A stretch of DNA of 64,000 bases from Thermoplasmata archaeon (GTDB taxonomy: Archaea; Thermoplasmatota; Thermoplasmata; Methanomassiliicoccales; Methanomethylophilaceae): positions 1 through 64,000 of the forward strand of contig SUTA01000005.1 of assembly GCA_015063135.1 (NCBI GenBank), written 5' to 3'. A program made the position numbers and the translations under genes. Shown here in pieces: positions 1 through 64,000 of the stretch. The notes beneath the pieces are model-generated. The model searched no databases, was not told where the DNA came from, and was given only the letters and a program-made list of their open reading frames with translations. The first letter of the stretch is position 1. The number at the start of each line of letters is the position of its first letter.

Positions 1-40
1 TAACCTATATGTAAGGTTACATATTTAATACCTTCCCGGA

Positions 41-322
41 ATGTGCTGGCTCTTTACCCAACATATAAAGAAAAACGTCAGATCCGTATGGTTACATCAC
101 TGTAGTACTACAATCCGCAGATTTAGGACCGTAAGTGTGAACGAGGACAGCCCCTCAGAGATCGATTCAGCCGTCTTCGACCTGAACCGAGGATATAGGA
201 AACGGATCATGGACATGCAGAACAGCGCCAGGAAAGAGATGAGGATCCTGCCCCTTATCGACTCCTCCTTCGTACATCTGGCCGGCCTCCAGTCTATCCC
301 GTGCTTCAGATTAGCGATGTGA
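41..322 (+). CDS. Hypothetical 93-aa frame, doubtful
   Basis: An open frame of 93 codons in the AT-richer left end of the window. The protein is basic, has no domain I recognise and no clear ribosome binding site. An internal GTG at codon 33 would give a shorter, more acidic-to-basic product. Base composition differs from the GC-rich genes to the right, so this may be a remnant of acquired DNA instead of a working gene. Confidence 0.2.
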   Translation: MCWLFTQHIKKNVRSVWLHHCSTTIRRFRTVSVNEDSPSEIDSAVFDLNRGYRKRIMDMQNSARKEMRILPLIDSSFVHLAGLQSIPCFRLAM

Positions 323-654
323 AAGACGGCCTTTCGGCTTGTTTGAGGTTTGGTCGCTGAAAACATGGAAAGGCCGCTTATTATTCCTTGCCAGCGACTT
401 CGGAGAAGATGATGCCTGAGCTCGCATCATATTGCCTTATGTGGCGAACTCAGGTTTTGATCCCATCTTCGACCGGATCATTCATCGACTGAAATCGGAA
501 AATAATGTCGACTTACACAAATTTCCGAAAGCAATTATGACCCTGTCCAAAGACGGGTGACTGGTACAATTAATAGAGAACGCAACTCGACACCCCTGAA
601 ACGATGACTCCACCAAATCAATATCGTTATCATCGTTGAATCCGTGCACCAATC
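323..654. other. Stretch without a recognisable gene
   Basis: About 330 bases of lower GC content than the rest of the window. All frames are short and none resembles a known family. It separates a doubtful frame from an orphan antitoxin gene and may be the decayed remainder of a mobile or toxin-antitoxin locus; no insertion-sequence ends were seen. Confidence 0.4.
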
Positions 655-807
655 ATGGACGCAATGGCCATTCTCAACAATAACGTAGGTTCCGTGGAAG
701 CAGAGGGCTTCCACATTTCTGACGAGGACAAACTGCTCGTCCTGCGCTGCTTGAGAGGCGAAATAACTTTCGAAGAAGCTGTTGAATTAGTCAAATCAAG
801 AGCTTAA
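655..807 (+). CDS. Orphan VbhA-like Fic antitoxin (50 aa)
   Basis: A 50-residue protein starting at ATG 655 and ending in TAA. Residues 13-18 read SVEAEG, which fits the inhibitory motif [S/T]xxxE[G/N] by which class I Fic antitoxins block AMP-transferase toxins. The rest, with a following HISDEDKLLVLRCLRGEIT stretch, looks like the small helical VbhA family. Such genes normally sit directly before a Fic toxin with an HPFxxGNG motif. Here the next gene is on the other strand and is a methyltransferase, so the antitoxin is alone. The assignment rests on motif and size only. Confidence 0.6.
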   Translation: MDAMAILNNNVGSVEAEGFHISDEDKLLVLRCLRGEITFEEAVELVKSRA

Positions 808-817
808 TATGACTGGA

Positions 818-1438
818 TCAACCCCTCCTGCCCACGACCGTTATCCAGGGCTTCTCCTCGTATCTGTATATCTCGATCCCCGTGAATCCCGCGGCCTCCA
901 TCAGCTCCTTCAGCCTCTCGGGCGTGTACAGGTTCATCCCGTCGATCATCCTCTGGTACTTGGCAGCGGACTTGTCCTCCCCGTCCGATTCGTTGGTCAC
1001 GGCGAACAGCCCGCCGGGCCTGACCACCCTGTATACCTGCTTGAAGGTCTCTCCGATCTCGGGCCAGAAGTAGACGGTCTCAAAAGCCGTCACGGTGTCG
1101 AATGAGCAATCCAAGAAGGGCATGTCCCTCACGTCCCCTTGGACGATCTCGCACCTGCCGTCGGCTATGGCTGCGGCGTTGACCTCCTTCGATTTGGCCA
1201 CGCTCACCTCGGAATAATCCAGGCCCTTGACCGAGGTCACCCCGTCCATCGGCAGCATCCTGCTGATGTTGCCACCACCGCCGCATCCGATGTCCAGGAC
1301 GTCCCCGCGGACCTCGAAATGGGTCATTCCCCATCTCGCCAGCCTCTCGTGGGCTCCCCCGTTCATGCCGGAGGCCATCATCCTGCCCATCCTGCCCTTC
1401 GGCTTCTTCGCATTCACGAACAGCTTCTCCATCACCAT
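818..1438 (-). CDS. Class I SAM-dependent methyltransferase
   Basis: A 206-residue Rossmann-fold methyltransferase. Motif I DIGCGGGGN lies at residues 49-57, the acidic ribose-binding residue in GLDYSEVSV near 75, a GDVRDMPF motif near 101 and the post-motif VVRPGGLFAVT near 140. The family is of the UbiE/small-molecule type; the substrate cannot be read from the sequence. Translation starts at ATG 1438, with a second ATG two codons later. The promoter region holds a 22-bp palindrome with a TTTAGG-N4-CCTAAA core overlapping an AT-rich TATA-like element, which suggests repression by a DtxR-family or similar dimeric regulator. Confidence 0.85.
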   Translation of the reverse strand: MVMEKLFVNAKKPKGRMGRMMASGMNGGAHERLARWGMTHFEVRGDVLDIGCGGGGNISRMLPMDGVTSVKGLDYSEVSVAKSKEVNAAAIADGRCEIVQGDVRDMPFLDCSFDTVTAFETVYFWPEIGETFKQVYRVVRPGGLFAVTNESDGEDKSAAKYQRMIDGMNLYTPERLKELMEAAGFTGIEIYRYEEKPWITVVGRRG

Positions 1439-1499
1439 ATCGTTCGACCCCTTCCGTTGCGGATTCGCTCATGGACGGTGCTAAGCATTCAAACTATTA

Positions 1500-1521
1500 A
1501 AATTTAGGAGTTCCTAAATTT
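1500..1521. promoter_or_regulatory. Palindrome TTTAGGAGTTCCTAAA, candidate operator
   Basis: Two 10-base arms pair perfectly around a 2-base centre. The core TTTAGG-N4-CCTAAA resembles operators of DtxR/MntR-type metal regulators. It lies 62 bases upstream of the methyltransferase start and 63 bases before the DUF3574 gene, so it could act on both. A second perfect copy of the core is at 26476-26491. Confidence 0.55.
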
Positions 1522-1583
1522 AACTGATTAAACTGCGCAACGGCTCAGAAACGTGATATATCCAGCAATGTCCTCCCAGCCTC

Positions 1584-2090
1584 ATGGATACCAACAAGGT
1601 TCTGATCGCCCTGGCAGTGGCCGTCGTCGCCTCGCTCGCCTTCACGGCGTGCACCGCGACGGGAGTCTTCGACCATGACGACTGCAAGAGCGGGGAGAAG
1701 GTGTACAGCATCTACCTCGGCCTGAGCGACTCGGAGACCGGGGAGGAGTACGACCAGGACGAGGCCATGGCGATAATGGACGCCATCGTGCTGAAGTACG
1801 GCGAGGGCCTGACATCGTACAAGTCCAACGGGGCGTGGACGGATGACGCCGGCATGCACGTCCAGGAGCCGTCGCTCGTCTACGTGCTGGTCGGCTACTC
1901 CCTCGAGAATGTGCACAAGATATGCGATGAGGCCAAGGATCGGTTTAACCAGTCCTCGATCCTCATCACCACCTCGATGGACGTCGTCGAGTTCTACCGA
2001 AAACCATTCCTTCTGGGCCCGGCCCCCGGGCCCGGATGCCTTCTCCGAATCGAGGCTCCTGCTTCAGCGAGAAGTCGCCGTCCTCTATGA
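1584..2090 (+). CDS. Anchored DUF3574-like protein
   Basis: A 168-residue frame. Residues 5-22 form a hydrophobic signal or anchor ending near TACTA. Residues 40-139 resemble DUF3574, small exported proteins with an LGLS near the start, then GLTSYKSNGAW and EPSLVYVLV; function is unknown. A TATA-like GATATATC about 27 bases upstream supports a leaderless start at 1584. The recognisable domain ends near position 2000, but the frame runs on through a GC hairpin and into the end of the opposite-strand gene, a 125-base tail-to-tail overlap. Confidence 0.6.
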   Translation: MDTNKVLIALAVAVVASLAFTACTATGVFDHDDCKSGEKVYSIYLGLSDSETGEEYDQDEAMAIMDAIVLKYGEGLTSYKSNGAWTDDAGMHVQEPSLVYVLVGYSLENVHKICDEAKDRFNQSSILITTSMDVVEFYRKPFLLGPAPGPGCLLRIEAPASARSRRPL

Positions 2091-3108
2091 TGCCCCTGTA
2101 GCGGAACGCCCTGTCCAGGACGAACACCACCGCGATGGCCAGGACGACGCAGACCCCTACCACCTCCAGGATCGCGGCCGGGTCGTACCCCATGACCTTG
2201 AAGGTGTCTATGAGCCCCACGAGGCCGGACGTGCCCATGCCCGCGCCGACGGAGTCGGTGGCGAAATCGAAGATGTAGGCGAACGGGGACAGTACCGCGC
2301 TGGCTATTATCGTCGGCAGCCATATTATCGGCTTCCTGACGATGTTCTTGAACTGCAGCATGCTCGTCCCTATCCCCACGGCTATGATGGATCCAAGGCC
2401 GTTGTCGTGGGCCGTGTGCACCGCGAATCCCAGCATCTGCACGCAGCATCCGATCAGGGCCGCCCCCGCGGCCATCGGGACGTCGCCGATGTTTATGGCC
2501 ACGCAGATCGCCACCGAGCTTATGGGAGCGGTCAGCGCCATTCCCACGGTCACGCCGATTATGATGCACATCGGCAGGGGCGCGATGTCGAAGCACGCCT
2601 CTATGAACCATCCGATGAACAGGGTGACCTGGTGGACGGCGTCCCCCAGCAGGAAGCAGTAGAGCAGCGCCGCGCCGAGGCCCACGAGGGGGACCAGGAC
2701 CAGGTCCAGGGAGGTCCTCTTGAGCTTCGAGAGGGCGAACAGCGACACGAGGGTGCAGACATAGCACGAGAGCGGATCGGAAGCTGTGAAGAACTCCCAG
2801 CTCCCGAAGCTGAACATCATGGTGCCGGCCATTCCGGCGGCCATGAGGGTGACCACCTCGATGCCGGTCTTCTTCAGCGACAGGCCCACGCCGAGGCCTA
2901 TGCCGGCACCCATGAGGCTCTTGACGAGCGCCGCGAACTTGTCGATCTCCTCCAACCCCGGTATATCGGCGAAGACGGAGATGATGGTCCCTATGATCAG
3001 GGTGCCGAAGAGCCCCAGGGCCATGCCGTTCGTCGTCTTCATGACGAAGTCGCGCGCGCTGTGGAACTTCTCGCGGGTGGCCTCTTCCATCGGCCCTCTA
3101 ATCGCCAT
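1966..3108 (-). CDS. PTS_EIIC_2-type integral membrane protein
   Basis: A 380-residue protein with about ten hydrophobic segments. The N-terminal part (MALGLFGTLIIGTII, then glycine-rich GAGIGLGVGLSLKK) matches the PTS_EIIC_2 family, EIIC-like membrane proteins that often occur without other phosphotransferase components. No EIIA, EIIB, HPr or EI gene is nearby, so sugar phosphorylation is unlikely and the transported substrate is unknown. The membrane domain ends near residue 335; the last 40 residues are basic, proline-rich and pass through a hairpin, so the true end may be earlier. Confidence 0.75.
   Translation of the reverse strand: MAIRGPMEEATREKFHSARDFVMKTTNGMALGLFGTLIIGTIISVFADIPGLEEIDKFAALVKSLMGAGIGLGVGLSLKKTGIEVVTLMAAGMAGTMMFSFGSWEFFTASDPLSCYVCTLVSLFALSKLKRTSLDLVLVPLVGLGAALLYCFLLGDAVHQVTLFIGWFIEACFDIAPLPMCIIIGVTVGMALTAPISSVAICVAINIGDVPMAAGAALIGCCVQMLGFAVHTAHDNGLGSIIAVGIGTSMLQFKNIVRKPIIWLPTIIASAVLSPFAYIFDFATDSVGAGMGTSGLVGLIDTFKVMGYDPAAILEVVGVCVVLAIAVVFVLDRAFRYRGIIEDGDFSLKQEPRFGEGIRARGPGPEGMVFGRTRRRPSRW
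2015..2033. terminator. GC-rich hairpin between convergent genes
   Basis: An 8-bp perfect stem GGGCCCGG/CCGGGCCC with a CCC loop. It lies just past the conserved end of the DUF3574 protein and of the opposing membrane protein, where a bidirectional terminator would be expected. There is no T-run. Confidence 0.4.
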
Positions 3109-3121
3109 CCTGATTAAACCA

Positions 3122-4246
3122 TTATCCCCCGCCCGGGTGAGGGAAGGGCCCTCCTCCGGTTTTGGGCCTGAAATGAACCGACCGGATTTTTTGCAGGGTG
3201 TGATGCGAGGTCATCGTCCCGAATAGCTGGATTCGAATGATTGGGATGAGGTGCAGGACCTTCTCTGAATCGGAAACCAGAGGAGGCGGCATGGCTGACG
3301 GTGAAGGTGCCTGTGCTGGGATGCGCCGGATGTCCGCAGGTATCCGTGCCTTGGGCGAGGCCCAAAGCAGAGCATACTGGAAGGGGTTTCGCTGCTTCTT
3401 CAGGACGCGCAGGGCGGCCTTGCCGGCATCGGTCAGCTCGAACCTGCCGCGGGTGCCCTTGGCCGGGTTGATGAAGCCCTTCTCTATCAGGGGCCCGGTG
3501 ACGCAGCGGTTGAACTGCATCCTCTTCTTCTGCTCGTCGGGAGTCTTCGTCTTCTTCTGGTCGGGGACGTAATCCCAGAGGCCCTCCGATTCCAGCTTCT
3601 CGATGTAATCGCGAATCAGGGGCTTGCGGGTCTTCTCATTGACCTCGTCTATCGCCACCAGGTAGTCCAGGTAGTCCCCGTCCAGGATGCTGGGGTCGAA
3701 GGTCTGCACCCTCGTCGGGTACTTCACGGTCCTGTACTGCCCCACGGGGCGGTCGCCGTCGTAGAAGACCTTGCGGTACTCCTCGGGGGTGAGCATCTTC
3801 TCCTCCGCCCTGACCGTGAACGCCACGATGTCGTTGTGCAGCATGCTCGCCATCATGGCCGCCGCGGCGTACTCCGCGCGGCCGGTTGTCAGGTTGACGT
3901 AGATGTCCATGTTGCCCCCGGTGGCCTCCTTCTCCCTGTCGTAGATGCCGAGGACGGCGCGGAGCATGTCGTGGTAGTAGTACACGGGCTCGGAGACCTC
4001 GACAATCTCGGCTGTCGGACGGACCTCCCCGATCCTGCGGACGACCTCATCGTAGAACTCCTGGTAGATCGCCAGGCGGGGGTTGTCCTTCTCCCTGATG
4101 TAATGGATGAGGTAGACCTTGTCGGTCTCGTAGAACTTCACGGGGTCCACGACGGCGGACACCTCCGTGACCACGCATGATACCATAATGCGGGCGCGCT
4201 TCCCAGACCTGGCCGGGCCCCCGCTGACCTCATTTATCTCTGACAT
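3122..4246 (-). CDS. CARF-domain winged-helix transcriptional regulator
   Basis: Residues 18-150 look like a CARF/Rossmann ligand-sensing domain of the HFX_2341/DUF6293 type: a first strand ARIMVSCVV, then KVYLIHY, and a strand-loop NLTTGRAEYAAAAMMASM at 118-135 in the position of the ligand-binding glycine loop. Residues about 195-285 form a winged helix ending FELTDAGKAALRVLKK. CARF domains bind nucleotide second messengers, often cyclic oligoadenylates, but no CRISPR locus is present. A strong GGAGG lies before ATG 4246. A 24-bp sequence and TATA box upstream recur before two nearby operons, which suggests autoregulation. The last 85 residues look non-native. Confidence 0.7.
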   Translation of the reverse strand: MSEINEVSGGPARSGKRARIMVSCVVTEVSAVVDPVKFYETDKVYLIHYIREKDNPRLAIYQEFYDEVVRRIGEVRPTAEIVEVSEPVYYYHDMLRAVLGIYDREKEATGGNMDIYVNLTTGRAEYAAAAMMASMLHNDIVAFTVRAEEKMLTPEEYRKVFYDGDRPVGQYRTVKYPTRVQTFDPSILDGDYLDYLVAIDEVNEKTRKPLIRDYIEKLESEGLWDYVPDQKKTKTPDEQKKRMQFNRCVTGPLIEKGFINPAKGTRGRFELTDAGKAALRVLKKQRNPFQYALLWASPKARIPADIRRIPAQAPSPSAMPPPLVSDSEKVLHLIPIIRIQLFGTMTSHHTLQKIRSVHFRPKTGGGPFPHPGGG

Positions 4247-4315
4247 ATCCTTCCTCCTATCCTAGGTCGGGACGGTGAACCGGTCCCACGATATGCAGTG
4301 CACGATATGGTATAA

Positions 4316-4339
4316 ACCGTGGCATGTTAGCAATGTTAG
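4316..4339 (-). promoter_or_regulatory. CARF-regulon operator, copy 1
   Basis: Read on the minus strand the sequence is CTAACATTGCTAACA, then TG, then CCACGGT, directly followed by the TATA element TTTATA at 4311-4316 of the regulator gene. It holds a direct repeat CTAACA with 9-base spacing. The same 24 bases occur perfectly in reverse orientation at 5395-5418. Confidence 0.65.
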
Positions 4340-4424
4340 TATCGTTATGGGGTCTATTAACCAATCGCTTAACGATGGTTATTATCTCGACATAGCCAGA
4401 CATGAAAAATAATACAATTTTGTA

Positions 4425-5348
4425 TCAACACGGTCCGGCACGACCGCCTCGCGCGGATGCCCCGGCCTTCCTGCGCTCGAGGATCTCGGCGGCGAACGTG
4501 GACCCCAGGATCAGCGCCGCGCCGGCCCATCCGATCCACCCCAGGTCCTCCCCCAGGACCGCCACGCTCAGCATCAGGCCGATGATCGGCTCTATGTACC
4601 CGTAGATGACCGCGGATGACGCGTCCATGTACGCCAGGGACCCGAAGTACAGGGTGAACGCTATCCCCGTGTGGACGACGCCCATCACCAGGAGCAGGAC
4701 TATCGACGCGGCATCGAACCTCAGCTCGCCGAAGTCCACCGTGAGCAGGCTGTATGCCATGACCACCACCGCCGCGACCCCGAGCTGCACCACGGTCCTG
4801 TCGTAGGACCCGATGCTGGTGAGCTTCTTGTTGAACAGCACCATGGCGGTGTAGAACACGGCCGCCAGAACGCCGCAGGACACGCCGTAGGCGTTCATGC
4901 CCTCGACGCCGTCCTGGATTATCCCCGTGACCAGCACGAGGCCCAGGAGGGCCAGCAGGGCGCATCCCAGCTTCACCGGGGTGAGCCTGGTCTTCAGGAA
5001 CACCGGCGCCGCCAGGATGACCATTGCCGGGGTCATGTAGTTCAGGACCGTGGCCACCGACACCTCTATGGACTTGTAGGCCTCAAACAGGAAGAGCCAG
5101 TTCAGCCCCAGGCATATCCCGGAGCAGGCCAGAGTGAACATGTTACCATAGATGTCCTGCTTCGAGAGGCGCGAGCCTGTGAGGTACACCAGCAGCAGGA
5201 TCGTGGCCGCCCCCACGGTCCCGCGGAACACCACTATGATGCTCGCCGGCAGGTCGATGAACTGCGTCATCGTCCCCAGGGTGCCGAAGATGGCCATGGC
5301 CAGGACCATCATGGCCTTGGCGTTCCTGGCACTGACGATGTCGCGCAT
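4425..5348 (-). CDS. EamA-family (DMT) transporter
   Basis: A 307-residue protein with ten predicted membrane helices in two EamA halves of five, of the drug/metabolite exporter superfamily. The internal duplication is visible as VLNYMTPAMVIL in the first half and VIYGYIEPIIGLML in the second, the usual proline-bearing helix. The substrate is unknown. It stands between the CARF regulator and the first small-protein operon, and a copy of the shared operator lies 47-70 bases upstream of its start, so it may belong to the same regulon. Confidence 0.85.
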   Translation of the reverse strand: MRDIVSARNAKAMMVLAMAIFGTLGTMTQFIDLPASIIVVFRGTVGAATILLLVYLTGSRLSKQDIYGNMFTLACSGICLGLNWLFLFEAYKSIEVSVATVLNYMTPAMVILAAPVFLKTRLTPVKLGCALLALLGLVLVTGIIQDGVEGMNAYGVSCGVLAAVFYTAMVLFNKKLTSIGSYDRTVVQLGVAAVVVMAYSLLTVDFGELRFDAASIVLLLVMGVVHTGIAFTLYFGSLAYMDASSAVIYGYIEPIIGLMLSVAVLGEDLGWIGWAGAALILGSTFAAEILERRKAGASARGGRAGPC

Positions 5349-5394
5349 GACCGTGGCATGACGACAGCGACTTAACGGTATCGCTGCACAGGAA

Positions 5395-5418
5395 CTAACA
5401 TTGCTAACATGCCACGGT
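5395..5418 (+). promoter_or_regulatory. CARF-regulon operator, copy 2
   Basis: Identical to copy 1 over 24 bases but facing right. It is directly followed by a TATA-like TATTTAT at 5418-5424, and an ATG lies about 24 bases further at 5443, the spacing of a leaderless archaeal transcript. It is also close enough to affect the divergent transporter gene. Confidence 0.65.
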
Positions 5419-5442
5419 ATTTATCGGACCTCCGCTTAGGAA

Positions 5443-5583
5443 ATGAAGCGCACTTCCGCAGGGAAAAACCACACGGGAATGCTTACGACGCCGGACCGAC
5501 CGGCGGTTACCGAACACCTGCGGGCTCTTCCCGCGGACCGAGTTGAAACCCTTCTGGAAATAACTGCACAAGGTGGAACATGA
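5443..5583 (+). CDS. 46-aa small protein of unknown function
   Basis: A short gene whose ATG lies at the expected transcription start behind TATA box and operator copy 2. Its TGA overlaps the ATG of the next gene (ATGA at 5580), which indicates translational coupling and supports the gene being real. The protein is basic at the N-terminus and ends in a likely helix (RALPADRVETLLEITA). I do not recognise it. Confidence 0.55.
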   Translation: MKRTSAGKNHTGMLTTPDRPAVTEHLRALPADRVETLLEITAQGGT

Positions 5584-6089
5584 AGAAAGAGAAATACACC
5601 ATCAAAGAAGAGGAGGAGATCGACATTTCTGGCAAGGACGCGCGTGTGTCCATGTCGCTCAGGGGGAAGGATCCCGGCTCGCCCGTCCTCACCTTCGAGA
5701 CCGAGGACGGCACCAAGCTGTCCATCGTCATGAGCCGCGAACAGGCCGTGGAGCTCAGGATGTGCGCCATGCGCCCCAGGCTCAAGCAGGATAGGGAGCA
5801 GGAGATCGAAGAGGCCTACGACGGGATGGCGCCCAGCAGGTTCGCCCTGGAGGAGGAGATATCCATCCTCCTGTCCGACGGGATCGGCAGGATGCGCGAG
5901 GAGATCGGCATCGAGGTGGCGCAGTCCCTGCATCTCCCGACGGACCTCAGCATGGCCTGCAGCCCCATGGGCCGCAGGTTCTCCAAGGACGTGGACGAGG
6001 TCCTCGGGGACATGGTCTCCAGCGGCGAGCTGGAGGAAGACTCGGGAGCGTACCGCTCGAAGGCCAGCCGATGGGATCCGACAGGATGA
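5580..6089 (+). CDS. Unknown 169-aa acidic protein
   Basis: A soluble protein of 169 residues without membrane segments. The first 60 residues are likely beta-rich (SGKDARVSMSLRG, LTFETEDGTKLSIVM), the rest helical and acidic. No known family is apparent. It overlaps the gene before it and the gene after it by ATGA, so the three form one tightly coupled operon behind operator copy 2. The partners suggest a role in a regulated complex, but no function can be assigned. Confidence 0.7.
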   Translation: MKKEKYTIKEEEEIDISGKDARVSMSLRGKDPGSPVLTFETEDGTKLSIVMSREQAVELRMCAMRPRLKQDREQEIEEAYDGMAPSRFALEEEISILLSDGIGRMREEIGIEVAQSLHLPTDLSMACSPMGRRFSKDVDEVLGDMVSSGELEEDSGAYRSKASRWDPTG

Positions 6090-6547
6090 CTGCAACGCCC
6101 TCCCTCAGGGGGAGCGCCATCGAAGTGGAGCCTCTGAAGTACGGCCGCGATGAGAAGTACCTCCTGCTGGACCTGAGCCTAGCCGACAACGGCCGGCTCC
6201 CGGCCAGGCTCGAGGACCACAAGGACTGGCCGGAGATCAGCGAATGGATCGGCGGGGTCACGAACAGAATACCCATCACGATCGGCGGCTGCGGGACGGA
6301 CCTCCTCCTGCCGGCCAACAACATGGGCCTGCCGGGCTCCGTCGGATTCATCCGCGGCAACAGATTCGGCATACTGGCGCAGGGGCGCTTCGGGCTCACC
6401 GCGGCCCCTCGGGGCCTGGAGTCGGACCCGGAGGTCCTGGACAGGGTCATGGGCATCGTCACGCAGCATTTCGCCGAGATCAACGGCCACCTGGTGCTGC
6501 TGGTGGACGACCCGGGATATGCTTTCCCCGATGAGCAGAGAGACTAA
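6086..6547 (+). CDS. Unknown 153-aa protein, third gene of operon
   Basis: Start chosen at ATG 6086, which overlaps the TGA of the upstream gene; an in-frame ATG at 6071 is less likely. The protein is soluble, with a glycine-rich centre (TIGGCGTDLLLPANNMGLPG) and a C-terminal strand HLVLLVDDPGYAF. No family recognised. Its TAA lies inside the third operator copy, so transcription of the next operon begins directly at its end. Confidence 0.7.
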   Translation: MTATPSLRGSAIEVEPLKYGRDEKYLLLDLSLADNGRLPARLEDHKDWPEISEWIGGVTNRIPITIGGCGTDLLLPANNMGLPGSVGFIRGNRFGILAQGRFGLTAAPRGLESDPEVLDRVMGIVTQHFAEINGHLVLLVDDPGYAFPDEQRD

Positions 6548-6567
6548 CATCACTAACAGCCCACGGT
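6544..6567 (+). promoter_or_regulatory. CARF-regulon operator, copy 3 (20 of 24 bases)
   Basis: CTAACATCACTAACA, then GC, then CCACGGT. It keeps both CTAACA repeats and the whole CCACGGT end of copies 1 and 2 and differs only in the two spacers. It overlaps the stop codon of the gene before it and lies about 100 bases before the next operon, which has its own AT-rich ATAAACC at 6631 and an AGGAGAAAGGG ribosome site. Confidence 0.6.
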
Positions 6568-6668
6568 AGAAATACCCCCATCGGATACTAGGAAACGCAC
6601 ACGGATCAGCTGAAGAACTGACCGGTGCAGCATAAACCCCTTAGAAAAAAGCACAGGAGAAAGGGATC

Positions 6669-6830
6669 ATGAAGAGATATTTCAGCAGAGACGGCGACTA
6701 CCTCGGGTTCAAGGACTCCGAGGGCAGGTACTTCAGGGCCGACGGCGAGTACGTCGGCTACAAGGATCCGGAGGGCAGGTTCTTCGACTCGAAGGGCGAG
6801 CTCAGGATCAGGGAAGAGAACGATGACTGA
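6669..6830 (+). CDS. 53-aa tandem-repeat microprotein
   Basis: A small gene with a good ribosome binding site (AGGAGAAAGGG) before ATG 6669. The protein is built of a 17-residue unit used twice and a third partial unit: YFSRDGDYLGFKDSEGR, YFRADGEYVGYKDPEGR, FFDSKGELRI. The aromatic-glycine pattern suggests short beta-hairpins, as in repeats that bind a partner protein or ligand. Its TGA overlaps the start of the MCM-like gene, so both are made together. Confidence 0.65.
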   Translation: MKRYFSRDGDYLGFKDSEGRYFRADGEYVGYKDPEGRFFDSKGELRIREENDD

Positions 6831-7884
6831 GATCCCCATGGACGGCGCGGCCTTCGGACCCATGTCCAGGGACCCGGGTATCCACAGCAGGATAGCCGAG
6901 TGCATCGCACCCGGCATAAGGGGCATGGACACGGTCAAGAAGGCCTTCGCCCTGGCCATGTTCAGCGGGAAGGGGAGGCCCGACGGGTACGGAGGGTACG
7001 TCCGCGGGGACGTGAGCGTCCTAGCGGCCGGCGACGTGACCATGGGGTGGTCGTCCATCCTGAGATCAGCGAGCTATCTGTGCCAGGGGTCGGAATACAC
7101 CCACGTCTGGCCATGGTACTGCGCCGGTACCGACCAGGTCGTTAGCGACCTGCCCATTTCGGCGTTCCCCGACGACGGGGGCCTGATGTGCATAGACGGC
7201 ATCGAGATGCTGGACGACGACGTCCAGAAGGGGCTGTCGGACATGCTGGAGACCGGGTTCTACTCGGCCGGGGGGACGCTCTGCAAGGGCGGCCACCCCG
7301 TACTCGCGGTCTGCAACCCCAAGTACAAGCGCTTCATCGAGGAGGAGCCGATGGCGGATCAGCTGGACCTGGACGTCCGGCTCCTGTCCAGGTTCGATCT
7401 CGTCCTGGTATGCACGGACGATTTCGACAACGCCACCGACCTGGAGGTCGCCGAATCCATGCTGGCGGGGGAGATGTGCACCTGGCAGAAGCCGCCCTAC
7501 GATGCGGACACGCTCAGGCGCTACATATCGTATGCCAGGGCCCTCGACCCGGCGATGACCCGCGAAGCATCGGAGGTCCTCAAGGACGCATACCTGGCGC
7601 TCAGGGACCAGATGCGCATATGCACGCCCAGGCAGCTGAACTCGATGATCAGGATATCCAAGGCGTTCTCCAGGATGCGCCTGGGCGGGACGGTGTCGGA
7701 AGGGGATGCGGAGAAGGCCTCGGACCTCATGTTCCGCACGCTGGAAGACATACGTGGCAAGCCCGAGGGCATGATTCCGGGGACGGGTCTCCGAACGGTC
7801 TTGACTCCGTGTAATGCTGAATGGTTACGCGCCATTAACTATGGGTTCCAGATGGCTCATACGCCGCAACCTTTGCGGCGGTGA
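6823..7884 (+). CDS. MCM-like AAA+ protein with degenerate ATPase site
   Basis: The 353 residues align with the AAA+ half of MCM replicative helicases and lack the N-terminal DNA-binding half. Seen: RGDVSVLAAG before the P-loop; GDVTMGWSS at 70-78 in place of GDPGxxKS, with the essential lysine replaced by tryptophan; LMCIDGIEML at 121-130 in place of CIDEFDK, with the catalytic glutamate replaced by glycine; a sensor-1 CNPKY near 164; the arginine finger LLSRFD at 187-192; and a sensor-2 TPRQLN near 262. It therefore should not hydrolyse ATP on its own and may be a regulatory or scaffold subunit. It is coupled to the repeat microprotein and to the nuclease gene. The last 35 residues look non-native. 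Confidence 0.75.
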   Translation: MTEIPMDGAAFGPMSRDPGIHSRIAECIAPGIRGMDTVKKAFALAMFSGKGRPDGYGGYVRGDVSVLAAGDVTMGWSSILRSASYLCQGSEYTHVWPWYCAGTDQVVSDLPISAFPDDGGLMCIDGIEMLDDDVQKGLSDMLETGFYSAGGTLCKGGHPVLAVCNPKYKRFIEEEPMADQLDLDVRLLSRFDLVLVCTDDFDNATDLEVAESMLAGEMCTWQKPPYDADTLRRYISYARALDPAMTREASEVLKDAYLALRDQMRICTPRQLNSMIRISKAFSRMRLGGTVSEGDAEKASDLMFRTLEDIRGKPEGMIPGTGLRTVLTPCNAEWLRAINYGFQMAHTPQPLRR

Positions 7885-9014
7885 AAGCCATGGATGCAAA
7901 CATAGAGAAAGAGGGCATCAGGAACCCGCTCAGGAGGAACCTGAAGGACAGCGTGTTCTCCGACCTGTTCTCGGAGGAATGGTACGCAACTGATCTTGCG
8001 AGGGAGCTCGTTCCGGAGATACCCGAGGGCACCCCTGTGAGTGTGACCAATGTCGGCGGCGTGCTGTCGACCGGTCCGATCCACGACCTGATGCTGATAG
8101 CTGGCGAATGCGCCATCATCGCAGCGGAAGCCCAGTCGACGGACAACCCGAACATGCCCTTCAGGATACTGTTCTACGGGTCGGATGCCCTCGCCGCCAT
8201 GACGCGCAGGCTCGACCTGGATACGCTGGGCAGCACCCGCGCGAAGATACCTAAGTTCCGCGCCTTCGTGATATACACCGGGACCGCGGAGGTGCCGGAC
8301 GTCATGAGGCTGTCGGACAGCTACTCCGAGATCGTCCCGGGAGAGGGCAGCCTGGAGGTGGTCGCCCATGTGATCCATGCGGACAACGCGCCCAGGGGGT
8401 CGAGAGTCCGCGAGTACATCGAGTTCTGCCAGACGGCCGACAGTTGCAGGGATGAGACCGGTGGTGACATGGATAAGTTCGCACACCTCCTCAAGGAGAG
8501 GTGCGAGAAGGCAAATATACTCCAGGACTACCTAATAGAGAGGTGGGTAGAGGTCATGGGATACTACGAGGAGCTGTTCAGCCAGGAGGCGGCCAACAGG
8601 CACATGTGCAAGAACGCCTGGGAAGAAGGCAGGATCGAGGGCAGGGAAGAAGGAAGGGAAGAGGGACTGGCGGAAGGCATGAAGAAGGGACATGCGGAAG
8701 GATGTGCGGAAACAACAGAAAAGGAACGCAGGGAATTCGCGATAAGGCTCCTTGCCATCGGCACTGATCCCGAACAGGTCGCCGAACTCTCGAGACTCAG
8801 TATCGACTATGTCATGGAACTGATGGGTTCCCGGACAAATCGAAACATGAACGGTTCAACCGCCGTTCAACTATGGATGAAGCCTAGGGGCGCCCGAAGG
8901 CGCCCCCGGCATTGTTTTGATCAGAAGATCTTGGTCTTGGCGCCGGAAGCTGCGACGATCTCCGCGTGCCCTCCCTGGAGGGTGAAGAACGCGAACTGCC
9001 AGCCGTTCTCGTAG
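7881..9014 (+). CDS. Rpn/PD-(D/E)XK nuclease-transposase family protein
   Basis: A GTG start overlaps the TGA of the MCM-like gene; ATG 7890 is the alternative. Residues 20-200 carry the Rpn-type nuclease core with D69 and the E83-A84-Q85 motif of the PD-(D/E)XK fold. The C-terminal part has the typical charged repeats (EEGRIEGREEGREEGLAEG) and a final small helical domain ending near residue 317. Rpn proteins promote RecA-independent recombination or act against phage. The frame runs on beyond position 8830 through a GC hairpin and 94 bases into the opposite gene; the native end is probably earlier. Confidence 0.75.
   Translation: MKAMDANIEKEGIRNPLRRNLKDSVFSDLFSEEWYATDLARELVPEIPEGTPVSVTNVGGVLSTGPIHDLMLIAGECAIIAAEAQSTDNPNMPFRILFYGSDALAAMTRRLDLDTLGSTRAKIPKFRAFVIYTGTAEVPDVMRLSDSYSEIVPGEGSLEVVAHVIHADNAPRGSRVREYIEFCQTADSCRDETGGDMDKFAHLLKERCEKANILQDYLIERWVEVMGYYEELFSQEAANRHMCKNAWEEGRIEGREEGREEGLAEGMKKGHAEGCAETTEKERREFAIRLLAIGTDPEQVAELSRLSIDYVMELMGSRTNRNMNGSTAVQLWMKPRGARRRPRHCFDQKILVLAPEAATISACPPWRVKNANCQPFS
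8887..8906. terminator. GC hairpin with CGAA loop
   Basis: Perfect 8-bp stem GGGGCGCC/GGCGCCCC with loop CGAA, followed on the plus strand by TTGTTTTG. It lies between two convergent genes and fits a terminator. Confidence 0.5.
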
Positions 9015-9787
9015 TAGACCTTGGCGATGTCGGGCAGGGCCTCCTTCAGCATGGGGTACAGCCTGGGGTCGTCCGAGAAGACGGCCTTGCCGTCCCACCT
9101 GAGGAACTTGCCCTCGCTGAAGGCGAGGATCTCGCACATGGGATTGTCCTTCAGCTGCTTGTAGACCTCCTTGAAGGTCCCGACGCCGAAGTAGATCCTC
9201 CCATCCAGGTTCAGCTTGAGCCCGAGGACCCTCATCCTGGGCCTGTTCCTCTCGACCGTGGCGAGGGTGAACGTTCCGGCCTGGGAGAGGAAGACGTCGA
9301 TGTACTCCATAGCGGACAGGTCGACCTCGAGCGGAGCGGCCAGCTGCAGGATCCACTTCTTCTCCTCCTCGGTGACCTCGCCGTCGATGGCGCAGACCAG
9401 CAGGCAGAGGAGGATGATGTCCCCCTTCATCTCCTGGCTGATGAGGCCCAGGAGGTCGACCATGGTATCGATTACCTTCCTGTAAGCGCCGGAATCGTCG
9501 AGCCCCATGTCCTTGAATATCTGGACGCCCTCCTCGTAGGTGACGTCCTTCTCCTTCATCTGGTCGAACATGGGCTTGAGGAGCTTGAATTCGCCCTCGG
9601 ACAGCTTGCCGTCGGCGGCGACGGAGGCGAGGATGAACTCCATGTATGCGGACAGCCCGTCCCTGCCGTCTACCATGACCTGGGACAGCTCCTCCATGAC
9701 CCTCACGGAGATCTCGTTGAAGACCTGGTTGAACTGCTGCGGATCCATCTCCGCGAGTTTCTTGCACTGAGCGTCAAAATCGTTCAT
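8921..9787 (-). CDS. TerB-like plus PNPOx-like two-domain protein
   Basis: Start taken at ATG 9787 because a TATA element (TTTATACC on the minus strand) lies about 23 bases upstream; the frame itself is open to 9859. The 288-residue protein has an N-terminal helical half with two repeats of the TerB kind (LASVAADGKLSEGEF and LVCAIDGEVTEEEK, acidic metal-binding signatures) and a C-terminal half (GTFTLATVERNRPRMRVLG to the end) of the flavin-binding pyridoxamine-phosphate-oxidase-like fold. The combination suggests a flavin- or redox-linked stress function. The substrate is unknown. Confidence 0.75.
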   Translation of the reverse strand: MNDFDAQCKKLAEMDPQQFNQVFNEISVRVMEELSQVMVDGRDGLSAYMEFILASVAADGKLSEGEFKLLKPMFDQMKEKDVTYEEGVQIFKDMGLDDSGAYRKVIDTMVDLLGLISQEMKGDIILLCLLVCAIDGEVTEEEKKWILQLAAPLEVDLSAMEYIDVFLSQAGTFTLATVERNRPRMRVLGLKLNLDGRIYFGVGTFKEVYKQLKDNPMCEILAFSEGKFLRWDGKAVFSDDPRLYPMLKEALPDIAKVYYENGWQFAFFTLQGGHAEIVAASGAKTKIF

Positions 9788-9834
9788 GCCCTGGAATCGA
9801 TACGATGGTATAAAACCGTTCGAAAAGCTGGCTG

Positions 9835-11268
9835 CTATCTGGACAGAGCTTCCATCCACAAGAGATGCTGGCTGTCCCCTCGGTAGATGGAGAATACGCC
9901 GAACATGTCGGCCAGCCCGAGGACCAGCATGAAGCTCAGCAGTATGGGGCAGACGAACTTGATCATGACCTCGAACAGCTCCTTCGAGCGGAACTGCTGC
10001 CCTTCGGCCTCAACCTCGTCGGTTATCGCCCTGGTCTTGATCACCACCGCGATGAACACGCAGGTCAGGATGGCCGCTATGGGCATCATGATGCTGTTGG
10101 TCAGGGTGTCGAATATCCCCAGTATCCCTGCGCCCTGGTCGAAGGGGCCCAGGTCGGTCATCAGCGGCCCGAAGCCCAGGACCGCCAGGATGCCCAGCGG
10201 GATCAGCACTATGAGGGACAGGACGATGGCCCTGTTGCGCCTGCCGTTCGTGGCATCGCTGAACACCGATACCACGGCCTCCAGCAGGGAAACGGCGGAG
10301 GTCAGCGCTGCGAACAGCACGAGGAGGTAGAACACCGGGGCGATGAACTCCCCGCCCGGCATGCTGGAGAACACGTCGGGCATGGCCTCGAACATCAGTC
10401 CCATCCCCTTCTCGTCGCCCATCCCGAAGATGTACGCCGGGGGGACGATCATCAGGCCGGCTAGGATCGCCACGACGGTGTCGATGAGGGAGATGTTCCT
10501 CACCGATTTCTCTATGCTCGTGTCCTTTCTCATGTAGGACCCGTACGTTATCATGATGCCCATCGCCAGGGACATGGAGTAGAACACCTGGCTGATGGCC
10601 CCGAGGAATGTCCCGCCGGTGAGCTCGCCGATGTCGGGGCTCAGATAGAACCTCACCCCGTCCCAGATGCCGTCGAGGGCGATCAGGTTGTACGCCGATA
10701 TCCCGATGATCATCACGAGGAGCGCCGGCATGAGGACCCTGCTGACCTTCTCGATGCCCTTATCCACGCCCAGGAGGACGCAGACGAAGCACAGGCCGGC
10801 GAACACGAAGAACCATATCGCGGGGTCGCCGAGGCCGGCTATCCCGCCGGTGACGTAGTCCCACCAGTAGTTGCCGGCGTACCCGCTCATATCGGACAGA
10901 TGGCCGAGGGCCGTCTCGGCGAACCATTTCGCCACCCAGCCGCCTATCACGAAGTAGTACGAGACGACGAATATAGGGACCAGCGCGCATATCACGCCGA
11001 GCCACCTGTACTTCCTGGCGAGCTCGCCGAATGCGTGCAGGCAGGACTTCCCGGTCTTCCTGCCGATGGCTATCTCGGCTATCATCAGGGAGAATCCGAA
11101 CGTCACCGCCACGAGGATGTAGATGATCACGAATATGCCGCCGCCGTAGTGGGAAGCGAGGTACGGGAACCTCCACAGGTTGCCCAGGCCCACGGCGGAT
11201 GCCGCCGCGGCCAGGACGAATCCTATGTAACCCGAGAATTTCGCGCGCTCCCCATTCTCATGCGACAT
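9835..11268 (-). CDS. Sodium-dependent symporter, SNF/NSS family
   Basis: A 477-residue neurotransmitter:sodium symporter homologue with 11-12 membrane helices. The first helix has the unwound substrate- and sodium-binding sequence GLGNLWRFPYL. Prokaryotic members carry amino acids such as tryptophan, leucine or branched substrates together with Na+. It stops at TAG; if that codon were read, the protein would gain a tail that overlaps the promoter of the downstream gene, so termination is more likely. Confidence 0.9.
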   Translation of the reverse strand: MSHENGERAKFSGYIGFVLAAAASAVGLGNLWRFPYLASHYGGGIFVIIYILVAVTFGFSLMIAEIAIGRKTGKSCLHAFGELARKYRWLGVICALVPIFVVSYYFVIGGWVAKWFAETALGHLSDMSGYAGNYWWDYVTGGIAGLGDPAIWFFVFAGLCFVCVLLGVDKGIEKVSRVLMPALLVMIIGISAYNLIALDGIWDGVRFYLSPDIGELTGGTFLGAISQVFYSMSLAMGIMITYGSYMRKDTSIEKSVRNISLIDTVVAILAGLMIVPPAYIFGMGDEKGMGLMFEAMPDVFSSMPGGEFIAPVFYLLVLFAALTSAVSLLEAVVSVFSDATNGRRNRAIVLSLIVLIPLGILAVLGFGPLMTDLGPFDQGAGILGIFDTLTNSIMMPIAAILTCVFIAVVIKTRAITDEVEAEGQQFRSKELFEVMIKFVCPILLSFMLVLGLADMFGVFSIYRGDSQHLLWMEALSR

Positions 11269-11459
11269 TGCCGGCTGATTGGCATCTCAGATAAAGGTCT
11301 TTACTAACTTTTTTATAAGGCAACCCTCGGATGGATGGTATGGCCATTCCCGACAATCATCCATAATGCCCCATCTGGATGGATGATGGATTATCCAACA
11401 TCCGCCTACAGCCATATTGCCCATATATCCAGGACCGCGATTCCGATTCAGGGATTGCC

Positions 11460-12113
11460 ATGATAGGGAAGATACTGATAGCTGTCGATGGCAGCGATAA
11501 CAACAAGAAGGCAGTGGACGAGGCCGTGGCCCTCGCCAAGGCACTCGGAGCCGAGCTCAGCGCGGTGTACGTCACAAACAACGCCGAAATCAGACCCAAC
11601 GCCTTCGGAGGGGATGCGAGCGCCCAGGAGAGGGCCGCACTCGTTGAGAAGGAGTCCAAGGAGGCGTTCTCCTACATCAACAAGGCCGCCGAGGCCGCCG
11701 GGATCAAGCTCAACTGCATACTGGCCTCCGGCCAGCCCGGCACCGAGATCGTGAAGCTCACGTCCGATTACGACCTCATCGTCTGCGGGACACTGGGCCG
11801 CACCGGGCTGTCGAAGGTGATCATAGGCAGCGTCTCCTCTGCCATCGTGAAGTACTCGGAGTGCCCCGTGATGGTCACGCGCCGAGACATTCAATGCGGG
11901 GGCCCAGCCCCCGCCCTTCCGTATGCCCCGCATGTCCTGGGGCGGATGGCAAAACCAATTATATCCGAAGTTCTTAGAGGGCTTGCTGCGAATGTAGTCC
12001 AGCGGTTAGGACGGATGCTTCCCAAGCCTCTGACCCGGGTTCGAATCCCGGCATTCGCACTCACTTATCATATCGATCGTCGGAATGGGCGGAGCCTTCG
12101 CGCCGCCGATTAG
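11460..12113 (+). CDS. Universal stress protein (UspA family)
   Basis: Start chosen at ATG 11460 because the family begins with MIGKILIAVDGSD; the frame is open further upstream. Residues 1-142 are a complete UspA domain with the ATP-binding GxxGxxG...S pattern (GTLGRTGLSKVIIGSVSSAI) and end in CPVMVTRR. The native protein should stop near 11890. No stop occurs there: the frame continues through a GC hairpin and across the whole tRNA-Gly gene to 12113, which cannot be a normal coding end. Confidence 0.85.
   Translation: MIGKILIAVDGSDNNKKAVDEAVALAKALGAELSAVYVTNNAEIRPNAFGGDASAQERAALVEKESKEAFSYINKAAEAAGIKLNCILASGQPGTEIVKLTSDYDLIVCGTLGRTGLSKVIIGSVSSAIVKYSECPVMVTRRDIQCGGPAPALPYAPHVLGRMAKPIISEVLRGLAANVVQRLGRMLPKPLTRVRIPAFALTYHIDRRNGRSLRAAD
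11896..11914 (+). terminator. GC hairpin after the universal stress gene
   Basis: Perfect 8-bp stem GCGGGGGC/GCCCCCGC with a CCA loop directly after the conserved end of the protein and 74 bases before tRNA-Gly. No T-run follows. Confidence 0.45.
11988..12059 (+). tRNA. tRNA-Gly (anticodon CCC)
   Basis: Acceptor GCGAATG pairs fully with CATTCGC; D-arm GTCC/GGAC; anticodon loop TTCCCAA gives CCC; T-arm CGGG-TTCGAATC-CCGG. The anticodon stem has one T-C mismatch. CCA is not encoded. A TATA-like AATTATATCC lies about 25 bases before the 5' end. Confidence 0.93.
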
Positions 12114-12631
12114 AAATTAACCGCGGCGGACGCTACCTGGAACACAATGATAACATCCGCCGCGTCGGGGCCGCTCTCCCGGCCATCCCTTCCCTGCGGG
12201 CGTATCGAACGATAGCCTGGGTCATACATCCTCTCCGGCTTCCCAGTTGCCGGAAGCAGGGTGCATGACTGGAAGGGTTGATGCCGGGCTCTGGCGGCGC
12301 TTCACCTCGGCGGTGAGCCATGGAGGTGCACGGTTCCCCATGGCGGCGCCGCGGGCCCGTAGTGCCATCCCTTGGGGAGAGGATCCAGGCCGCTTATGGG
12401 ATGGAAGCGACGATCTCATGCTCCAGCGGCCCGGCATCCTTGGCATCCTGTGGATGCCTGTTGGACGACAACAAACGCAACTACAGTTTTGTATTATATA
12501 AAACAGACCAAAGGATTGTCGGGAAATGTGCAACCGGAAACAAGCATCCAAAACGTTCTTTTCCCAACATTAAAAAGCAAGGACGGTTTAGCGTCCATCG
12601 ACGCGCCCCGTAGGGGCGCGGAGGTAAATCG
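12060..12631. other. Long intergenic region with one promoter
   Basis: About 570 bases without a convincing gene; the few open frames have no family likeness. A strong TATA-like TATTATATAAAAC lies at 12490-12502. The GC hairpin at 12602-12620 and a ribosome site just after it belong to the leader of the transglutaminase gene. The part before 12480 shows nothing clear. Confidence 0.5.
12602..12620 (+). promoter_or_regulatory. Leader hairpin directly before the ribosome binding site
   Basis: Perfect 8-bp stem CGCGCCCC/GGGGCGCG with a GTA loop. The last stem base touches the GGAGGT Shine-Dalgarno sequence at 12620-12625, six bases before ATG 12632. The placement could shield or present the ribosome site; it could also simply be a terminator of an upstream transcript. 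Confidence 0.4.
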
Positions 12632-14431
12632 ATGAACGGAACGGCGGTAGCGGCGATCATCGCGGTTGCGATCGTGGCGGTCGGCGGCGGAGCGGCCTAT
12701 GCCATGGGCGTCTTCGACAAGGACGGCGGCAGCGAAGGCGATGACGATTGGACGGACCACATCGGCGAGTACACCACGTACGAGACCAGAGGGACGATTG
12801 AGCGCTTCATGCAAAAGACATCCTGGACCGGGACGGCCACCAACACCCTGCTCTACATGGACGAGGATACTGGCTACTGGTTCATCAATTACTACTCAGA
12901 GTACTCCTACCCTTACGATCCGGAAACGTATGTACACGATTCCAACCAATGGGGTATGAGCGAGGATTATGAGGAAAAGGTTGAGGAAGAAACACCGGTC
13001 GATACGAAGTATTTCGGCACCAAGACCTGCACCCACGTCGTCCTAAGCAACAAAGTTACCGGCCATACCGAGGACCAATACGTCGGCGTGGACGACGGCA
13101 TCACCTATTATGTTGTGGCTGTGACTGTCTCCGGAGCAGGATTGAACAAAGTCGTCCAGACCACATACATGGACTATGTCGGCGAGGGAAAGAAGAAAGT
13201 CGACATTGATTTCGATGTCACTCTCTTCGCCGACGGCGACATCGAAGTCTCCGGAGCCGGAACCTACGTGGTCGGGAAATCAGTCACGGTCACCGCGACT
13301 GGCGGCAACTTCTTCGGATGGTATGACTTTAACGTATCCGCCGACACTCCCATCACCACAGAGAGGAGCTACACCTTCAACATCACTAGAGACACATCCC
13401 TATACGCCCTCACGGGTGCGGCAGACAAGAGCTACGAATCAGGGAAGCCCGTCACACTACAATCCGGAAAGGATCTTGTCGACGCCACCTGGACCATCAC
13501 CATGTACGACCGGACCATCGGGGAAGAGGTCAGCACCGACTCAATAGATGGCGCCAGCCCCACATACACATTTGATGTCCCCGGAGACTACAGGATAACT
13601 ATTATGGGAACTACCTCCTCCGGCGAGGTATACAACGGCTATCGCGCCCTCTATGTAGACGGGGACCTTACAAATACGTACGAACTAAAAGTCGGCAACG
13701 TGACCGAAACCATGGAGTTGTCCATACTGTTCAGCGACTACGTCGAGTACATGGACAAAATGGACATAAGCGAAAGGAAAGATATTCCCGATGATCGTGA
13801 GAAGCATTACTCTGAGTTCGTGAAGGCAGACACCGTATACATCAAGCAAGTTGCGGAATACTTCCTAAACCTCCAGGAGAAGTACTCCCTAACCGATATT
13901 GAGTTGGCTGCCGCGGTGCTATCTCTCACACAATACATCCCATACGAACTTGACTCCGATACTCACAGAGTCTCTGAGTACTGGAACTATCCTGTAGAGA
14001 CCCTCTACCTCAAGAAAGGTGACTGCGAAGACGGTTCAATTCTATGTAGCGCAATCTTTAAGGCGCTCGGGTTCAAAAGCTGCCTGATCCTGATGTCTGG
14101 ACATATGGCTGTCGGATTCCTCGGGACGGACATGAAAGGTTTTGATGATTGGACTTCTCCTGACAATCCATTTACTCCGAATGGCTACTACTACGGTGAA
14201 ACCACCTCGACCAGTTACAAACTCGGAGAGATACCCAGGGACAGCAGGGGCAGAATCAGTGTAACCTTCATTGCCGAAATCCAGATTAGTACCGGGTACG
14301 ACGAGGACAGCCGATCCAATCGGGGGCCACCTGGCCCCCTCCAAACCCTTTCCCTTGCCTTTCTTCTCAGGCGTACATGTCCTCGAGGGACACCAGGCGC
14401 ACGTTCGGGTCCTTCGATGCGATGTCCCTGA
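12632..14431 (+). CDS. Anchored transglutaminase-like surface protein
   Basis: A 599-residue frame beginning with a membrane anchor (residues 5-25). Residues about 180-350 are beta-rich, with an InlB-type repeat-like segment and a PKD-like segment (GASPTYTFDVPGDYRITIMG). Residues about 420-545 form a transglutaminase-like cysteine protease fold with the catalytic Cys in KKGDCEDGSIL and His in SGHMAVGF. It probably acts outside the cell on proteins or peptides. The protein should end near 14300; the frame passes through the next hairpin into the opposite gene without a stop. Confidence 0.7.
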   Translation: MNGTAVAAIIAVAIVAVGGGAAYAMGVFDKDGGSEGDDDWTDHIGEYTTYETRGTIERFMQKTSWTGTATNTLLYMDEDTGYWFINYYSEYSYPYDPETYVHDSNQWGMSEDYEEKVEEETPVDTKYFGTKTCTHVVLSNKVTGHTEDQYVGVDDGITYYVVAVTVSGAGLNKVVQTTYMDYVGEGKKKVDIDFDVTLFADGDIEVSGAGTYVVGKSVTVTATGGNFFGWYDFNVSADTPITTERSYTFNITRDTSLYALTGAADKSYESGKPVTLQSGKDLVDATWTITMYDRTIGEEVSTDSIDGASPTYTFDVPGDYRITIMGTTSSGEVYNGYRALYVDGDLTNTYELKVGNVTETMELSILFSDYVEYMDKMDISERKDIPDDREKHYSEFVKADTVYIKQVAEYFLNLQEKYSLTDIELAAAVLSLTQYIPYELDSDTHRVSEYWNYPVETLYLKKGDCEDGSILCSAIFKALGFKSCLILMSGHMAVGFLGTDMKGFDDWTSPDNPFTPNGYYYGETTSTSYKLGEIPRDSRGRISVTFIAEIQISTGYDEDSRSNRGPPGPLQTLSLAFLLRRTCPRGTPGARSGPSMRCP

Positions 14432-16518
14432 GGTCCACGGAGAATCCGGCGGCGGAGAACATCACGTAGAGCCTGTTGGAGCCCTTGATGGCCTTGGACC
14501 TCTCCTTGAGGTCCTCCAGGTCGCCCTTGCCGAACTTGTCCCCGTACATCCTGCAGGTGGCGAACATGGAGCGCTTGACGCGGTTCTCGTCCACCACCGC
14601 CACGAAGTTGACGATCTCGTCCGGGGAGTTGTCCTTCTTCCTGGGCTTCCCCACGCCGTCGCACCTGAACGCGTAGTTGACGTAATCCACGCACACGTGC
14701 TCGAACATGGACTCCAGGTACCTGTCGATGTCCGCCTTGGCCATCTCGTAGGCGTCGTTGCCGGACATGAAGGCCACGCGGGGCTGGTAGCGCGCGACTA
14801 TGGTGAAGTAGAAGCGGAGGATGTTGCTGTGGATGGAGTAGACCGTCCTCTTGGTCGGGGACACCTCCCTGCGGACCATGCCCTTGTTCTCCATGTCCTC
14901 TATGGCATCCCTCGCCACCGCGGACCTGAGGTTCGCCCTCTCGGCTATGTCGTTGAGCGTCTCCGCCCCGGAGGCTATCGCCGCCAGCACCTTGGTGCTG
15001 TTGAGGCGCGCGATGGGCTCCGAGCCGAGCATGCTCTCGATCTCCAGCAGGAACACCGCCATGTGGCCGAAGAAATGGGTCCTGATGGCCTCCCCTGGAT
15101 CCCCCTGGAACAGGTGCTGGTATGCCGGGGTGCCCCCGACGACGCTGTACGCGATCAGATGCTGGAGCGGGGTGTAGTCCGGGTGGAACCCGATGCAGTC
15201 CCTGTAGGACATGGCGCGGATGTCCAGGGTGTAGTAGAAGCGGCCGAAGACCGAGCTGTCGTTGTCGCAGACGATCAGCATCATCCTGGTGGACGGGAGG
15301 TCGCGGTTGATGAACTGCCTCATGTAGGATGTGAACTCGGGGAAGTTGTCCACGAGGTCGGAGTAGTTGTCGATTACGACGACGACCTTCTTCTTCCCGC
15401 AGATCTTCTTGAGCCACGGGAAGAAGTCCGCCACATCCTCCAGGTCCACCCTGGAGCCGGCGAAGGAGGTGAACTCCTTGGATATCTCCCTGAGGTTGTC
15501 CGAGCTCAGGCCGATCATCCCGGACACGTAGATGTAGTGCTTGTCCCTGCAGAACTCCCTGATGATGGCAGTCTTGCCGAGGTGCCTGCGGCCGCAGACG
15601 GCGCAGGACACGGGCGCCTTGTCGTACACGTTCGATAGATAGGCCAACTCCTTCCCGCGTCCGACGAGGTCTTCCATGTGGCGCGCATGCGCGTACGCAC
15701 GCATAAACGTTGCGAATGGACGCTCGGAGTATGTCCAAACGGTACTTGTCCAAGAAGTACAGGTCCGCCATGGTCGATGACCCGCCCGACCGGATCCTCT
15801 CCAGATCCTCCGGGTCCAGATCGACGGTGACCATCTTCTCCCCTCCGTACTCCTCGGCCAGCAGGTTGCCGCGGCAGTCGCGGACGCTGATGCCCCCGCC
15901 GAAGCGGACCCCTCCGCAGTCCCCGTAGAGGTTGCATGCGGCGACGAAGACGGTGTTGTCGTAGGCCCTGGCCGGGAGCATCCTGTCCCAGGCGTCCCTC
16001 CTCCTGCCCGGTCCCAGCCCGGACGCGTGGGGCATCAGGACGACGTCCGCCCCCTGGCGGGCGTAGATCTCGGTGATGCGGGTGACGTGGGACTCCCAGC
16101 ACAGCTGGATCCCGAACTTCGCGTAGCCCAGGTCGATGACGGGGAACTCGCTCCCAGCGGCGTACACCGGCGCCTCCCTCCCGCCCAGGTGGGTCTTCCT
16201 GTACGTCCCGGCGATCCTCCCGCCCGATGCCACCGATTGCTCAATGCAGGGGCCCTCGCCTACGTACCCGAAGCATATGTCCACGCCGGATTCCGCGCTG
16301 AGGTCCAGTACCTTGGTCACCATCGGCCCCTCCGCGGACAGCGGGGCGATCCTCGAGGGGTCCGTGGTGTACCCGGAGAGCGACGTCTCCGGGAAGCATA
16401 CGATGTCGCTGCGCTGCCTGCGGGCGGCCTCGACGAACCCCGCCATGCGCTCGAGGTTGCCCTCGACATCGTCGATATCAGAATGCATGCAGACCATCGA
16501 CAGCCTGACGGGTTCCAT
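14215..16518 (-). CDS. Nitrilase-superfamily amidohydrolase with run-on frame
   Basis: Residues 1-270 are a complete carbon-nitrogen hydrolase. The catalytic triad is visible: Glu in FPETSLSG (about 44), Lys in YRKTHLGG (about 108) and Cys in IQLCWESH (about 140). It should hydrolyse an amide or nitrile; the substrate is not predictable. The conserved part ends near 15700 at KYRLDILRAS. No stop is present there, and the frame continues for 1.5 kb in the wrong frame of the ATPase gene. I therefore believe only about 15700-16518 encodes protein, and that a stop was lost or a base is wrong. Confidence 0.7.
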   Translation of the reverse strand: MEPVRLSMVCMHSDIDDVEGNLERMAGFVEAARRQRSDIVCFPETSLSGYTTDPSRIAPLSAEGPMVTKVLDLSAESGVDICFGYVGEGPCIEQSVASGGRIAGTYRKTHLGGREAPVYAAGSEFPVIDLGYAKFGIQLCWESHVTRITEIYARQGADVVLMPHASGLGPGRRRDAWDRMLPARAYDNTVFVAACNLYGDCGGVRFGGGISVRDCRGNLLAEEYGGEKMVTVDLDPEDLERIRSGGSSTMADLYFLDKYRLDILRASIRNVYACVRACAPHGRPRRTREGVGLSIERVRQGARVLRRLRPQAPRQDCHHQGVLQGQALHLRVRDDRPELGQPQGDIQGVHLLRRLQGGPGGCGGLLPVAQEDLREEEGRRRNRQLLRPRGQLPRVHILHEAVHQPRPPVHQDDADRLRQRQLGLRPLLLHPGHPRHVLQGLHRVPPGLHPAPASDRVQRRRGHPGIPAPVPGGSRGGHQDPFLRPHGGVPAGDREHARLGAHRAPQQHQGAGGDSLRGGDAQRHSREGEPQVRGGEGCHRGHGEQGHGPQGGVPDQEDGLLHPQQHPPLLLHHSRALPAPRGLHVRQRRLRDGQGGHRQVPGVHVRARVRGLRQLRVQVRRRGEAQEEGQLPGRDRQLRGGGGREPRQALHVRHLQDVRGQVRQGRPGGPQGEVQGHQGLQQALRDVLRRRILRGPQGHRIEGPERAPGVPRGHVRLRRKARERVWRGPGGPRLDRLSSSYPVLIWISAMKVTLILPLLSLGISPSL
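14322..14339. terminator. GC hairpin between convergent genes
   Basis: Perfect 8-bp stem GGGGGCCA/TGGCCCCC with a 2-base loop, between the transglutaminase-like gene and the P-loop ATPase gene. Confidence 0.45.
14367..15677 (-). CDS. Archaeal P-loop ATPase with DUF234-like C-terminus
   Basis: Start at ATG 15677, about 25 bases behind a TTTATG TATA element. The 436 residues show Walker A GRRHLGKT near 29-36, a Walker B VVVVIDN near 115, then a winged-helix segment (SGAETLNDIAERANLRSAVARDAIEDMENKGMV split by the usual turn) and a C-terminal nuclease-like domain of the DUF234 kind (DEIVNFVAVVDENR). This is the widespread archaeal ATPase group found in accessory regions, whose role is uncertain. 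Its promoter lies inside the run-on frame of the nitrilase gene. Confidence 0.8.
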   Translation of the reverse strand: MEDLVGRGKELAYLSNVYDKAPVSCAVCGRRHLGKTAIIREFCRDKHYIYVSGMIGLSSDNLREISKEFTSFAGSRVDLEDVADFFPWLKKICGKKKVVVVIDNYSDLVDNFPEFTSYMRQFINRDLPSTRMMLIVCDNDSSVFGRFYYTLDIRAMSYRDCIGFHPDYTPLQHLIAYSVVGGTPAYQHLFQGDPGEAIRTHFFGHMAVFLLEIESMLGSEPIARLNSTKVLAAIASGAETLNDIAERANLRSAVARDAIEDMENKGMVRREVSPTKRTVYSIHSNILRFYFTIVARYQPRVAFMSGNDAYEMAKADIDRYLESMFEHVCVDYVNYAFRCDGVGKPRKKDNSPDEIVNFVAVVDENRVKRSMFATCRMYGDKFGKGDLEDLKERSKAIKGSNRLYVMFSAAGFSVDLRDIASKDPNVRLVSLEDMYA

Positions 16519-16561
16519 ATGTCGGGGATTGGGAACTCAGTATAAGAATGGTGATAGAAAG

Positions 16562-16579
16562 ACGGGGCCGGAGCCCCGT
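16562..16579 (-). terminator. Terminator of the MFS pump gene
   Basis: Stem ACGGGGC/GCCCCGT (7 bp) with loop CGGA, nine bases beyond the pump's stop codon. On the minus strand it is followed by TTTCT. Confidence 0.5.
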
Positions 16580-16587
16580 GATTGGTT

Positions 16588-18231
16588 TCAGTTCTGCTCG
16601 TCCTCTGCAGGCTCGGCGGGGGCCTCGGCGGAACCATCCAGGGAGATGGTCTCCGTCCTGGCATCGGCCTCGAGCTGGGAGGTGGTCTTGGCCTTGATGA
16701 AGAATCCGACCATTCCTCCGCACAGGATGATCAGTCCGCCCGCGATGAACCCGAAGTCGACGGACTTGACGAAAGCGTCGAGGATCGCGTTGGCCACATC
16801 GTTCATGCCCTGCTGCAGATAGATGATCACCGGGGTGATGAACTCGGTGGCCTTGTCGGTGACTCCCGGCAGGCTGCCGATGTCCCCGAGGTTGGAGGCG
16901 TACTGGGCGTTGATCAGCATGGTGAACACGGCGGTTCCCAGGGCGGTACCGATGGACCTCAGCAGGTTGACCGCGGAGGTGTTCATACCGATCTCATGCA
17001 TCTCGGAGCTGTTCTGGACGGCCGCCATGACGGGGGTCATCATGCATCCGAGACCGACTCCAAGGACGAACTGCGCGATGCAGAACATGTTGATGGGCTT
17101 GCCGAGGATGGCGTAGTAGGGGTAATCCGGGGATGCGACGACCTCGTCCACCTGCAGGGTCGAGAAGAGGTACAAGCCGATGAACACGATGACGGGTCCA
17201 GCGATCAGCCACGGGCGGTAGCCGGTCTTTTCGCACAGCCTTCCGGACACCATGGCGGTGATCATCATTCCGACGATCAGGAACAGGGTGTAGTAGCTAG
17301 CGGTCAGGGTGTCCAGCTCGAACAGAATGAAGGTACCGAAGTAACCGGCGAAGGTCATCGCTCCCATCATGCCGATACCGAAGACCAGCATGTAGATGCC
17401 TCCGGCCATGATGGTGCGGTTCTTCAGCAGCTTGGGGGACAGGATGGGCTCCGCGGCCTTCCTCTCGATCATGACGAACAGCACGGCGCAGACGGCCATG
17501 ACGACGATGAGGGCGGCGGTCTCGATGCTCGCCCACTCGAACTCGTTGCCCCCGCACTCGAAGATGATGATGAGGGCGGCGAGGAAAGCCGTGAGGGTGA
17601 CGATACCGCGGTAGTCGATGATGGGCTTGGTGGGGACCACGGGCGAGGGGAACCTCTTGATCGTGAACAGGAAGGAGATGATGGCGAGGGGCACGTTGAT
17701 GTAGAAGCACCAGCGCCAGTCGATGTTCTCGGTGATGAATCCACCGATTATGGGCCCGATTCCGGAGCCGATACCGAAGATGGCGGCGAGCATCCCCTGC
17801 ATCCTGGCCCTGACGGCCGGGGCGTAGAGGTCTGCGATGGCTGCGGTGGCCACGGGGATGAGGACTCCTCCTCCGAGACCCTGGATACCGCGGCAGATGA
17901 CCAGCATCTCCATGTTGGTGGACATTCCCGCGATGACGGATCCGCCCACGAAGAGACCGAGTCCGACGAGGAACAGGGGCTTCCTCCCGTAGAGATCCGA
18001 CAGTTTTCCGGCGATCGGGATGGTGATGCACTCGCACAGCAGGTAAGCGGTCACCATCCAGGTGAACAACCCGTTTCCGTTCAGCTCGTTGGCGATCTTC
18101 GTTCCGCAGGTTCCGATGATGGTACCATCGAAACATGCGCAGAGCATCGCCAGGCACAGGCCGATCATGATGGAGCGGCGGACCTTCGGGTCGATATTCT
18201 TGTATGTTACTTGTTCGACGGCGATATTCAC
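16588..18231 (-). CDS. MFS drug exporter, DHA2 (14-helix) family
   Basis: A 547-residue proton-linked multidrug exporter of the EmrB/QacA type. Motif A appears as GKLSDLYGRKPLF near 75, and the antiporter motif C as GIGSGIGPIIGG near 150. Fourteen helices fit the DHA2 group. A TATA box lies at 18262-18270, about 32 bases before the start, with an inverted repeat directly upstream. A MarR-family regulator gene follows upstream in the same orientation, which suggests the pump is drug-inducible. Confidence 0.9.
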   Translation of the reverse strand: MNIAVEQVTYKNIDPKVRRSIMIGLCLAMLCACFDGTIIGTCGTKIANELNGNGLFTWMVTAYLLCECITIPIAGKLSDLYGRKPLFLVGLGLFVGGSVIAGMSTNMEMLVICRGIQGLGGGVLIPVATAAIADLYAPAVRARMQGMLAAIFGIGSGIGPIIGGFITENIDWRWCFYINVPLAIISFLFTIKRFPSPVVPTKPIIDYRGIVTLTAFLAALIIIFECGGNEFEWASIETAALIVVMAVCAVLFVMIERKAAEPILSPKLLKNRTIMAGGIYMLVFGIGMMGAMTFAGYFGTFILFELDTLTASYYTLFLIVGMMITAMVSGRLCEKTGYRPWLIAGPVIVFIGLYLFSTLQVDEVVASPDYPYYAILGKPINMFCIAQFVLGVGLGCMMTPVMAAVQNSSEMHEIGMNTSAVNLLRSIGTALGTAVFTMLINAQYASNLGDIGSLPGVTDKATEFITPVIIYLQQGMNDVANAILDAFVKSVDFGFIAGGLIILCGGMVGFFIKAKTTSQLEADARTETISLDGSAEAPAEPAEDEQN

Positions 18232-18276
18232 ACCTTCTAATGAGAACGCGCAAATAGGATGCTATATAAGAAACTT

Positions 18277-18305
18277 ATCGTCGGCTTTTCAATCAAACCG
18301 ACGAT
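18277..18305. promoter_or_regulatory. Inverted repeat ATCGTCGG-N13-CCGACGAT at pump promoter
   Basis: Two perfect 8-base arms lie directly upstream of the TATA element of the MFS exporter. This is a plausible regulator site, with the neighbouring MarR protein as first candidate. Confidence 0.5.
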
Positions 18306-18369
18306 GCCTAGATAATCTCCCTGTGTAGATTTTTGACATCTGGCTCTTGTGGAATCGTGTTGCCTGCAG

Positions 18370-18391
18370 GATAGTTGGTAATTCAACTATC
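18370..18391. repeat. Inverted repeat GATAGTTG-N6-CAACTATC at the MarR gene end
   Basis: Perfect 8-base arms spanning the stop codon of the MarR gene. It could be a terminator stem or a second operator between MarR and the pump. There is no T-run. Confidence 0.35.
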
Positions 18392-18847
18392 AACATCATC
18401 GAACTCCGAGTTCAGCTCGTCCACGCGCGCCACGATCTTGCGCACCGAGGCCACGAACTGCTGCCTCTCCTCGGGCGCCATGCAGCTCATGATCCTCTCC
18501 TCCAGGAGATCCCCGATCGTCCAAGCGAGGACGGCCGCCCTCCTCCCCTCCTCCGTGAGGCGGAGGCTGGAGACCTTCCCGGAGCCGCTGTTGTAGACCA
18601 GCCCGAGGTCCGTCAGCTCCTTGACCATGTAAGAGACGCTGGACTTGTCCATGAGCGTCTTCTCGGCCAGGTCCTTCTGGGAAATGCCGTCGCAGAACGC
18701 TATCACCGCCACGTACTTCAGGTGCTGGGGCTTCAGTTCCGTGCCCTCCAGGTAGGATGAGGACAGTCCTGTGATGCATTTGCGGATCTTCTGCGGGAAC
18801 TGGAGCATCGTGAACGATATCGATGTGTCCGGGTTCTTGACGGGCAT
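18383..18847 (-). CDS. MarR-family transcriptional regulator
   Basis: A 154-residue winged-helix regulator. The recognition region reads SQKDLAEKTLMDKSSVSYMVKELTDLGLV, interrupted only by the usual turn, and the wing is GSGKVSSLRLTEEGR. Flanking helices provide the dimer interface of MarR proteins, which release DNA on binding phenolic or drug-like ligands. It lies upstream of and parallel to a DHA2 exporter, the classical arrangement for control of a pump. Confidence 0.85.
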   Translation of the reverse strand: MPVKNPDTSISFTMLQFPQKIRKCITGLSSSYLEGTELKPQHLKYVAVIAFCDGISQKDLAEKTLMDKSSVSYMVKELTDLGLVYNSGSGKVSSLRLTEEGRRAAVLAWTIGDLLEERIMSCMAPEERQQFVASVRKIVARVDELNSEFDDVDS

Positions 18848-18965
18848 AGGACCCCTGACGAGGTACTGCGCTTAAAAGATTGACCCGTTCACGGCCCCCG
18901 GAGCGACCCGATGTTGCGCGGGGTTAAGTATACGATAGCATTTTTCGAACCCATAGGCGGTTATC

Positions 18966-19991
18966 ATGAAGATATACCACGACAAGGACGCGGACCTGAA
19001 GGTCTTCGACGGAAAAATCGTCGCAGTCCTAGGATACGGTTCCCAGGGGAGGGCCCAGGCGCTCTGCTTCCACGATTCCGGCATCGATGTCGTCGTAGGA
19101 GTGAGGAAGAACGGGAAATCCTGGAAGAATGCGAAGGAGGACGGCCTCAAGGTCGCCGAGATCCCCGATGCGGTCAGGCAGGCCGACGTCGTCATGATGC
19201 TCCTCCCCGACGAGGTCCAGCCCGAGGTCTACAAGGAACTCGTGGAGCCCAACCTCAAGGAGGGGGCGGCTCTGGAGTTCGCCCACGGCTTCGCGATAAC
19301 CTATAAGCTCATCGTCCCGCCCAGCGGCGTGGACGTCATCATGATGGCTCCCAAGGGCCCCGGCGACATGGAGAGGATCATCTTCACCGAGGGATTCGGG
19401 GTTCCCGCCCTCATCTGCGTCTACCAGGACGTCACCGGTAACGCCAAGAACATCGCACTCGGCCTCGCCAAGGGACTCGGCTCCACCCGCGCCGGCGTCT
19501 TCGAGAGCACCTTCGCCAACGAGACCTTCACCGACCTGTTCGGCGAGCAGTCCGTCCTGTGCGGAGGCCAGACCGAATTGATCAAGCGCGGCTTCGAGAC
19601 CCTCGTCGAAGCGGGCTACCCGCCGGAGATGGCCTACTTCGAGGTCCTCCACGAGACCAAGCTCATCGTCGACCTGATCAACAAGGGCGGCTTCGACCTC
19701 ATGTGGAACGTCGTCTCCAACACCGCCGAGTACGGCGGCATGACCAGGAGGGAGAGGGTCGTCACCCAGCAGTCCAAGGACGCCATGGTCCAGATCCTCA
19801 AGGAGATCGAGGACGGGACCTTCAAGACCCAGTGGAGGGCCGAGTACGAGAACGGCCTCACCGAGCTCAAGAGGATGGAGGAAGAGGAGAGGAAGCTCCA
19901 GCTCGAGGTCGTCGGGAAAGAGATCCGCAAGCTCTTCGAGAGGAAGGCGCGAGCCGGGAGGCTGATGGCATGGCCAAGGAGATCGACATAA
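18966..19991 (+). CDS. ilvC: Ketol-acid reductoisomerase
   Basis: Second step of valine, leucine and isoleucine synthesis: isomerisation and NAD(P)H-dependent reduction of acetolactate or acetohydroxybutyrate. The N-terminal Rossmann motif GYGSQGRAQA lies at 23-32. The C-terminal knotted domain has the Mg-binding TFTDLFGEQSVLCGG and MWNVVSNTAEYGG. Length 341 is typical of the short class I enzyme. The conserved end is near FERK; the last residues overlap the start of the next gene by 23 bases. No other branched-chain gene is close. Confidence 0.95.
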   Translation: MKIYHDKDADLKVFDGKIVAVLGYGSQGRAQALCFHDSGIDVVVGVRKNGKSWKNAKEDGLKVAEIPDAVRQADVVMMLLPDEVQPEVYKELVEPNLKEGAALEFAHGFAITYKLIVPPSGVDVIMMAPKGPGDMERIIFTEGFGVPALICVYQDVTGNAKNIALGLAKGLGSTRAGVFESTFANETFTDLFGEQSVLCGGQTELIKRGFETLVEAGYPPEMAYFEVLHETKLIVDLINKGGFDLMWNVVSNTAEYGGMTRRERVVTQQSKDAMVQILKEIEDGTFKTQWRAEYENGLTELKRMEEEERKLQLEVVGKEIRKLFERKARAGRLMAWPRRST

Positions 19992-20587
19992 GGACGCGCG
20001 CGGGCGTCTTCCGCGCCAAACTGGACGACTCGGACCTGGCTAACGCCATATGGCTCTCCAAACCCGTTTCCATCGAGATCAACATGATCACTGGGATGAT
20101 CTACGGCGAGCTCCCGCTCGCCGCCGTCATGCCCCGCGAGGGGAGGACCACCCAGCTGGAGGCCGGGGACGTGGCCTACTGGCCCGCTCCCGGGGCATTC
20201 TGCATATTCTACGGCCCCACACCGCTCAGCGGCGAGGACGGAAAGCCTGTCTCCCCGTACCCAGTCATCAAGATAGGCCACATCGACGGCGACTGCTCCG
20301 CGCTAGACGAAGCGGGCGACCGCATGAAGATCATCCTCGACCCGATCTACCGATCGGAGCTGGCGGCCGCACCTGTAGCAGAAGGTCGCGCCAGTTTCTA
20401 TGGCGGAGCCGCATTCCGGGCAGAACCTACCGTCGGTGCGGTAATTCACCGCGACCGGCGCCGCATGCGCGCGCCTGGCCCTCAGGAACCATGTCATCAT
20501 CAGCGCCCCGGCCATGAGGACCATGGCGACCGTGAAGCCCATGGAGCGGACGGGCTTCTCGTATCCGACGGTGAAAGTGCCAGCTGA
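19969..20587 (+). CDS. Cyclophilin-like domain protein (TM1367 type)
   Basis: ATG 19969 lies inside the end of ilvC. The first 122 residues match the small cyclophilin-like family: IRTRAGVFRAKLDD, then MIYGELPL, and the signature GDVAYWPAPGAFCIFYGPTPLS. The fold is that of prolyl isomerases but no isomerase activity is established for the family. The domain ends near 20335. The frame continues into the opposite transglutaminase gene and this tail is probably not native. Confidence 0.75.
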
Positions 20588-21850
20588 TTGCAGCTCAAGC
20601 TTGGAACCCTTGGTGAGGAGCTCCCCGTCCGGCCCGTAGTACCTCGGCTGCCATATCCCGGACGCGGGGCAGTCCGGGGCGACGACGTAGATTTTTCCGG
20701 AGAGCCCCTCGTCCTCTAGCGATACCTCGCGCTCCCCCGCGTACATCGTTATCGTGTAATCCGCGGAACCCTCCCCTTCCACGGCCTGCGTGGGCGGGGA
20801 CTTGACGACCAGGATGCCCCACTTATCCCCGGAATCCCCCAGGATGGCCGCCATGACGCGGTATCCAGACGCGCTGATGTGGACCTCCATCCCCTTTATG
20901 TCGTAATACCAGTCGCCGGTCCTGCCGGCGCCTTCCTTGATCTTCTCGTAACTCAGGGCTATGCTGTCCGACCAATAACCGTCCGGATACGGATCGTAGC
21001 CGTACCCGACGGCGCTGGGCACGTAACCGAAATCCACGTCCACCGTGCGGGTGTCCGCAAAGGCTCCGGTCGGGGTGGACGTCCTCGAACCTATCAGGAA
21101 GTAATCATACTCCACGGCTCCGGGGACCCCGGGATCGTCCCAGGTGGCATCCACGTAGAACCATCTCCCAGACATCTCCACCATATTCCAAGCATGGAGC
21201 TCTCCGCTGTCCGTCACGGTTCCGGAGACGCAGACAGCCTGGATGCCCATCCTCTTGCACAGCAGGTTGATGGCGTAGGAGTACCCATCACACTTGGCCC
21301 TCTTCTCGACGAAGGCTCCGTAGGCGTTGCCGGCGTTGTCGGCCTCCTTGTCGTAGGTCAGGTTCATGTCTACCCAATCATGGGCCGCCCTGAGGCGGTC
21401 GGCATCGCTGCCAGACGGTATCGCGATGGAATCAGCTACGGTCTCCATCTCGGCCATCTTCGCGTTGAAATCACCTATATCAGGCGCGTTATCGGCCCTG
21501 ATCTCGCTCGCGCGCCCCTCTTCCGGGTAATAGTAGAGGATGTATGTTCCCATGAACCAGAAGTACTCTGGGCAGTCCGATGCGAACGCTTCCATGACCT
21601 CATCGGCCTCATCGACGGTGAGGGAGGAGACGTCCACCACCGTCTGCCCTTTCGGCACTGCGTTATCTAGAGCCCCGTAAGCCTTCTGCTGGCTCTTCGA
21701 CAGGGTGTCGTAAGCGGGATGCCATTCCCCATCGGCATCGGCCCCTTCCGCGCAGAACGCGACGGGCAGTAAAGCGCCCGACAGGAGGACCGCCAAGACG
21801 GCGACCATAATGATGCCGCGCGATGTTCTGGGGATGACGGTTCCGGCCAT
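20303..21850 (-). CDS. Exported transglutaminase-like protein with zinc-ribbon tail
   Basis: A 515-residue protein with an N-terminal signal segment (12-35). The transglutaminase core at about 155-250 has all three catalytic residues: Cys in KRAKCDGYSYAINLLC, His in GELHAWNMVE and Asp in FYVDATWDD. A membrane helix near 440-460 is followed by a zinc ribbon, FCPECGS and FCYRCGR. The core is therefore outside the cell and the ribbon inside, a topology that could link an outside event to a cytoplasmic partner. It probably hydrolyses or cross-links cell-surface peptides. Confidence 0.8.
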   Translation of the reverse strand: MAGTVIPRTSRGIIMVAVLAVLLSGALLPVAFCAEGADADGEWHPAYDTLSKSQQKAYGALDNAVPKGQTVVDVSSLTVDEADEVMEAFASDCPEYFWFMGTYILYYYPEEGRASEIRADNAPDIGDFNAKMAEMETVADSIAIPSGSDADRLRAAHDWVDMNLTYDKEADNAGNAYGAFVEKRAKCDGYSYAINLLCKRMGIQAVCVSGTVTDSGELHAWNMVEMSGRWFYVDATWDDPGVPGAVEYDYFLIGSRTSTPTGAFADTRTVDVDFGYVPSAVGYGYDPYPDGYWSDSIALSYEKIKEGAGRTGDWYYDIKGMEVHISASGYRVMAAILGDSGDKWGILVVKSPPTQAVEGEGSADYTITMYAGEREVSLEDEGLSGKIYVVAPDCPASGIWQPRYYGPDGELLTKGSKLELQSAGTFTVGYEKPVRSMGFTVAMVLMAGALMMTWFLRARRAHAAPVAVNYRTDGRFCPECGSAIETGATFCYRCGRQLRSVDRVEDDLHAVARFV

Positions 21851-21898
21851 GCTAACGCATCGGATGTTACGGATAAAAACCCAGCCTCGTTAGGAAAG

Positions 21899-22126
21899 TT
21901 AGTCGCGTTCGTACTTCCTTCCGCAGACCGGGCAGAAATCCATGTTGAGCTCCTCGGGGGCGTTGCACCCCGGGCAGCGCTTTGAGACGTCACGGGTAGG
22001 CTCCGGGGCCTCCTTGGAGGCGTACCTGACGGCGAGCCTGTGCGTAAGGTAGACCCCTGCGAGGCCGCATGCCACCGCCACGATCATGACCAGGGCCACC
22101 TCCAGATTGCTGTCGAACATCCACAT
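21899..22126 (-). CDS. Small membrane protein with zinc ribbon
   Basis: 75 residues: one membrane helix (8-30) and a C-terminal zinc ribbon CPGCN...FCPVCGRKY. It follows TldE with a 43-base overlap and precedes the transglutaminase-like protein, which has the same helix-plus-ribbon ending. Function unknown. Confidence 0.7.
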   Translation of the reverse strand: MWMFDSNLEVALVMIVAVACGLAGVYLTHRLAVRYASKEAPEPTRDVSKRCPGCNAPEELNMDFCPVCGRKYERD

Positions 22127-23451
22127 CCCCCTCGGTTGCCGACGAGCTCCGTGCCGGAGAAGCTCATGGTGGGCACCCTTACCACTCCCATGTGCTCCGG
22201 GTCGTTGCCGATCATCTCGACGTTGGCCACCGCGTCTATCATGTTGCCCATGAGCAGGGCGTTGTTGACCGTGGCGACTATCTCACCCTTCTTGATCACG
22301 TAGCCGCACCTGACGTTCAGGCCGAACCTCCCCGTGAGCTCGTCGGCCTCCGGCCAAGCGAACTTCTCCACCAGGATGCCGCTGTCCGTCTGCTCTATCA
22401 TGTCCTCCCTGGAGTACCTCCCGGGGACGACCCCGAGGTTCAGCGGCTTGATGGCCGGGGTGCGCTCGTAGGCCCCCTGGGCCTCCACGCTGCTCCTCCT
22501 CATGCCGTTGCCGGTGCTGCCGCCGCAGAAGGAGTCCCTGTTGAACCCCCTGAGGACCCCGTTCTCGATGACCAGGCGCCTCTCGGTCGGCGTCCCCTCG
22601 TCGTCGAAGACGCAGGAGAGCGGTGCCCTGGCGGACGGGTCCTCGATCATCGTGAGCTCCTTGGATGCGACCTGCTGGCCGACGGACTCCTTCCAAAGGC
22701 TGGTGCCGTACTTCACGTTCTCGCCGTCTATGGCAGATCCCACGGAGGATGTGATCATGTCCCCCAGCTCGCTGGGCGGCAGGATCATGCTCAGCTTCTC
22801 ATGGCCCTTGAACTCGGTGCACACGGCCGCAGCCTCCGCCTTGCGGGAGAGCGCCTGCCCTATGGCCGCGGGGTCCAGGTCGAGGTGGGTGCCGTGGTAC
22901 GTCTCCATCCCCTCGCCGGGGTGGTCCCTGACGGCCATGGAGGTGAAGTGCCCGTACACGAGGGTGCTCCTGTGGGAGCAGTCCACGCCGTTGCCGTTCA
23001 TGGTGACGCAGTCGTGGGTGGACACCCTGATCTGGGCCCTGGGTATGTTCACCCTGCAGTTGTCTATGACCGCCCTGGCGAGCTCCCTGAGCTCGTCCGG
23101 GGTGATGTCCTCGACCCTCCTGTCCCACACGTCCGGCATGACGTGCCTGGCCTTCCCGGGCAGCGCGTAGCCGTTCATGTTGGGGGTGGACGGGGAGAAC
23201 TTCAGCACGGATTCGGCCATCCTCACGCAGTCGTCCACCGAGGAGTCCCTGCACAGGGACACGGACGCCTTGCCCTGGCGCTCGCCGTCGATCATCCTGA
23301 CCATCAGCCCGTCGTCCCTCTTGGTCTCGATGTTGCTGATCTTGGAATTGTCGATGTAGACTGTGTGAACGACCGCCGACGAGGCGTAGGCCTCGCACTG
23401 GGGGTACCTGGAGACGGCTTTCAGAGCCCTCTCCGCCGCCTCGTGGATCAC
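22084..23451 (-). CDS. tldE: TldE/PmbA-type metalloprotease subunit
   Basis: The partner of TldD in the TldD/TldE protease complex, which degrades or matures small peptides. The subunit lacks the zinc motif. Family signatures include SCVFDDEGTPTERRLVIENG and GFNRDSFCGG. The GTG start at 23451 overlaps the stop of tldD (GTGA), so the pair is translationally coupled; upstream ATG starts would lie in the wrong part of tldD. The protein ends naturally near ELVGNRG and runs 14 residues further into the next gene. Confidence 0.85.
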   Translation of the reverse strand: MIHEAAERALKAVSRYPQCEAYASSAVVHTVYIDNSKISNIETKRDDGLMVRMIDGERQGKASVSLCRDSSVDDCVRMAESVLKFSPSTPNMNGYALPGKARHVMPDVWDRRVEDITPDELRELARAVIDNCRVNIPRAQIRVSTHDCVTMNGNGVDCSHRSTLVYGHFTSMAVRDHPGEGMETYHGTHLDLDPAAIGQALSRKAEAAAVCTEFKGHEKLSMILPPSELGDMITSSVGSAIDGENVKYGTSLWKESVGQQVASKELTMIEDPSARAPLSCVFDDEGTPTERRLVIENGVLRGFNRDSFCGGSTGNGMRRSSVEAQGAYERTPAIKPLNLGVVPGRYSREDMIEQTDSGILVEKFAWPEADELTGRFGLNVRCGYVIKKGEIVATVNNALLMGNMIDAVANVEMIGNDPEHMGVVRVPTMSFSGTELVGNRGGCGCSTAIWRWPWS

Positions 23452-24857
23452 TGGCCTCCCCCCACGATCATCCTGGCGCGCATGTAGGGGCCTCCGGAGG
23501 AGACCCTCACCCAGTCCTCTATGCCCTTCCCGCACATGCCGCCGTCCAGGATCACTTCCTTGGTGAGGGCGTCGGCGGAGGACAGGATGTCCACGGACCT
23601 GCCGGTCAGCGTGAAGGACTGCAGCGGCTTCACTATCTCCCCGTTGCGGATCAGGTAGCCCCTCAGGCACTTCGCCTCGAAGCACCCTCCCACGGGGTCC
23701 TCCATGCCGTTTATCATCTTGTCGCAGAGGATCCCGTCCTTGGTGTCGGCGATGAGCTCGTCCCTGTCCCAATCGCCGGGGCCGAAGAAGGTGTTGGTCA
23801 TCCTGACCCAGGTCCTCTTGCCGTAGTTCTCCGCCCTGCCGTTGCCGGTGGGCCTGCATCCGAGCACGGCGGCGGTCTCCAGGCTGTGCATGTAACCCTG
23901 GTAGACGCCGTCCTTGATTATGGTGGTGCATGATGAGGGCGTGCCCTCGTCGTCGAACGGTATGGAGCCGTGGGCCCCGCGGACGGTCCCGTCATCGTAC
24001 ATGGATATGACCTCGGACGCGACCTTCCTGCCGACGGCCCCGGTGAGGAACGAGCGCTTCTTGGTGATCTCGTCGCCCTCGGAGGCGTGGCCCATCGCCT
24101 CATGCGCCAGCAGCCCCGACACCATGGGGTCGGAGATGACGGTGAGGTTGCCCGAGGGCGCCCTGTCGGCAGCCAATGTGGCGATGGCCTCCTTGGCTGC
24201 GACCCTGCCGATCTCCTCGATGTCCGCGTCCCTGACTACCTCGAACCCGAGCGTGCTGTCCGGCCCGTCGTAGTAGCGCTCCATGCGCTGGCCCTCTGCA
24301 GCCACGGACATGGCCCTGCAGAGGGTCCTCACCTCCTGCCAGGAGATGTCCGAGCCGGCGGAGTTGGACATGCAGACGTCCTTGATCTCCTCGGAGTACG
24401 CTCCAACGCGGTTCAGGACCCTGTCGTCGATGGCCTGGGCCCTGTCCAGGTCCAGCGCCGCCTGGATCTTCTCCTCAAGGGAGACCGAGTCCGGATGGAT
24501 CCTGACGTCGGCCTTCCTGTGTGACTTGACGGTGGCGGGCTCCAGGACCAGGTCGGAGCGCCCGTCCCCGGCCGCGTTCCTGACGGCCTCGGCGGCCGCC
24601 CTGTCGATGTCCTCCTTGGAGAACGACGTGGCAGTGCCGTAGCCCCATCTCCCTCCGCTCCAGGCCCTCAGGCATACGCCGCCGGTGCTCTTCTGCACCA
24701 GCTGCCTCAGGTCCCCGTTGGTGGTGCTCACCCCCGTGACCCTTATGGTCTGGGACCTGGCGTCGGAGAACTCCGCGCCCATCCCCTGCATCTTGTCCAC
24801 CGCGGACTCCAGGAGGTCCTGGATGTCGTCCGCCTTAACCATGACGGCCTGCATCAT
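23448..24857 (-). CDS. tldD: TldD zinc metalloprotease
   Basis: A 469-residue catalytic subunit of the TldD/TldE complex. The zinc site HEAMGH (HExxxH) is seen near residue 253, followed by the conserved HASEGDEI and later DDEGTPSS. It is coupled by ATGA to the aminopeptidase gene upstream and by GTGA to tldE, forming a peptide-degradation operon. The active site lies in a closed chamber that admits only unfolded peptides in characterised complexes. Confidence 0.92.
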   Translation of the reverse strand: MMQAVMVKADDIQDLLESAVDKMQGMGAEFSDARSQTIRVTGVSTTNGDLRQLVQKSTGGVCLRAWSGGRWGYGTATSFSKEDIDRAAAEAVRNAAGDGRSDLVLEPATVKSHRKADVRIHPDSVSLEEKIQAALDLDRAQAIDDRVLNRVGAYSEEIKDVCMSNSAGSDISWQEVRTLCRAMSVAAEGQRMERYYDGPDSTLGFEVVRDADIEEIGRVAAKEAIATLAADRAPSGNLTVISDPMVSGLLAHEAMGHASEGDEITKKRSFLTGAVGRKVASEVISMYDDGTVRGAHGSIPFDDEGTPSSCTTIIKDGVYQGYMHSLETAAVLGCRPTGNGRAENYGKRTWVRMTNTFFGPGDWDRDELIADTKDGILCDKMINGMEDPVGGCFEAKCLRGYLIRNGEIVKPLQSFTLTGRSVDILSSADALTKEVILDGGMCGKGIEDWVRVSSGGPYMRARMIVGGGQ

Positions 24858-25942
24858 ATCACCGTGAATGAATGGTCGAAGGAGGTCAGGATCTCACATC
24901 CCCCCTCCGTGATGAGGACTGTGTCCTCTATTCTTATCCCGCCGATCCCCGGCAGGTAAATCCCGGGCTCCGCGGAGACGATGTTCCCCGCCTTCAGGAC
25001 CTGGTTAGATCTGGGGGACACGGAGATGGCCTGGTGGACGTCCATGCCGATGCCGTGGCCGAAGGAGTGTATGAACCTCCCCTTGAACTCCGAATCGTCT
25101 ATTATCTTCCTGGCCGCCAGGTCGGCGGCCCTGGCCTCGGCGCCGTCGCGGTACTCCGCGATGCCGGCGAGCTGGGCCTCCCTCACGACCTCGTACGCCC
25201 TCTCCAGGACCTCCGGGGGCTTCCCCAGGAACACCGTGCGGGTCATGTCGGAGCAGTAGCGGTCGAACTTGGTGCCGAAGTCGAACAGGGCGGTGTCGCC
25301 CTTCCTCAGGGCGTAGTCGCAGGGCATGTGGTGCGGCTCGGAGGAATACGCCCCGAACGCCGCGATAGTGTCGAACGCGTTCCCGGTTCCGCCGAGCTCG
25401 CGCATGCGGGCGTCCATCCTGGCGACCACCTGCTTCTCGGTGCATCCCTCGGACAGCATGTCCGGGATCTCGCCGGCTACCTTGGAGGATATGGCGCACG
25501 CCCTCCTGGTGGCCTCTATCTCCTTCTCGTCCTTCACGGACACCGTGGAATCGATGGCCTTGGTCGCATCCACGACCTCTATCCCCTCCACAGTCTTCTC
25601 GACGTACTTCACATAGGCGTACGGGACGGACTGGACGTTGAATCCGACCTTCCTGCAGCCCTTGAGCGCCTCCTTGATGGCGTCGTCGCGCTCCTGGCGG
25701 GTGGTGTACACGTGGACCGTCCCCTTCCCGCCGCGTGCGGCCTCCTCCTCCAGCTGGCTTACGATGATGTGGAGCTCCCCGCCCGGGGACACTATCGCGA
25801 ATGATCCCTCGAACACGCCGTTGTTGGACTCCGACAGGTACCAGAACGTGGAGTCCAGGAACGGCTCCCCACCGTTGGCTATGACGACGGCATCCATGCC
25901 GTCTGCGTTCGAGATGAGCCTCTCTGCCCTCGTTCCCTTCAT
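24854..25942 (-). CDS. M24-family Xaa-Pro aminopeptidase
   Basis: A 362-residue proline peptidase. The pita-bread catalytic domain shows the metal ligands in FDFGTKFDRYCSDMTRT (two Asp), in HSFGHGIGMDVHQ (His), in VSAEPGIYLPG (Glu) and in IRIEDTVL (Glu). ATG 25942 is chosen because a TTTTACG element lies about 20 bases upstream; ATG 25981 is possible but would overlap the gene before. The enzyme removes an N-terminal residue before proline and fits functionally with the following TldD/TldE genes. Confidence 0.9.
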   Translation of the reverse strand: MKGTRAERLISNADGMDAVVIANGGEPFLDSTFWYLSESNNGVFEGSFAIVSPGGELHIIVSQLEEEAARGGKGTVHVYTTRQERDDAIKEALKGCRKVGFNVQSVPYAYVKYVEKTVEGIEVVDATKAIDSTVSVKDEKEIEATRRACAISSKVAGEIPDMLSEGCTEKQVVARMDARMRELGGTGNAFDTIAAFGAYSSEPHHMPCDYALRKGDTALFDFGTKFDRYCSDMTRTVFLGKPPEVLERAYEVVREAQLAGIAEYRDGAEARAADLAARKIIDDSEFKGRFIHSFGHGIGMDVHQAISVSPRSNQVLKAGNIVSAEPGIYLPGIGGIRIEDTVLITEGGCEILTSFDHSFTVI

Positions 25943-25974
25943 GCCCAGCACATGCCGCGATGACGTAAAACCGT

Positions 25975-26440
25975 TTACCATCGGCAGCGCCCCTTGCCCA
26001 TCGCCGACATGACGGTGGCGAAGGGGACGTCCAGCTCCCTGGCTATGTCGACCGCGGACATCCCCGAAGCCGACAGCTCGCGGATCCTCTCGACCTTGGT
26101 CCCTTTCGGGGCGGCTCCGGGGCGGCTCCCCTCGCCGTCGATCCAGTCGTCGCGGAGGCACGACGGGCATATCTCCGGAGTGGAACCCATGGGGAAGGTG
26201 GCCAGCGAGAGGCAGTGGCGGCAGCGAGCGCGGATCCTGACCTCGCCCATGTCATGGGAGCCGCACCGGGGGCACCTCTTCGGGGCCCCCCCTGGGGGTC
26301 CACGAGAATCCGCAGGACAGGCATGGGACGACCGGATACGGGGACCTCCAGTAGAAGGTCCTGCACCTGGGGCAGCGCACCGGCTCTGGACCCTCCTTCG
26401 TCCATTCGTTCCCGCAGCGTATGCACGTGAAAGCTGGCAT
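25975..26440 (-). pseudogene. Zinc-ribbon/HTH protein split by a frameshift
   Basis: The first 50 residues from ATG 26440 contain zinc ribbons (CIRCGNEW, CPRCRTFY, CLSCGFSW) and then meet a run of seven C at 26286-26292. The continuation is in another frame: CPRCGSHD, CRHCLSLA, CPSCLRDD, then a helix-turn-helix-like SASGMSAVDIARELDVPFATV. Removing one base from the run joins the two parts into one protein of about 155 residues. Either the gene is a fresh pseudogene, expression depends on slippage, or the run length is a sequencing error. The promoter carries a DtxR-like palindrome. Confidence 0.65.
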
Positions 26441-26472
26441 CTTCCCTGCCTCATCACGGGGTCTGCACCCCT

Positions 26473-26494
26473 TTATTTAGGCAAGCCTAAATAA
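26473..26494. promoter_or_regulatory. Palindrome TTTAGGCAAGCCTAAA, candidate metal-regulator operator
   Basis: Perfect 10-base arms around AA, 33 bases upstream of the zinc-ribbon gene start, within the AT-rich promoter. The core is the same TTTAGG-N4-CCTAAA as at 1500-1521. A weaker TTTAG-N6-CTAAA follows at 26504-26519, 28 bases centre to centre. Confidence 0.6.
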
Positions 26495-26514
26495 TATTTA
26501 TTATTTAGGATACA

Positions 26515-27003
26515 CTAAAATCCGCTGCGGACCGTCGACATGAAACCCCGGGATCGGTACCCGACGTACTCGTGCCAGAGCTTGTTGGACTCCCTGACCC
26601 TGCGGTTCACGTCCAATATCGATAGGACGATGATCATTATGTACGGGATCATCAGGAACCGGAACCCGAACACGACGGCCACCGCAGCGAATATCAGGAG
26701 CACTATACCGATCTTGGTGTATCCGGCGTATACGTGGCCGATCCCGGGGACGACGCACAGAAGAATCGCGATCCTGAGGTTAATGAGGCCGAATATCATG
26801 TGCTTCTCGCTGTTCCTGGGAAGGGGCTTCTCCACCATCTCCGTGCCGGCGGTGACGCAGGCGCACTTGGGGCACACCTTGGCCCTGGCGTCGATCTCCC
26901 TGCCGCAGTGGAGGCAGTACTTGGTGCCCCTCTCTGGGTCGACCTCGTAGCAGTCGGGGCAGAACTCGCCCTCCGACTCCTTCCCGCAGTTCCTGCAGAA
27001 CAT
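26515..27003 (-). CDS. Zinc-ribbon membrane protein (TM2-like)
   Basis: 162 residues. Two zinc ribbons at the N-terminus (FCRNCGKES...FCPDCYE and YCLHCGREI...VCPKCACV) are followed by three hydrophobic helices, the second with the TM2-like PGIGHVYAGYTKIGI. Proteins of this design are common in archaea and of unknown function. The gene ends at TAG, which lies inside the weak half palindrome of the next promoter; reading through it would add only 14 residues. Confidence 0.75.
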   Translation of the reverse strand: MFCRNCGKESEGEFCPDCYEVDPERGTKYCLHCGREIDARAKVCPKCACVTAGTEMVEKPLPRNSEKHMIFGLINLRIAILLCVVPGIGHVYAGYTKIGIVLLIFAAVAVVFGFRFLMIPYIMIIVLSILDVNRRVRESNKLWHEYVGYRSRGFMSTVRSGF

Positions 27004-27028
27004 GAGACCGCATCCTCATGCTGGTATA

Positions 27029-28723
27029 TCAGTTATTGCTGACGCCGCAAGGGTAATCCGTCGGGGAACCGACCGGCATGTCCCTGGCCACCGAGGAGTA
27101 GAACCTGTACCCTCCGGCCAGGTTGTAGCACTCGTAGCCCTCCTGGGAGAGCATCATGCATGCGATGTACGACCTCAGTCCGCTGTGGCATATGGCATAG
27201 ACCGGCTTCCCCTTGGGGATCTCGGCCATCCTGGCGCGGAGATCGTCCACAGGGATGTGCAGAACCCCCTCCAGGTGGCTCTGGGCGTACTCCTTGGAGG
27301 TGCGCACGTCCAGGACGGTCACCGCGGGATCGGACAGCTTCGACGGGAGCTGGTCCCAGTAGAACTGCCTCAGCCTGCCGGACATGACGTTGCACGCCAC
27401 GAATCCCGCGTAGTTCACCGGGTCCTTGGCGGACGAGTAGGGCGGCGCGTAGGCCAGGTCCAACTGTGCCAGATCCTCCACTGACAGCCCCGCGTATATG
27501 GCGGTGGCGATGACGTCTATGCGCTTGTCGACCCCCTCGTAGCCCACGATCTGCGCCCCGACTATCCTCCCGGATGCGGGATCGAACAGGACCTTGACCT
27601 GCATGTTCCTGGCCCCGGGGTAATAGGATGCGTGCGATGCGGAGTAGGTGTAGACCTTCTCGTACGGGACCCCGGCGGCCCGGGCGGCCTTCTCGGTCAG
27701 CCCGGTACTGGCGGCGGTCATCTCGAAGACCTTGATCACGGAGGAGCCCATGCTCCCCTTGTACTCCGAATCCAGCCCGGCGATGTTGTCCGCGGCGATG
27801 CGTCCCTGCCTGTTGGCCGGCCCCGCCAGGGCTATGCTCGCCTCCAGCCCGCTGACGAAGTTCCTGACCTGGACGGCGTCCCCCACCGCGTAGATGGATG
27901 GGTCCGACGTCCTCATGTGGGAATCGGTGACTATCGCGCCCTTGATCCCGAGCTCCAGGCCGGCGTCCTTCGCTATGACCGTGTCCGGGACTACTCCCAG
28001 GGCTATGACCGCCATGTCCGCTTCCAGGACCCTTCCCGACTTCAACCTCACCTTCAGCTCCCCGGACGTGTCCAGGCCCTCGAGGGACTCCCCCAGGAGC
28101 AGATCGATGCCGTGGGAGCGGATGCAATGGTGCAGGTCGGCGGCCATGTCCCTGTCCAGCGTCGGCAGGACGTGGTCCGGCCTCTGGACCACGGTGACCT
28201 TGATGCCCATCCCGCAGAGGTTCTCGGCCACCTCCAGCCCGATGAACCCTCCGCCGCAAACGACGGCGGTCCTCGGGGACCTGTCCTCGATGAATGACCT
28301 CATGGCGAAGGTGTCCTCGACCGTGCGCATGGTCATGACCCTGGGGTCGTCCATGCCCTCGATGTCGGGCCTCATGGCCCTGGCCCCCGGGCTCAGTATC
28401 AGATAATCGTAGGATTCGTCGTACTCCGAGCCGTCCGCCAGGTTCCTGACGTGGACCTTCTTGGCGGCCCTGTCCACGGACACGACATCGCTGAGGACCC
28501 TGGCGTCCACATCGAACCTGGACGCGAAGGACTGGGGGGTCTGCAGGGTGAGCTTCCCCTTGTCCGTTATGACCCCTCCGACGTAGTACGGGAGCCCGCA
28601 GTTGGCATAAGATACGTATCCGGTGCGCTCGAACATGACGATCTCGGCTGACTCGTCGAGCCTCCTGAGCCTGGCCGCGGCGGATGCCCCGCCAGCGACG
28701 CCTCCCACGATGACTGCCTTCAT
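27029..28723 (-). CDS. CoA-disulfide reductase-like flavoprotein with rhodanese domain
   Basis: ATG 28723 is chosen because a GGAG lies before it and the family starts MKAVIVGGVAGG; the frame is open to 28750. The 564 residues show the FAD motif GGVAGG, the single active-site Cys42 in SYANCGLPYYVGG, the NAD(P)H motif CGGGFIGLEVAENL and GDAV for FAD. The C-terminal 100 residues are a rhodanese domain with active-site Cys in YAICHSGLRS. Such fusions reduce CoA disulfide, polysulfide or per-thiols and pass sulfane sulfur between the two cysteines. Confidence 0.9.
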   Translation of the reverse strand: MKAVIVGGVAGGASAAARLRRLDESAEIVMFERTGYVSYANCGLPYYVGGVITDKGKLTLQTPQSFASRFDVDARVLSDVVSVDRAAKKVHVRNLADGSEYDESYDYLILSPGARAMRPDIEGMDDPRVMTMRTVEDTFAMRSFIEDRSPRTAVVCGGGFIGLEVAENLCGMGIKVTVVQRPDHVLPTLDRDMAADLHHCIRSHGIDLLLGESLEGLDTSGELKVRLKSGRVLEADMAVIALGVVPDTVIAKDAGLELGIKGAIVTDSHMRTSDPSIYAVGDAVQVRNFVSGLEASIALAGPANRQGRIAADNIAGLDSEYKGSMGSSVIKVFEMTAASTGLTEKAARAAGVPYEKVYTYSASHASYYPGARNMQVKVLFDPASGRIVGAQIVGYEGVDKRIDVIATAIYAGLSVEDLAQLDLAYAPPYSSAKDPVNYAGFVACNVMSGRLRQFYWDQLPSKLSDPAVTVLDVRTSKEYAQSHLEGVLHIPVDDLRARMAEIPKGKPVYAICHSGLRSYIACMMLSQEGYECYNLAGGYRFYSSVARDMPVGSPTDYPCGVSNN

Positions 28724-28833
28724 GGGCTCCGGATTGCCGAATGCGCTCATAATGGTTGCCAGGAGGCTGGAAGACCGCTGAGAAATGCATCCGATGCCAG
28801 AGAATGTTTATTGTGTCATGGCGATTCGAAACC

Positions 28834-29211
28834 ATGGCAGGAAATGCGGATCGCCCGCTTCTCATCGCTATAATTGGGATCCTCAACATCCTCGGAGGGA
28901 TCTTCATACTCGTCGGCGGAGTGCTCATCGCCATAGGCACGCTGAGCCTCAGCGACATGAGCATCGATGCCGACATCGCCGCTGCGGCCATCGGCGGATT
29001 CGTAGCGCTTATAGGGATCATATACCTCCTGATCGGCTACGGATTCTGGCAGGGATGGAAGTTCATCTGGTACCTCGCCCTGATCTGCTGGATCATCAGC
29101 GCCGTCTGCGGGATCCTCGCGTTCCCCGTGGGACTGGTCTGGACCATCATCACCATCATCCTGATCTGGTACCTGTTCAGGCCCAACGTCAAGTCGTTCT
29201 TCGGGATCTGA
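28834..29211 (+). CDS. Small four-helix membrane protein
   Basis: Start at ATG 28834, about 25 bases behind a TTTATTG element; upstream in-frame starts are less likely. 125 residues, nearly all in four hydrophobic segments (LLIAIIGILNILGGIFILVG and following). It resembles small uncharacterised DUF2127-like membrane proteins, but I cannot name a family with confidence. Confidence 0.6.
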   Translation: MAGNADRPLLIAIIGILNILGGIFILVGGVLIAIGTLSLSDMSIDADIAAAAIGGFVALIGIIYLLIGYGFWQGWKFIWYLALICWIISAVCGILAFPVGLVWTIITIILIWYLFRPNVKSFFGI

Positions 29212-29572
29212 GCCCATGCCGCCGGTCCGCCCGGCGGCCCCCAAACCCCTTCAACTTTCTGAAAAATCGTTCCACGATGGCTTCCAGGTAGAAGCTGACG
29301 GGCCTGAACCCGTCGTTGCAGGATATCATGGCGGAGCGGGGGTCCTTCATCCACCCGTCGAAGAAGTTCCCACCGCCGTTGGCGAGCTCCCTCACGAAAT
29401 GCTCCATGGAACCCCAGGCGCTCTCGCAGAGGCCCTCCGGCCTGCGGCCGGCGACGGAAATGAAGACCTGGCCCTCCTCGATGTCGCATGCGTGCTCGAT
29501 TGGGTTCTCGTACAGCTCCATCAGGTCGCAGTGGCACACCTTCCTGACGGCTGTGATCCTCACATCGTACAT
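29189..29572 (-). CDS. TIGR04076 family protein
   Basis: The 127-residue frame starts MYDVRITAVRKV and contains the family pattern EGQVFISV, PEGLCESAWGSM, WMKDPRSAMISCNDGFRPVSFYLE. The family is small, cytosolic and of unknown function, found in anaerobic bacteria and archaea; conserved cysteines suggest metal or thiol chemistry. The native end is near residue 101; the remaining basic residues come from run-on through the hairpin. Confidence 0.8.
   Translation of the reverse strand: MYDVRITAVRKVCHCDLMELYENPIEHACDIEEGQVFISVAGRRPEGLCESAWGSMEHFVRELANGGGNFFDGWMKDPRSAMISCNDGFRPVSFYLEAIVERFFRKLKGFGGRRADRRHGLRSRRTT
29218..29238. terminator. GC hairpin between convergent genes
   Basis: Perfect 8-bp stem GCCGCCGG/CCGGCGGC with a 5-base loop, seven bases after the stop of the membrane protein and inside the run-on tail of the opposite gene. 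Confidence 0.45.
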
Positions 29573-29611
29573 GCGATTCCTCGATTCGGGCCAGTTTATT
29601 GTTTCACTATC

Positions 29612-30760
29612 TCAGGCGCAGAGCTTCTCCTGCAGCTGCAGCACCTCGCCGGCGGTGAGCCCCAGGTAGTCCGTGCAGTAGCTGTACGCGGCCTCGTACG
29701 TGTCCACCGAGCTCACGTCGATGTCATCCCAGTCGATCTCCAGGATGTCCGGGATCTTGTCCGTGTTGGCTATGAGGTACATGTTCCTGTCGTAGGTGCA
29801 CTCGACGACGGCCTTGTACTCCTTCGAGCCGGGCTCGATGTGGTAGAGGTTGCAGAACGCCCTCGCCTCACACTCGATCATCTCCTCCGCGGTGCATCCG
29901 CATAGGGCCTGCAGCAGGAGAACCGTGAATCCGGTCCTGTCCCTGCCCACGTTGCAGTGGACGAGGTACGGGCCGTCGTTATCGATTATCGCCCTGAGGA
30001 CGTTGATCGTCTTCTCCTTCTGCTGGAAGTACAGGTATCCCATGTCGGGCGCCACGTAGTTCCCGCTCTTGCACAGGTCCGAGCAGTAGCTGTCCAGGGT
30101 CTCGGTGACGATCTTTATCTTGGCCTCGGAGTAGGACAGGGCGATCTCGAACTCGACCCCGACCTCCTCAGCCAGGTCATCGACGAAAGCGGACCTCTGC
30201 GACTTGTCGGGACTGTTCAAGGGGCTGAATGACCTGTAGAGGACGCCGGGCGCGATATCCCCGCCGGTGACCTCGTAGAAGTTCGCGAAGACAGCATCAG
30301 AGGAGTAATCCGCCCTCTTGTTGGTGTCTCCCGCGTTGTATAGCGGGGTGCTGTCGTACCTCTTGGAATGGCCGGTGTGCGTCAGCGTGACCTCGGAGCC
30401 GTTATCGGCCGTGATCAGCATGCCCACGCATCCGATTGAGATGTAGCCGTCGGCCTCCACATTGACGAAGATGTCGAACATGAGGAACCCCTTGTAGCGT
30501 TCGAGGAGGATCGCACCGTCGTACGTGTCGTCCTCGGTCGTGATGGTGAATGTGGAGCCGAGGCATGCCCCCTTCTCGTAGAGCTCGTCGGCTTTTATAT
30601 CGAGTTTCGGCTGGTTGTAGGAGCTGAGCCCGGTGACCTCGCCTGTAACGGTGAAGGTCTCATCCTTGTCCTCGAACGGATCGAAGCATACCACCAGGGA
30701 TCCGCCGAAAAGGACGATCACGATCGCCGCCGCTAGTAGGGCGTTGTAATCGGATTTCAT
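29612..30760 (-). CDS. Membrane-anchored tyrosine/lipid phosphatase
   Basis: ATG 30760 is taken as start because a hydrophobic anchor (residues 8-27) follows directly. Residues about 160-380 form a dual-specificity-like phosphatase of the Y_phosphatase3 kind: VLYRSFSPLN early, and the P-loop HCNVGRDRTGF with Cys269 and Arg275 (C-x5-R). The region 35-130 is beta-rich and unassigned. The catalytic part should lie outside the membrane. It is divergent from the peptide synthetase gene with about 90 bases between, so the two may be co-regulated. Confidence 0.8.
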   Translation of the reverse strand: MKSDYNALLAAAIVIVLFGGSLVVCFDPFEDKDETFTVTGEVTGLSSYNQPKLDIKADELYEKGACLGSTFTITTEDDTYDGAILLERYKGFLMFDIFVNVEADGYISIGCVGMLITADNGSEVTLTHTGHSKRYDSTPLYNAGDTNKRADYSSDAVFANFYEVTGGDIAPGVLYRSFSPLNSPDKSQRSAFVDDLAEEVGVEFEIALSYSEAKIKIVTETLDSYCSDLCKSGNYVAPDMGYLYFQQKEKTINVLRAIIDNDGPYLVHCNVGRDRTGFTVLLLQALCGCTAEEMIECEARAFCNLYHIEPGSKEYKAVVECTYDRNMYLIANTDKIPDILEIDWDDIDVSSVDTYEAAYSYCTDYLGLTAGEVLQLQEKLCA

Positions 30761-30852
30761 GAAGACGAGTACTGCGTTGCTGGTTATTATTGGCAGCGGG
30801 GCGGTTGGATGCATCGCTAAACGTTTTATCGCTTGATTTTTTACCCCGCCAC

Positions 30853-33800
30853 GTGAACACTGACACTTGTAGGAAATACTTCGAGGACATGTTCGATGGA
30901 TACTCCGAGTCATTCATGCTGCCGACCGACGGATCCGATGGAGGGACATTCGAGTCCCAGATGGACCTGGCCCTGGTCGGCTCCATAGCCCAGGGGAACG
31001 GGGTGTCCGGTGACGCGGTGTGCTTCGCCGCCTTCGCTTACGCGCTGTCCCGCTTCAGCGGCGGCTCCGAATCGGTGTTCGTACTCTCCGGGGAGGGCAT
31101 CCGCGTCCCCGTCCGCCTGGGATGCGGGGACCGCCTCGTGGAGGAATTCCTCAAAGAGGCATCCTAGATGCTGGAGGGATGCAGGTCACACGCATGCAAG
31201 TTCACATACAAGGAGCTGGCCGACCTCGACATGGTGGCCGACGTGGTCTACGGGCCCCCGGGGGGCGGCTCCGATTTCGCCTTCGAGGCATCTGGCACCG
31301 TCAGGATAACCTACGGGCCCAACCGCTCCAGGGCCATGGTGGAGAGGTTCGCTGGCCTGTTCCGCACGGTCCTGGAGGGGTTCGGGAAGGGAGGATCCCT
31401 CGGAGGGATCGCCATACAGTCCGAAGAGGATGCCCGGCTGGTCGAAGCGGCCAATCAGACCTACTGCGACCTCGGATACGAGACCCTGGTCGACATATGG
31501 GAGATAGGCTCCCGCGGCAATAACGGGATATTCTGCAAATCCGGCGACAGGTCCGTCACCTACCAGGATGCCGAGCGCATCTCGAGGGCGGTCGCATCGT
31601 TTTTGATAGACTCCGGGATCAAGAGAGGCTCGCGCGTAGCCTACATGACGTCGTGCTCCGAGTGGTACATGCTGGCCACCCTGTCCGTCACCAGGGCCGG
31701 GTGCTCATTCGTGCCCCTGGACATGCGCCATCCCGACGAGAGGATCGCCGACATCCTGGACGACTGCGGCGCTGTGGCGGTCCTGGTCGACGCCGAGGGG
31801 ACGGAGAGGATGTCCTCGCCCGACCTCTGCGGATACAGGACGATACGCCTGGAGGACGCCTCATCGCACAGCGCGGACTCCGATCTCCCAGCGGACATCG
31901 AAGGATCATCGGAGGCGCTGGTCATCTACACGTCCGGTTCCACCGGCAAGCCGAAGGGAGTATCCGTAACCCATCTGGCACTGGCGAACACGGTCTCGGG
32001 GCTCCAGAGCATCCACAGCCCCGTGCCCATAGAGGTGGCCGCGCTCTGGGCCCGCCCCGTCTACATCCCACATCACTTCGAGCAGTGGATCAACATAGTC
32101 CGCGGCATCACCAGCGTGGTCGTCCCGGACGAGCTGGCCTTCGACCCGGCCGGCCTCGCGGCCCTGTTCAAGAGGGAGGGCATCACCCAGGCGTTCCTCG
32201 TCAGCCAGCTGGCCAAGATATTCCTAAGGACCGTCGGCAGCGCCGGGCTGAGGCTCCTCTGCGCCGGCGGAGACGTGATCGGGTCCCTGGACGACGACAG
32301 GGACGGGATCGTCTCGTTCATGTACGGCTCGTCCGAGGCCGCCATCAGCAACTGCAGTTTCAGGAGGGAGAGGTGCGACGGCACCAGCGTCGGCCCCCTC
32401 ATATCAAACGCCAACATCTACATCGTCGACGCCGAGATGAGGCAGGTGCCCTACGGCGCGGTCGGCGAGCTCTGCGTCGCAGGATACGGCGTCACCCCCG
32501 GGTACGTGAACAACGAGGCCCTGACCAAGGAGCGCCTGGTCCCCAACCCGTTCAGCGACAGGGAGGGGTTCCGCACGCTCTTCCGCACCGGCGACTACGG
32601 GAGGTTCCTCCCGGACGGCTCGGTAGGGATAATGGGCCGCAGGGACGGCATGGTCAAGATCAGGGGGCACCGCGTGGAGCTGTCCGAAGTCGAGAGCGCC
32701 ATCCACAAGGACCGCAGGGTCGGGAACCTGGCCGTCATCGCCAGGGAGGGCCCCGACGGCGAGAGGGACCTCATCGCCTACATCGTGTCGGACGAGGGGA
32801 TCACCCCCGGGGAGGTCCGCTCCCTGGTGGAGTCCTGCAAGCCGCCCTACATGGTCCCCGCCCACGTCGTCATGGTGGATTCCATCCCCATGACCCTGAC
32901 CGGCAAGGTGTTCCGCACCAAGCTCCCCGACCCCGAGTTCGATACCTCTGGCTCGAAGAACAGGGGACACGAGCCGGCGGGCGTCCTCGCCAGGGCGATG
33001 TCCCAAGCCATCGGCGCCCCCGGCTTCGGCCCAGACGACGACTTCACCCGCAACGGCGGCGACTCCCTCAAGGCCGCCAAAGTGATCACCATCCTGAAGG
33101 AGATGGAGGATGCGGACCCTTCGATGCCCGAGATGTCCACCAAGATCACCCCTGTGGACATCCTGAAGCTACGCAAGCCCAGGCGCATCGTCGCCAGCAT
33201 GGAGGACCGCTTCGAGATCGTCCCCATGTACACCTATGGGAGCGGATTCCCGCTCACGGACTCCATGATGAGCATGTACTTCCTGAACGGCATCGGGGAG
33301 TTCGGCGCCTGCATCTCGATGAGGTACACCCAACCGGAGTGGACCGACCCGGACAAGCTCGAGGCGGCCATCAGGAAGGTCGTGGACGACAATCCCGTGA
33401 TGCACGCCTGGACGGAGAAGCGCGACGGCTACCCGTGGGCGGTCTTCCCCGGCGGCCTGGAGATCTCCCGTGTGGAGGGGGACCCCGCCGAAGAGCTGAA
33501 GAAGATGGCGAGGCCCTTCGACCTCGACCACGAGCCGCTGTCCATCATCTCCATATGCAAGCACGGGGACACGTACTCGATGCTGATCCACTTCTCCCAT
33601 GTGGTCATGGACGGGCAGTCCGTCGCACTGGTGATAGCGGCCGTCGAGGACGCCTACTGCGGCATCCCGTCCAAGAGGGACGACAGGGTGCTGCTCGCGG
33701 CCGCCTACGACAGACAGATCAGGGAGCAGCCCGCATTCCAGAAATCCAAGGAGATGTTCCTGAAGGTCGTGGAAGGCCTGCCCCGTGACCAGACCCTGCC

Positions 33801-34464
33801 CGTCAAGGGCGAGGGGACGGGACGCGGGCGCTACAGGGTGCTCCTGGACACGAAGCCCGAGACCCTCAGGGGCCTGACGGACCGCACCGGGGTGTCGTTC
33901 AACATCCTCATGTCCGCCGCCTTCGGGATAGCCCTGGCCACGCACATGGGCAGGGAGGAGTCCTACTTCTCCATGGCCGCCGGCAGGGCCAGCATCGGCG
34001 TGGAGGACTGCATCGGATGCTTCCCGTCCTCGGTCCCGTTCAGGACCAGGATCGGCGAGGACCGCGACCTGTCGGAGATGCTGAACGAGCTGGCCGAGAC
34101 GGCCTACGACTGCATGGCGAGGAAGAACTACCCCTCATGGGAGCGCGAGGCCGACGGCATCAAGCACCAGTTCTTCTTCCAGTACAACCCGTACCTGAGC
34201 CTGCCCTCCGAGTTGGCCGTCCCCGGTTTCGACACCTCCGGCCTGGACGTGGATGTGGACATGCTCGTCCCGTCGACGTTCATATTCAACATCGAGGTCA
34301 TCAACGTGGGCGACCTCTTCGGGATGGTGTTCTACAGCCCCGCCCGCTATCCGGATTCCCAGATCGAGGAGATCATCGACAGGTTCGACCGCGCGCTGGA
34401 GTCCATGTGCCATCGGGAGACGCTCTTCGATGTCCTCAAGGATGTGAACGAGGGCCGCCGATAG
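30853..34464 (+). CDS. Non-ribosomal peptide synthetase (C*-A-T-C) with in-frame UAG
   Basis: A GTG start at 30853 lies 26 bases behind TATA TTTTATC, as in leaderless genes. TAG at 31165-31167 (codon 105) is in frame and both sides belong to one protein, so it is probably read as pyrrolysine; ATG 31168 could instead restart translation. Residues 1-200 look like a shortened condensation domain. The adenylation domain spans about 210-690 with TSGSTGKPKG, YGSSE, FRTGDYGRFLPDG and LTGK. The carrier domain has GGDSL (Ser738). A terminal condensation domain follows, with SHVVMDG in place of HHxxxDG, keeping the catalytic His916. Total 1203 residues. No phosphopantetheinyl transferase is nearby. Stop is TAG. 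Confidence 0.85.
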
Positions 34465-34487
34465 CCGGCGCATGAAAAAGGGAAGGG

Positions 34488-34507
34488 GACCCGGCGCAGG
34501 GCCGGGT
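34488..34507. terminator. Terminator of the peptide synthetase gene
   Basis: Perfect 8-bp stem GACCCGGC/GCCGGGTC with GCAG loop, followed by GTTTGTT, between two convergent genes. Confidence 0.55.
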
Positions 34508-34517
34508 CGTTTGTTCC

Positions 34518-36059
34518 TCATCCGAAGGTGTGGTAGAGCTCCTGCTTGAACACGGCGAAGGATCCCTCGTCCCCATCCAGGCACCCGAAGACCACAAGAT
34601 TCTCCATGGCCTCGTCCATGGAGCAAAGGTAGAACCCGGTGAACATCTCCTTGCCGTACAGGGAGAAGGACTCCACGGTCATGTAATATCCCGTGGGGTC
34701 GGGGAGCACCAGCGCGCCCCAGAGGGCAGGGGTCTCATCCTGGGTCCTGGAATCGACCTCGATCAGGTTGTTGTTCTGGTCCATGACCTGGAGGGACACG
34801 GACACGGTCGTGGGCTCGAGGGGGACGATGCCTCCGTCGTGGATGATGTTCCTCTCGCTCCCGACGTATGTCCATTCCGTCATGTAGGTCTCCAGGGTGA
34901 ATGCCTTGTCCTCGTCGCCGTAGACCACATTCCAGATGGACGGGAGGAAACCGTCGTTGACGTAGGAGTTGGTGTAGGCCACGCCGTCCGTGAAGTTCAG
35001 CATGTCGACGAAGGCCTTGCCGCCCTCGCTGGGCTCCTCGCAGATGGCCAGGAAGGTCTCGGCCATCACCCTGACAGCGACGAAGTGGAACATGTTGAGG
35101 ACGTCGTCCACTGTGAACTCCACCGTGTAGAACAGCATGCCGTCCTCGACCTTCTGGACGGTGAGCCTGTAGCCCCTGTCCATGTAGTCGGTGGGACGCC
35201 CGATGGTGTACTTCTCCGCGATGAAGGCATCCATGACGGTCCCCTCGTCGGGGATGTAGGGCTCCGGTATGTCACCGGCCTTGTCGGATGCCAGGGGAGC
35301 TGGCCCCTCCTCGCGCTCGAACTTGAGGACGGTTCCGCCGTAGCCGGGCATGACGTGGCCGATGTACATCACATCGCCGAGGGCGGATGCCACGGCGGTG
35401 GAGCTGAACCCGCCGACATCGGTGGTGAGGAGGTGGTTCCCGTCGAATACGCAGGTGGAGACGTGATCGTTGAAGGTGAGGGTGCAGAACGCATCGTCGA
35501 TGGCCTTGATCACGGCCTTTCCGGCGAGGTCGATGGCCCTGTACTGGGGGTTGCCCTCGTCATCGTAGTACCCGGAGTTCGCTTCGACCAGGTTCCAGGT
35601 GCCAGCGAACATCTTCTCGATGGGCATGGGCGGGTCGAAATCGATCCCCACGGATACTCCCTTCTCGATCCCCTCAAGAGGGATCTCGAGGTCCCCGGCG
35701 ACGAAGCTGGCGTCCAGGTCGTCGACGTGCCCGAACGAGATCTCCACATCGTGGTTCCCGCCCAGGAGCACCATCGTCGCCGTAACCGTGGCTGCATCAT
35801 GGTCGACGACGATCGAGCCCTCCATCCAGATGACGCCCTCGGAGACGATCTTGGTGTCCTTGTACGTTTTAACGCCCTTCTCCAGCACTGCGGATTCGCT
35901 CCCGTCGCCATTGACGACGTAGAACTTGCCCTGCAGCTCCTCGTCGATCTCCACCTGCGCGAAGGTGGGGTTCGAGGATTTGCCGAAGACGAGGACGCAT
36001 GCTGCGACCGCCACTATGGCGACTGCCACGACGGCGATTATTGCGATCTTCTTGTCCAT
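34518..36059 (-). CDS. Large anchored surface protein, unknown
   Basis: 513 residues beginning with a typical archaeal signal anchor (residues 4-26, ending at LVFGKSS). The remainder is acidic and beta-rich, as usual for proteins exposed outside the cell, without a domain I recognise. A repeat-like alternation of short strand segments is present but no clear tandem unit. The anchor is very similar in design to that of the transglutaminase-like protein at 12632, so it belongs to the same class of exported proteins. Confidence 0.65.
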   Translation of the reverse strand: MDKKIAIIAVVAVAIVAVAACVLVFGKSSNPTFAQVEIDEELQGKFYVVNGDGSESAVLEKGVKTYKDTKIVSEGVIWMEGSIVVDHDAATVTATMVLLGGNHDVEISFGHVDDLDASFVAGDLEIPLEGIEKGVSVGIDFDPPMPIEKMFAGTWNLVEANSGYYDDEGNPQYRAIDLAGKAVIKAIDDAFCTLTFNDHVSTCVFDGNHLLTTDVGGFSSTAVASALGDVMYIGHVMPGYGGTVLKFEREEGPAPLASDKAGDIPEPYIPDEGTVMDAFIAEKYTIGRPTDYMDRGYRLTVQKVEDGMLFYTVEFTVDDVLNMFHFVAVRVMAETFLAICEEPSEGGKAFVDMLNFTDGVAYTNSYVNDGFLPSIWNVVYGDEDKAFTLETYMTEWTYVGSERNIIHDGGIVPLEPTTVSVSLQVMDQNNNLIEVDSRTQDETPALWGALVLPDPTGYYMTVESFSLYGKEMFTGFYLCSMDEAMENLVVFGCLDGDEGSFAVFKQELYHTFG

Positions 36060-36072
36060 CGTATCACTCTTT

Positions 36073-36642
36073 TCAGATGTGCTGGAACATCCTATGGAGC
36101 GAATCTGCTTGGACGGATATAACTATGTCCGGAGATGCATCCAATAATATCGCAACGCATGGGCATCGCTGCCCGAGGGACATCGAGTCCACTACAGCGG
36201 ACAGGACCGGGCGGTTCCCCTGCTCCCCCTCGGCGGTCGAGTAGCAGTAGACCGTGTAGAAGACGCGGCCGCTCTTGAACAGCGTGACCTCGCAGACACG
36301 ATCCACCCCGTTGGCGGAATAGCTGTGGCGGAACCCGCGGGCATCCTGCCCGCACACCTCCCGCATGTAGAATCCCTCCAGGGAGTAGCCGTAGGGCCCG
36401 AGGCGTCTCGCGAGCCTCATCTCAGTGGACCTGCAGGCATCCTCGACGGATGCGATGGATGACATCAAGGCGCCGTTCCTGTGCCAGAACACGGAGAGGA
36501 TCATCCCCCTGCCTTCATCCGCCATGCCCCACCTATCGGGATTGGAGTCGGCGTACAGCCCGTCGAGCTCGTCCTTCCCCAGGATGCTAAAGCCCTCGGG
36601 GACCTCCACCGAGACCTCTCCGTTGACCACGGCCCTGTTCAT
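36073..36642 (-). CDS. Unknown PsbP/DcrB-like small protein
   Basis: ATG 36642 is chosen because a TATA-like TTAATG element lies about 25 bases upstream; the frame is open to 36792. The 189-residue protein begins VSVEVPEGFSIL and ends VVDSMSL, a layout seen in PsbP/DcrB-like domains where a curved sheet follows a 'PEGF' start. No signal peptide remains with this start. Function unknown. The last 30 residues after the conserved end may be run-on. Confidence 0.5.
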   Translation of the reverse strand: MNRAVVNGEVSVEVPEGFSILGKDELDGLYADSNPDRWGMADEGRGMILSVFWHRNGALMSSIASVEDACRSTEMRLARRLGPYGYSLEGFYMREVCGQDARGFRHSYSANGVDRVCEVTLFKSGRVFYTVYCYSTAEGEQGNRPVLSAVVDSMSLGQRCPCVAILLDASPDIVISVQADSLHRMFQHI

Positions 36643-36830
36643 GATGGGACGTGCAACGGTTCGCCGCATTAACAGTTTTCCGGCCATGGAAAAGACGGGG
36701 ATGCAGCCGCGAGCGAGCTGGAGGGCCCTAAAAAAGGGGACTCCAGAGAATTGAAGAACGGTAGTGTTTTTTAACCCCTTCGGAGATTCCACCCACCCGT
36801 ACAGGGGACTGACTATCGAGGTGCTGGTAT

Positions 36831-38606
36831 TTGGACGATGTGATGATCGCGACGGCTATCTTGACCCTTCTGGCAGGAATCGGGGTGTTCCTCACCGCGT
36901 GCAACATGCTCAGCTCCAACCTCGAGTCGCTGAGCAGCGGCAAGCTCAAGAAGATGTTCGCCAAGGCATCCAAGAGCAAGCTGTCGGGTGTCGGGATAGG
37001 AGCCGTCGCCACCGCTGCGATCCAGAGCTCCGGTGCGATGACCGTCATGGTCATCGGGTTCGTCAATGCCGGGATCATGACCCTGCCGCTCGCGGCGACC
37101 ATCATCTACGGAGCGAATATCGGTACCACCATAACCGCACAGCTGGCCGCCATCGGGATGTTCAGCGAGAACACGCTGTCCCTCGCCGTCATATTCTCCG
37201 CCCTGGCCGGCGTCGGGGCGTTCGCGATGTCCTTCGCGAAAAGCGAGAGGAAGAAGAACTGGGCCGGCGTCCTGACCGGATTCGGGCTGCTGTTCGTCGG
37301 CCTGACCATGATGGCCTCCTCCATGAGCGAGTTCGCAGAGCTCCCCGAGGTGGTCGACTTCCTCGCCGGCCTCGACAACGTCTTCCTCATGCTCCTCATC
37401 GGCATCGGCCTGACCGCGCTGGTCCAGAGCTCCTCCGTCGTCACCACCCTTGCGATCACCATGGTCGTCACCGGCCTGATAGACCTGGAGCAGGGGATCT
37501 ACCTGACCCTCGGTTCCAACATAGGGTCATGCGTGGTGGCGGTCATCGCCGGAATGTCCAGCGGCCTCAACGCCAAGAGGACCGCCGTGATCCACATCCT
37601 CTTCAACGTCTTCGGCGCGCTGATATTCGTCATCGCCGGGATCTTCCTGGGGGCGTTCGACATCACCTACTCCGGGATCTTCGAGTCCCTGTTCCCCGAT
37701 GCTCCCTCCACGCAGCTGGCCATGTTCCACACGGTGTTCAACGTCATCACCGTCATCATCATGCTGCCGCTCACCGGTGCCCTCATCAAGCTGGTCATGA
37801 GGCTGGTCCCGGAGAAGGAATCCGACAAGGAGTCGGCCGGGTTCGCGCCCAAGCTGCACTTCATCAACGACTACATGCTCAAGACGCCGCCCGTGGCGGT
37901 CCAGCAGGTGATGGCCGAGGTCCTCAACATGTCCAAGATGGCCATGGAGAACTACAAGTTCTCCTGCCACATGATCCGCTACATGGACTTCAGGGACATG
38001 GACAGGTTCTGCGACAACGAATAGGAGTTGAACTACCTCAACAGGGCCATCGCCCGCTTCCTGGTCAAGCTTAGCGAGAAAAAGCTGAGCGAGAGGGACC
38101 AGATCTACGTCTCCACGGTCTACCACACCATATCCGACCTCGAGCGCATCGGCGACTACTCCAAGAACATCATGGGGTACGCCAAGAAGATGAGCAGCCT
38201 CGGCGAGCAGTTCTCCCATCTTGCGATCAGCGAGATTGATACCCTGGAATCCCTCATCGACGACCTCTACGAGAAGATCTACCAGGCTTACTCGGAGACC
38301 GACGAGGCCGCCCTGGAGGCCGCCTACGAGATCGAGGACCAGGTCGATGCCCTGACCGCCGATATGGCCGAGAGCCACGTCAAGAGGCTCAACGAGGGCA
38401 TATGCACCCTGGACGTCGGGTCCGAGTTCCTCTCCATGACATCGGATTCCGAGAGGGTCGCCGACCACCTCATCAACATGGGCAAGGTCATCAGGCTGTA
38501 CTCCCGATCCGGATGCGGTGCGATTTCCATACCGTCCGGGGACGGGACGTTATATACTAAGAGCAGATTCGACGCCGCATGGAGAGGAACCGCCTGCTGG
38601 CAATGA
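36831..38606 (+). CDS. Na/phosphate cotransporter with PhoU tail and in-frame UAG
   Basis: TTG 36831 follows a GAGGTG ribosome site; ATG 36843 is the alternative. Residues 1-320 are a Na/Pi-cotransporter (NptA/PF02690) membrane domain with the paired QSS motifs AAIQSSGAMT and LVQSSSVVT. Residues about 345-565 are a PhoU-like helical domain. A TAG at 38022-38024 (codon 398) interrupts the first PhoU helix in frame, CDNE-UAG-ELNYLNRAIARF. This fits pyrrolysine insertion; termination would leave a transporter without PhoU. The conserved end is near 38510, and the frame runs 28 bases into the next gene. Confidence 0.85.
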
Positions 38607-40687
38607 CCGCCGTCATTATCGGCGCCACGCTGTTCGGCTTCCTAGGGCTGTGCACCCGCTACTTCAGCAGCGAGTTCGGGATGACGTCGATCGACAGCGT
38701 CGTCGTCCGCCTGTCCTTCTCCTCGGTCTTCCTCCTGATCATGCTGGGCCTCATGGCCCGCAGCAGGCTGAAGATAGGGAGGAAGGACGTCCCCCTGCTG
38801 TTCCTCTTCGGGGCGTTCAAGTTCCTGTCCGACCTGTTCTACTTCTACTCCCTGAACACCATCCACCTGGGCCTCACCACCCTGCTCCAGATGACGGCCC
38901 CCTACTATGTCATGGTGATATCCCTGCTCCTGTTCAAGGAGAAGCTGACCGCGAAGAAGCTGGTGGCCATGGGGATCGCCACCATGGGCTCCATCCTGGT
39001 CACCGGCGTGCTGTTCGGAGAGGTCGACTCGGACCTGTACGGCATCCTCAGCGCCCTGATGTCCGGCCTGTTCTTCGGCATGTTCATGATCGGCAGCAAG
39101 CTGTTCAACGACAGGGGGATCCACCCCGCCGCCAGCCTGTTCTACACCATGCTGTTCGCGGACCTGCTGGCTCTGCCCCTCTGCAACGCGGACAACCTGG
39201 TGCAGGCGGTCACCGACCCGGAGGGCATCCTGGTGTGCATCACGCTGGGCGTCCTCATGACGCTGGTACCCTACTTCCTATACACCTGGAGCACTCAGTA
39301 CATAGAGCCGACCATCGTGTCCACCCTCGCCGTGCTGGAGGTTGTGGCCGCGACGCTGGTGGGGCTGTTCTTCTTCTCCGAGCAGGTCACCGCGCTGAAC
39401 GCTGTGGGGATGGGCCTGGTGATCATGAGCGTGATCCTGGTGAACGTGAAGATCCGCAGGGACTACTCCAGGGAGCACGGGAAGTATCAGAAGCCGAAGC
39501 ATGAGCGGCTGTACAGCAGGAAGGAACGCGGCGAGGCGCGATACCTACCATTTTATAGTCACAAACAGAATTCATGCAGAGCCCATGAGGAACTTCAACG
39601 TCGACCTGCTGAGGATGCTCTTCGCCATAATGATCGTATACGCCCATATGGGGCTCACGAAGCTGGTGCCAGCGATCACGCCCGGCCCCCTGGTGGTGTT
39701 CTTCTTCATCCTCACCGGGTACTTCACGATGAGCAGCCTGGACAAGCGCAGGGACCGCGGGGAGTCCATCGGAACGTTCCTGCTCTCGAAGCTGATGAGC
39801 TTCATGCCGTACCTGATCGTCGCCGCCGTGATAACGTTCGTGCTGCAGACGATCCTCCAGATGGACTACTACGGCTACAACCTCGGCGAGTCGCTGATCT
39901 CCTCGCTGATGACGTTCTTCGTGGACGTGAGCTGCCTGAGCATGTTCGGCATGCCCATGATGATGGGCAATGTCGCCGTCTGGTACCTGTCCGGCATGAT
40001 GGTGGGCCTGGCGGTCACTTACCCGTTCGCCCTGAAGTACGGCCACAAGTTCGCCAAGTACGCCGCACCCGTCATCGGGCTCCTGTGCATTGCGGTGTGC
40101 CTCCGCACCACCGGCACGCTGTTCGGGCCCTACACCGAGATCGGGGGGCTGATCAAGGGCTTCCTCATATCCGTGGGCTCCATATGCCTCGGATACTACG
40201 CGTTCGAATGCGTCAGCAGGATCAAGGCGTACGATTTCACGAAGCTCGGGAAGCGCCTCCTGTCAGTCGTCGAACTGGGATGCTACATCCTCTCAGTGGT
40301 TATGATGGTGACCTGGGTGGACGTCAACACCGGCCACATCGCTGGGCACCTGCCCCAGGGATGGTGGGAGCTGGGCATAACCGTCCTGCTGTTCGTCGCC
40401 GTGATCCTCACCCTGAGCGCGAAGACCAGCATCGCGGTGGACGTGTCCGAGCGCCCCGGGCTGAAGAAGCTGTCGTCGTTCCTAGCGGTCGGATCGCTGG
40501 TGCTCTATCTCAGCAACTACTACCAGATCTACTACGTCAGCAAGATGATGAAGGATCTGCCCCTGGAGGAGAAGGCGCTGTACATCGCCATCCTCGTGAT
40601 CGTCAGCTTCGTCATCGTGTACTTCGGAGGGAAGGGACTGATGAAGCTGGGGAAGTGGCTCAAGTCGAGGATGGTAGTCATCGCTGA
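38579..40687 (+). CDS. EamA-family (DMT) transporter, second copy, run-on frame
   Basis: ATG 38579 lies about 28 bases behind TATA TTATATAC. Residues 1-295 form ten helices in two EamA halves, followed by a basic cytoplasmic tail (KIRRDYSREHGKYQKPKHER) that should end near 39530. No stop is present; the frame passes the promoter and start of the acyltransferase gene and continues for 1.1 kb in the wrong frame to 40687. Only the first 320 residues are likely protein. Low similarity to the exporter at 4425 suggests different substrates. Confidence 0.7.
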   Translation: MERNRLLAMTAVIIGATLFGFLGLCTRYFSSEFGMTSIDSVVVRLSFSSVFLLIMLGLMARSRLKIGRKDVPLLFLFGAFKFLSDLFYFYSLNTIHLGLTTLLQMTAPYYVMVISLLLFKEKLTAKKLVAMGIATMGSILVTGVLFGEVDSDLYGILSALMSGLFFGMFMIGSKLFNDRGIHPAASLFYTMLFADLLALPLCNADNLVQAVTDPEGILVCITLGVLMTLVPYFLYTWSTQYIEPTIVSTLAVLEVVAATLVGLFFFSEQVTALNAVGMGLVIMSVILVNVKIRRDYSREHGKYQKPKHERLYSRKERGEARYLPFYSHKQNSCRAHEELQRRPAEDALRHNDRIRPYGAHEAGASDHARPPGGVLLHPHRVLHDEQPGQAQGPRGVHRNVPALEADELHAVPDRRRRDNVRAADDPPDGLLRLQPRRVADLLADDVLRGRELPEHVRHAHDDGQCRRLVPVRHDGGPGGHLPVRPEVRPQVRQVRRTRHRAPVHCGVPPHHRHAVRALHRDRGADQGLPHIRGLHMPRILRVRMRQQDQGVRFHEAREAPPVSRRTGMLHPLSGYDGDLGGRQHRPHRWAPAPGMVGAGHNRPAVRRRDPHPEREDQHRGGRVRAPRAEEAVVVPSGRIAGALSQQLLPDLLRQQDDEGSAPGGEGAVHRHPRDRQLRHRVLRREGTDEAGEVAQVEDGSHR

Positions 40688-41498
40688 GGATACGGAAGCC
40701 CAATCGCGAGGCCGGCCGATACGGGTAGGGATCCGGGATCCCCGGGATGGCGTTCCGCATCTGATGATCAGAGAAAGCATTGGTGCCGGCCCCCCCCCAA
40801 GAGGGGCCGGCGGTGATGCTAAGGAGGAGGCAACGCCCCATCCGATAGAAGGCGAAGGGATGGGGCTCAGTGGCATTGATCCGGTTTCTTCCTATCACTC
40901 CTTCTTCCCGATTATCTTCCCCAGGAATCCTTTCTTCTCTTCTTTCGATTCATCCTTCGGATCGGCTCCGATCTTCGCAAATGCCTGGTCGAGATCGCCG
41001 ATGATGTCGTTGATGTGCTCGGTACCGATGGAGAGCCTTATGGTGGAGGGCGAGATCCCCTGCTCCTTCAGCTCCGTCTCGTTCAGCTGGGAGTGCGTCG
41101 TGGATGCGGGGTGGATGACCAACGATTTCACATCCGCGACGTTCGCCAGGAGCGAGAACAGCTCAAGGCTGTCGATGAACTTCTTCGCCTCCTCCTCGGT
41201 TCCGTCGATATCGAAGGTGAATATGGATCCGGCTCCGTTGGGGAAGTATCTGTTGTATATCTCATGGGTGGGCTGGTCGGGGAACGAGGGGTGGCTGATG
41301 CTCCTGACTTTTTTGTTGTTCTTCAGGTATTCCAGCACTTTGAGGGTGTTCTCCACATGCCTGTCGACGCGCAGGGAGAGGGTCTCCAATCCCTGCAATA
41401 GCACGAATGCTGTGACCGGGGAGATCGATGCTCCGGTATCACGGAGGAGCACTGCTCTGATCCTCGTGACGAATGCCGCGGGTCCGAGAGCTTTGTAG
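39585..41498 (+). CDS. Acyltransferase-3-like membrane protein, run-on frame
   Basis: ATG 39585 lies about 30 bases behind a TTTTATAG element. Residues 1-375 have ten hydrophobic helices, starting MRNFNVDLLRMLFAIMIVYAHMG; the NxDxLR...H pattern of helix 1 is that of membrane acyltransferase-3 proteins, which acylate surface glycans or lipids. The protein should end near 40700. The frame passes through a hairpin containing nine C and 600 bases of the opposite metY gene, which is not credible coding. A missing stop or a wrong C-run length is possible. Confidence 0.65.
   Translation: MRNFNVDLLRMLFAIMIVYAHMGLTKLVPAITPGPLVVFFFILTGYFTMSSLDKRRDRGESIGTFLLSKLMSFMPYLIVAAVITFVLQTILQMDYYGYNLGESLISSLMTFFVDVSCLSMFGMPMMMGNVAVWYLSGMMVGLAVTYPFALKYGHKFAKYAAPVIGLLCIAVCLRTTGTLFGPYTEIGGLIKGFLISVGSICLGYYAFECVSRIKAYDFTKLGKRLLSVVELGCYILSVVMMVTWVDVNTGHIAGHLPQGWWELGITVLLFVAVILTLSAKTSIAVDVSERPGLKKLSSFLAVGSLVLYLSNYYQIYYVSKMMKDLPLEEKALYIAILVIVSFVIVYFGGKGLMKLGKWLKSRMVVIAEDTEAQSRGRPIRVGIRDPRDGVPHLMIRESIGAGPPPRGAGGDAKEEATPHPIEGEGMGLSGIDPVSSYHSFFPIIFPRNPFFSSFDSSFGSAPIFANAWSRSPMMSLMCSVPMESLMVEGEIPCSFSSVSFSWECVVDAGWMTNDFTSATFARSENSSRLSMNFFASSSVPSISKVNMDPAPLGKYLLYISWVGWSGNEGWLMLLTFLLFFRYSSTLRVFSTCLSTRRERVSNPCNSTNAVTGEIDAPVSRRSTALILVTNAAGPRAL
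40785..40811. terminator. GC hairpin with long C-run
   Basis: Stem GCCGGCCCC/GGGGCCGGC (9 bp) with a 9-base loop containing the rest of a run of C. It lies between the acyltransferase-like gene and metY, which converge. Confidence 0.45.
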
Positions 41499-42280
41499 AA
41501 GCTCACGCCGTGGTAGCTCTCATCGGGTTCTGTGAGTCCGGGGAACTTTCCGTTATCCCAATTGAACTTCCCTCCCTCGATGATCAATCCTCCGAGAACG
41601 GTTCCATGTCCTCCGATAAATTTCGTTGCGGATTCGACTACGATGTCCGCTCCGTGCTCCAAAGGCCTTATGAGGTACGGGGTCGCGAACGTGTTGTCGA
41701 CGATCAGGGGGATCCCGTGCTTGTGGGCGATCTCCGAGAGCTTCTCGAAATCGGATACATTGGAGTTAGGGTTTCCCAGCGTCTCTGTGAACAGCGCTTT
41801 GGTCTTCTCATCGATCGCCTTGTCGATCTCATCGTAGTCATCGGGCTCCACGAATTTCGTCGTGATGCCGTAGGTGGGCAATGTGTGCTGGAAGAGGTTG
41901 TACGATCCCCCGTAGATGGTTTTCGAGGACACGATGTTGTCCCCGGCGTGGGTGAGGTTGAGGATCGTGTACGTTATGGCTGCTGCGCCCGAAGCCAAGG
42001 CCAAAGCGGCCGTACCTCCTTCGAGGGCGGCGATACGTTTCTCGAGGACGTCCTGAGTCGTGTTGGTGAGACGCCCGTAGATGTTCCCCGCATCCCTGAG
42101 GCCGAACCTGTCGGCTGCATGCTTGGAGTCGTGGAACACGTACGAGGTGGTCAGGTAGATCGGAACGGCCCTGGAATCCGTGACCGGATCGGGCTGCTCC
42201 TGACCTACATGGAGCTGCAGGGTCTCGAACCTCTGGTTCTTTGCGTTGTTGGGGCCTGTTGGAACGTTATCGGTTGACAT
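40895..42280 (-). CDS. metY: O-acetylhomoserine sulfhydrylase
   Basis: A 461-residue PLP enzyme that makes homocysteine from O-acetylhomoserine and sulfide. Family signatures are YGRLTNTT near 68, the PLP lysine in ESATKFIGGHGT, and the long form with the insertion IEGGKFNWDNGKFPGL that separates it from cystathionine lyases. A short lysine-rich C-terminal tail is unusual. It is the first enzyme of a sulfur block; a sulfur-regulon motif lies about 117-135 bases upstream and a stem-loop in the leader. Confidence 0.93.
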   Translation of the reverse strand: MSTDNVPTGPNNAKNQRFETLQLHVGQEQPDPVTDSRAVPIYLTTSYVFHDSKHAADRFGLRDAGNIYGRLTNTTQDVLEKRIAALEGGTAALALASGAAAITYTILNLTHAGDNIVSSKTIYGGSYNLFQHTLPTYGITTKFVEPDDYDEIDKAIDEKTKALFTETLGNPNSNVSDFEKLSEIAHKHGIPLIVDNTFATPYLIRPLEHGADIVVESATKFIGGHGTVLGGLIIEGGKFNWDNGKFPGLTEPDESYHGVSFYKALGPAAFVTRIRAVLLRDTGASISPVTAFVLLQGLETLSLRVDRHVENTLKVLEYLKNNKKVRSISHPSFPDQPTHEIYNRYFPNGAGSIFTFDIDGTEEEAKKFIDSLELFSLLANVADVKSLVIHPASTTHSQLNETELKEQGISPSTIRLSIGTEHINDIIGDLDQAFAKIGADPKDESKEEKKGFLGKIIGKKE

Positions 42281-42319
42281 TTATTTCACTTCCTTTGATT
42301 CCTGAGCGGCACCTCCGTC

Positions 42320-42339
42320 GATATTCGTATTCGAATATC
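42320..42339. promoter_or_regulatory. Perfect stem-loop in the metY leader
   Basis: Arms GATATTCG and CGAATATC with loop TATT, 40-60 bases before the metY start. It may be an RNA stem in the leader or a dimeric operator. No SAM-riboswitch features are visible. Confidence 0.45.
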
Positions 42340-42382
42340 TTGGTGACGTTTGATGCCGCTTCTGAATATCACTAACACACAA

Positions 42383-43024
42383 CTAGTATTTAATTAATTT
42401 CCGATATGAAAATAGGGAAATAGTTTGAAAGACGCTTTTAGAGCATCTTTTTGCTGCGATTCGGCCTAAAATGTCCAAAAAGTACTGATGCACCCTTGTG
42501 TCGGCTGTGAGCTCGGGATGGAAGGCGGTCGCTACTTGATTCCCATAGCGCGCGGCGACTATATTCCCATCTATAATGGACAATACTTGGACATCATCTC
42601 CTATATTAGTGAAATAAGGGGCGCGGATGAACTCCATCTCGACATCCTCCAGATCCCCGAAGGTCCCCCTGGCGTTGAAGCTGCCGAGCTGCCTCCCGTA
42701 TGCGTTGCGCTTGACCGTGACAGGCATGGTCCCCAGGTGGACCGTATCGTCATCCTCTATCCTCTCTGCCAAGAGGATCATCCCCGCGCAGGTCGCCAGT
42801 ACCGGGAGGCCGCCGTTTATCTTGGCCTTCAGCTCATCGAGCATCCCGAAGTCCCTGAGGAGCTTCCCCTGCACGGTGGACTCGCCGCCGGGGAGGATTA
42901 TCCCATCCATGTCCTTCTTCAGATCCTCAGATGACCTGATCTCGAACCATTCCGCACCCAATCTGTCCAGAACAGCCTCGTGCTCCGCGAAAGCACCCTG
43001 CAATGCCAGTACGCCTACGCCCAT
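42383..43024 (-). CDS. pdxT: PLP synthase glutaminase subunit PdxT
   Basis: The glutaminase that feeds ammonia to PdxS for pyridoxal 5'-phosphate synthesis. Seen: [13 protein letters not shown], the nucleophile Cys in [10 protein letters not shown], and the His-Glu pair in FHPEL. It overlaps pdxS by 10 bases. Family members end near residue 190 ([10 protein letters not shown]); here 24 more residues run to a TAG and contain the regulatory motif of the metY promoter, so the tail is probably incidental. Confidence 0.93.
42397..42415 (-). promoter_or_regulatory. Sulfur-regulon motif, copy 1 (18 of 19 bases)
   Basis: ATTTCCGATATGAAAATAG read on the plus strand, one base different from the two perfect copies at 43949 and 48156. 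It lies in the promoter region of metY and inside the last codons of pdxT. Confidence 0.6.
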
Positions 43025-43911
43025 CGCTGACCGCGCTCCGCCATGCGGATGTTATTGAGCTTGTCAATCTCATCCTTGTTGATTCCGACCATCGCCTCGC
43101 CCAGATCCTCAGAGACCTCCGCCAGGATCCTGGGGTTGTTGTAATTGGTCACGGCCTTCACGATCGCCTCTGCCCTCTTCGAAGGGTTGCCCGACCTGAA
43201 TATCCCGGAGCCCACGAAGACCCCTTCGGCACCCAGCTGCATCATGAGCGCTGCATCCGCCGGTGTGGCGACCCCACCTGCGGCGAAGTTCACCACGGGG
43301 AGCCTCCCGTTGTCGTGCACGTATTGTGCCAGATCCACAGGGACTGCGAGGCTCTTTGCGAATTCATAGACCTCGTCATCCCTGATCGCCTTGAGCCTGG
43401 CGATATCGGAGTTCATGGATCTCATGTGCGAGACCGCCTGGACCACATCCCCGGTGCCTGGCTCTCCCTTGGTCCTGATCATGGACGCCCCCTCTGCGAT
43501 CCTCCTAAGCGCCTCCCCGAGATTCCTCGCGCCGCAGACGAACGGCACTTTGAACTGGGTCTTGTCGATGTGGTACACATCGTCGGCGGGCGAGAGGACC
43601 TCGCTCTCATCGATGTAATCGATCTCGATAGCCTCCAGGATCTGCGCTTCGACGAAGTGCCCGATGCGGACCTTCGCCATCACCGGGATGGAAACTGCAT
43701 CCTGGATTCCCTTGATCATCTTGGGATCTGACATCCTGGATACCCCTCCCGCGGAGCGAATGTCCGCGGGTATCCTCTCCAGGGCCATCACCGCGCATGC
43801 TCCCGCATCCTCGGCGATCGCCGCCTGCTCCGGCGTGGTCACATCCATAATCACGCCGCCTTTCAGCATCTGTGCCAATTCCTTGTTCAGACCGTATCTT
43901 TCCTGGGTCAT
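43015..43911 (-). CDS. pdxS: PLP synthase lyase subunit PdxS
   Basis: A 298-residue TIM-barrel enzyme forming pyridoxal 5'-phosphate from ribose 5-phosphate, glyceraldehyde 3-phosphate and ammonia. The active-site Lys lies in [14 protein letters not shown], and DYIDESEVL and [10 protein letters not shown] are conserved. A TATA-like TTATAC lies about 25 bases before ATG 43911, a leaderless layout. Placing the PLP synthase among PLP-dependent sulfur enzymes and sharing their motif makes sense metabolically. Confidence 0.96.
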
Positions 43912-43948
43912 AAACTGCCAACAATCGTGGTAGTATAAGTAATTACTT

Positions 43949-43967
43949 ATTTCCTATATGAAAATAG
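43949..43967. promoter_or_regulatory. Sulfur-regulon motif, copy 2 (perfect)
   Basis: ATTTCCTATATGAAAATAG, an imperfect inverted repeat TTTC-N6-GAAA. It lies between the divergent pdxS and cystathionine-lyase genes, next to both TATA elements (TAAAATACT at 43967-43975 for the right-hand gene), where a bound repressor would block both. Confidence 0.7.
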
Positions 43968-43996
43968 TAAAATACTACATCTGAATACTCTTGGAT

Positions 43997-45169
43997 ATGA
44001 GCAATGCAAGAACCGGCGGGCAATACTCGCTGAACACAACTCTGATACATGGCGGGAACCAGATCGATGAGCGCACTGGTGCCGTCAGCACCCCCATCTA
44101 CCAGACGTCCACCTACAAGCAGGACGGCATCGGGAAGAACAGGGGATTCGAATACTCGCGCACAGGCAACCCTACCAGGAAGGTGCTCGAGGACCTCATC
44201 GCCGAGCTCGAGGGAGGGATAGCAGGATTCGCATTCGCCTCCGGGATGGCGGCGATCACCACCGTCCTCTCCCTCTACAGGTCGGGCGACAGGATACTCA
44301 TCTCCCACAACGTGTACGGGGGGACGTACCGCGTCCTTGACAAGGTGTTCAAGAACTTCGGGATCGAATACACCATATTGGAATCCGAGGACCCCGAGTA
44401 TCTCAGGAAAGCGATAACGGATGACGTGAGGGCGATACTGCTGGAGAGTCCCGCCAATCCCCTGATGTCCGTCACCGACATCAGGGCTTTCTCGGAAGTA
44501 GCGCACGAGAAATGCGTGAAGGTCATCGTCGACAACACGTTCATGACGCCCTACCTGCAGCGCCCGCTCGAGCTCGGAGCGGACATCGTGGTCCACAGCG
44601 GGACCAAATATCTCGGCGGTCACAGCGACCTCATCGCTGGATTGGCGGTCGTCAACGATCAGGAGACGGCGGAGAGGCTGGCGTTCCTCCAGAATGCCAC
44701 GGGCGGGGTGCTGCAGCCCTTCGACTCCTTCCTGCTGATCCGCGGCATCAAGACGCTGTCCGTCAGACTAGACAGGCATGTCGAGAACGCCCACAGGATC
44801 GCGAGATACCTGGAGTCGAACGAGGATGTCTCCAAGGTATACTACCCCGGATTGGAGACCGATCCCGGATACGCGGTCAATTCGAAGCAGGCGAAGAACG
44901 GAGGGGCGATGCTCTCCTTCGAGCTGAAGGAGGGGCACGACCTCAAGAGATTCTTCGAATCGCTGGAGCTGATCAGCCTCGCAGAGAGCCTCGGGGGCGT
45001 GGAGTCCCTGATCTGCCATCCGTCCACGATGACCCACGCATCCATACCCGAGAGCATCAGAAGAGCAGTAGGGATCACTGACGGATTGATCCGCCTGTCC
45101 CCGGGGATCGAGGACGTGGACGACATCATCAGCGACCTGGACCGTGCCATCAAGGGGTCCAGAATATGA
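43997..45169 (+). CDS. mccB: Cystathionine gamma-lyase/synthase-type PLP enzyme
   Basis: ATG 43997 is preferred over the TTG two codons before. The 390-residue Cys/Met-metabolism enzyme has YSRTGNPTR, ASGMAAI, and the PLP lysine in VVHSGTKYLGGHSD. Together with the next gene it makes a reverse transsulfuration pair, converting homocysteine and serine or O-acetylserine to cystathionine and then cysteine. Gamma-lyase and gamma-synthase activities cannot be told apart from sequence alone; the gene order favours lyase. The stop overlaps the next start (ATGA). Confidence 0.88.
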   Translation: MSNARTGGQYSLNTTLIHGGNQIDERTGAVSTPIYQTSTYKQDGIGKNRGFEYSRTGNPTRKVLEDLIAELEGGIAGFAFASGMAAITTVLSLYRSGDRILISHNVYGGTYRVLDKVFKNFGIEYTILESEDPEYLRKAITDDVRAILLESPANPLMSVTDIRAFSEVAHEKCVKVIVDNTFMTPYLQRPLELGADIVVHSGTKYLGGHSDLIAGLAVVNDQETAERLAFLQNATGGVLQPFDSFLLIRGIKTLSVRLDRHVENAHRIARYLESNEDVSKVYYPGLETDPGYAVNSKQAKNGGAMLSFELKEGHDLKRFFESLELISLAESLGGVESLICHPSTMTHASIPESIRRAVGITDGLIRLSPGIEDVDDIISDLDRAIKGSRI

Positions 45170-46077
45170 CGTTGTACGGTTCGGTGGAGGAGCTGATAGG
45201 CGATACTCCGCTGATCGAGCTGAAGCACATGGGATATCCGAGGGGCGTCAGGGTGTTCGCGAAGCTGGAGCTCAGCAATCCCGCCGGGAGCGTCAAGGAC
45301 CGCGTCGGAATGTACATGATCAGGGATGCGGAGGAGAAGGGGCTGCTGAGGAAGGGCTCCACGATAGTCGAGGCCACAGCGGGCAACACCGGGATCGGGA
45401 TCGCACTGGCGGCCCTGAACAAGGGCTACAGGGTGATATTCACAGTCCCGACCAAATTCTCCGAGGAGAAACAGATAATCATGAGGGCGCTGGGTGCCGA
45501 GATCGTGAACACCCCTAAGGAGCAGGGGATGCTGGGCGCGGTCGCTGAAGCGGAGCGCATCAAGGACCGCATACCCGGCGCGATCTCCCTCGGGCAGTTC
45601 GAGAACATGAGCAATCCGCGCAGCCACTTCGAGACCACCGGCCCGGAGATCTACCGCGACCTGGACGGGAAGATCGACTACGCAGTCATGGGCGCGGGGA
45701 GCGGCGGCACATTCTCCGGGATCGTCGGCTACCTCAAGAGCAGGAATCCCAGCATCCAAGGGGTGCTGGCCGACCCCGTCGGGTCCATCATCGGAGGCGG
45801 GGAGAAGGGGGAGTACGCGATCGAGGGTATCGGCAACGATTTCATCGCCAAGACGATGGACACCTCCCTGATCGACCGGGTGTACAAGGTCACCGATAGG
45901 GAAGCCTACGAGACGTGCCGCGAGCTGGCGAGGAAAGAGGGCATATTGGCGGGACAATCGTCAGGAGCCGCTCTTGCGGCCGTTAGGAAGTTGGCCAGCG
46001 ACGTGGGAAGTGGGAACATCGTGACCGTCCTCCCCGACAGAGGGGACAGGTACCTGAGCAAGGGATTGTTCGGATGA
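45166..46077 (+). CDS. mccA: Cysteine synthase / cystathionine beta-synthase-type enzyme
   Basis: A 303-residue fold-type II PLP enzyme. The PLP lysine is in NPAGSVKDRVGMY near 44, the substrate loop in EATAGNTGIGIALA and the phosphate loop GAGSGGTFSG near 180. Start overlaps the lyase stop. The relatives coupled to a gamma-lyase (MccA of Bacillus) use O-acetylserine and homocysteine; stand-alone relatives make cysteine with sulfide (CysK). Which holds here is inference from gene order. Confidence 0.88.
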   Translation: MTLYGSVEELIGDTPLIELKHMGYPRGVRVFAKLELSNPAGSVKDRVGMYMIRDAEEKGLLRKGSTIVEATAGNTGIGIALAALNKGYRVIFTVPTKFSEEKQIIMRALGAEIVNTPKEQGMLGAVAEAERIKDRIPGAISLGQFENMSNPRSHFETTGPEIYRDLDGKIDYAVMGAGSGGTFSGIVGYLKSRNPSIQGVLADPVGSIIGGGEKGEYAIEGIGNDFIAKTMDTSLIDRVYKVTDREAYETCRELARKEGILAGQSSGAALAAVRKLASDVGSGNIVTVLPDRGDRYLSKGLFG

Positions 46078-46080
46078 GCA

Positions 46081-46098
46081 ATTCCCTTGGGAAAATAG
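46081..46098. promoter_or_regulatory. Degenerate sulfur-regulon motif before the Rrf2 gene
   Basis: ATTCCCTTGGGAAAATAG keeps both ends of the motif but is one base shorter in the centre. It lies 43-60 bases before the Rrf2 start and directly after the stop of the upstream enzyme, as expected for autoregulation. Confidence 0.4.
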
Positions 46099-46140
46099 GT
46101 GAATCCGTATCAACACTAATAAACGAAGAATGTGATTCGT

Positions 46141-46989
46141 ATGGTCGTGAATGTGTCAACCAAGACCAGATATGCGTTGCGCATGTTGGTGGATATCGCA
46201 GCCTTCCAGGAATCGGGGAAGGTGAAGATCAAGGACATCTCCGCCCGCCAGGACATCTCCATCAAGTACCTGGAGCAGATCGTCACCATGCTCTCCAAGG
46301 CGGATATCGTCAAAGGGGAGAGAGGGCCGCAGGGCGGGTATGTCCTCTCGCGTCCCGCTTCCGAGATCACCGTAGCCGAAGTGGTCATGAACATCGAGGG
46401 GACAATGGCCCCGGTGCCCTGCATCAAGGATGGCAGCGTGGACTGTCAGAGGAAGGACCGCTGCACCACGCTGGATATGTGGCTGAGGATAGAGAAGGCC
46501 GTCATAGACATCATGAACGAGACCACTATCCAGGACCTCTTGGACGATGCCAATTCCAAAGGGATCATCCAGATCCAGGATTCGATGCCGGAGTACGTCA
46601 TCCGATATCGGTATACTCTTCTGATACTGTCGAAGCAGGCATCCACCATACCGTCCAGGTCTATCTTGCCCTGCATCTCCTGGACTTTCTCGACCTTCGC
46701 CTCGGTCACAGGTCCGATCGGGACCGCGGCGCATCCCGACGTCTTGATGATCGAGATCTCGTACGTGCCTATGCGCTTGGCGATGTCGATGATCTCGAGC
46801 TTGTCGAGCCCGATGAGCGGCCTGAATATGGGGAAGTCCAATCCGCTCTGCTCGGCCCTGATGTTCATCAGCGTCTGCGAGGCGACCTGCCCGAGGGAAT
46901 CCCCCATGACGATCCCCGAGGCGCCATTGGCCTGCGCGAACTTCTTCGCGACCCGGTGCATGGTGCGCTTGCACATGACGCACTGGTAA
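46141..46989 (+). CDS. Rrf2-family regulator with three-cysteine cluster motif
   Basis: ATG 46141 gives the usual family start (VNVSTKTRYALRML); GTG 46132 is possible. The winged helix reads ISARQDISIKYLEQIVTML then GPQGGYVLSR. Cys94, Cys102 and Cys108 (C-x7-C-x5-C) sit where IscR holds a [2Fe-2S] cluster, so the protein probably senses iron-sulfur status or cysteine. It is flanked by the sulfur genes that share the 19-bp motif and is the best candidate to bind it. The native end is near 46570; the frame runs on over the end of thiI. Confidence 0.85.
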   Translation: MVVNVSTKTRYALRMLVDIAAFQESGKVKIKDISARQDISIKYLEQIVTMLSKADIVKGERGPQGGYVLSRPASEITVAEVVMNIEGTMAPVPCIKDGSVDCQRKDRCTTLDMWLRIEKAVIDIMNETTIQDLLDDANSKGIIQIQDSMPEYVIRYRYTLLILSKQASTIPSRSILPCISWTFSTFASVTGPIGTAAHPDVLMIEISYVPMRLAMSMISSLSSPMSGLNMGKSNPLCSALMFISVCEATCPRESPMTIPEAPLACANFFATRCMVRLHMTHW

Positions 46990-48101
46990 TGGGGATCGCA
47001 GTTGTCCTGGATGATCCTCTGGTTCCTGCCGTGGTCCGCCACATAGACCGGGAACTCCTTCCTCGTGTAGGACTCCAGCTGCTTGGAGATCATCACCACT
47101 TTCTCCAGGTCCTTCGGGTCTCCGAAATCCCCGTTGCTCATGTGGAGCAGGATGACGTCCGCCCCGGCCTCTGACATCAGATACGATGCCACGGGCGAGT
47201 CGATGCCGCCCGAGATCAATGCGACTGCCTTCATTCTATCAGTTCCTGTAATAAGCGATTCCATTCGATCCGCTTTGATCTGAGCGATCAGGTTGCAGAT
47301 GGTCCTGTCATTCATCCCTATGGTGGGCATGAAGACCGGGAGCCCCCCGCTGTCCACTTCGCCGAGCTGCTCCAGGCTGTTACCGGATACGACTCCGAGG
47401 GTCTTCTCCGGGAATCCATCCCCGGGATCGAATGTCTTCAGATGGGGATCGTACTTCCTCAGGAGCGATACGTCGCGGTCGCCACATACCGAGACCTTGC
47501 AGCCCCTCTTCATCATCAGCCACGCGGATACCAGCCCGCGGTCGTCGTTAACGTATGCGGCCACCCTGCCCTGGCTTCCCAGAGGGAGCCCGGCATGGCA
47601 CCTGACGTACGATGTGAAGATGTAGGCCCTGCCGGATCTGACCTCTATGAATATCGTCCGATCGGGCTTCGATAGATTGACTTTCACGCCCCTGTCGGAG
47701 TTCGCTGCCAGGACTGCCGCTCCGATCTCCCTCTCGAGGTCCATGCTGGTGAAGCCGTAGCTCCCCCCGTCCCTCCTCGCATCGATGGCGAACGAGTCCC
47801 CGATCTGCAGATACTCTCTGGAGATCCATGTCACCAGCTTCTTAATCGACTCCACATCCGCCTCGCATACGTCCGCCACGGACAGCGAGGCGATGCCGAA
47901 CACCTTCCTCAGGGAGCGGACGGCGCCGTGGACGTCCTCGGCTTCGACATAGAACCTGGCATTGGCCCGCGTTACCACAGCCTCGACCTAATCGCCGGCC
48001 AGCATCTCGATCATGTTGCGCTTCAGTATCCCTTCGAACCTGCGCCTGACCGGATCGCTCTTCAGTCCGATCTCGCAATACCTGACCAGTATAGTCTCCA
48101 T
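46446..48101 (-). CDS. thiI: tRNA 4-thiouridine synthetase ThiI with in-frame UAG
   Basis: The N-terminal ferredoxin-like part starts at ATG 48101 (METILVRYCEIGLKSD). A TAG at 47988-47990 (codon 38) interrupts it in frame, and the same domain continues with VEAVVTRANARFYVEAED, then THUMP, and the PP-loop ALISGGIDSPVAS. CVMCKRTMHRVA is the conserved cysteine region of archaeal ThiI. The enzyme adenylates U8 of tRNA for thiolation. Reading UAG as pyrrolysine gives a full-length protein; a GTG restart at 47978 would lack the start of the fold. The conserved end is near 46600, with run-on beyond. Confidence 0.88.
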
Positions 48102-48155
48102 CAGTTCATCCCTGCCAGTGTCTGGACCCCATTCTGCAATACTACTTATATAATA

Positions 48156-48174
48156 ATTTCCTATATGAAAATAG
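48156..48174. promoter_or_regulatory. Sulfur-regulon motif, copy 3 (perfect)
   Basis: ATTTCCTATATGAAAATAG between the divergent thiI and marker-8 genes. It touches the TATA element TTATATAAG of thiI (minus strand, 48146-48154) and its own TATATGAAA lies about 25 bases before ATG 48192, so binding would shut both promoters. Confidence 0.7.
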
Positions 48175-48191
48175 CATAATATGGTGAGAGC

Positions 48192-49235
48192 ATGGTCAAT
48201 CACGGCAGACACGTATTCGATGCCATCGGCATGACCCGCGTGGTGATAGAGGACGGGAAAGTCGCCTCCGTCGGCGAATCCGAACTGGAATACTGCCCTC
48301 TGTTCAAGAAGTTCAGGGGGATGGAGACCATCACGCCGGAGATGGTCAGGGAGAACATCGAGTTCCGCATCAGGGATTTCGGATTCTGCACGGAGAACCG
48401 CGTGGTGCGCGCCGATGACTACATCACATTCGGCGTCTCGGAGATCCTGAGCACCGCCCTCGAGAACGGGAGGATAGGTGCCGCCGTGATAGCCGCCGAT
48501 GGCTGCGGGACCGCCGTGATCACCGACCCTTACATCCTGCAGGGCCTCTGCGGAAGGATCTCGGGCCTGGTGGAGACCTCCCCCTTGCAGGTTGTCCTCG
48601 ATGCCGTGGGAAGGGACAACGTAGTCGATCCGGAAACTGTGCCAGTCAACATGGTGAAGGGCGCGGAGCTCGCTGACTCCAAAGGATATCAGAGGTTCTC
48701 CGTCACGGTATGCAAACCCGAGGATGCCAAGGCCATCAGGGAACGCTACGGGGACAGGGCGATAATCGTCGGGGTGCATACCAGCCACATCAACCGCTGC
48801 GGCGTCGGCACCATGTTCGACTGCTGCGACTTCATCACCGCATGCGGTTCCAGGTGGACGAGGGAGATAGCGCATGAGAGGAATGCGCTCATCGCCGGGA
48901 ACAAGGTGGAGATCTTCGGGATATCGGATGCCGGGAAGCAGCTGGTCCTGGAGAAGCTCAGATCCATAGGGAAGGAGCCGTACAACGGGGAAGAGCTCGA
49001 TGAGCCCAGGCCGTTGATCGAGTACCAATCCGATCGAATACGGGCAATCGGCCTAAGGAGCCTTGTCGGAATCGAACCTGAGTGGCGGACTCATGTTTTA
49101 ATAGTGGTAATGTGTAATAATTTTTATGACAAAAGGGATCCTGGGCTTGATAGCCTGTCCGATGGTGGACGACAACCTGGTCTACAGCCTGGGCAAGGAC
49201 GGCGAGGAGAAGAACATCGTCATCATCGACAATGA
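48192..49235 (+). CDS. Methanogenesis marker protein 8 (DUF2099)
   Basis: Residues 1-290 match DUF2099, found almost only in methanogens: HVFDAIGMTRVVIEDGKV at the start, EYCPLFKKF near 35, then DDYITFGVSEI and IAADGCGTAVI. Conserved cysteines and the presence in the sulfur-motif regulon are compatible with a role in sulfur or cofactor chemistry of methyl-coenzyme M reductase, but the function is not known. The protein should end near residue 295; the last 50 residues run over the promoter and start of the next gene, a 110-base overlap. Confidence 0.85.
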   Translation: MVNHGRHVFDAIGMTRVVIEDGKVASVGESELEYCPLFKKFRGMETITPEMVRENIEFRIRDFGFCTENRVVRADDYITFGVSEILSTALENGRIGAAVIAADGCGTAVITDPYILQGLCGRISGLVETSPLQVVLDAVGRDNVVDPETVPVNMVKGAELADSKGYQRFSVTVCKPEDAKAIRERYGDRAIIVGVHTSHINRCGVGTMFDCCDFITACGSRWTREIAHERNALIAGNKVEIFGISDAGKQLVLEKLRSIGKEPYNGEELDEPRPLIEYQSDRIRAIGLRSLVGIEPEWRTHVLIVVMCNNFYDKRDPGLDSLSDGGRQPGLQPGQGRRGEEHRHHRQ

Positions 49236-50190
49236 CAACAACACCTCCATCAGGTCCAAGCTGGATAAGGCGGGCATCCCGTACTCGATAGTCGCATTCA
49301 ACGACATACTCTCCCGCAACTACACGCTGGATGCCGACCGGTACACCATCCTGATCTACATGACCAACCTCGGCCTCCATGCGGAACCTGAAAAGCTGAA
49401 ATCCACCGTCGAGAACCTAGCCACCGACATGCAGCCGTTCGTCGACGCAATGGGGTTCTACCTGGGCACATGCGGCAACTACAACTGGAGCCCGGCAAAA
49501 TGGTGCGAGGAGAAGGGATTCAAGCCGTCCGCCACGTTCCATGACTGCAACGGATGCCTCTGCCACGACTGCGTGGGGATAAACATCGCCGGCGGTCCGA
49601 AATACAACGAGATGCAGAAGAAGTACGTGGGCCACTTCTACGCATTCCCCGCCATGGCCTCCAACTGGGACGAATTCAACGATGCGGATTCCAGCAACTC
49701 CGCCGCGACCGAGGAATCCCTCACCCCGGAGATGAGGGAGGTTCTGGGCATAGAGCCCGGGCATGACGGATACATGAGGTGGATGTTCAGCCTCGGGGGA
49801 TACGAGTACATCCTGAAGATCGATACCGGCCTGGGGGACCGGGAGCAGTTCGAGAAGGATCTCCAGAAAGTATCCGAGAGGATGCGCCTCAAGATCAAGG
49901 TGCCGGATGAGGATTGGGCGGACCTCCAGCCGACGAACGACCTCTACAGCGAATGCAAATCCTTCCTGCAGAGGCGATTGCATGCACGTGGACTCGGAGT
50001 TCACTGTCGGGATACACATCCTGACCTGCTACGGGATACTGGCGGATTCGGGCATCACCAGCAGGGAGCTCGGGCTCAGCATCGGATGCAACGCGGTCAT
50101 CGTGCGCAAGGTCATGGCCAAGCTCAGCAGGGCCGGGCTTCTGAAGCCCGGGATGGGCAGGGCGCAGACGACGCTCGGAAGGCCCGCTGA
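49126..50190 (+). CDS. DUF1638-like protein
   Basis: ATG 49126 lies about 27 bases behind TTTTAATAG, a leaderless layout. The first 285 residues resemble DUF1638, cysteine-containing proteins frequent beside corrinoid methyltransferases of methylotrophic methanogens: LGTCGNYNWSPAKWCEEKGF and HDCNGCLCHDCVGI with five cysteines in the core. Metal binding is likely; function unknown. The conserved end is near 49970; then the frame runs through the next gene in another frame for over 200 bases. Confidence 0.6.
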   Translation: MTKGILGLIACPMVDDNLVYSLGKDGEEKNIVIIDNDNNTSIRSKLDKAGIPYSIVAFNDILSRNYTLDADRYTILIYMTNLGLHAEPEKLKSTVENLATDMQPFVDAMGFYLGTCGNYNWSPAKWCEEKGFKPSATFHDCNGCLCHDCVGINIAGGPKYNEMQKKYVGHFYAFPAMASNWDEFNDADSSNSAATEESLTPEMREVLGIEPGHDGYMRWMFSLGGYEYILKIDTGLGDREQFEKDLQKVSERMRLKIKVPDEDWADLQPTNDLYSECKSFLQRRLHARGLGVHCRDTHPDLLRDTGGFGHHQQGARAQHRMQRGHRAQGHGQAQQGRASEARDGQGADDARKAR

Positions 50191-50476
50191 GAGCATCACG
50201 CTGAAGGACGTGCTCCTGGCTACCGAAGAGGAATCGGCGGGCGACGTGTTCAACATGTATCCCGCTGTGGAGAAGTGCCCCCTAAGCCGCGACCTGCGCA
50301 AGGTGCTGGCCCCTCACTTCCAGTCGGCCTTCGACGCCATGCTGGAGGAGCTGTCGCATGCGACGATTGCGGACATCATGTCCGAATTCCCCGAGGATAA
50401 GAATGCGTACCCGATCTACGTATTGAAGCAACAGGAAGCCAACGATAGAATTTCTTCCAAGAATCTGGATAAGTAA
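49982..50476 (+). CDS. Second Rrf2-family regulator, without cluster cysteines
   Basis: ATG 49982 follows a GAGGCG ribosome site. The 164 residues show the Rrf2 winged helix (TVGIHILTCYGIL, ITSRELGLSIGCNAVIVRKVMAKLSRAGLL) and the SITLKDVLLA helix. Only one cysteine (EKCPLSRDL) remains in the region that carries three in the regulator at 46141, so it cannot hold the same cluster. It could respond to a small molecule or thiol. It follows the DUF1638 gene and may control it. Confidence 0.8.
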   Translation: MHVDSEFTVGIHILTCYGILADSGITSRELGLSIGCNAVIVRKVMAKLSRAGLLKPGMGRAQTTLGRPAESITLKDVLLATEEESAGDVFNMYPAVEKCPLSRDLRKVLAPHFQSAFDAMLEELSHATIADIMSEFPEDKNAYPIYVLKQQEANDRISSKNLDK

Positions 50477-50480
50477 GTGG

Positions 50481-50554
50481 CGGGCCTGAAGGGATTCGAA
50501 CCCTTGGCCGTTCGATTAAGAGTCGAACGCTCTACCTAGCTGAGCTACAGGCCC
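50481..50554 (-). tRNA. tRNA-Lys (anticodon CTT)
   Basis: Minus strand: acceptor GGGCCTG/CAGGCCC, D-arm with GCTCAGCTAGGTAGAGC, anticodon stem TTCGA/TCGAA around loop CTCTTAA (CTT), T-arm AGGGTTCGAATCCCTT. All stems pair. CCA not encoded. Confidence 0.96.
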
Positions 50555-50567
50555 CTAAACCACTTGA

Positions 50568-50903
50568 TTACATTCTCATAGATAAAGCTATCTTACCACC
50601 TGGATGACCAGTTCGCCTCTTGGCGAAAATCTTGGCGATCTGGAGAGCCACTGCCCCCACGGTGACCGCGGTGGCAGCCGCCTTGGCCCTCTTGGCCTTC
50701 TTGAGGTCGCGCTCGGCCTGGGCCTGCATCTCCTCCCTCTCCTCGTCGGACATGACGGGCGCAGTCGCCACTGGCTCCTGGCTCTCGATATCCTTCTTGA
50801 TCATCGGGTCCATGGATGCGCCGCAGACGGTGCACCTGCCCATCTCCGCATGGTACTCGTCCAGCTCCGCCCCGCAGTTGGGGCACCTGTAAGTCTCCGC
50901 CAT
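50568..50903 (-). CDS. Small zinc-ribbon protein with hydrophobic tail
   Basis: 111 residues: a zinc ribbon CPNCGAEL...CTVCGASM, an acidic charged helix (SDEEREEMQAQAERDLKKAK) and a hydrophobic stretch AAATAVTVGAVALQIAKIFA that could be a membrane anchor. No family recognised. It lies directly after tRNA-Lys and ten bases downstream of the next minus-strand gene. Confidence 0.65.
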   Translation of the reverse strand: MAETYRCPNCGAELDEYHAEMGRCTVCGASMDPMIKKDIESQEPVATAPVMSDEEREEMQAQAERDLKKAKRAKAAATAVTVGAVALQIAKIFAKRRTGHPGGKIALSMRM

Positions 50904-50912
50904 AGTATCGCC

Positions 50913-51782
50913 TCATTGCTTCGGAGCGGGGATCAGGAACTCGGCTATGCCGTATCCTGTGCGCCCGTCCATTTTCGTCTCGGAGATCGCCTCCACGAGC
51001 AGCATGTCCTTGCTGCCCTGCATCGGCAGGAATGCCTTCCTCAGGATCCTCGCCTCGACGGCGTACTCCTCCCCGCTCTTCCCGTGCATCCTCATCGTAT
51101 AAGATGACGGGATGCCCGACTCATAGCCGACCTCTATATCTATCTTCACCACGGGATCGTTGGAATCCTTGTTACCCACATATCCCGCATCGACGTCCCC
51201 CATCTCGGTGCACAGCTTGGTGGCGTTGAAGCCGACGTCTGTGCCGTAGACGGAGTTGAGCCACATCCACATCTTGGGGGAGCCCCAGTCGCGGACGCCC
51301 TCGCTCATGTCCCTCTCGCCGGTGGCGGTCACGGCATAGGACCTGTCGCCGATGACGATCCTACCGGAGACGGTCCCGAACTGCTCGAAGTGCTCGGAGA
51401 CGGTCTTGGACGACAGCTCCGCGCCCTTGGCGTCTACGCAGTCATGGTAGTCCATCACTGGGTTGACCGGTTTCCATGCGAGGTCCATGGACGACATTAT
51501 GGGCGCCGGCTCCTTGGCCACATCGAACAGCGGACCCTGGAAAGAGATGTGCCAGACATCCCCGTCCTGCTCGAACCTGAGCCCGGAGCAGGCCTTCCTG
51601 TCGTCGTCGCATTTGACCGCGTTCCTGAGGCCGCATATCCTATCCTGCTCAATCGCGAACAGGAACACCGATTTCTCGTCCCTGTTGGGCTTGTTCCCTA
51701 TGCGCATGAAGACCGTCAGGCCGTTCCCCTGATCGTGCAGGTTGAAGTAGTAGCTCTCGTTCCAATCCAATTCCTGGCTCAT
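50913..51782 (-). CDS. DUF7065/DUF7064-like protein beside the PEP enzyme
   Basis: ATG 51782 overlaps the stop of the upstream PEP enzyme (ATGA). The 289 residues start WNESYYFNLHD, then IGNKPNRDEKSVFLF and VWHISFQGPLFD, a lipocalin-like beta-rich pattern I associate with DUF7065/DUF7064 proteins. Function is unknown. Tight coupling to a rifampicin-phosphotransferase-like enzyme suggests the two act on the same small hydrophobic substrate. Confidence 0.55.
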   Translation of the reverse strand: MSQELDWNESYYFNLHDQGNGLTVFMRIGNKPNRDEKSVFLFAIEQDRICGLRNAVKCDDDRKACSGLRFEQDGDVWHISFQGPLFDVAKEPAPIMSSMDLAWKPVNPVMDYHDCVDAKGAELSSKTVSEHFEQFGTVSGRIVIGDRSYAVTATGERDMSEGVRDWGSPKMWMWLNSVYGTDVGFNATKLCTEMGDVDAGYVGNKDSNDPVVKIDIEVGYESGIPSSYTMRMHGKSGEEYAVEARILRKAFLPMQGSKDMLLVEAISETKMDGRTGYGIAEFLIPAPKQ

Positions 51783-54394
51783 TCTTTCGCCTCCAGTATC
51801 TTTACCTCCCCGCTGCTCCCGTCCACGGACACGGTGTCCCCGGTGCGCAGGATGGTGGTCGCTGATTTGACGGCCGTGACGGCCGGTATCCTGTATTCGC
51901 GCGATATGACCGCGCCGTGGCAGAGGATCCCCCCGGTCTCGGTGATCAGCCCTCCGAGCTTCGAGAACACCACGGTCCATCCGGGATCGGTGTTGCTCGT
52001 GACCAGGATCTCCCCCTTCTCGACCTGTCCCAGGTCCCTCACGTCCATGACAACCCTGGCCTTCCCGGTGTACCTGCCGGGGCTGGACGCCGCCCCCACC
52101 AGGACGTCCCCGTGGGTCATGGGCTCGTCGTCGAAGTCCACGCCGTTCAGGATGAACTTCGGGGGCAGCCTGTCGCGGTACTTCATGAACTCCGCCTTCC
52201 TCGGGGCTATCTTCTCCCTCAAGCCGGATGCGTCCCCGCCCCTCAATATGGCGACGGCCTCGTCGTCCTCCAGGAAGAAGACATCCTCCCTCTCGTCTAT
52301 GAGGCCCCTCTCGAAGAGCCTCCTGCCCTGCTCCAGGAAGATCAGCCTGTTGCGGTACATCATGTGGTCGAGGTAGAACCTCTGGTTCTCCCTGAATGTC
52401 AGGTAGGTCCTCGCATAGCCCAGGACCTTGAACAGCAGCATCCTCTTGAGGGGGTTCAGGCGCTTCCTCACGTCAGCCTCGGTCTCCTTCCTGCGCTCGA
52501 CGCTCCTCTCGAACTCCTCCCTGAGGTCGGCGCCGCTCCTGTACATCTGGACCGCGACGCCCATCACGTACTCCGGGTCCTCCGCCCATCTGGGTGCGTA
52601 GAGCTCCCTGGTGCCGGACCTGTGGCCGAACTCCGCGATGAACGAGTTGTAGGCGTCCTTGAAGGCGCAATCCGAGGACTGCAGCCACTCCACGAACTCG
52701 GCCGCCGGCATGGACTGGCTCTTCGCGAAGACATCGGGCTCCGCCCTCAGGGCCTTCCCCAGGTCGGAGAAGCCCTTGTTCGTCTCCACGGTCTTGTTGT
52801 CGTCCGGGGCGCACATGAGGCCGGCGTAGACCGTCCCGTCATCCCCCAGCCATTTGGCGCACCAGTTCTTCACCAGGAGGTTGGTCATGATGGAGTGAGA
52901 TACCATCCCGTAGCGGATCAGCTGGAAGTGCTTGATGGAGCCCTCGCGTAACCTGAAGTACCAATCGGCAAGTTCCCCGTCGCTCAGCGATCCAAGATCC
53001 AGGGCATCGAACTCCGCGCAGAGCCTCAGGAAGCCCTCCGCCCACTGGCGGTAGACCCTGTCCGTCCTCCAGATCATCCCATCCCTGTCCCTCACCATGA
53101 GGCACAGCTGCGACTTTATGGTGCCGGCGTAGTCGTTCGGATACTTCGAGATCCTCTCCTGCTCCGCGCGGGGGAAGTACTCCAGGAGCTCCCTGGAGCG
53201 TATGAACTTGGGATAATGGGCGAATATCCTCTCCAGCACGGTGGCGGAGAAGTACACCCTGGACTTGTGGAGCTTGGTGAGGGGGCCCGACTCCAGGTCC
53301 TTGTAGCCCATCATGTGGGCGCCCTCGTGGTTGACGTAGTCCGTGAGCAGCTTGCCCAGAACCGTGTAGAACATCGGCGTGGTGGCGTCGGCCCAGTACT
53401 CGTCGCCGTACCCCCTCGACCAGAGGATGCCGTCCCTCTCGGACGCGTCGGGCAGGGTAGTGATGGCCCTGGACTGCAGGATGTAGACCTCCCCGTCCTC
53501 GACCGCCCACTCTATGTCCTGGGGGCACTCGAAGTGGGATTCGAGCTTCATGCCCTCCTCGGCGATCCTCCTCAGTATCTTGTCGTCGGCGCACCTGGCA
53601 TCGACCTTCTCCGGCGGGATGTCCACCTGGAGGTTCTGGCCGCCAACGAGGTAGAATCCCTTCTCCTTGCTGCGGATCTCCGCCTCCTTGACCTTCCCGT
53701 CCTTGGACAGGACGTACCTGTCGGGCGTCACCAGGCCGGAGACTATGGACTCCCCCAACCCCCATGATGCCTCTATTATGATGCTGTCCTCCCCGGATAC
53801 CGGGTCGGCTGTGAACATGACCCCGCTGATGTCGGAGTTGACCATCCTCTGGACCACGACGGCCATCCCCTGGGACAGATGGTCCTTGGAGGCGTCGTGC
53901 CTGTACTTCATGGCCCTGGCGTTCCAGTAGGAGGCCCAGCAGGTCAGGATCATCCTGACCACGTCCTCCCTCCTGACGTTGAGATAGGTATCCTGCTGGC
54001 CAGCGAAGCTCGCATCCGCGAGGTCCTCGGCCACGGCCGACGACCTGACGGCGAAGTACTCCCCGTCCAGCGCCCCGCGCTGCCTCTTCAGGACCACCAG
54101 CTCCTCCGCCTCTATGTCCGCGTCCAGGAACATGGAGCGGATCCTCTCCGATGCGGACTCCAGCGAGGCCTCGTCATCGAAATCCGTGGAATCCAGCACC
54201 TCCCTAATCCTGTCCCTGAGCCCGTTGCGGTCCAGGAACATCTCGTAGGCATCCACGGTCACGGCGAACGCGTAGGGGACGCTGAATCCGCTGGATATCA
54301 TCTTGGCCAGGTTGATCCCCTTGCCCCCGACCAGCCTTATGTCGAGGTCGGGGGAATCCAATTGAACTACGGGACGGGGGGCGGTTGCAGTCAT
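51779..54394 (-). CDS. Rifampicin-phosphotransferase-like PEP-utilising enzyme
   Basis: 871 residues, the size of rifampicin phosphotransferase. An N-terminal PPDK-type ATP-grasp domain (GGKGINLAKMISSGF, then FAVRSSAVAEDLADASFAGQ split at the usual loop, and QDIEWAVEDGEVYILQSRA), a middle domain of about 400 residues that replaces the PEP-binding barrel of PEP synthase, and a C-terminal swivelling domain with the phospho-carrier His in GGILCHGAVISREYRIPAV. The family transfers the beta-phosphate of ATP to a substrate hydroxyl. In a methanogen the natural target is unknown and drug inactivation is only one option. Confidence 0.8.
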   Translation of the reverse strand: MTATAPRPVVQLDSPDLDIRLVGGKGINLAKMISSGFSVPYAFAVTVDAYEMFLDRNGLRDRIREVLDSTDFDDEASLESASERIRSMFLDADIEAEELVVLKRQRGALDGEYFAVRSSAVAEDLADASFAGQQDTYLNVRREDVVRMILTCWASYWNARAMKYRHDASKDHLSQGMAVVVQRMVNSDISGVMFTADPVSGEDSIIIEASWGLGESIVSGLVTPDRYVLSKDGKVKEAEIRSKEKGFYLVGGQNLQVDIPPEKVDARCADDKILRRIAEEGMKLESHFECPQDIEWAVEDGEVYILQSRAITTLPDASERDGILWSRGYGDEYWADATTPMFYTVLGKLLTDYVNHEGAHMMGYKDLESGPLTKLHKSRVYFSATVLERIFAHYPKFIRSRELLEYFPRAEQERISKYPNDYAGTIKSQLCLMVRDRDGMIWRTDRVYRQWAEGFLRLCAEFDALDLGSLSDGELADWYFRLREGSIKHFQLIRYGMVSHSIMTNLLVKNWCAKWLGDDGTVYAGLMCAPDDNKTVETNKGFSDLGKALRAEPDVFAKSQSMPAAEFVEWLQSSDCAFKDAYNSFIAEFGHRSGTRELYAPRWAEDPEYVMGVAVQMYRSGADLREEFERSVERRKETEADVRKRLNPLKRMLLFKVLGYARTYLTFRENQRFYLDHMMYRNRLIFLEQGRRLFERGLIDEREDVFFLEDDEAVAILRGGDASGLREKIAPRKAEFMKYRDRLPPKFILNGVDFDDEPMTHGDVLVGAASSPGRYTGKARVVMDVRDLGQVEKGEILVTSNTDPGWTVVFSKLGGLITETGGILCHGAVISREYRIPAVTAVKSATTILRTGDTVSVDGSSGEVKILEAKE

Positions 54395-54475
54395 TCGAAT
54401 CCAGGAATGTAGAATGAGGATAATTGGGTATCGGTCATCGTCAGTCTTAACTATTGAATAGAGCATCCATCGGGC

Positions 54476-55081
54476 ATGTGGAAGATACTCGGGAAGGAAG
54501 CGATCTACATCGACATCCCCGAAACCTGGAAATCCCGCATGCTGGAGCTCGCGGGCGACGACGAGAAGTCGCAGAAGTTCAAGGAGATCGTCTCCGTTTC
54601 CGAGGTCACGTACCTCATGAACGGGTCCACCGAGGAGCACACATTCTTCATCCGCCTGGACAAGGCCGTGACCCCGGAGGAGATCCAGGTCCTCGCCGAC
54701 GTGGCGCTTGACATCCTCAAGAACTCCGAGGTCCCCTGCATCTCCATCGAGGACCAGGTCCAGAGGTACCAGGTCGTCATCACCAACTGGGAGGAGCCCG
54801 AGATCATCGGCCTCAACAAGACCCCCGGCATGTCGTCCGGGCAGGTCTTCCTGCCCATCATCAAGGGCATGGATGCCCCGGGCAGGCCCAACAGCTCCAT
54901 GCAGGATCAGTTCTTCCGAACCTGCACGGGGTCGAAGCAGGTCGAGGGATCCCTCCTGGGGGTCCCCGGCGGCGCATCGGACAGCGACGGCACGTCGCCG
55001 CCCAGGCTGGAGCATATGCCTGAGGGCATGAACTCCCTCCTGGCCCTCTGTATAGCCTTCACGGTGGTGCTCTCCAGATAG
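54476..55081 (+). CDS. Unknown 201-aa soluble protein
   Basis: ATG 54476 lies about 28 bases behind a CTTAACTATTG element. Residues 1-140 are well-structured in appearance (LTKAV-like helix-strand alternation: AIYIDIPETWKSRMLELAGD, EHTFFIRLDKAVTPEEIQ) and end near GRPNSS. The remaining 60 residues overlap the opposite membrane-protein gene by 175 bases and look like run-on. I do not recognise a family. Confidence 0.55.
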   Translation: MWKILGKEAIYIDIPETWKSRMLELAGDDEKSQKFKEIVSVSEVTYLMNGSTEEHTFFIRLDKAVTPEEIQVLADVALDILKNSEVPCISIEDQVQRYQVVITNWEEPEIIGLNKTPGMSSGQVFLPIIKGMDAPGRPNSSMQDQFFRTCTGSKQVEGSLLGVPGGASDSDGTSPPRLEHMPEGMNSLLALCIAFTVVLSR

Positions 55082-56004
55082 CCGTAGTACAGCTCGGACG
55101 CGATGACCACCATCGCCAGCATGACCACGATGGACATAGCGATGCTCACAAGCACGAACGGGTCCTTCCAGAGCACGATGGCCAGGAGGACGGTGGCGAG
55201 TGCCAGCGGTATGATGATGCGGCTCATGGTGCCCATCAGCCCGTCGTAGAGCCTGAACCCACCGTGGTCGGTCTCGATCCTCACGTCCAGCGTCTCGAAT
55301 GCGGACAGCGAGAGAACGGCGACGGCAATGTAGCCCATGGCGATGAACACCGCGTCCACCGAACCGGACGTGAACTCTGAGTAGTTCTGGTCCGCGAACA
55401 TGAACATCCAGATGAACATGCAGAAGAACAGCGCGAGCAGGATCCTATTGGCTATCTCCCTTACCGGGACGCCCTTCCTGCGGATGCCCTCCTCCATGTC
55501 TATGCGGCGGGTGTCCAGCCCCTTCGGGATGTCGAAGAGGTACAGTGCCAGCAGCTCCAGCGGGCTGCTGCGGTCCCTGCCGTTGACGAACTCTATGGTC
55601 CTGAGGATCCTGAAGAAGACCAGCCTCTGGATCATATCAGCGGCCACGGCCGCGCCCTCGAACCCGAACACCACGAGGATGGTCTCCACGGTCCCCCATG
55701 GCAGGAAGACTATGGCGATGACCGTCGCGGCGGAGGCGATGGCGAGCAGGATCCAGCGGGAGTGGACCACGTAGCCGTACACGCCCATGCCCATGAGCGG
55801 CAGGAGCATGAGGTTGAACGATTGGTACCAGGTGTAATCGCTGACGAACGGGACGATGACCGCGAGTGCCAGACATACGATTATCGATGCGGCGAAACCG
55901 AGGAAGACCTTCCATTCCCTTGGTTCCAGCATGGCAGGAAGCGGCTCATCCTGCACCGGCGACCTGGCGGCGCGCCCCTTCGGCATCTTCAACTTGAGTT
56001 CCAT
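54907..56004 (-). CDS. Multi-pass membrane protein, unknown
   Basis: 365 residues with about eight hydrophobic helices between residues 30 and 325, a charged N-terminus (KLKMPKGRAARSP) and a cytoplasmic loop between helices 4 and 5 (RTIEFVNGRDRSSPLELLALY). No transporter signature was seen. It overlaps the gene upstream by 16 bases, so the two are probably expressed together. The last 40 residues overlap the opposite gene. Confidence 0.65.
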   Translation of the reverse strand: MELKLKMPKGRAARSPVQDEPLPAMLEPREWKVFLGFAASIIVCLALAVIVPFVSDYTWYQSFNLMLLPLMGMGVYGYVVHSRWILLAIASAATVIAIVFLPWGTVETILVVFGFEGAAVAADMIQRLVFFRILRTIEFVNGRDRSSPLELLALYLFDIPKGLDTRRIDMEEGIRRKGVPVREIANRILLALFFCMFIWMFMFADQNYSEFTSGSVDAVFIAMGYIAVAVLSLSAFETLDVRIETDHGGFRLYDGLMGTMSRIIIPLALATVLLAIVLWKDPFVLVSIAMSIVVMLAMVVIASELYYGYLESTTVKAIQRARREFMPSGICSSLGGDVPSLSDAPPGTPRRDPSTCFDPVQVRKN

Positions 56005-56339
56005 CGCTTATCAATCCATGCTTCCAGGGTGACCTGGGCCTTCTCGCCCCTGTATATCCCCAATATGATGCCCATGCTGTCCATCGACTTCGTGGGGAAC
56101 GGCCCGAACACCAACTCGGTCTGGTTCTCCTTGTGGCCGGCCGCGGAGCGGTCGTCGTTGGCCACGACGATGTCGACCGGGTTGTCCGACTTCAGGCTGA
56201 CGTAGAGGTTCCTCCGGGGCTTCACATCCAGCGGAATCGTCACGACGTTGCGGTAGCAGCCGTCCACGGTGGGATCGAAGTCCCCTACGGATACCGTCTC
56301 GGGACCGAATACGGTGACCTTCTTGGCGAACAGGGACAT
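55989..56339 (-). CDS. Small beta-rich protein, unknown
   Basis: 116 residues, soluble, rich in valine and aspartate, predicted mostly beta (VTVFGPETVSVGD, NLYVSLKSDNPVDIVVAND, AQVTLEAWID). It resembles a jelly-roll or Ig-like single domain but no family is recognised. Coupled by overlap to the following membrane-protein gene, which may be its partner. Confidence 0.6.
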   Translation of the reverse strand: MSLFAKKVTVFGPETVSVGDFDPTVDGCYRNVVTIPLDVKPRRNLYVSLKSDNPVDIVVANDDRSAAGHKENQTELVFGPFPTKSMDSMGIILGIYRGEKAQVTLEAWIDKRWNSS

Positions 56340-56369
56340 GCCGAGGTGATGCAGATTTGACTATTTGGG

Positions 56370-57893
56370 TCATTCGGGGAGCTCGGGGCCTTCGTAGCCC
56401 TCGATGTCCGTCGAGTACCGCCACATGCGGGGGTAATGGCCGGGCTCCATGAACACCCTCACGGTGTCCACCGCCCTTCCCTTATCAGAATCCATGACCT
56501 TCTGGGTGGACATGGACATCCTCCCCAGGGCTATGAGCTCCCCGCGGGCGGTGATCATCGCTACGAGCGCGTTCTTCCTTATGTCCTCGTCCAGCATGTG
56601 TACTCCGGATACCTGCAGGTCGGCCCCGTGACAGATGGCATCCACCGCCGTGGCTTTGACGACGACCTTGGGCAGCGGCTGGATGAGCGCCTCCATGGGG
56701 AGCAGCATCTCCCTGAGCATCCTCTCCTTGCCGTTCTGCTGCCAGAATATGTACGCGTCGCGGATGTCCTGGAGGGTCCTGGCCCTCTCCTCTGTCATCT
56801 TGCCGGACCTGGTGCGCCTGAGCTCCTTCATGTTCGCTCCGCATCCGAGCATGTCGCCGATGTCGGTACACATGGTGCGCACGTACGTCCCCGCATCGCA
56901 GGACACCCTGAACAGGATGTCCCTGCCCCTGATCTCCAGGATCTCCAGCTCGGCGATGTGGCGGATCCTCATCTGCCTCTTCACCGCGGACCTGACCGGG
57001 GGCAGCTGGTAGATGCGACCCTTGAACCTGCCCATGACCTCGCGGATCCTAGCCTCGGGACGGTCCGCGTGGAGCTGCATGAGGCAGACGTACTCCTTGT
57101 CCGACGAGAGGACGACATCCGTCAGACGCACTGCCTTGCCCAGGGTTATCGGGAGAACGCCGCTCACATAGGGGTCCAGGGTGCCGCCGTGGCCGATGTG
57201 CTCCACGTGCAGCGCATCCCTCACCCATGCGGTAGCCTGGTGGGATGTGGGGCCTGACGGCTTGTCCAGGATGACCACCCCGCCCTGCAGCAGCTCGCCG
57301 ACCGTCCTGTCGGACGGCTTCTTCCCCCACTTGTCGGGGATGGCATTCGGGTCCTTCACAAGCATTCGCGCACCGACCGCTTCCAGTATCCTCTGCAGGA
57401 CCTGGTCGGGGTCGAGTTCGTCCGTGTTGATGACCAGGTCGTAGACGCTGAGGTCTTCGATGTCTATGTTGTAGTACATCATGTACCTCTTGGCCTCGGA
57501 CCTCTGCCTGTCGACCGTCTCGGCGACGGCCGCCTCCAGGCTCTGCCCCTCGCGCAGTCCGATGCGCACCATGCGAACCTCGGGGCTTGCATCGAGGTAG
57601 ATCCTGAACGCGGGAATCCCGTTGCGGGTGAGCATGTAGGCCGCGAGCCTCGATTCGAGAATGATGTCCTCGTGGCGCCTTGCGGTCTCCACGAGGCGGG
57701 AATCGATCATCTGATCGATGGAGGGGTCCTGCTCGGCCAAAGCGCCGAGCTCCCCCAGGGAAATGTTTTTCTCTGCAGCGAGCTCGCGGAAGATCTTCCC
57801 GAAGACCACGGCCTCCAGGCCGAGTGTCTCCGCGAGCTTGCTGCAGGCGGTCGTCTTCCCGCTTCCGGGCGGACCGCTTATGGTTATCCTCAT
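56370..57893 (-). CDS. Cytidylate kinase fused to tRNA pseudouridine synthase Cbf5
   Basis: A continuous frame of 507 residues. Residues 1-173 are an archaeal cytidylate kinase (P-loop GPPGSGKTT at 7-15, LAEQDPSID, DRQRSEAKRYMMYYNIDI). Residues 177-507 are a complete Cbf5/TruB: catalytic Asp in HGGTLDPYVSGVLP, then GTYVRTM, and a PUA domain from LPKVVVKATAV. Archaeal Cbf5 is the catalytic subunit of H/ACA RNPs and also makes Psi55. In related genomes cmk and cbf5 are usually separate neighbours. An internal ATG at 57365 could allow a separate Cbf5. The start overlaps the DUF106 stop (ATGA). Confidence 0.88.
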   Translation of the reverse strand: MRITISGPPGSGKTTACSKLAETLGLEAVVFGKIFRELAAEKNISLGELGALAEQDPSIDQMIDSRLVETARRHEDIILESRLAAYMLTRNGIPAFRIYLDASPEVRMVRIGLREGQSLEAAVAETVDRQRSEAKRYMMYYNIDIEDLSVYDLVINTDELDPDQVLQRILEAVGARMLVKDPNAIPDKWGKKPSDRTVGELLQGGVVILDKPSGPTSHQATAWVRDALHVEHIGHGGTLDPYVSGVLPITLGKAVRLTDVVLSSDKEYVCLMQLHADRPEARIREVMGRFKGRIYQLPPVRSAVKRQMRIRHIAELEILEIRGRDILFRVSCDAGTYVRTMCTDIGDMLGCGANMKELRRTRSGKMTEERARTLQDIRDAYIFWQQNGKERMLREMLLPMEALIQPLPKVVVKATAVDAICHGADLQVSGVHMLDEDIRKNALVAMITARGELIALGRMSMSTQKVMDSDKGRAVDTVRVFMEPGHYPRMWRYSTDIEGYEGPELPE

Positions 57894-58606
57894 GCGGGTT
57901 CTACCGTCCCGTTGTCGATCTCCTCGAGGCGCTTCTTCAGCATGATCCAGCGGATCAGCCTGGCCTCGATCTGCCCGATGGGCATGGAGATCAGGGTGTA
58001 CATGACGATCCAGATGGGGATGAATCCCATCAGCCTGTCGTTCAGGTCGAGGTACCCCCAGGGCATGTTCACGATGACATCCTCTGCGAAGTAACCGCCG
58101 ACGCTGGGGTCGATGAAGTAGTAGATCCAAGCATACACGGGGATGACGAACAGCATGGTTATGGGCATGGTCTTCATCTGGCTCATGCTCGTGTCCATGG
58201 TCATCGCCATGATCTTGGGCTGCTGCTCCTCCAGCTTCTTCAGCTTGAAGAGGTTGTTCTCGATCCTCGCCTGGCGCATCTCCTTGTTGAACTCGGACTG
58301 GATGTGCTGGTTGCGAGCCATCTTCACCGGGTCGGTAAGGAGGGTCCTCACGATGTTGGACAGGGAGAAGGCGATGAGACCTGCTATCACGAGGGTCAGC
58401 ATGGGGTAAAGGGGGACCCCGGAGGAGTCCTTGAACGTGATGAATTGGAACACCACGTCAAGGGCCCCTCCGATCTGGGTCCTGAACATCATGACGACCA
58501 TCATGATGAGCATCGTGAACAGCATCCCCATCATGGTCTTGCTGGACATCGGGTTGGCGCCGCTCTGTGCCGCCGCCATCCTGTCAGGACTGCCTGGGTT
58601 TGCCAT
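57890..58606 (-). CDS. DUF106/EMC3-like membrane insertase
   Basis: 238 residues with three to four helices and a basic coiled-coil-like loop (RNQHIQSEFNKEMRQARIEN) between the first two, the form of archaeal DUF106 proteins of the YidC/Oxa1/EMC3 superfamily that insert membrane proteins. It directly follows secY in the same operon, seven bases apart. The adenylate kinase gene often found between the two in other archaea is absent. Confidence 0.9.
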   Translation of the reverse strand: MANPGSPDRMAAAQSGANPMSSKTMMGMLFTMLIMMVVMMFRTQIGGALDVVFQFITFKDSSGVPLYPMLTLVIAGLIAFSLSNIVRTLLTDPVKMARNQHIQSEFNKEMRQARIENNLFKLKKLEEQQPKIMAMTMDTSMSQMKTMPITMLFVIPVYAWIYYFIDPSVGGYFAEDVIVNMPWGYLDLNDRLMGFIPIWIVMYTLISMPIGQIEARLIRWIMLKKRLEEIDNGTVEPA

Positions 58607-58612
58607 ATCTCA

Positions 58613-60166
58613 TCACTCTCCGCCGAAGAAGCCCCTCATGACAGGGTTCATCTCCATCATCTGCTCGCGGCCGATGGCTTCGTACAGATGGATGATGATA
58701 CCCACGGTCAGCAGGACTCCTGTTCCGCTTGCATTACCTGTCGTACCGATCATATCCGCGCCTGCCGCAAGGGCACCGACCAGAGCTCCCGACATGATGG
58801 TGATGGTTGGGATGTACCTTTCCAGCACCCTCTTCAGGACACGCGGGTCGCGACGGAATCCGGGCATCTGCATGCCGCTCTTCTGGATCTGCTTGGCCAC
58901 GGCCTCGGGACCGAGGTTGGTGGTTTCGACCCAGAATTTGGCGAACATGATTGAACCCATGATCATCACCGACAGATAGACCATCATATGGGCTAAGTTC
59001 TGTATCGCGCTATGGCCGTTGCCGTACCCTAGCGGGTCTAGTATCGGCATCAGCCACGAGGTCAGTCCCTGAGGCGCCGACAGGTACCATGCGATACCTC
59101 CCGCCGCGTACGTCGAACCGTCCTCGAAGTATCCGATCGACGAGTTGTTGCCGATGAACGGTATATGGCTGTTGTAGAGCAGCAGTGCGACCATGCTCAC
59201 GATGGCGAGCAGCGCGGACATCAGGATGACCGGGATGTTGCTCGCGTACATCAGCTTGATCGGGTAGCGGCCCCTAGCTCCTCTGGCATTGCCATGGGAC
59301 AGCGGCAGCTCGATACGTGTGGACTCCAGATACGCCACGATCACGAAGATCACCAGCGTACCCACTAGCGCTATCATCGGGTTCGGCGAACCTAGGAATA
59401 TGCTTTCATACCCATAGCTCGACATCTCCTCCGGCGACAGCGTGAACACGTAGTATAGCGCCCTCGGGATCGTACCCGCTGGCGGATTACTTATGCTCAT
59501 GTCTGCCGCTATATCGACCGGGTTCCAGTTCAGAGCTCCTGTGAACAGCGCTTGAGCCACACCCGCTGCGATGAATAGCGATATACCGCTTCCTATACCC
59601 CATTTGCTCACCACCTCGTCCATCATGAAGATGATGTACGAGCCGATGAACAACTGGGCGATCAGGAGCAGCTTCGCGCCACCTGACCCCAATAGGTCCT
59701 CGGCGCCCGATGAGGGCACCAGGTAGCCGAAGACCTGGGGGATGGCCTCGAAGATGATCATCACGATGACCAGGAGCTTGAGGACGGACTGGTAGCATGC
59801 CTTGTCCTCCCTCTTGCCCAGGTCGAGCTTGATGATCTTCGCTCCGACGAACAGCTGCATTATGATAGATGCGGTGACGATCGGTCCGATACCGAGCTGG
59901 AGTAGCGATCCGGAAGCTCCTGCCATGATTGTCCTGTACTGGGCGAACAGGTCCAGGGATTTCTCCTGGTCCAGCCCGTACAGGTAGACGTTGGTCATTA
60001 TGAAGTAGATGACCAACACCACGATAACCCACATCATCTTGGTCCTGAAGTGCACGTGGCCTTCAGGCCTTTTGACGGAGGGGAGCCTGTCGGACAAGGG
60101 CTTCAGCTTGTACAACAGGCTAGGTGTCTCTTCCATCCTTAATCTCTCCAGTTGAAGTGATCTCAC
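58613..60166 (-). CDS. secY: Preprotein translocase subunit SecY
   Basis: 517 residues, ten membrane helices; the main channel of the Sec translocon. Recognisable parts are the plug region after helix 1, SGSLLQLGIGPIVTASIIMQ in helix 2, and PLSHGNARGARGRYPIK in the ribosome-binding loop between helices 6 and 7. It overlaps L15 by ATGA and follows it as in other archaeal spc operons. Confidence 0.96.
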   Translation of the reverse strand: MRSLQLERLRMEETPSLLYKLKPLSDRLPSVKRPEGHVHFRTKMMWVIVVLVIYFIMTNVYLYGLDQEKSLDLFAQYRTIMAGASGSLLQLGIGPIVTASIIMQLFVGAKIIKLDLGKREDKACYQSVLKLLVIVMIIFEAIPQVFGYLVPSSGAEDLLGSGGAKLLLIAQLFIGSYIIFMMDEVVSKWGIGSGISLFIAAGVAQALFTGALNWNPVDIAADMSISNPPAGTIPRALYYVFTLSPEEMSSYGYESIFLGSPNPMIALVGTLVIFVIVAYLESTRIELPLSHGNARGARGRYPIKLMYASNIPVILMSALLAIVSMVALLLYNSHIPFIGNNSSIGYFEDGSTYAAGGIAWYLSAPQGLTSWLMPILDPLGYGNGHSAIQNLAHMMVYLSVMIMGSIMFAKFWVETTNLGPEAVAKQIQKSGMQMPGFRRDPRVLKRVLERYIPTITIMSGALVGALAAGADMIGTTGNASGTGVLLTVGIIIHLYEAIGREQMMEMNPVMRGFFGGE

Positions 60167-60585
60167 TCTGCAACCGATCCGCCGGCGGCCTCGATCTTAG
60201 CACGGGCTTTCTCAGAGGCTTCGGCCACGGTCACGGTGACTGCGACGTCAATGCAACCATTGCCTAATAGCTTATCGATGCCTGCCTCGGTGAGATCGAC
60301 TTTGTAGCCGTCCCCTTCCTTGGTGGCGAAGCCCATGGAGACGAACCTCTCCATCTGCTCTCCGAGCTCTCCGACGTTGATCGTGCGGTTGGCCTCGACC
60401 ATGCACTGGGGTCTCTTGAAGCCGTGGCGGCCGAAGTGGTCGCGGTCGTACTTCAGCATCCCGATCTTGCCGGTCTTGCCCAATCCTGCCTGTCCGTGTC
60501 CGCCGATGATACCTGCTCCACGGCCGGATTTCTTACCGCGGCCGTGGGTCCTGTATCCCCTGAACTTCTTGGTTCTGCTAGGCAT
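60163..60585 (-). CDS. rpl15: Ribosomal protein L15 (uL15)
   Basis: 140 residues. Glycine-arginine-rich N-terminus (KFRGYRTHGRGKKSGRGAG) that reaches into the large-subunit core, followed by the globular part. Position between L30 and SecY is standard. Confidence 0.96.
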   Translation of the reverse strand: MPSRTKKFRGYRTHGRGKKSGRGAGIIGGHGQAGLGKTGKIGMLKYDRDHFGRHGFKRPQCMVEANRTINVGELGEQMERFVSMGFATKEGDGYKVDLTEAGIDKLLGNGCIDVAVTVTVAEASEKARAKIEAAGGSVAE

Positions 60586-60595
60586 TTCTTACACC

Positions 60596-61060
60596 TCAGA
60601 GCATCCTGTTGATGAGGTCGTTGATCGCCGCTCCCCTGTATCCCAGGGCCCCGCCGTTCTGGTACGAGCGCTTGTTGCCCTCGTATCCCTTCACAGGGGG
60701 GTGCAGGCGGAAGACGGGCTTGGCGTCCTCGACGTCCTTCATCTTGTAGTCGTTCTCGATGATCGCCTTGGCGAGCTCCTCGACGGAGGAGAACTCGGTC
60801 TTCTCCTTCAGGTAGTCGTCGGTGATGTCCTTGTCCCCGGCAATCTTGCCGCGGGAGCGGATCATCGCGGCGAGGGTCTCCTCGTCGACCTCTCCCCAGG
60901 TGCAGTAGTCCTTGATGACCTGCAGCATGCCCTTGGTGGAGGCGTTCTCGGGGACCACGGCGCAGTGGTTGACCCTGTTGAGGCCCATGAGCATCATGGT
61001 GTGCTCGATGTCGCGGTTGACATCGGGCTGGCCGCGCACCCTAATGACTGCGTATGCCAT
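60596..61060 (-). CDS. rpl30: Ribosomal protein L30 (uL30)
   Basis: ATG 61060 is preferred because GAGGAG lies just upstream, inside the end of S5; GTG 61066 is an alternative. 154 residues, the long archaeal/eukaryotic L30 form with the C-terminal extension (FRLHPPVKGYEGNKRSY) that bacterial L30 lacks. Confidence 0.95.
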   Translation of the reverse strand: MAYAVIRVRGQPDVNRDIEHTMMLMGLNRVNHCAVVPENASTKGMLQVIKDYCTWGEVDEETLAAMIRSRGKIAGDKDITDDYLKEKTEFSSVEELAKAIIENDYKMKDVEDAKPVFRLHPPVKGYEGNKRSYQNGGALGYRGAAINDLINRML

Positions 61061-61062
61061 GC

Positions 61063-61740
61063 TCACTCCTCCTCGTTGACGTCGGTCTCAGCGAACGAGA
61101 TGCCCGTGGGACCGGACACGATGTTGAGCCTCTCGGCCTGCTCGTCGGTGACCCTCATGCGAGAGGTCATCTTGAGCGCCTCGAAGGTAGCCATCGCATA
61201 GTTGACCTTGGTCTTGGTGTTGCCCCTGGCGAATCCCCAGGCATCACGGACGCCCGCGAGGGTCAGCAGGGACTTGGCCACGTCTCCGACGGCCAGGGAG
61301 ACACCGCGGGGTGCGGGCTTCAGGCTGACGGTGACGGATCCGGTGGACCCGACGACCTCGAAGGGCAGGGAGTGGGGCTGGCCGCATCCGCACTGCCAGG
61401 AACCGCATCCCCTCTTGATCTCGATCATGTTCAGTTTAGCGTTGTCGATCGCCTTCTTGATGGAGGGGCCGACTTCCTTACCTTTCGCTCTTCCGATTCC
61501 GATGAATCCGTCGCCGTTACCTACGATGCATGTGACGGCGAACCTGACCCTCCTTCCGGAGTCGGTCATCCTCTGGACCATGTTGAGGTCGATGACCTCG
61601 TCTTTCAGGTCGGGCAGGAGGATGTCCACGATCTCGGGCTCGCGGAGGGGCAGCCTGGTGGCCAGGGCGTCGCTCATGGTGGTGATCTCTCCGTTGAGGA
61701 CCATCTGCCCGAGCCTCGTCTTAGGTACCCAGTCAGTCAT
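61063..61740 (-). CDS. rps5: Ribosomal protein S5 (uS5)
   Basis: 225 residues with an archaeal N-terminal extension, the double-stranded RNA-binding-like domain (RFAVTCIVGNGDGFIGIGRAKGKE split at the loop) and a C-terminal domain with the cysteine-rich insertion GCGSWQCGCGQPH common in archaea. It helps keep decoding accurate at the A site. Confidence 0.96.
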   Translation of the reverse strand: MTDWVPKTRLGQMVLNGEITTMSDALATRLPLREPEIVDILLPDLKDEVIDLNMVQRMTDSGRRVRFAVTCIVGNGDGFIGIGRAKGKEVGPSIKKAIDNAKLNMIEIKRGCGSWQCGCGQPHSLPFEVVGSTGSVTVSLKPAPRGVSLAVGDVAKSLLTLAGVRDAWGFARGNTKTKVNYAMATFEALKMTSRMRVTDEQAERLNIVSGPTGISFAETDVNEEE

Positions 61741-61741
61741 T

Positions 61742-62242
61742 TCACTCTGCCTCCATCTTGTCTTTGAGGCTGCTCACGGCGGCCTCGATAGCCTCGTCGA
61801 TGTGCTTCCCGTTGAGCCTGTCCTCGTCGGGGAGGACATCCTCGCCGTGGGGCACTTCCAGCCCGGCGTCGGTCATGCCGGCGACGGTGGCGAAGAGGAC
61901 TCCGCCAGCCTGCACCTTCTGCATGCCGATGTCGAGGACTGCGTACTCGATTCCGGCTTTGATCGCTCTCTTTCCAGCAAGGTATCCGACCAGGTAGGCC
62001 GCGGGGATGGACGAGCAGGAGTACTCCCAGCCCATTCCCTTGAGCTCTTTCGTGCTGGCCGATGCGATGACCTTGTCACCCTCCATGCCGAACTCGGCGA
62101 ACTGGATGGTGATGTTCTTGTTGGACCTCCTGACGATGGCCCTGGGCTCTCTCGCGGTGAGGAGCTTGCGGCGGGCGTAGTAGTCAGTGCGGTTCTCTCT
62201 TCTTCTGCGGAACGCAACGTTGTATCTAGGACCTGTAGCCAT
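61742..62242 (-). CDS. rpl18: Ribosomal protein L18 (uL18)
   Basis: ATG 62242; the frame is open far upstream but only this start gives the family N-terminus MATGPRYNVAFRRRRENRTDY. 166 residues, binds 5S rRNA. Standard place between L19e and S5. Confidence 0.95.
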   Translation of the reverse strand: MATGPRYNVAFRRRRENRTDYYARRKLLTAREPRAIVRRSNKNITIQFAEFGMEGDKVIASASTKELKGMGWEYSCSSIPAAYLVGYLAGKRAIKAGIEYAVLDIGMQKVQAGGVLFATVAGMTDAGLEVPHGEDVLPDEDRLNGKHIDEAIEAAVSSLKDKMEAE

Positions 62243-62244
62243 GT

Positions 62245-62700
62245 TCACTCCTCCTTGAGGTGACCGGCAGCGATCATGTGCTGCCTCAGGTGCCTGCGGG
62301 ACTTGAACATGCCGCCCTTGGCCTTCCTGTAGTACAGCCTGTAGACGGACGGCGTGATCTTGCCGTCGGCCCTCAGCTGCTTCAGCTCGGCACGGATGGG
62401 CCTGATGGTCCCCATCCAGCGCTCCTTGTCCCTGACGCGGGCGTTGGCGGTTCCCTTCCTGCTTCCGGGTCCCTTCCTCTTGCCGCTGGCCTTCTGGCCG
62501 GCGACGTACCTTATCCTGGCCTTGGAAGTACCGTTCTTCGGCTTGGCCTTGATGAGGCCGGAGTCGATCGCGGTGCGGATGTCGGCGCGGGTGATGCAGT
62601 CCTCGATGTCCTCGAGCTTGTCGGGGTTCATCCAGACCCTGTTCTCGCCGCACTTGAGGATGTCCGCGGCCATCCTTCTCTGGTTCTTCAGATCTGCCAT
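62245..62700 (-). CDS. rpl19e: Ribosomal protein L19e (eL19)
   Basis: ATG 62700 gives the archaeal/eukaryotic L19e start (MADLKNQRRMAADILKCG). 151 residues, long basic helices with SGKRKGPGSRKGTANAR. Two bases separate it from L18. Absent from bacteria, so it confirms the archaeal origin. Confidence 0.95.
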   Translation of the reverse strand: MADLKNQRRMAADILKCGENRVWMNPDKLEDIEDCITRADIRTAIDSGLIKAKPKNGTSKARIRYVAGQKASGKRKGPGSRKGTANARVRDKERWMGTIRPIRAELKQLRADGKITPSVYRLYYRKAKGGMFKSRRHLRQHMIAAGHLKEE

Positions 62701-62702
62701 GG

Positions 62703-63383
62703 TCACACCATCCTGTTGAGGACCCTGATTCCGAGCTCGTCGGCCCTGTCCTCGATTGCCATCCTCTTCTTCGTTCCGACGGTTCCGCCGATGCGGACCG
62801 CCTGCTTCTTGGGGTCGATGCCCTCGAGCCCGTCCACGTTGTAGACGAGGACCTCCTCGAATCCCGAGGGGTGCAGGTCCCTGGCCGCGGCGGGTCCGCG
62901 GAATCCGATGTCGACCATCGGCGACCGCCTCTTGAGGCACCTCTTCATCTTGCTGTGGATACCCTTGGGCTTCCTCCACTTCTCGCCGAGCTTGGAGTAT
63001 CTGTACCACTCCTGCCTCTTGAAGGCGGGCCTCCTTCCGGAGATGATCGCCCTCTTGGCGAGCGCGTCAGCGGTCTCGTCGTCCAGCTCGGGCTTCTTCT
63101 TGACGGTGTACGCGCCGGTCTCGGCCTCGACGACCTCGGTGGCGGGCTCCTCCTTTGCCTCCTTCTTGGCCTCCTTCTTGGGCTCCTCGCCCTCGAACTG
63201 GGCCTTCCAGTTGGCGACGGTCTTGGGTCCGACTCCGGTCAGGGTCTTGATGACCTCCTTGACCTTGGCGTCGTCGTTCAGGGCCGCCTTGAGCTCGTCA
63301 GCGGAGCTGATGCCGATGCTGGCCAGCTCCTCGACGTTCTTGTCGTTCAGACCGTTCAGGTCCTTGAGATTCTTCACGGTCAT
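62703..63383 (-). CDS. rpl32e: Ribosomal protein L32e (eL32) with helix-hairpin-helix extension
   Basis: 226 residues. The C-terminal 130 are L32e (KRQEWYRYSKLGEKWRKPKG). The N-terminal 60 form a helix-hairpin-helix-like unit (LKDLNGLNDKNVEELASIG, TLTGVGPKTVANW), followed by a Glu/Lys-rich linker. Such an extension is known in haloarchaea and Thermoplasmata. Overlaps L6 by four bases. Confidence 0.95.
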   Translation of the reverse strand: MTVKNLKDLNGLNDKNVEELASIGISSADELKAALNDDAKVKEVIKTLTGVGPKTVANWKAQFEGEEPKKEAKKEAKEEPATEVVEAETGAYTVKKKPELDDETADALAKRAIISGRRPAFKRQEWYRYSKLGEKWRKPKGIHSKMKRCLKRRSPMVDIGFRGPAAARDLHPSGFEEVLVYNVDGLEGIDPKKQAVRIGGTVGTKKRMAIEDRADELGIRVLNRMV

Positions 63384-63931
63384 TCTTTCACCTTGTGAGA
63401 TTTCTGGACGATGTAGATTCCGTCCTGGAACGTCCTCTTGTCGAATCCAACCCTGGAGGTGGCCCTCTCGATGTTGGCCGCGGTCTGTCCGCAGGCCTCG
63501 ATGTCGATGCCCTCCACGGTCACATCCTGGCCGCTGACCTTGACGGTGCAGCCCTTGACGATGTTGGCGTAGCGGGGGGCGTGGCCTCCCATGTAGTTGT
63601 TGATCTCAACGCGGTCGCCCTTGACTGCGACTTTCATCGGGAAGTGGTTGAATACGATCTTCAAGTGGTAGGTGAAACCCTCGGTGACGCCGTGGATCAT
63701 GTTCTTCACATGGGCGACGTAGGTTCCGACCATTGCCTTGTCCTTGATTCTCGGGTACTCGCAGCTGACGCTGACCTGTCCTTCTCCGACGGCAATATCT
63801 ATGCCAGGGTGCGCGAAGTTTCTGCTTAGTTCTCCCTTCGGTCCTTTGACCTTCATGATGCCCGCGTCGTATGTCACGGACACTCCACCGGGGATAGCGA
63901 TGGTGCTTTCGATTTTCCCTGCTATTGTCAT
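63380..63931 (-). CDS. rpl6: Ribosomal protein L6 (uL6)
   Basis: 183 residues in two similar domains; binds 23S rRNA near the factor-binding site. The conserved NYMGGHAPRYANIVKG and the archaeal start TIAGKIESTIAIPGGV are present. Confidence 0.95.
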   Translation of the reverse strand: MTIAGKIESTIAIPGGVSVTYDAGIMKVKGPKGELSRNFAHPGIDIAVGEGQVSVSCEYPRIKDKAMVGTYVAHVKNMIHGVTEGFTYHLKIVFNHFPMKVAVKGDRVEINNYMGGHAPRYANIVKGCTVKVSGQDVTVEGIDIEACGQTAANIERATSRVGFDKRTFQDGIYIVQKSHKVKE

Positions 63932-63940
63932 CTTTATTCC

Positions 63941-64000
63941 TCAGTACACATATGCCAGGAGTTTTCCGCCGATACCGAGCTCTTTGGCCCTGTCCTGCGT
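63941..64000 (-). CDS. rps8: Ribosomal protein S8 (uS8), C-terminal end only
   Basis: The last 19 codons before TGA encode AKELGIGGKLLAYVY, the usual end of archaeal S8 (GVGGxxLxxVW-like). The rest lies beyond the right edge of the window. Its place before L6 in the operon is standard. Confidence 0.88.
   Translation of the reverse strand, partial: TQDRAKELGIGGKLLAYVY

Follow-up and report, generated by a model that had tools for sequence, protein, structure and literature searches.

A CARF/winged-helix protein of 374 amino acids, encoded in a Methanomethylophilaceae genome, quite probably regulates both its own gene and some nine further promoters through CTAACANNN units placed upstream of TATA. 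In the mechanism proposed from the sequence data, this protein would bind tandem 9-bp CTAACANNN units directly upstream of TATA, its CARF domain would sense a nucleotide signal from a source other than Cas10, and the bound protein would activate the promoters of about ten dispersed operons, its own gene included, that may act against mobile elements. An operator ahead of a gene was taken as the mark of a regulon member, with binding by the CARF protein remaining putative. The window, i.e. the whole stretch of 64,000 nucleotides analysed, contains three of these operators (Table 1). Its host is an uncultured gut methanogen.

Table 1. Coordinates of the putative regulator, operators and target genes. 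Positions are those of the window unless a locus is named.
Feature	Position	Strand	Evidence or remark
CARF + winged-helix regulator, 374 aa	3122-4246	-	Pfam HFX_2341_N + DUF6293_C
Operator of the CARF gene itself	4316-4339	-	TATA-like hexamer immediately downstream, about 4311-4316
EamA protein	4425-5348	-	EamA 1.2e-30
Operator of the 46/169/153-aa operon	5395-5418	+	TATA-like hexamer from 5418
46-aa ORF	5443-5583	+	ORF list; no Pfam or PHROG family
169-aa protein	5580-6089	+	no family matched
153-aa protein	6086-6547	+	no family matched
Operator of the 53-aa/MCM-like genes	6544-6567	+	TATA-like hexamer from 6567
53-aa repeat microprotein	6669-6830	+	no family matched
MCM-like AAA+ core	6823-7884	+	MCM 4.3e-29
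Rpn/transposase-like nuclease	7890 (or GTG 7881)-9014	+	TIGR01784, phrog_3300
PDC-M11A	L063 11108-12151	-	PADLOC 1.6e-64
PDC-M11B	L063 10759-11133	-	PADLOC 8.4e-39
PDC-M24A	L058 4770-5351		PADLOC 1.5e-4, weak
PDC-M24B	L058 5351-6184		PADLOC 2.8e-15

An operator locked to dispersed promoters

The pattern CTAACATNNCTAACANNCCACGGT matches exactly at all three window operators, compared with a mean of 0.01 matches in shuffled windows, none of 100 of which reached three. The copy ahead of the 53-aa gene departs from the other two at just four spacer letters, and each copy precedes a TATA-like element, as the first-pass annotation of this DNA had described (20 of 24 bases in the third copy). That annotation had also proposed an operator shared by three neighbouring transcription units; the three sites are real, but the arrangement is not local. 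Across the whole genome the 24-mer occurs at ten sites with up to three mismatches (none in the reversed control) and the core, with up to one mismatch, at 14 (three reversed-control matches), four core-only sites (C35:89726, C32:23187, C36:7848, C24:392) lying outside the ten strong ones. At these ten sites the strand and spacing are fixed, a TATA-like hexamer at core +23 is the best among 27 offsets, and by eye any likeness among them ends with the element and the position of TATA. The element is therefore neither random nor independent of the promoter.

As the element sits at the place of the BRE, just before TATA, bound CARF protein would be expected to activate. Alternatively, the element could be a repressor site, where bound CARF protein keeps the promoter covered until released by a ligand. 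Abutment on TATA, where TFB would bind, would suit such a role, as would the mostly repressive action of HFX_2341 described in the accessible part of its report (PMC11434293), yet the position of the sites, upstream of TATA rather than over the start, with none seen past the TATA-like hexamer among the ten strong cases, makes repression a doubtful reading.

The CARF protein and its neighbours in the window

Both domains claimed for the CARF protein score above their Pfam cut-offs, HFX_2341_N with 40.7 bits (3.9e-10, cut-off 30) and the DUF6293_C winged helix with 31 bits (3.7e-7, cut-off 27). The protein has a CARF fold, as seen from the match of PADLOC CARF3 (4e-60) and from Foldseek, where its predicted model, disordered over about the last 80 residues, gave 51 matches at E <=0.001 with Csm6, Can2 and Cam1 at the top. 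TM scores of these matches were low (0.25-0.36 normalised to query length and, for Cam1, up to 0.66 normalised to target length), and no Csa3 chain was among the best 50 of the 51. A profile search of PDB sequences returned a single match at E 0.085, which was set aside, and the viral contigs scanned with the CARF alignment held no relatives.

The three-gene operon of 46-, 169- and 153-aa proteins was confirmed together with its ATGA couplings, and the ATG of the first ORF lies 25 bp past the TATA-like hexamer, a distance compatible with a leaderless message. The EamA gene lies between this operon and the CARF gene, as annotated, and has no operator copy in its own direction. Two ATPase residues of the genome's MCM are missing from the MCM-like protein, namely the Walker A lysine (GDPGVAKS to GDVTMGWS) and the Walker B glutamate (CIDE to CIDG), in line with the broken ATPase motifs noted earlier. 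It also lacks the N-terminal and C-terminal parts of MCM. Its supposed operon with the 53-aa microprotein and the Rpn-type nuclease stood in part: the operator does precede the 53-aa and MCM-like genes, but the Rpn-like gene, whose leader (7796-7960) has a second copy at C28, is probably a separate module that arrived with this repeated leader. Because of that repeat, a single ancestral operon for the stretch was dropped as an explanation. The nuclease label is favoured by phrog_3300 (2.4e-9) and less firmly by TIGR01784 (2.6e-6), the latter score being under its cut-off. No relatives of the MCM-like and 169-aa proteins were present in the viral contigs scanned, and Rfam at gathering scores gave nothing but tRNAs in the loci scanned. 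An expectation that the same small proteins would accompany CARF genes elsewhere was not borne out, since tblastn of the loci from L070 on matched the window alone.

Arrays at CARF genes of related genomes

Among 60 related genomes, 45 CARF homologues were found, 27 of which have a 9-bp-period TWAC array in their flank, compared with 12 of 567 control upstreams; an array was called where three TWAC units scored at least 14 of 15 within 300 bp. This enrichment supports the idea of a regulon tied to CARF and served by an operator of its own. The score was not reached in 18 of the 45, including the other members of the window's clade (the upstream flank of L080 in this set is too short for scoring), nor in 26 of 28 newly fetched loci, the other two reaching it. 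Within 3 kb, the closest paralogue, that of G019, is accompanied by three sites of its own type, found with a pattern other than the one scored. The exact core letters occur 11 times in the window genome and once in the 59 others, where reversed controls gave 14 matches. Conservation of the element in relatives, as anticipated by the first-pass annotation, consequently holds for CARF genes with 9-bp arrays of other letters, but not for the exact letters, which are not above chance, nor for the 18 homologues without an array by the score used. Near-absence of the exact letters is what would be expected of a paralogue without a close ortholog (highest identity 35%).

With ATWACANNN repeated three times and at most one mismatch, 108 overlapping matches were found in 32 of the 60 genomes, against 10 reversed-control matches. 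A CARF gene is present in 30 of these 32, the two genomes with arrays and no CARF found being G010 (89% complete) and G017 (66% complete). As nearly all positives belong to one genus, this co-occurrence is confounded by descent. The relation of the window element to those of its relatives became visible only in a comparison of their 9-bp period and distance to TATA: the last unit lies 14 bp from TATA in the window operator and in 30 of 39 group-A arrays with a TATA-like match (10 of 49 had none in the stretch searched), a spacing thus common to different operator classes. The window-CARF operator is written CTAACANNNCTAACANNCCACGGT and that of group A (ATAACANNN)4. A reading of the ATWACA repeats as replication-origin boxes, raised by an ORF in L058 that looks Orc1/Cdc6-like by eye and is located near one of them, was dropped, as many unrelated genes follow them at a fixed TATA distance.

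Regulon targets and a candidate role in defence

Behind the operators lie the PDC-M11A/B pair, the PDC-M24A/B pair, an NT5C-type deoxyribonucleotidase, a zinc-ribbon protein and the window operons, and from this content we infer that the output of the regulon is defence against mobile elements. PDC is the PADLOC label for phage defence candidates. The two genes of each pair are adjacent, with the M24A match being weak. A McrB-like 77-aa ORF noticed by eye at a weaker site was left uncounted, having no Pfam match.

The same CARF-operator regulon could instead serve a response to DNA damage or replication stress, or a general one. Group-A arrays also precede ABC-transporter, SIMPL, DUF4352 and InsA-like genes, for which a defence link is not obvious, a PD-(D/E)XK protein (L127) and a calcineurin-like phosphoesterase that appears by eye to be related to Mre11-type nucleases (L149). 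The MCM-like gene of the window would also suit such an output, and HFX_2341, in the part of its report at hand, acts globally on genes for transport and metabolism (PMC11434293). Three observations nevertheless make a non-antiviral output unlikely. PDC families account for 4 of 11 scanned non-CARF regulon proteins (15 genes were so placed, 11 of them scanned by PADLOC) and for none of 42 background genes (scanned of 46), which gave single matches to other PADLOC models; thresholds were E 0.01 for the regulon and 0.001 for the background, and all four PDC matches pass the latter. In addition, M11A, M24B and NT5C resemble phage-borne families. Finally, PDC-M11A occurs in 1 of 31 genus genomes, that of the window, a pattern as for acquired cargo; its absence from the other 30 left no operator for comparison there. 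Defence, which the first-pass annotation had raised as a possibility, gains support from the PDC-M11, PDC-M24 and NT5C targets and from a CARF-winged helix-NT5C fusion in one relative (L206).

The probable binder of the element and its putative signal

The window CARF protein is probably the binder of the element. Arrays flank CARF genes far above control, CARF genes carry a DNA-binding winged helix, and operator letters vary with the CARF paralogue. The zinc-ribbon gene has a window-type operator here, G019's own type in G019, CTAA repeats in G030, a group-A operator in G013, where the only CARF found is of group A, and in L164 a GTAAC pair 3' of CARF; its operator type fits the resident CARF where this can be judged (three genomes). 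These patterns argue against binding of the element by a variant basal factor or some other helix-turn-helix protein, with CARF as a mere target, which is quite improbable even though the role of CARF as binder is putative, 18 of 45 homologues are arrayless by score and in two genomes arrays occur where no CARF was detected. Chance matches, or a dispersed repeat that regulates nothing, are hardly credible as an account of the copies, given an expectation of 0.01, no match in the reversed control, fixed strand and spacing and no further likeness by eye, even though two copies 1 kb from each other are identical.

CARF domains are known mainly for sensing the cyclic oligoadenylates that Cas10 produces. 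None of the 36 CARF-bearing genomes yielded a Cas10, which makes a type III cyclic-oligoadenylate signal unlikely. The earlier statement that no CRISPR is present holds for Cas10, which was not found in the window genome; the search was for Cas10 alone.

Relation to known CARF regulators

The closest known systems are HFX_2341 and Csa3, and the published accounts are cited here for their accessible parts. HFX_2341 of Haloferax mediterranei, a DUF6293 regulator affecting many genes, lies away from any CRISPR locus and occurs in species without CRISPR-Cas (PMC11434293). It shares HFX_2341_N and DUF6293_C, i.e. CARF and winged helix, with the window protein, but no 9-bp-iterated promoter element as seen here is given for it in that part of the report (PMC11434293). 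The present set also differs in being dispersed and including candidate defence pairs, and one genus has several paralogues whose operators differ. Csa3a and Csa3b of Sulfolobales likewise act at promoters through CARF and winged helix, Csa3b repressing some genes and activating others (PMC8844856, PMC7480081). As described there, Csa3 is CRISPR-associated, binds cA4 and has palindromic sites, whereas the element here is a direct repeat and no tie to a cOA-making CRISPR-Cas was found, no Cas10 being detected in the window genome (87% complete). MM_0565 of Methanosarcina mazei is also a methanogen CARF and winged-helix protein, with wide transcriptional effects, but is found beside a type I-B CRISPR locus and was modelled on Csa3a, and such an operator was not seen in the portion of its report consulted (PMC7465815). 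PDC-M11 and PDC-M24 are represented here as two-gene pairs behind window-type operators; the literature searched contained no account of either under a CARF-linked operator, and no paper on the operator or regulon was found among open-access full texts.

Tentatively, these loci could exemplify CRISPR-independent CARF alarm regulons with paralogue-specific operators, a Cas10-free signal, a dispersed arsenal and rewirable cargo. Such a regulator would turn on two-gene defence pairs along with small proteins, structured RNAs and a deoxyribonucleotidase, the last being fused to the regulator in one species, while new cargo would join by acquiring the operator of the resident paralogue and the regulon would be handed over upon paralogue change. 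If true, CARF factors with a readable operator in a genus without detected Cas10 would make both ligand and regulon directly testable, and the operator would offer a route to unannotated defence genes in such genomes, with the zinc-ribbon target, the CARF-NT5C fusion and both PDC pairs as first candidates.

The putative operator element and its candidate targets in this genome

The three copies of a 24-base element that the first-pass annotation had described in the window lie above chance expectation, and the order of genes it gave around them is borne out by open reading frames and domains. Across the whole assembly (1.86 Mb in 40 contigs, 87% complete), the 24-mer occurs at ten sites with at most three mismatches and its reversed control at none, while its 15-mer core with at most one mismatch gave 14 matches against 3 for the control. 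An A/T-rich, TATA-like hexamer starts at core +23 in the ten strong sites (mean 4.4/6 matches to TTTATA), which is the top of 27 offsets, the runner-up reaching 3.1. Given this fixed distance, the element would most simply be part of a promoter with one reading direction.

Candidate operator sites of this genome (window or contig C positions) and related hairpin stretches (loci L)
Class	Position	Strand	Feature behind the site	Remarks
Strong	window 4316-4339	-	CARF gene itself	
Strong	window 5395-5418	+	46/169/153-aa operon	
Strong	window 6544-6567	+	53-aa/MCM-like genes	
Strong	C29:150723		DUF6978-like gene and DUF1828 gene	Pfam 24.7 bits for DUF6978, below cut-off 29.6; match PDC-M24A (weak) and PDC-M24B
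Strong	C40:12180-12203	-	PDC-M11A and M11B	weak ASCH match (M11B)
Strong	C38:221		NT5C-type deoxyribonucleotidase	phrog_2643, 6.8e-27
Strong	C24:426		47-aa ORF	by eye like start of C38:221 protein
Strong	C38:2217		short protein	
Strong	C8:51573		124-aa zinc-ribbon protein	
Strong	C29:178908-178931	-	hairpin-rich stretch	no clear gene
Weaker, core only	C32:23187		hexapeptide acetyltransferase	
Weaker, core only	C36:7848		hairpin stretch	second copy
Weaker, core only	C35:89726		contig end	without TATA-like hexamer
Weaker, core only	C24:392			
Hairpin stretch	L059 about 3930-3700	-		GGAAGTCC...GGACTTCC hairpin
Hairpin stretch	L066 about 7860-7650	-		GGAAGTCC...GGACTTCC hairpin
Hairpin stretch	L058 about 7983	+		GGAAGTCC...GGACTTCC hairpin

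PADLOC candidate defence (PDC) families were matched by 4 of 11 scanned non-CARF regulon proteins; the 42 background genes of the window gave 0 such matches (Fisher 0.001, with small numbers and related genes). Other PADLOC models gave single matches among the background genes, including the Csa3/CARF3 type; the Csa3 and CARF3 models had one weak match each (about 1e-5 to 1e-3), possibly to the same gene, among the 42 window genes outside 3000-9100. Relatives of the window-operon proteins were found in none of the loci from L070 on, apart from MCM itself, which is widespread. A 166-bp stretch that covers both the 3' end of the MCM-like gene and the beginning of the Rpn-like one (window 7796-7960) recurs on contig C28 of the same genome (about 110661-110825, 78% identity), which suggests that the Rpn module is a repeated one.

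CARF homologues and adjoining arrays in relatives

A CARF protein profile found homologues in 36 of the 60 genomes compared (G056 only at 3.5e-4). Most of the named records with a homologue are Candidatus Methanomethylophilaceae or related gut MAGs. The tree places 27 rows of group A, a label assigned by gene neighbourhood, on one side of a branch (support 93/93). The window CARF, of group B, clusters with six paralogues, two each from G019 and G009 and one each from G030 and G012 (support 98/93); its branch is long and its highest identity 35%. In locus L206, one 477-aa protein (3717-5150) joins CARF, a winged helix (below cut-off) and an NT5C-type nucleotidase.

Tandem ATWACANNN units adjoin group-A CARF genes. 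Of the 45 CARF genes, 27 had a 3-unit array scoring at least 14/15 within a 300-bp flank (on the upstream side in 16 and the downstream side in 22; the upstream flank of one gene could not be scored), against 12 of 567 control upstreams. The 18 homologues without an array by this score include the group-B paralogues except that of the window, the G019 sites having been found with another pattern, and some group-A genes, whose low score is due to assembly position or divergence. Among 28 newly fetched loci, L170 and L174 alone reached the score. With at most one mismatch, three units gave 108 overlapping matches in 32 of the 60 genomes, and the reversed pattern gave 10. Thirty genomes carry both CARF and array, 6 only CARF, 2 only an array and 22 neither, a co-occurrence confounded by descent; G010 and G017 have arrays and no CARF found by profile search. 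Reading 25 sites showed that 23 run into a conserved microprotein, roughly 50 aa long and with six invariant columns across 16 sequences.

Arrays upstream of CARF in the group-A loci L082, L084, L087, L095 and L097 (towards a tRNA gene) face away from CARF, and a C-rich stretch follows them; similar arrangements occur in L100, L102, L106 and L107. The stretch folds as three hairpins, with compensatory change in 10 of 17 pairs (five sequences) and folding z of -3.4, -3.8 and -5.1 (three sequences); Rfam gave no match in five loci scanned. It may be a small RNA that shares this operator. Of the three mutually related hairpin stretches listed for L059, L066 and L058, two follow operator copies, with folding above shuffles (z -3.5, -4.3). 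Either a short hydrophobic peptide or an RNA may be their product. Repeats seen by eye in L096 adjoin the CARF gene of G033 and presumably resemble a Cas12a-type CRISPR array.

Operator spacing, signal and direction of control

A TATA-like match accompanies 39 of 49 group-A arrays and begins exactly 14 bp past the start of the last unit in 30 of these. Window-type sites, with the second unit at +9 and TATA at +23, keep the same 14 bp, and the sites of G019, G030, L164 and G013 show this layout by eye. The operator letters vary: the window type has 11 exact matches in this genome and 1 in the other 59 (reversed control there 14). For the G019 paralogue, the three exact matches to its own operator type all fall within 3 kb, and the 60 genomes hold no others; with two mismatches there were 6 matches elsewhere, no excess over the control (10).

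Pfam and PADLOC matches plus a structure model assign the CARF and winged-helix domains; the window CARF model has a pLDDT of 76.7 and is disordered from about residue 296. Csm6, Can2 and Cam1 lead its Foldseek matches, with low TM scores. A search for Cas10 gave no match in any of the 36 CARF genomes, the sole match being in G039, which is without CARF; a type III cyclic-oligoadenylate signal is thus unlikely. With the operator at the BRE position and a fixed distance to TATA, CARF may act as an activator, a role that both features fit. Alternatively, CARF could occlude the promoter; HFX_2341, the family's one characterised member, is chiefly a repressor (PMC11434293).

Candidate targets shared between genomes

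The zinc-ribbon gene lies downstream of the window operator in this genome, of G019's own operator type in G019, of 9-bp CTAA repeats in G030 (a candidate operator) and of a group-A operator in G013 (87% complete), where the only CARF found is of group A; in L164 it is directly 3' of CARF, after a GTAAC pair. Its operon in G030 also encodes a small protein akin to the one behind C38:2217 in this genome (E 2.5e-4). A second zinc-ribbon subfamily gave no TAAC-N5-TAA match in four loci read, the L249 start not being well placed, and its member L248 has a weaker TAAT-N5-TAAC. A zinc-ribbon relative in L233 (G013:C9) contains an in-frame TAG; members of this order are known to use pyrrolysine. L205 (by eye) and L207 each have a vWA-like gene directly 3' of CARF, and a similar one (below Pfam cut-offs) lies downstream of a group-A array in G017 (L153). 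Transposase-like InsA-type zinc-ribbon and HTH proteins follow group-A arrays in L123, L145 and L148 (Pfam) and in L126 and L133 (by eye). Taken as a whole, we infer a defence regulon for this genome, and less firmly for the genus, because group-A arrays are also found upstream of transporter, SIMPL, DUF4352 and InsA-like genes.
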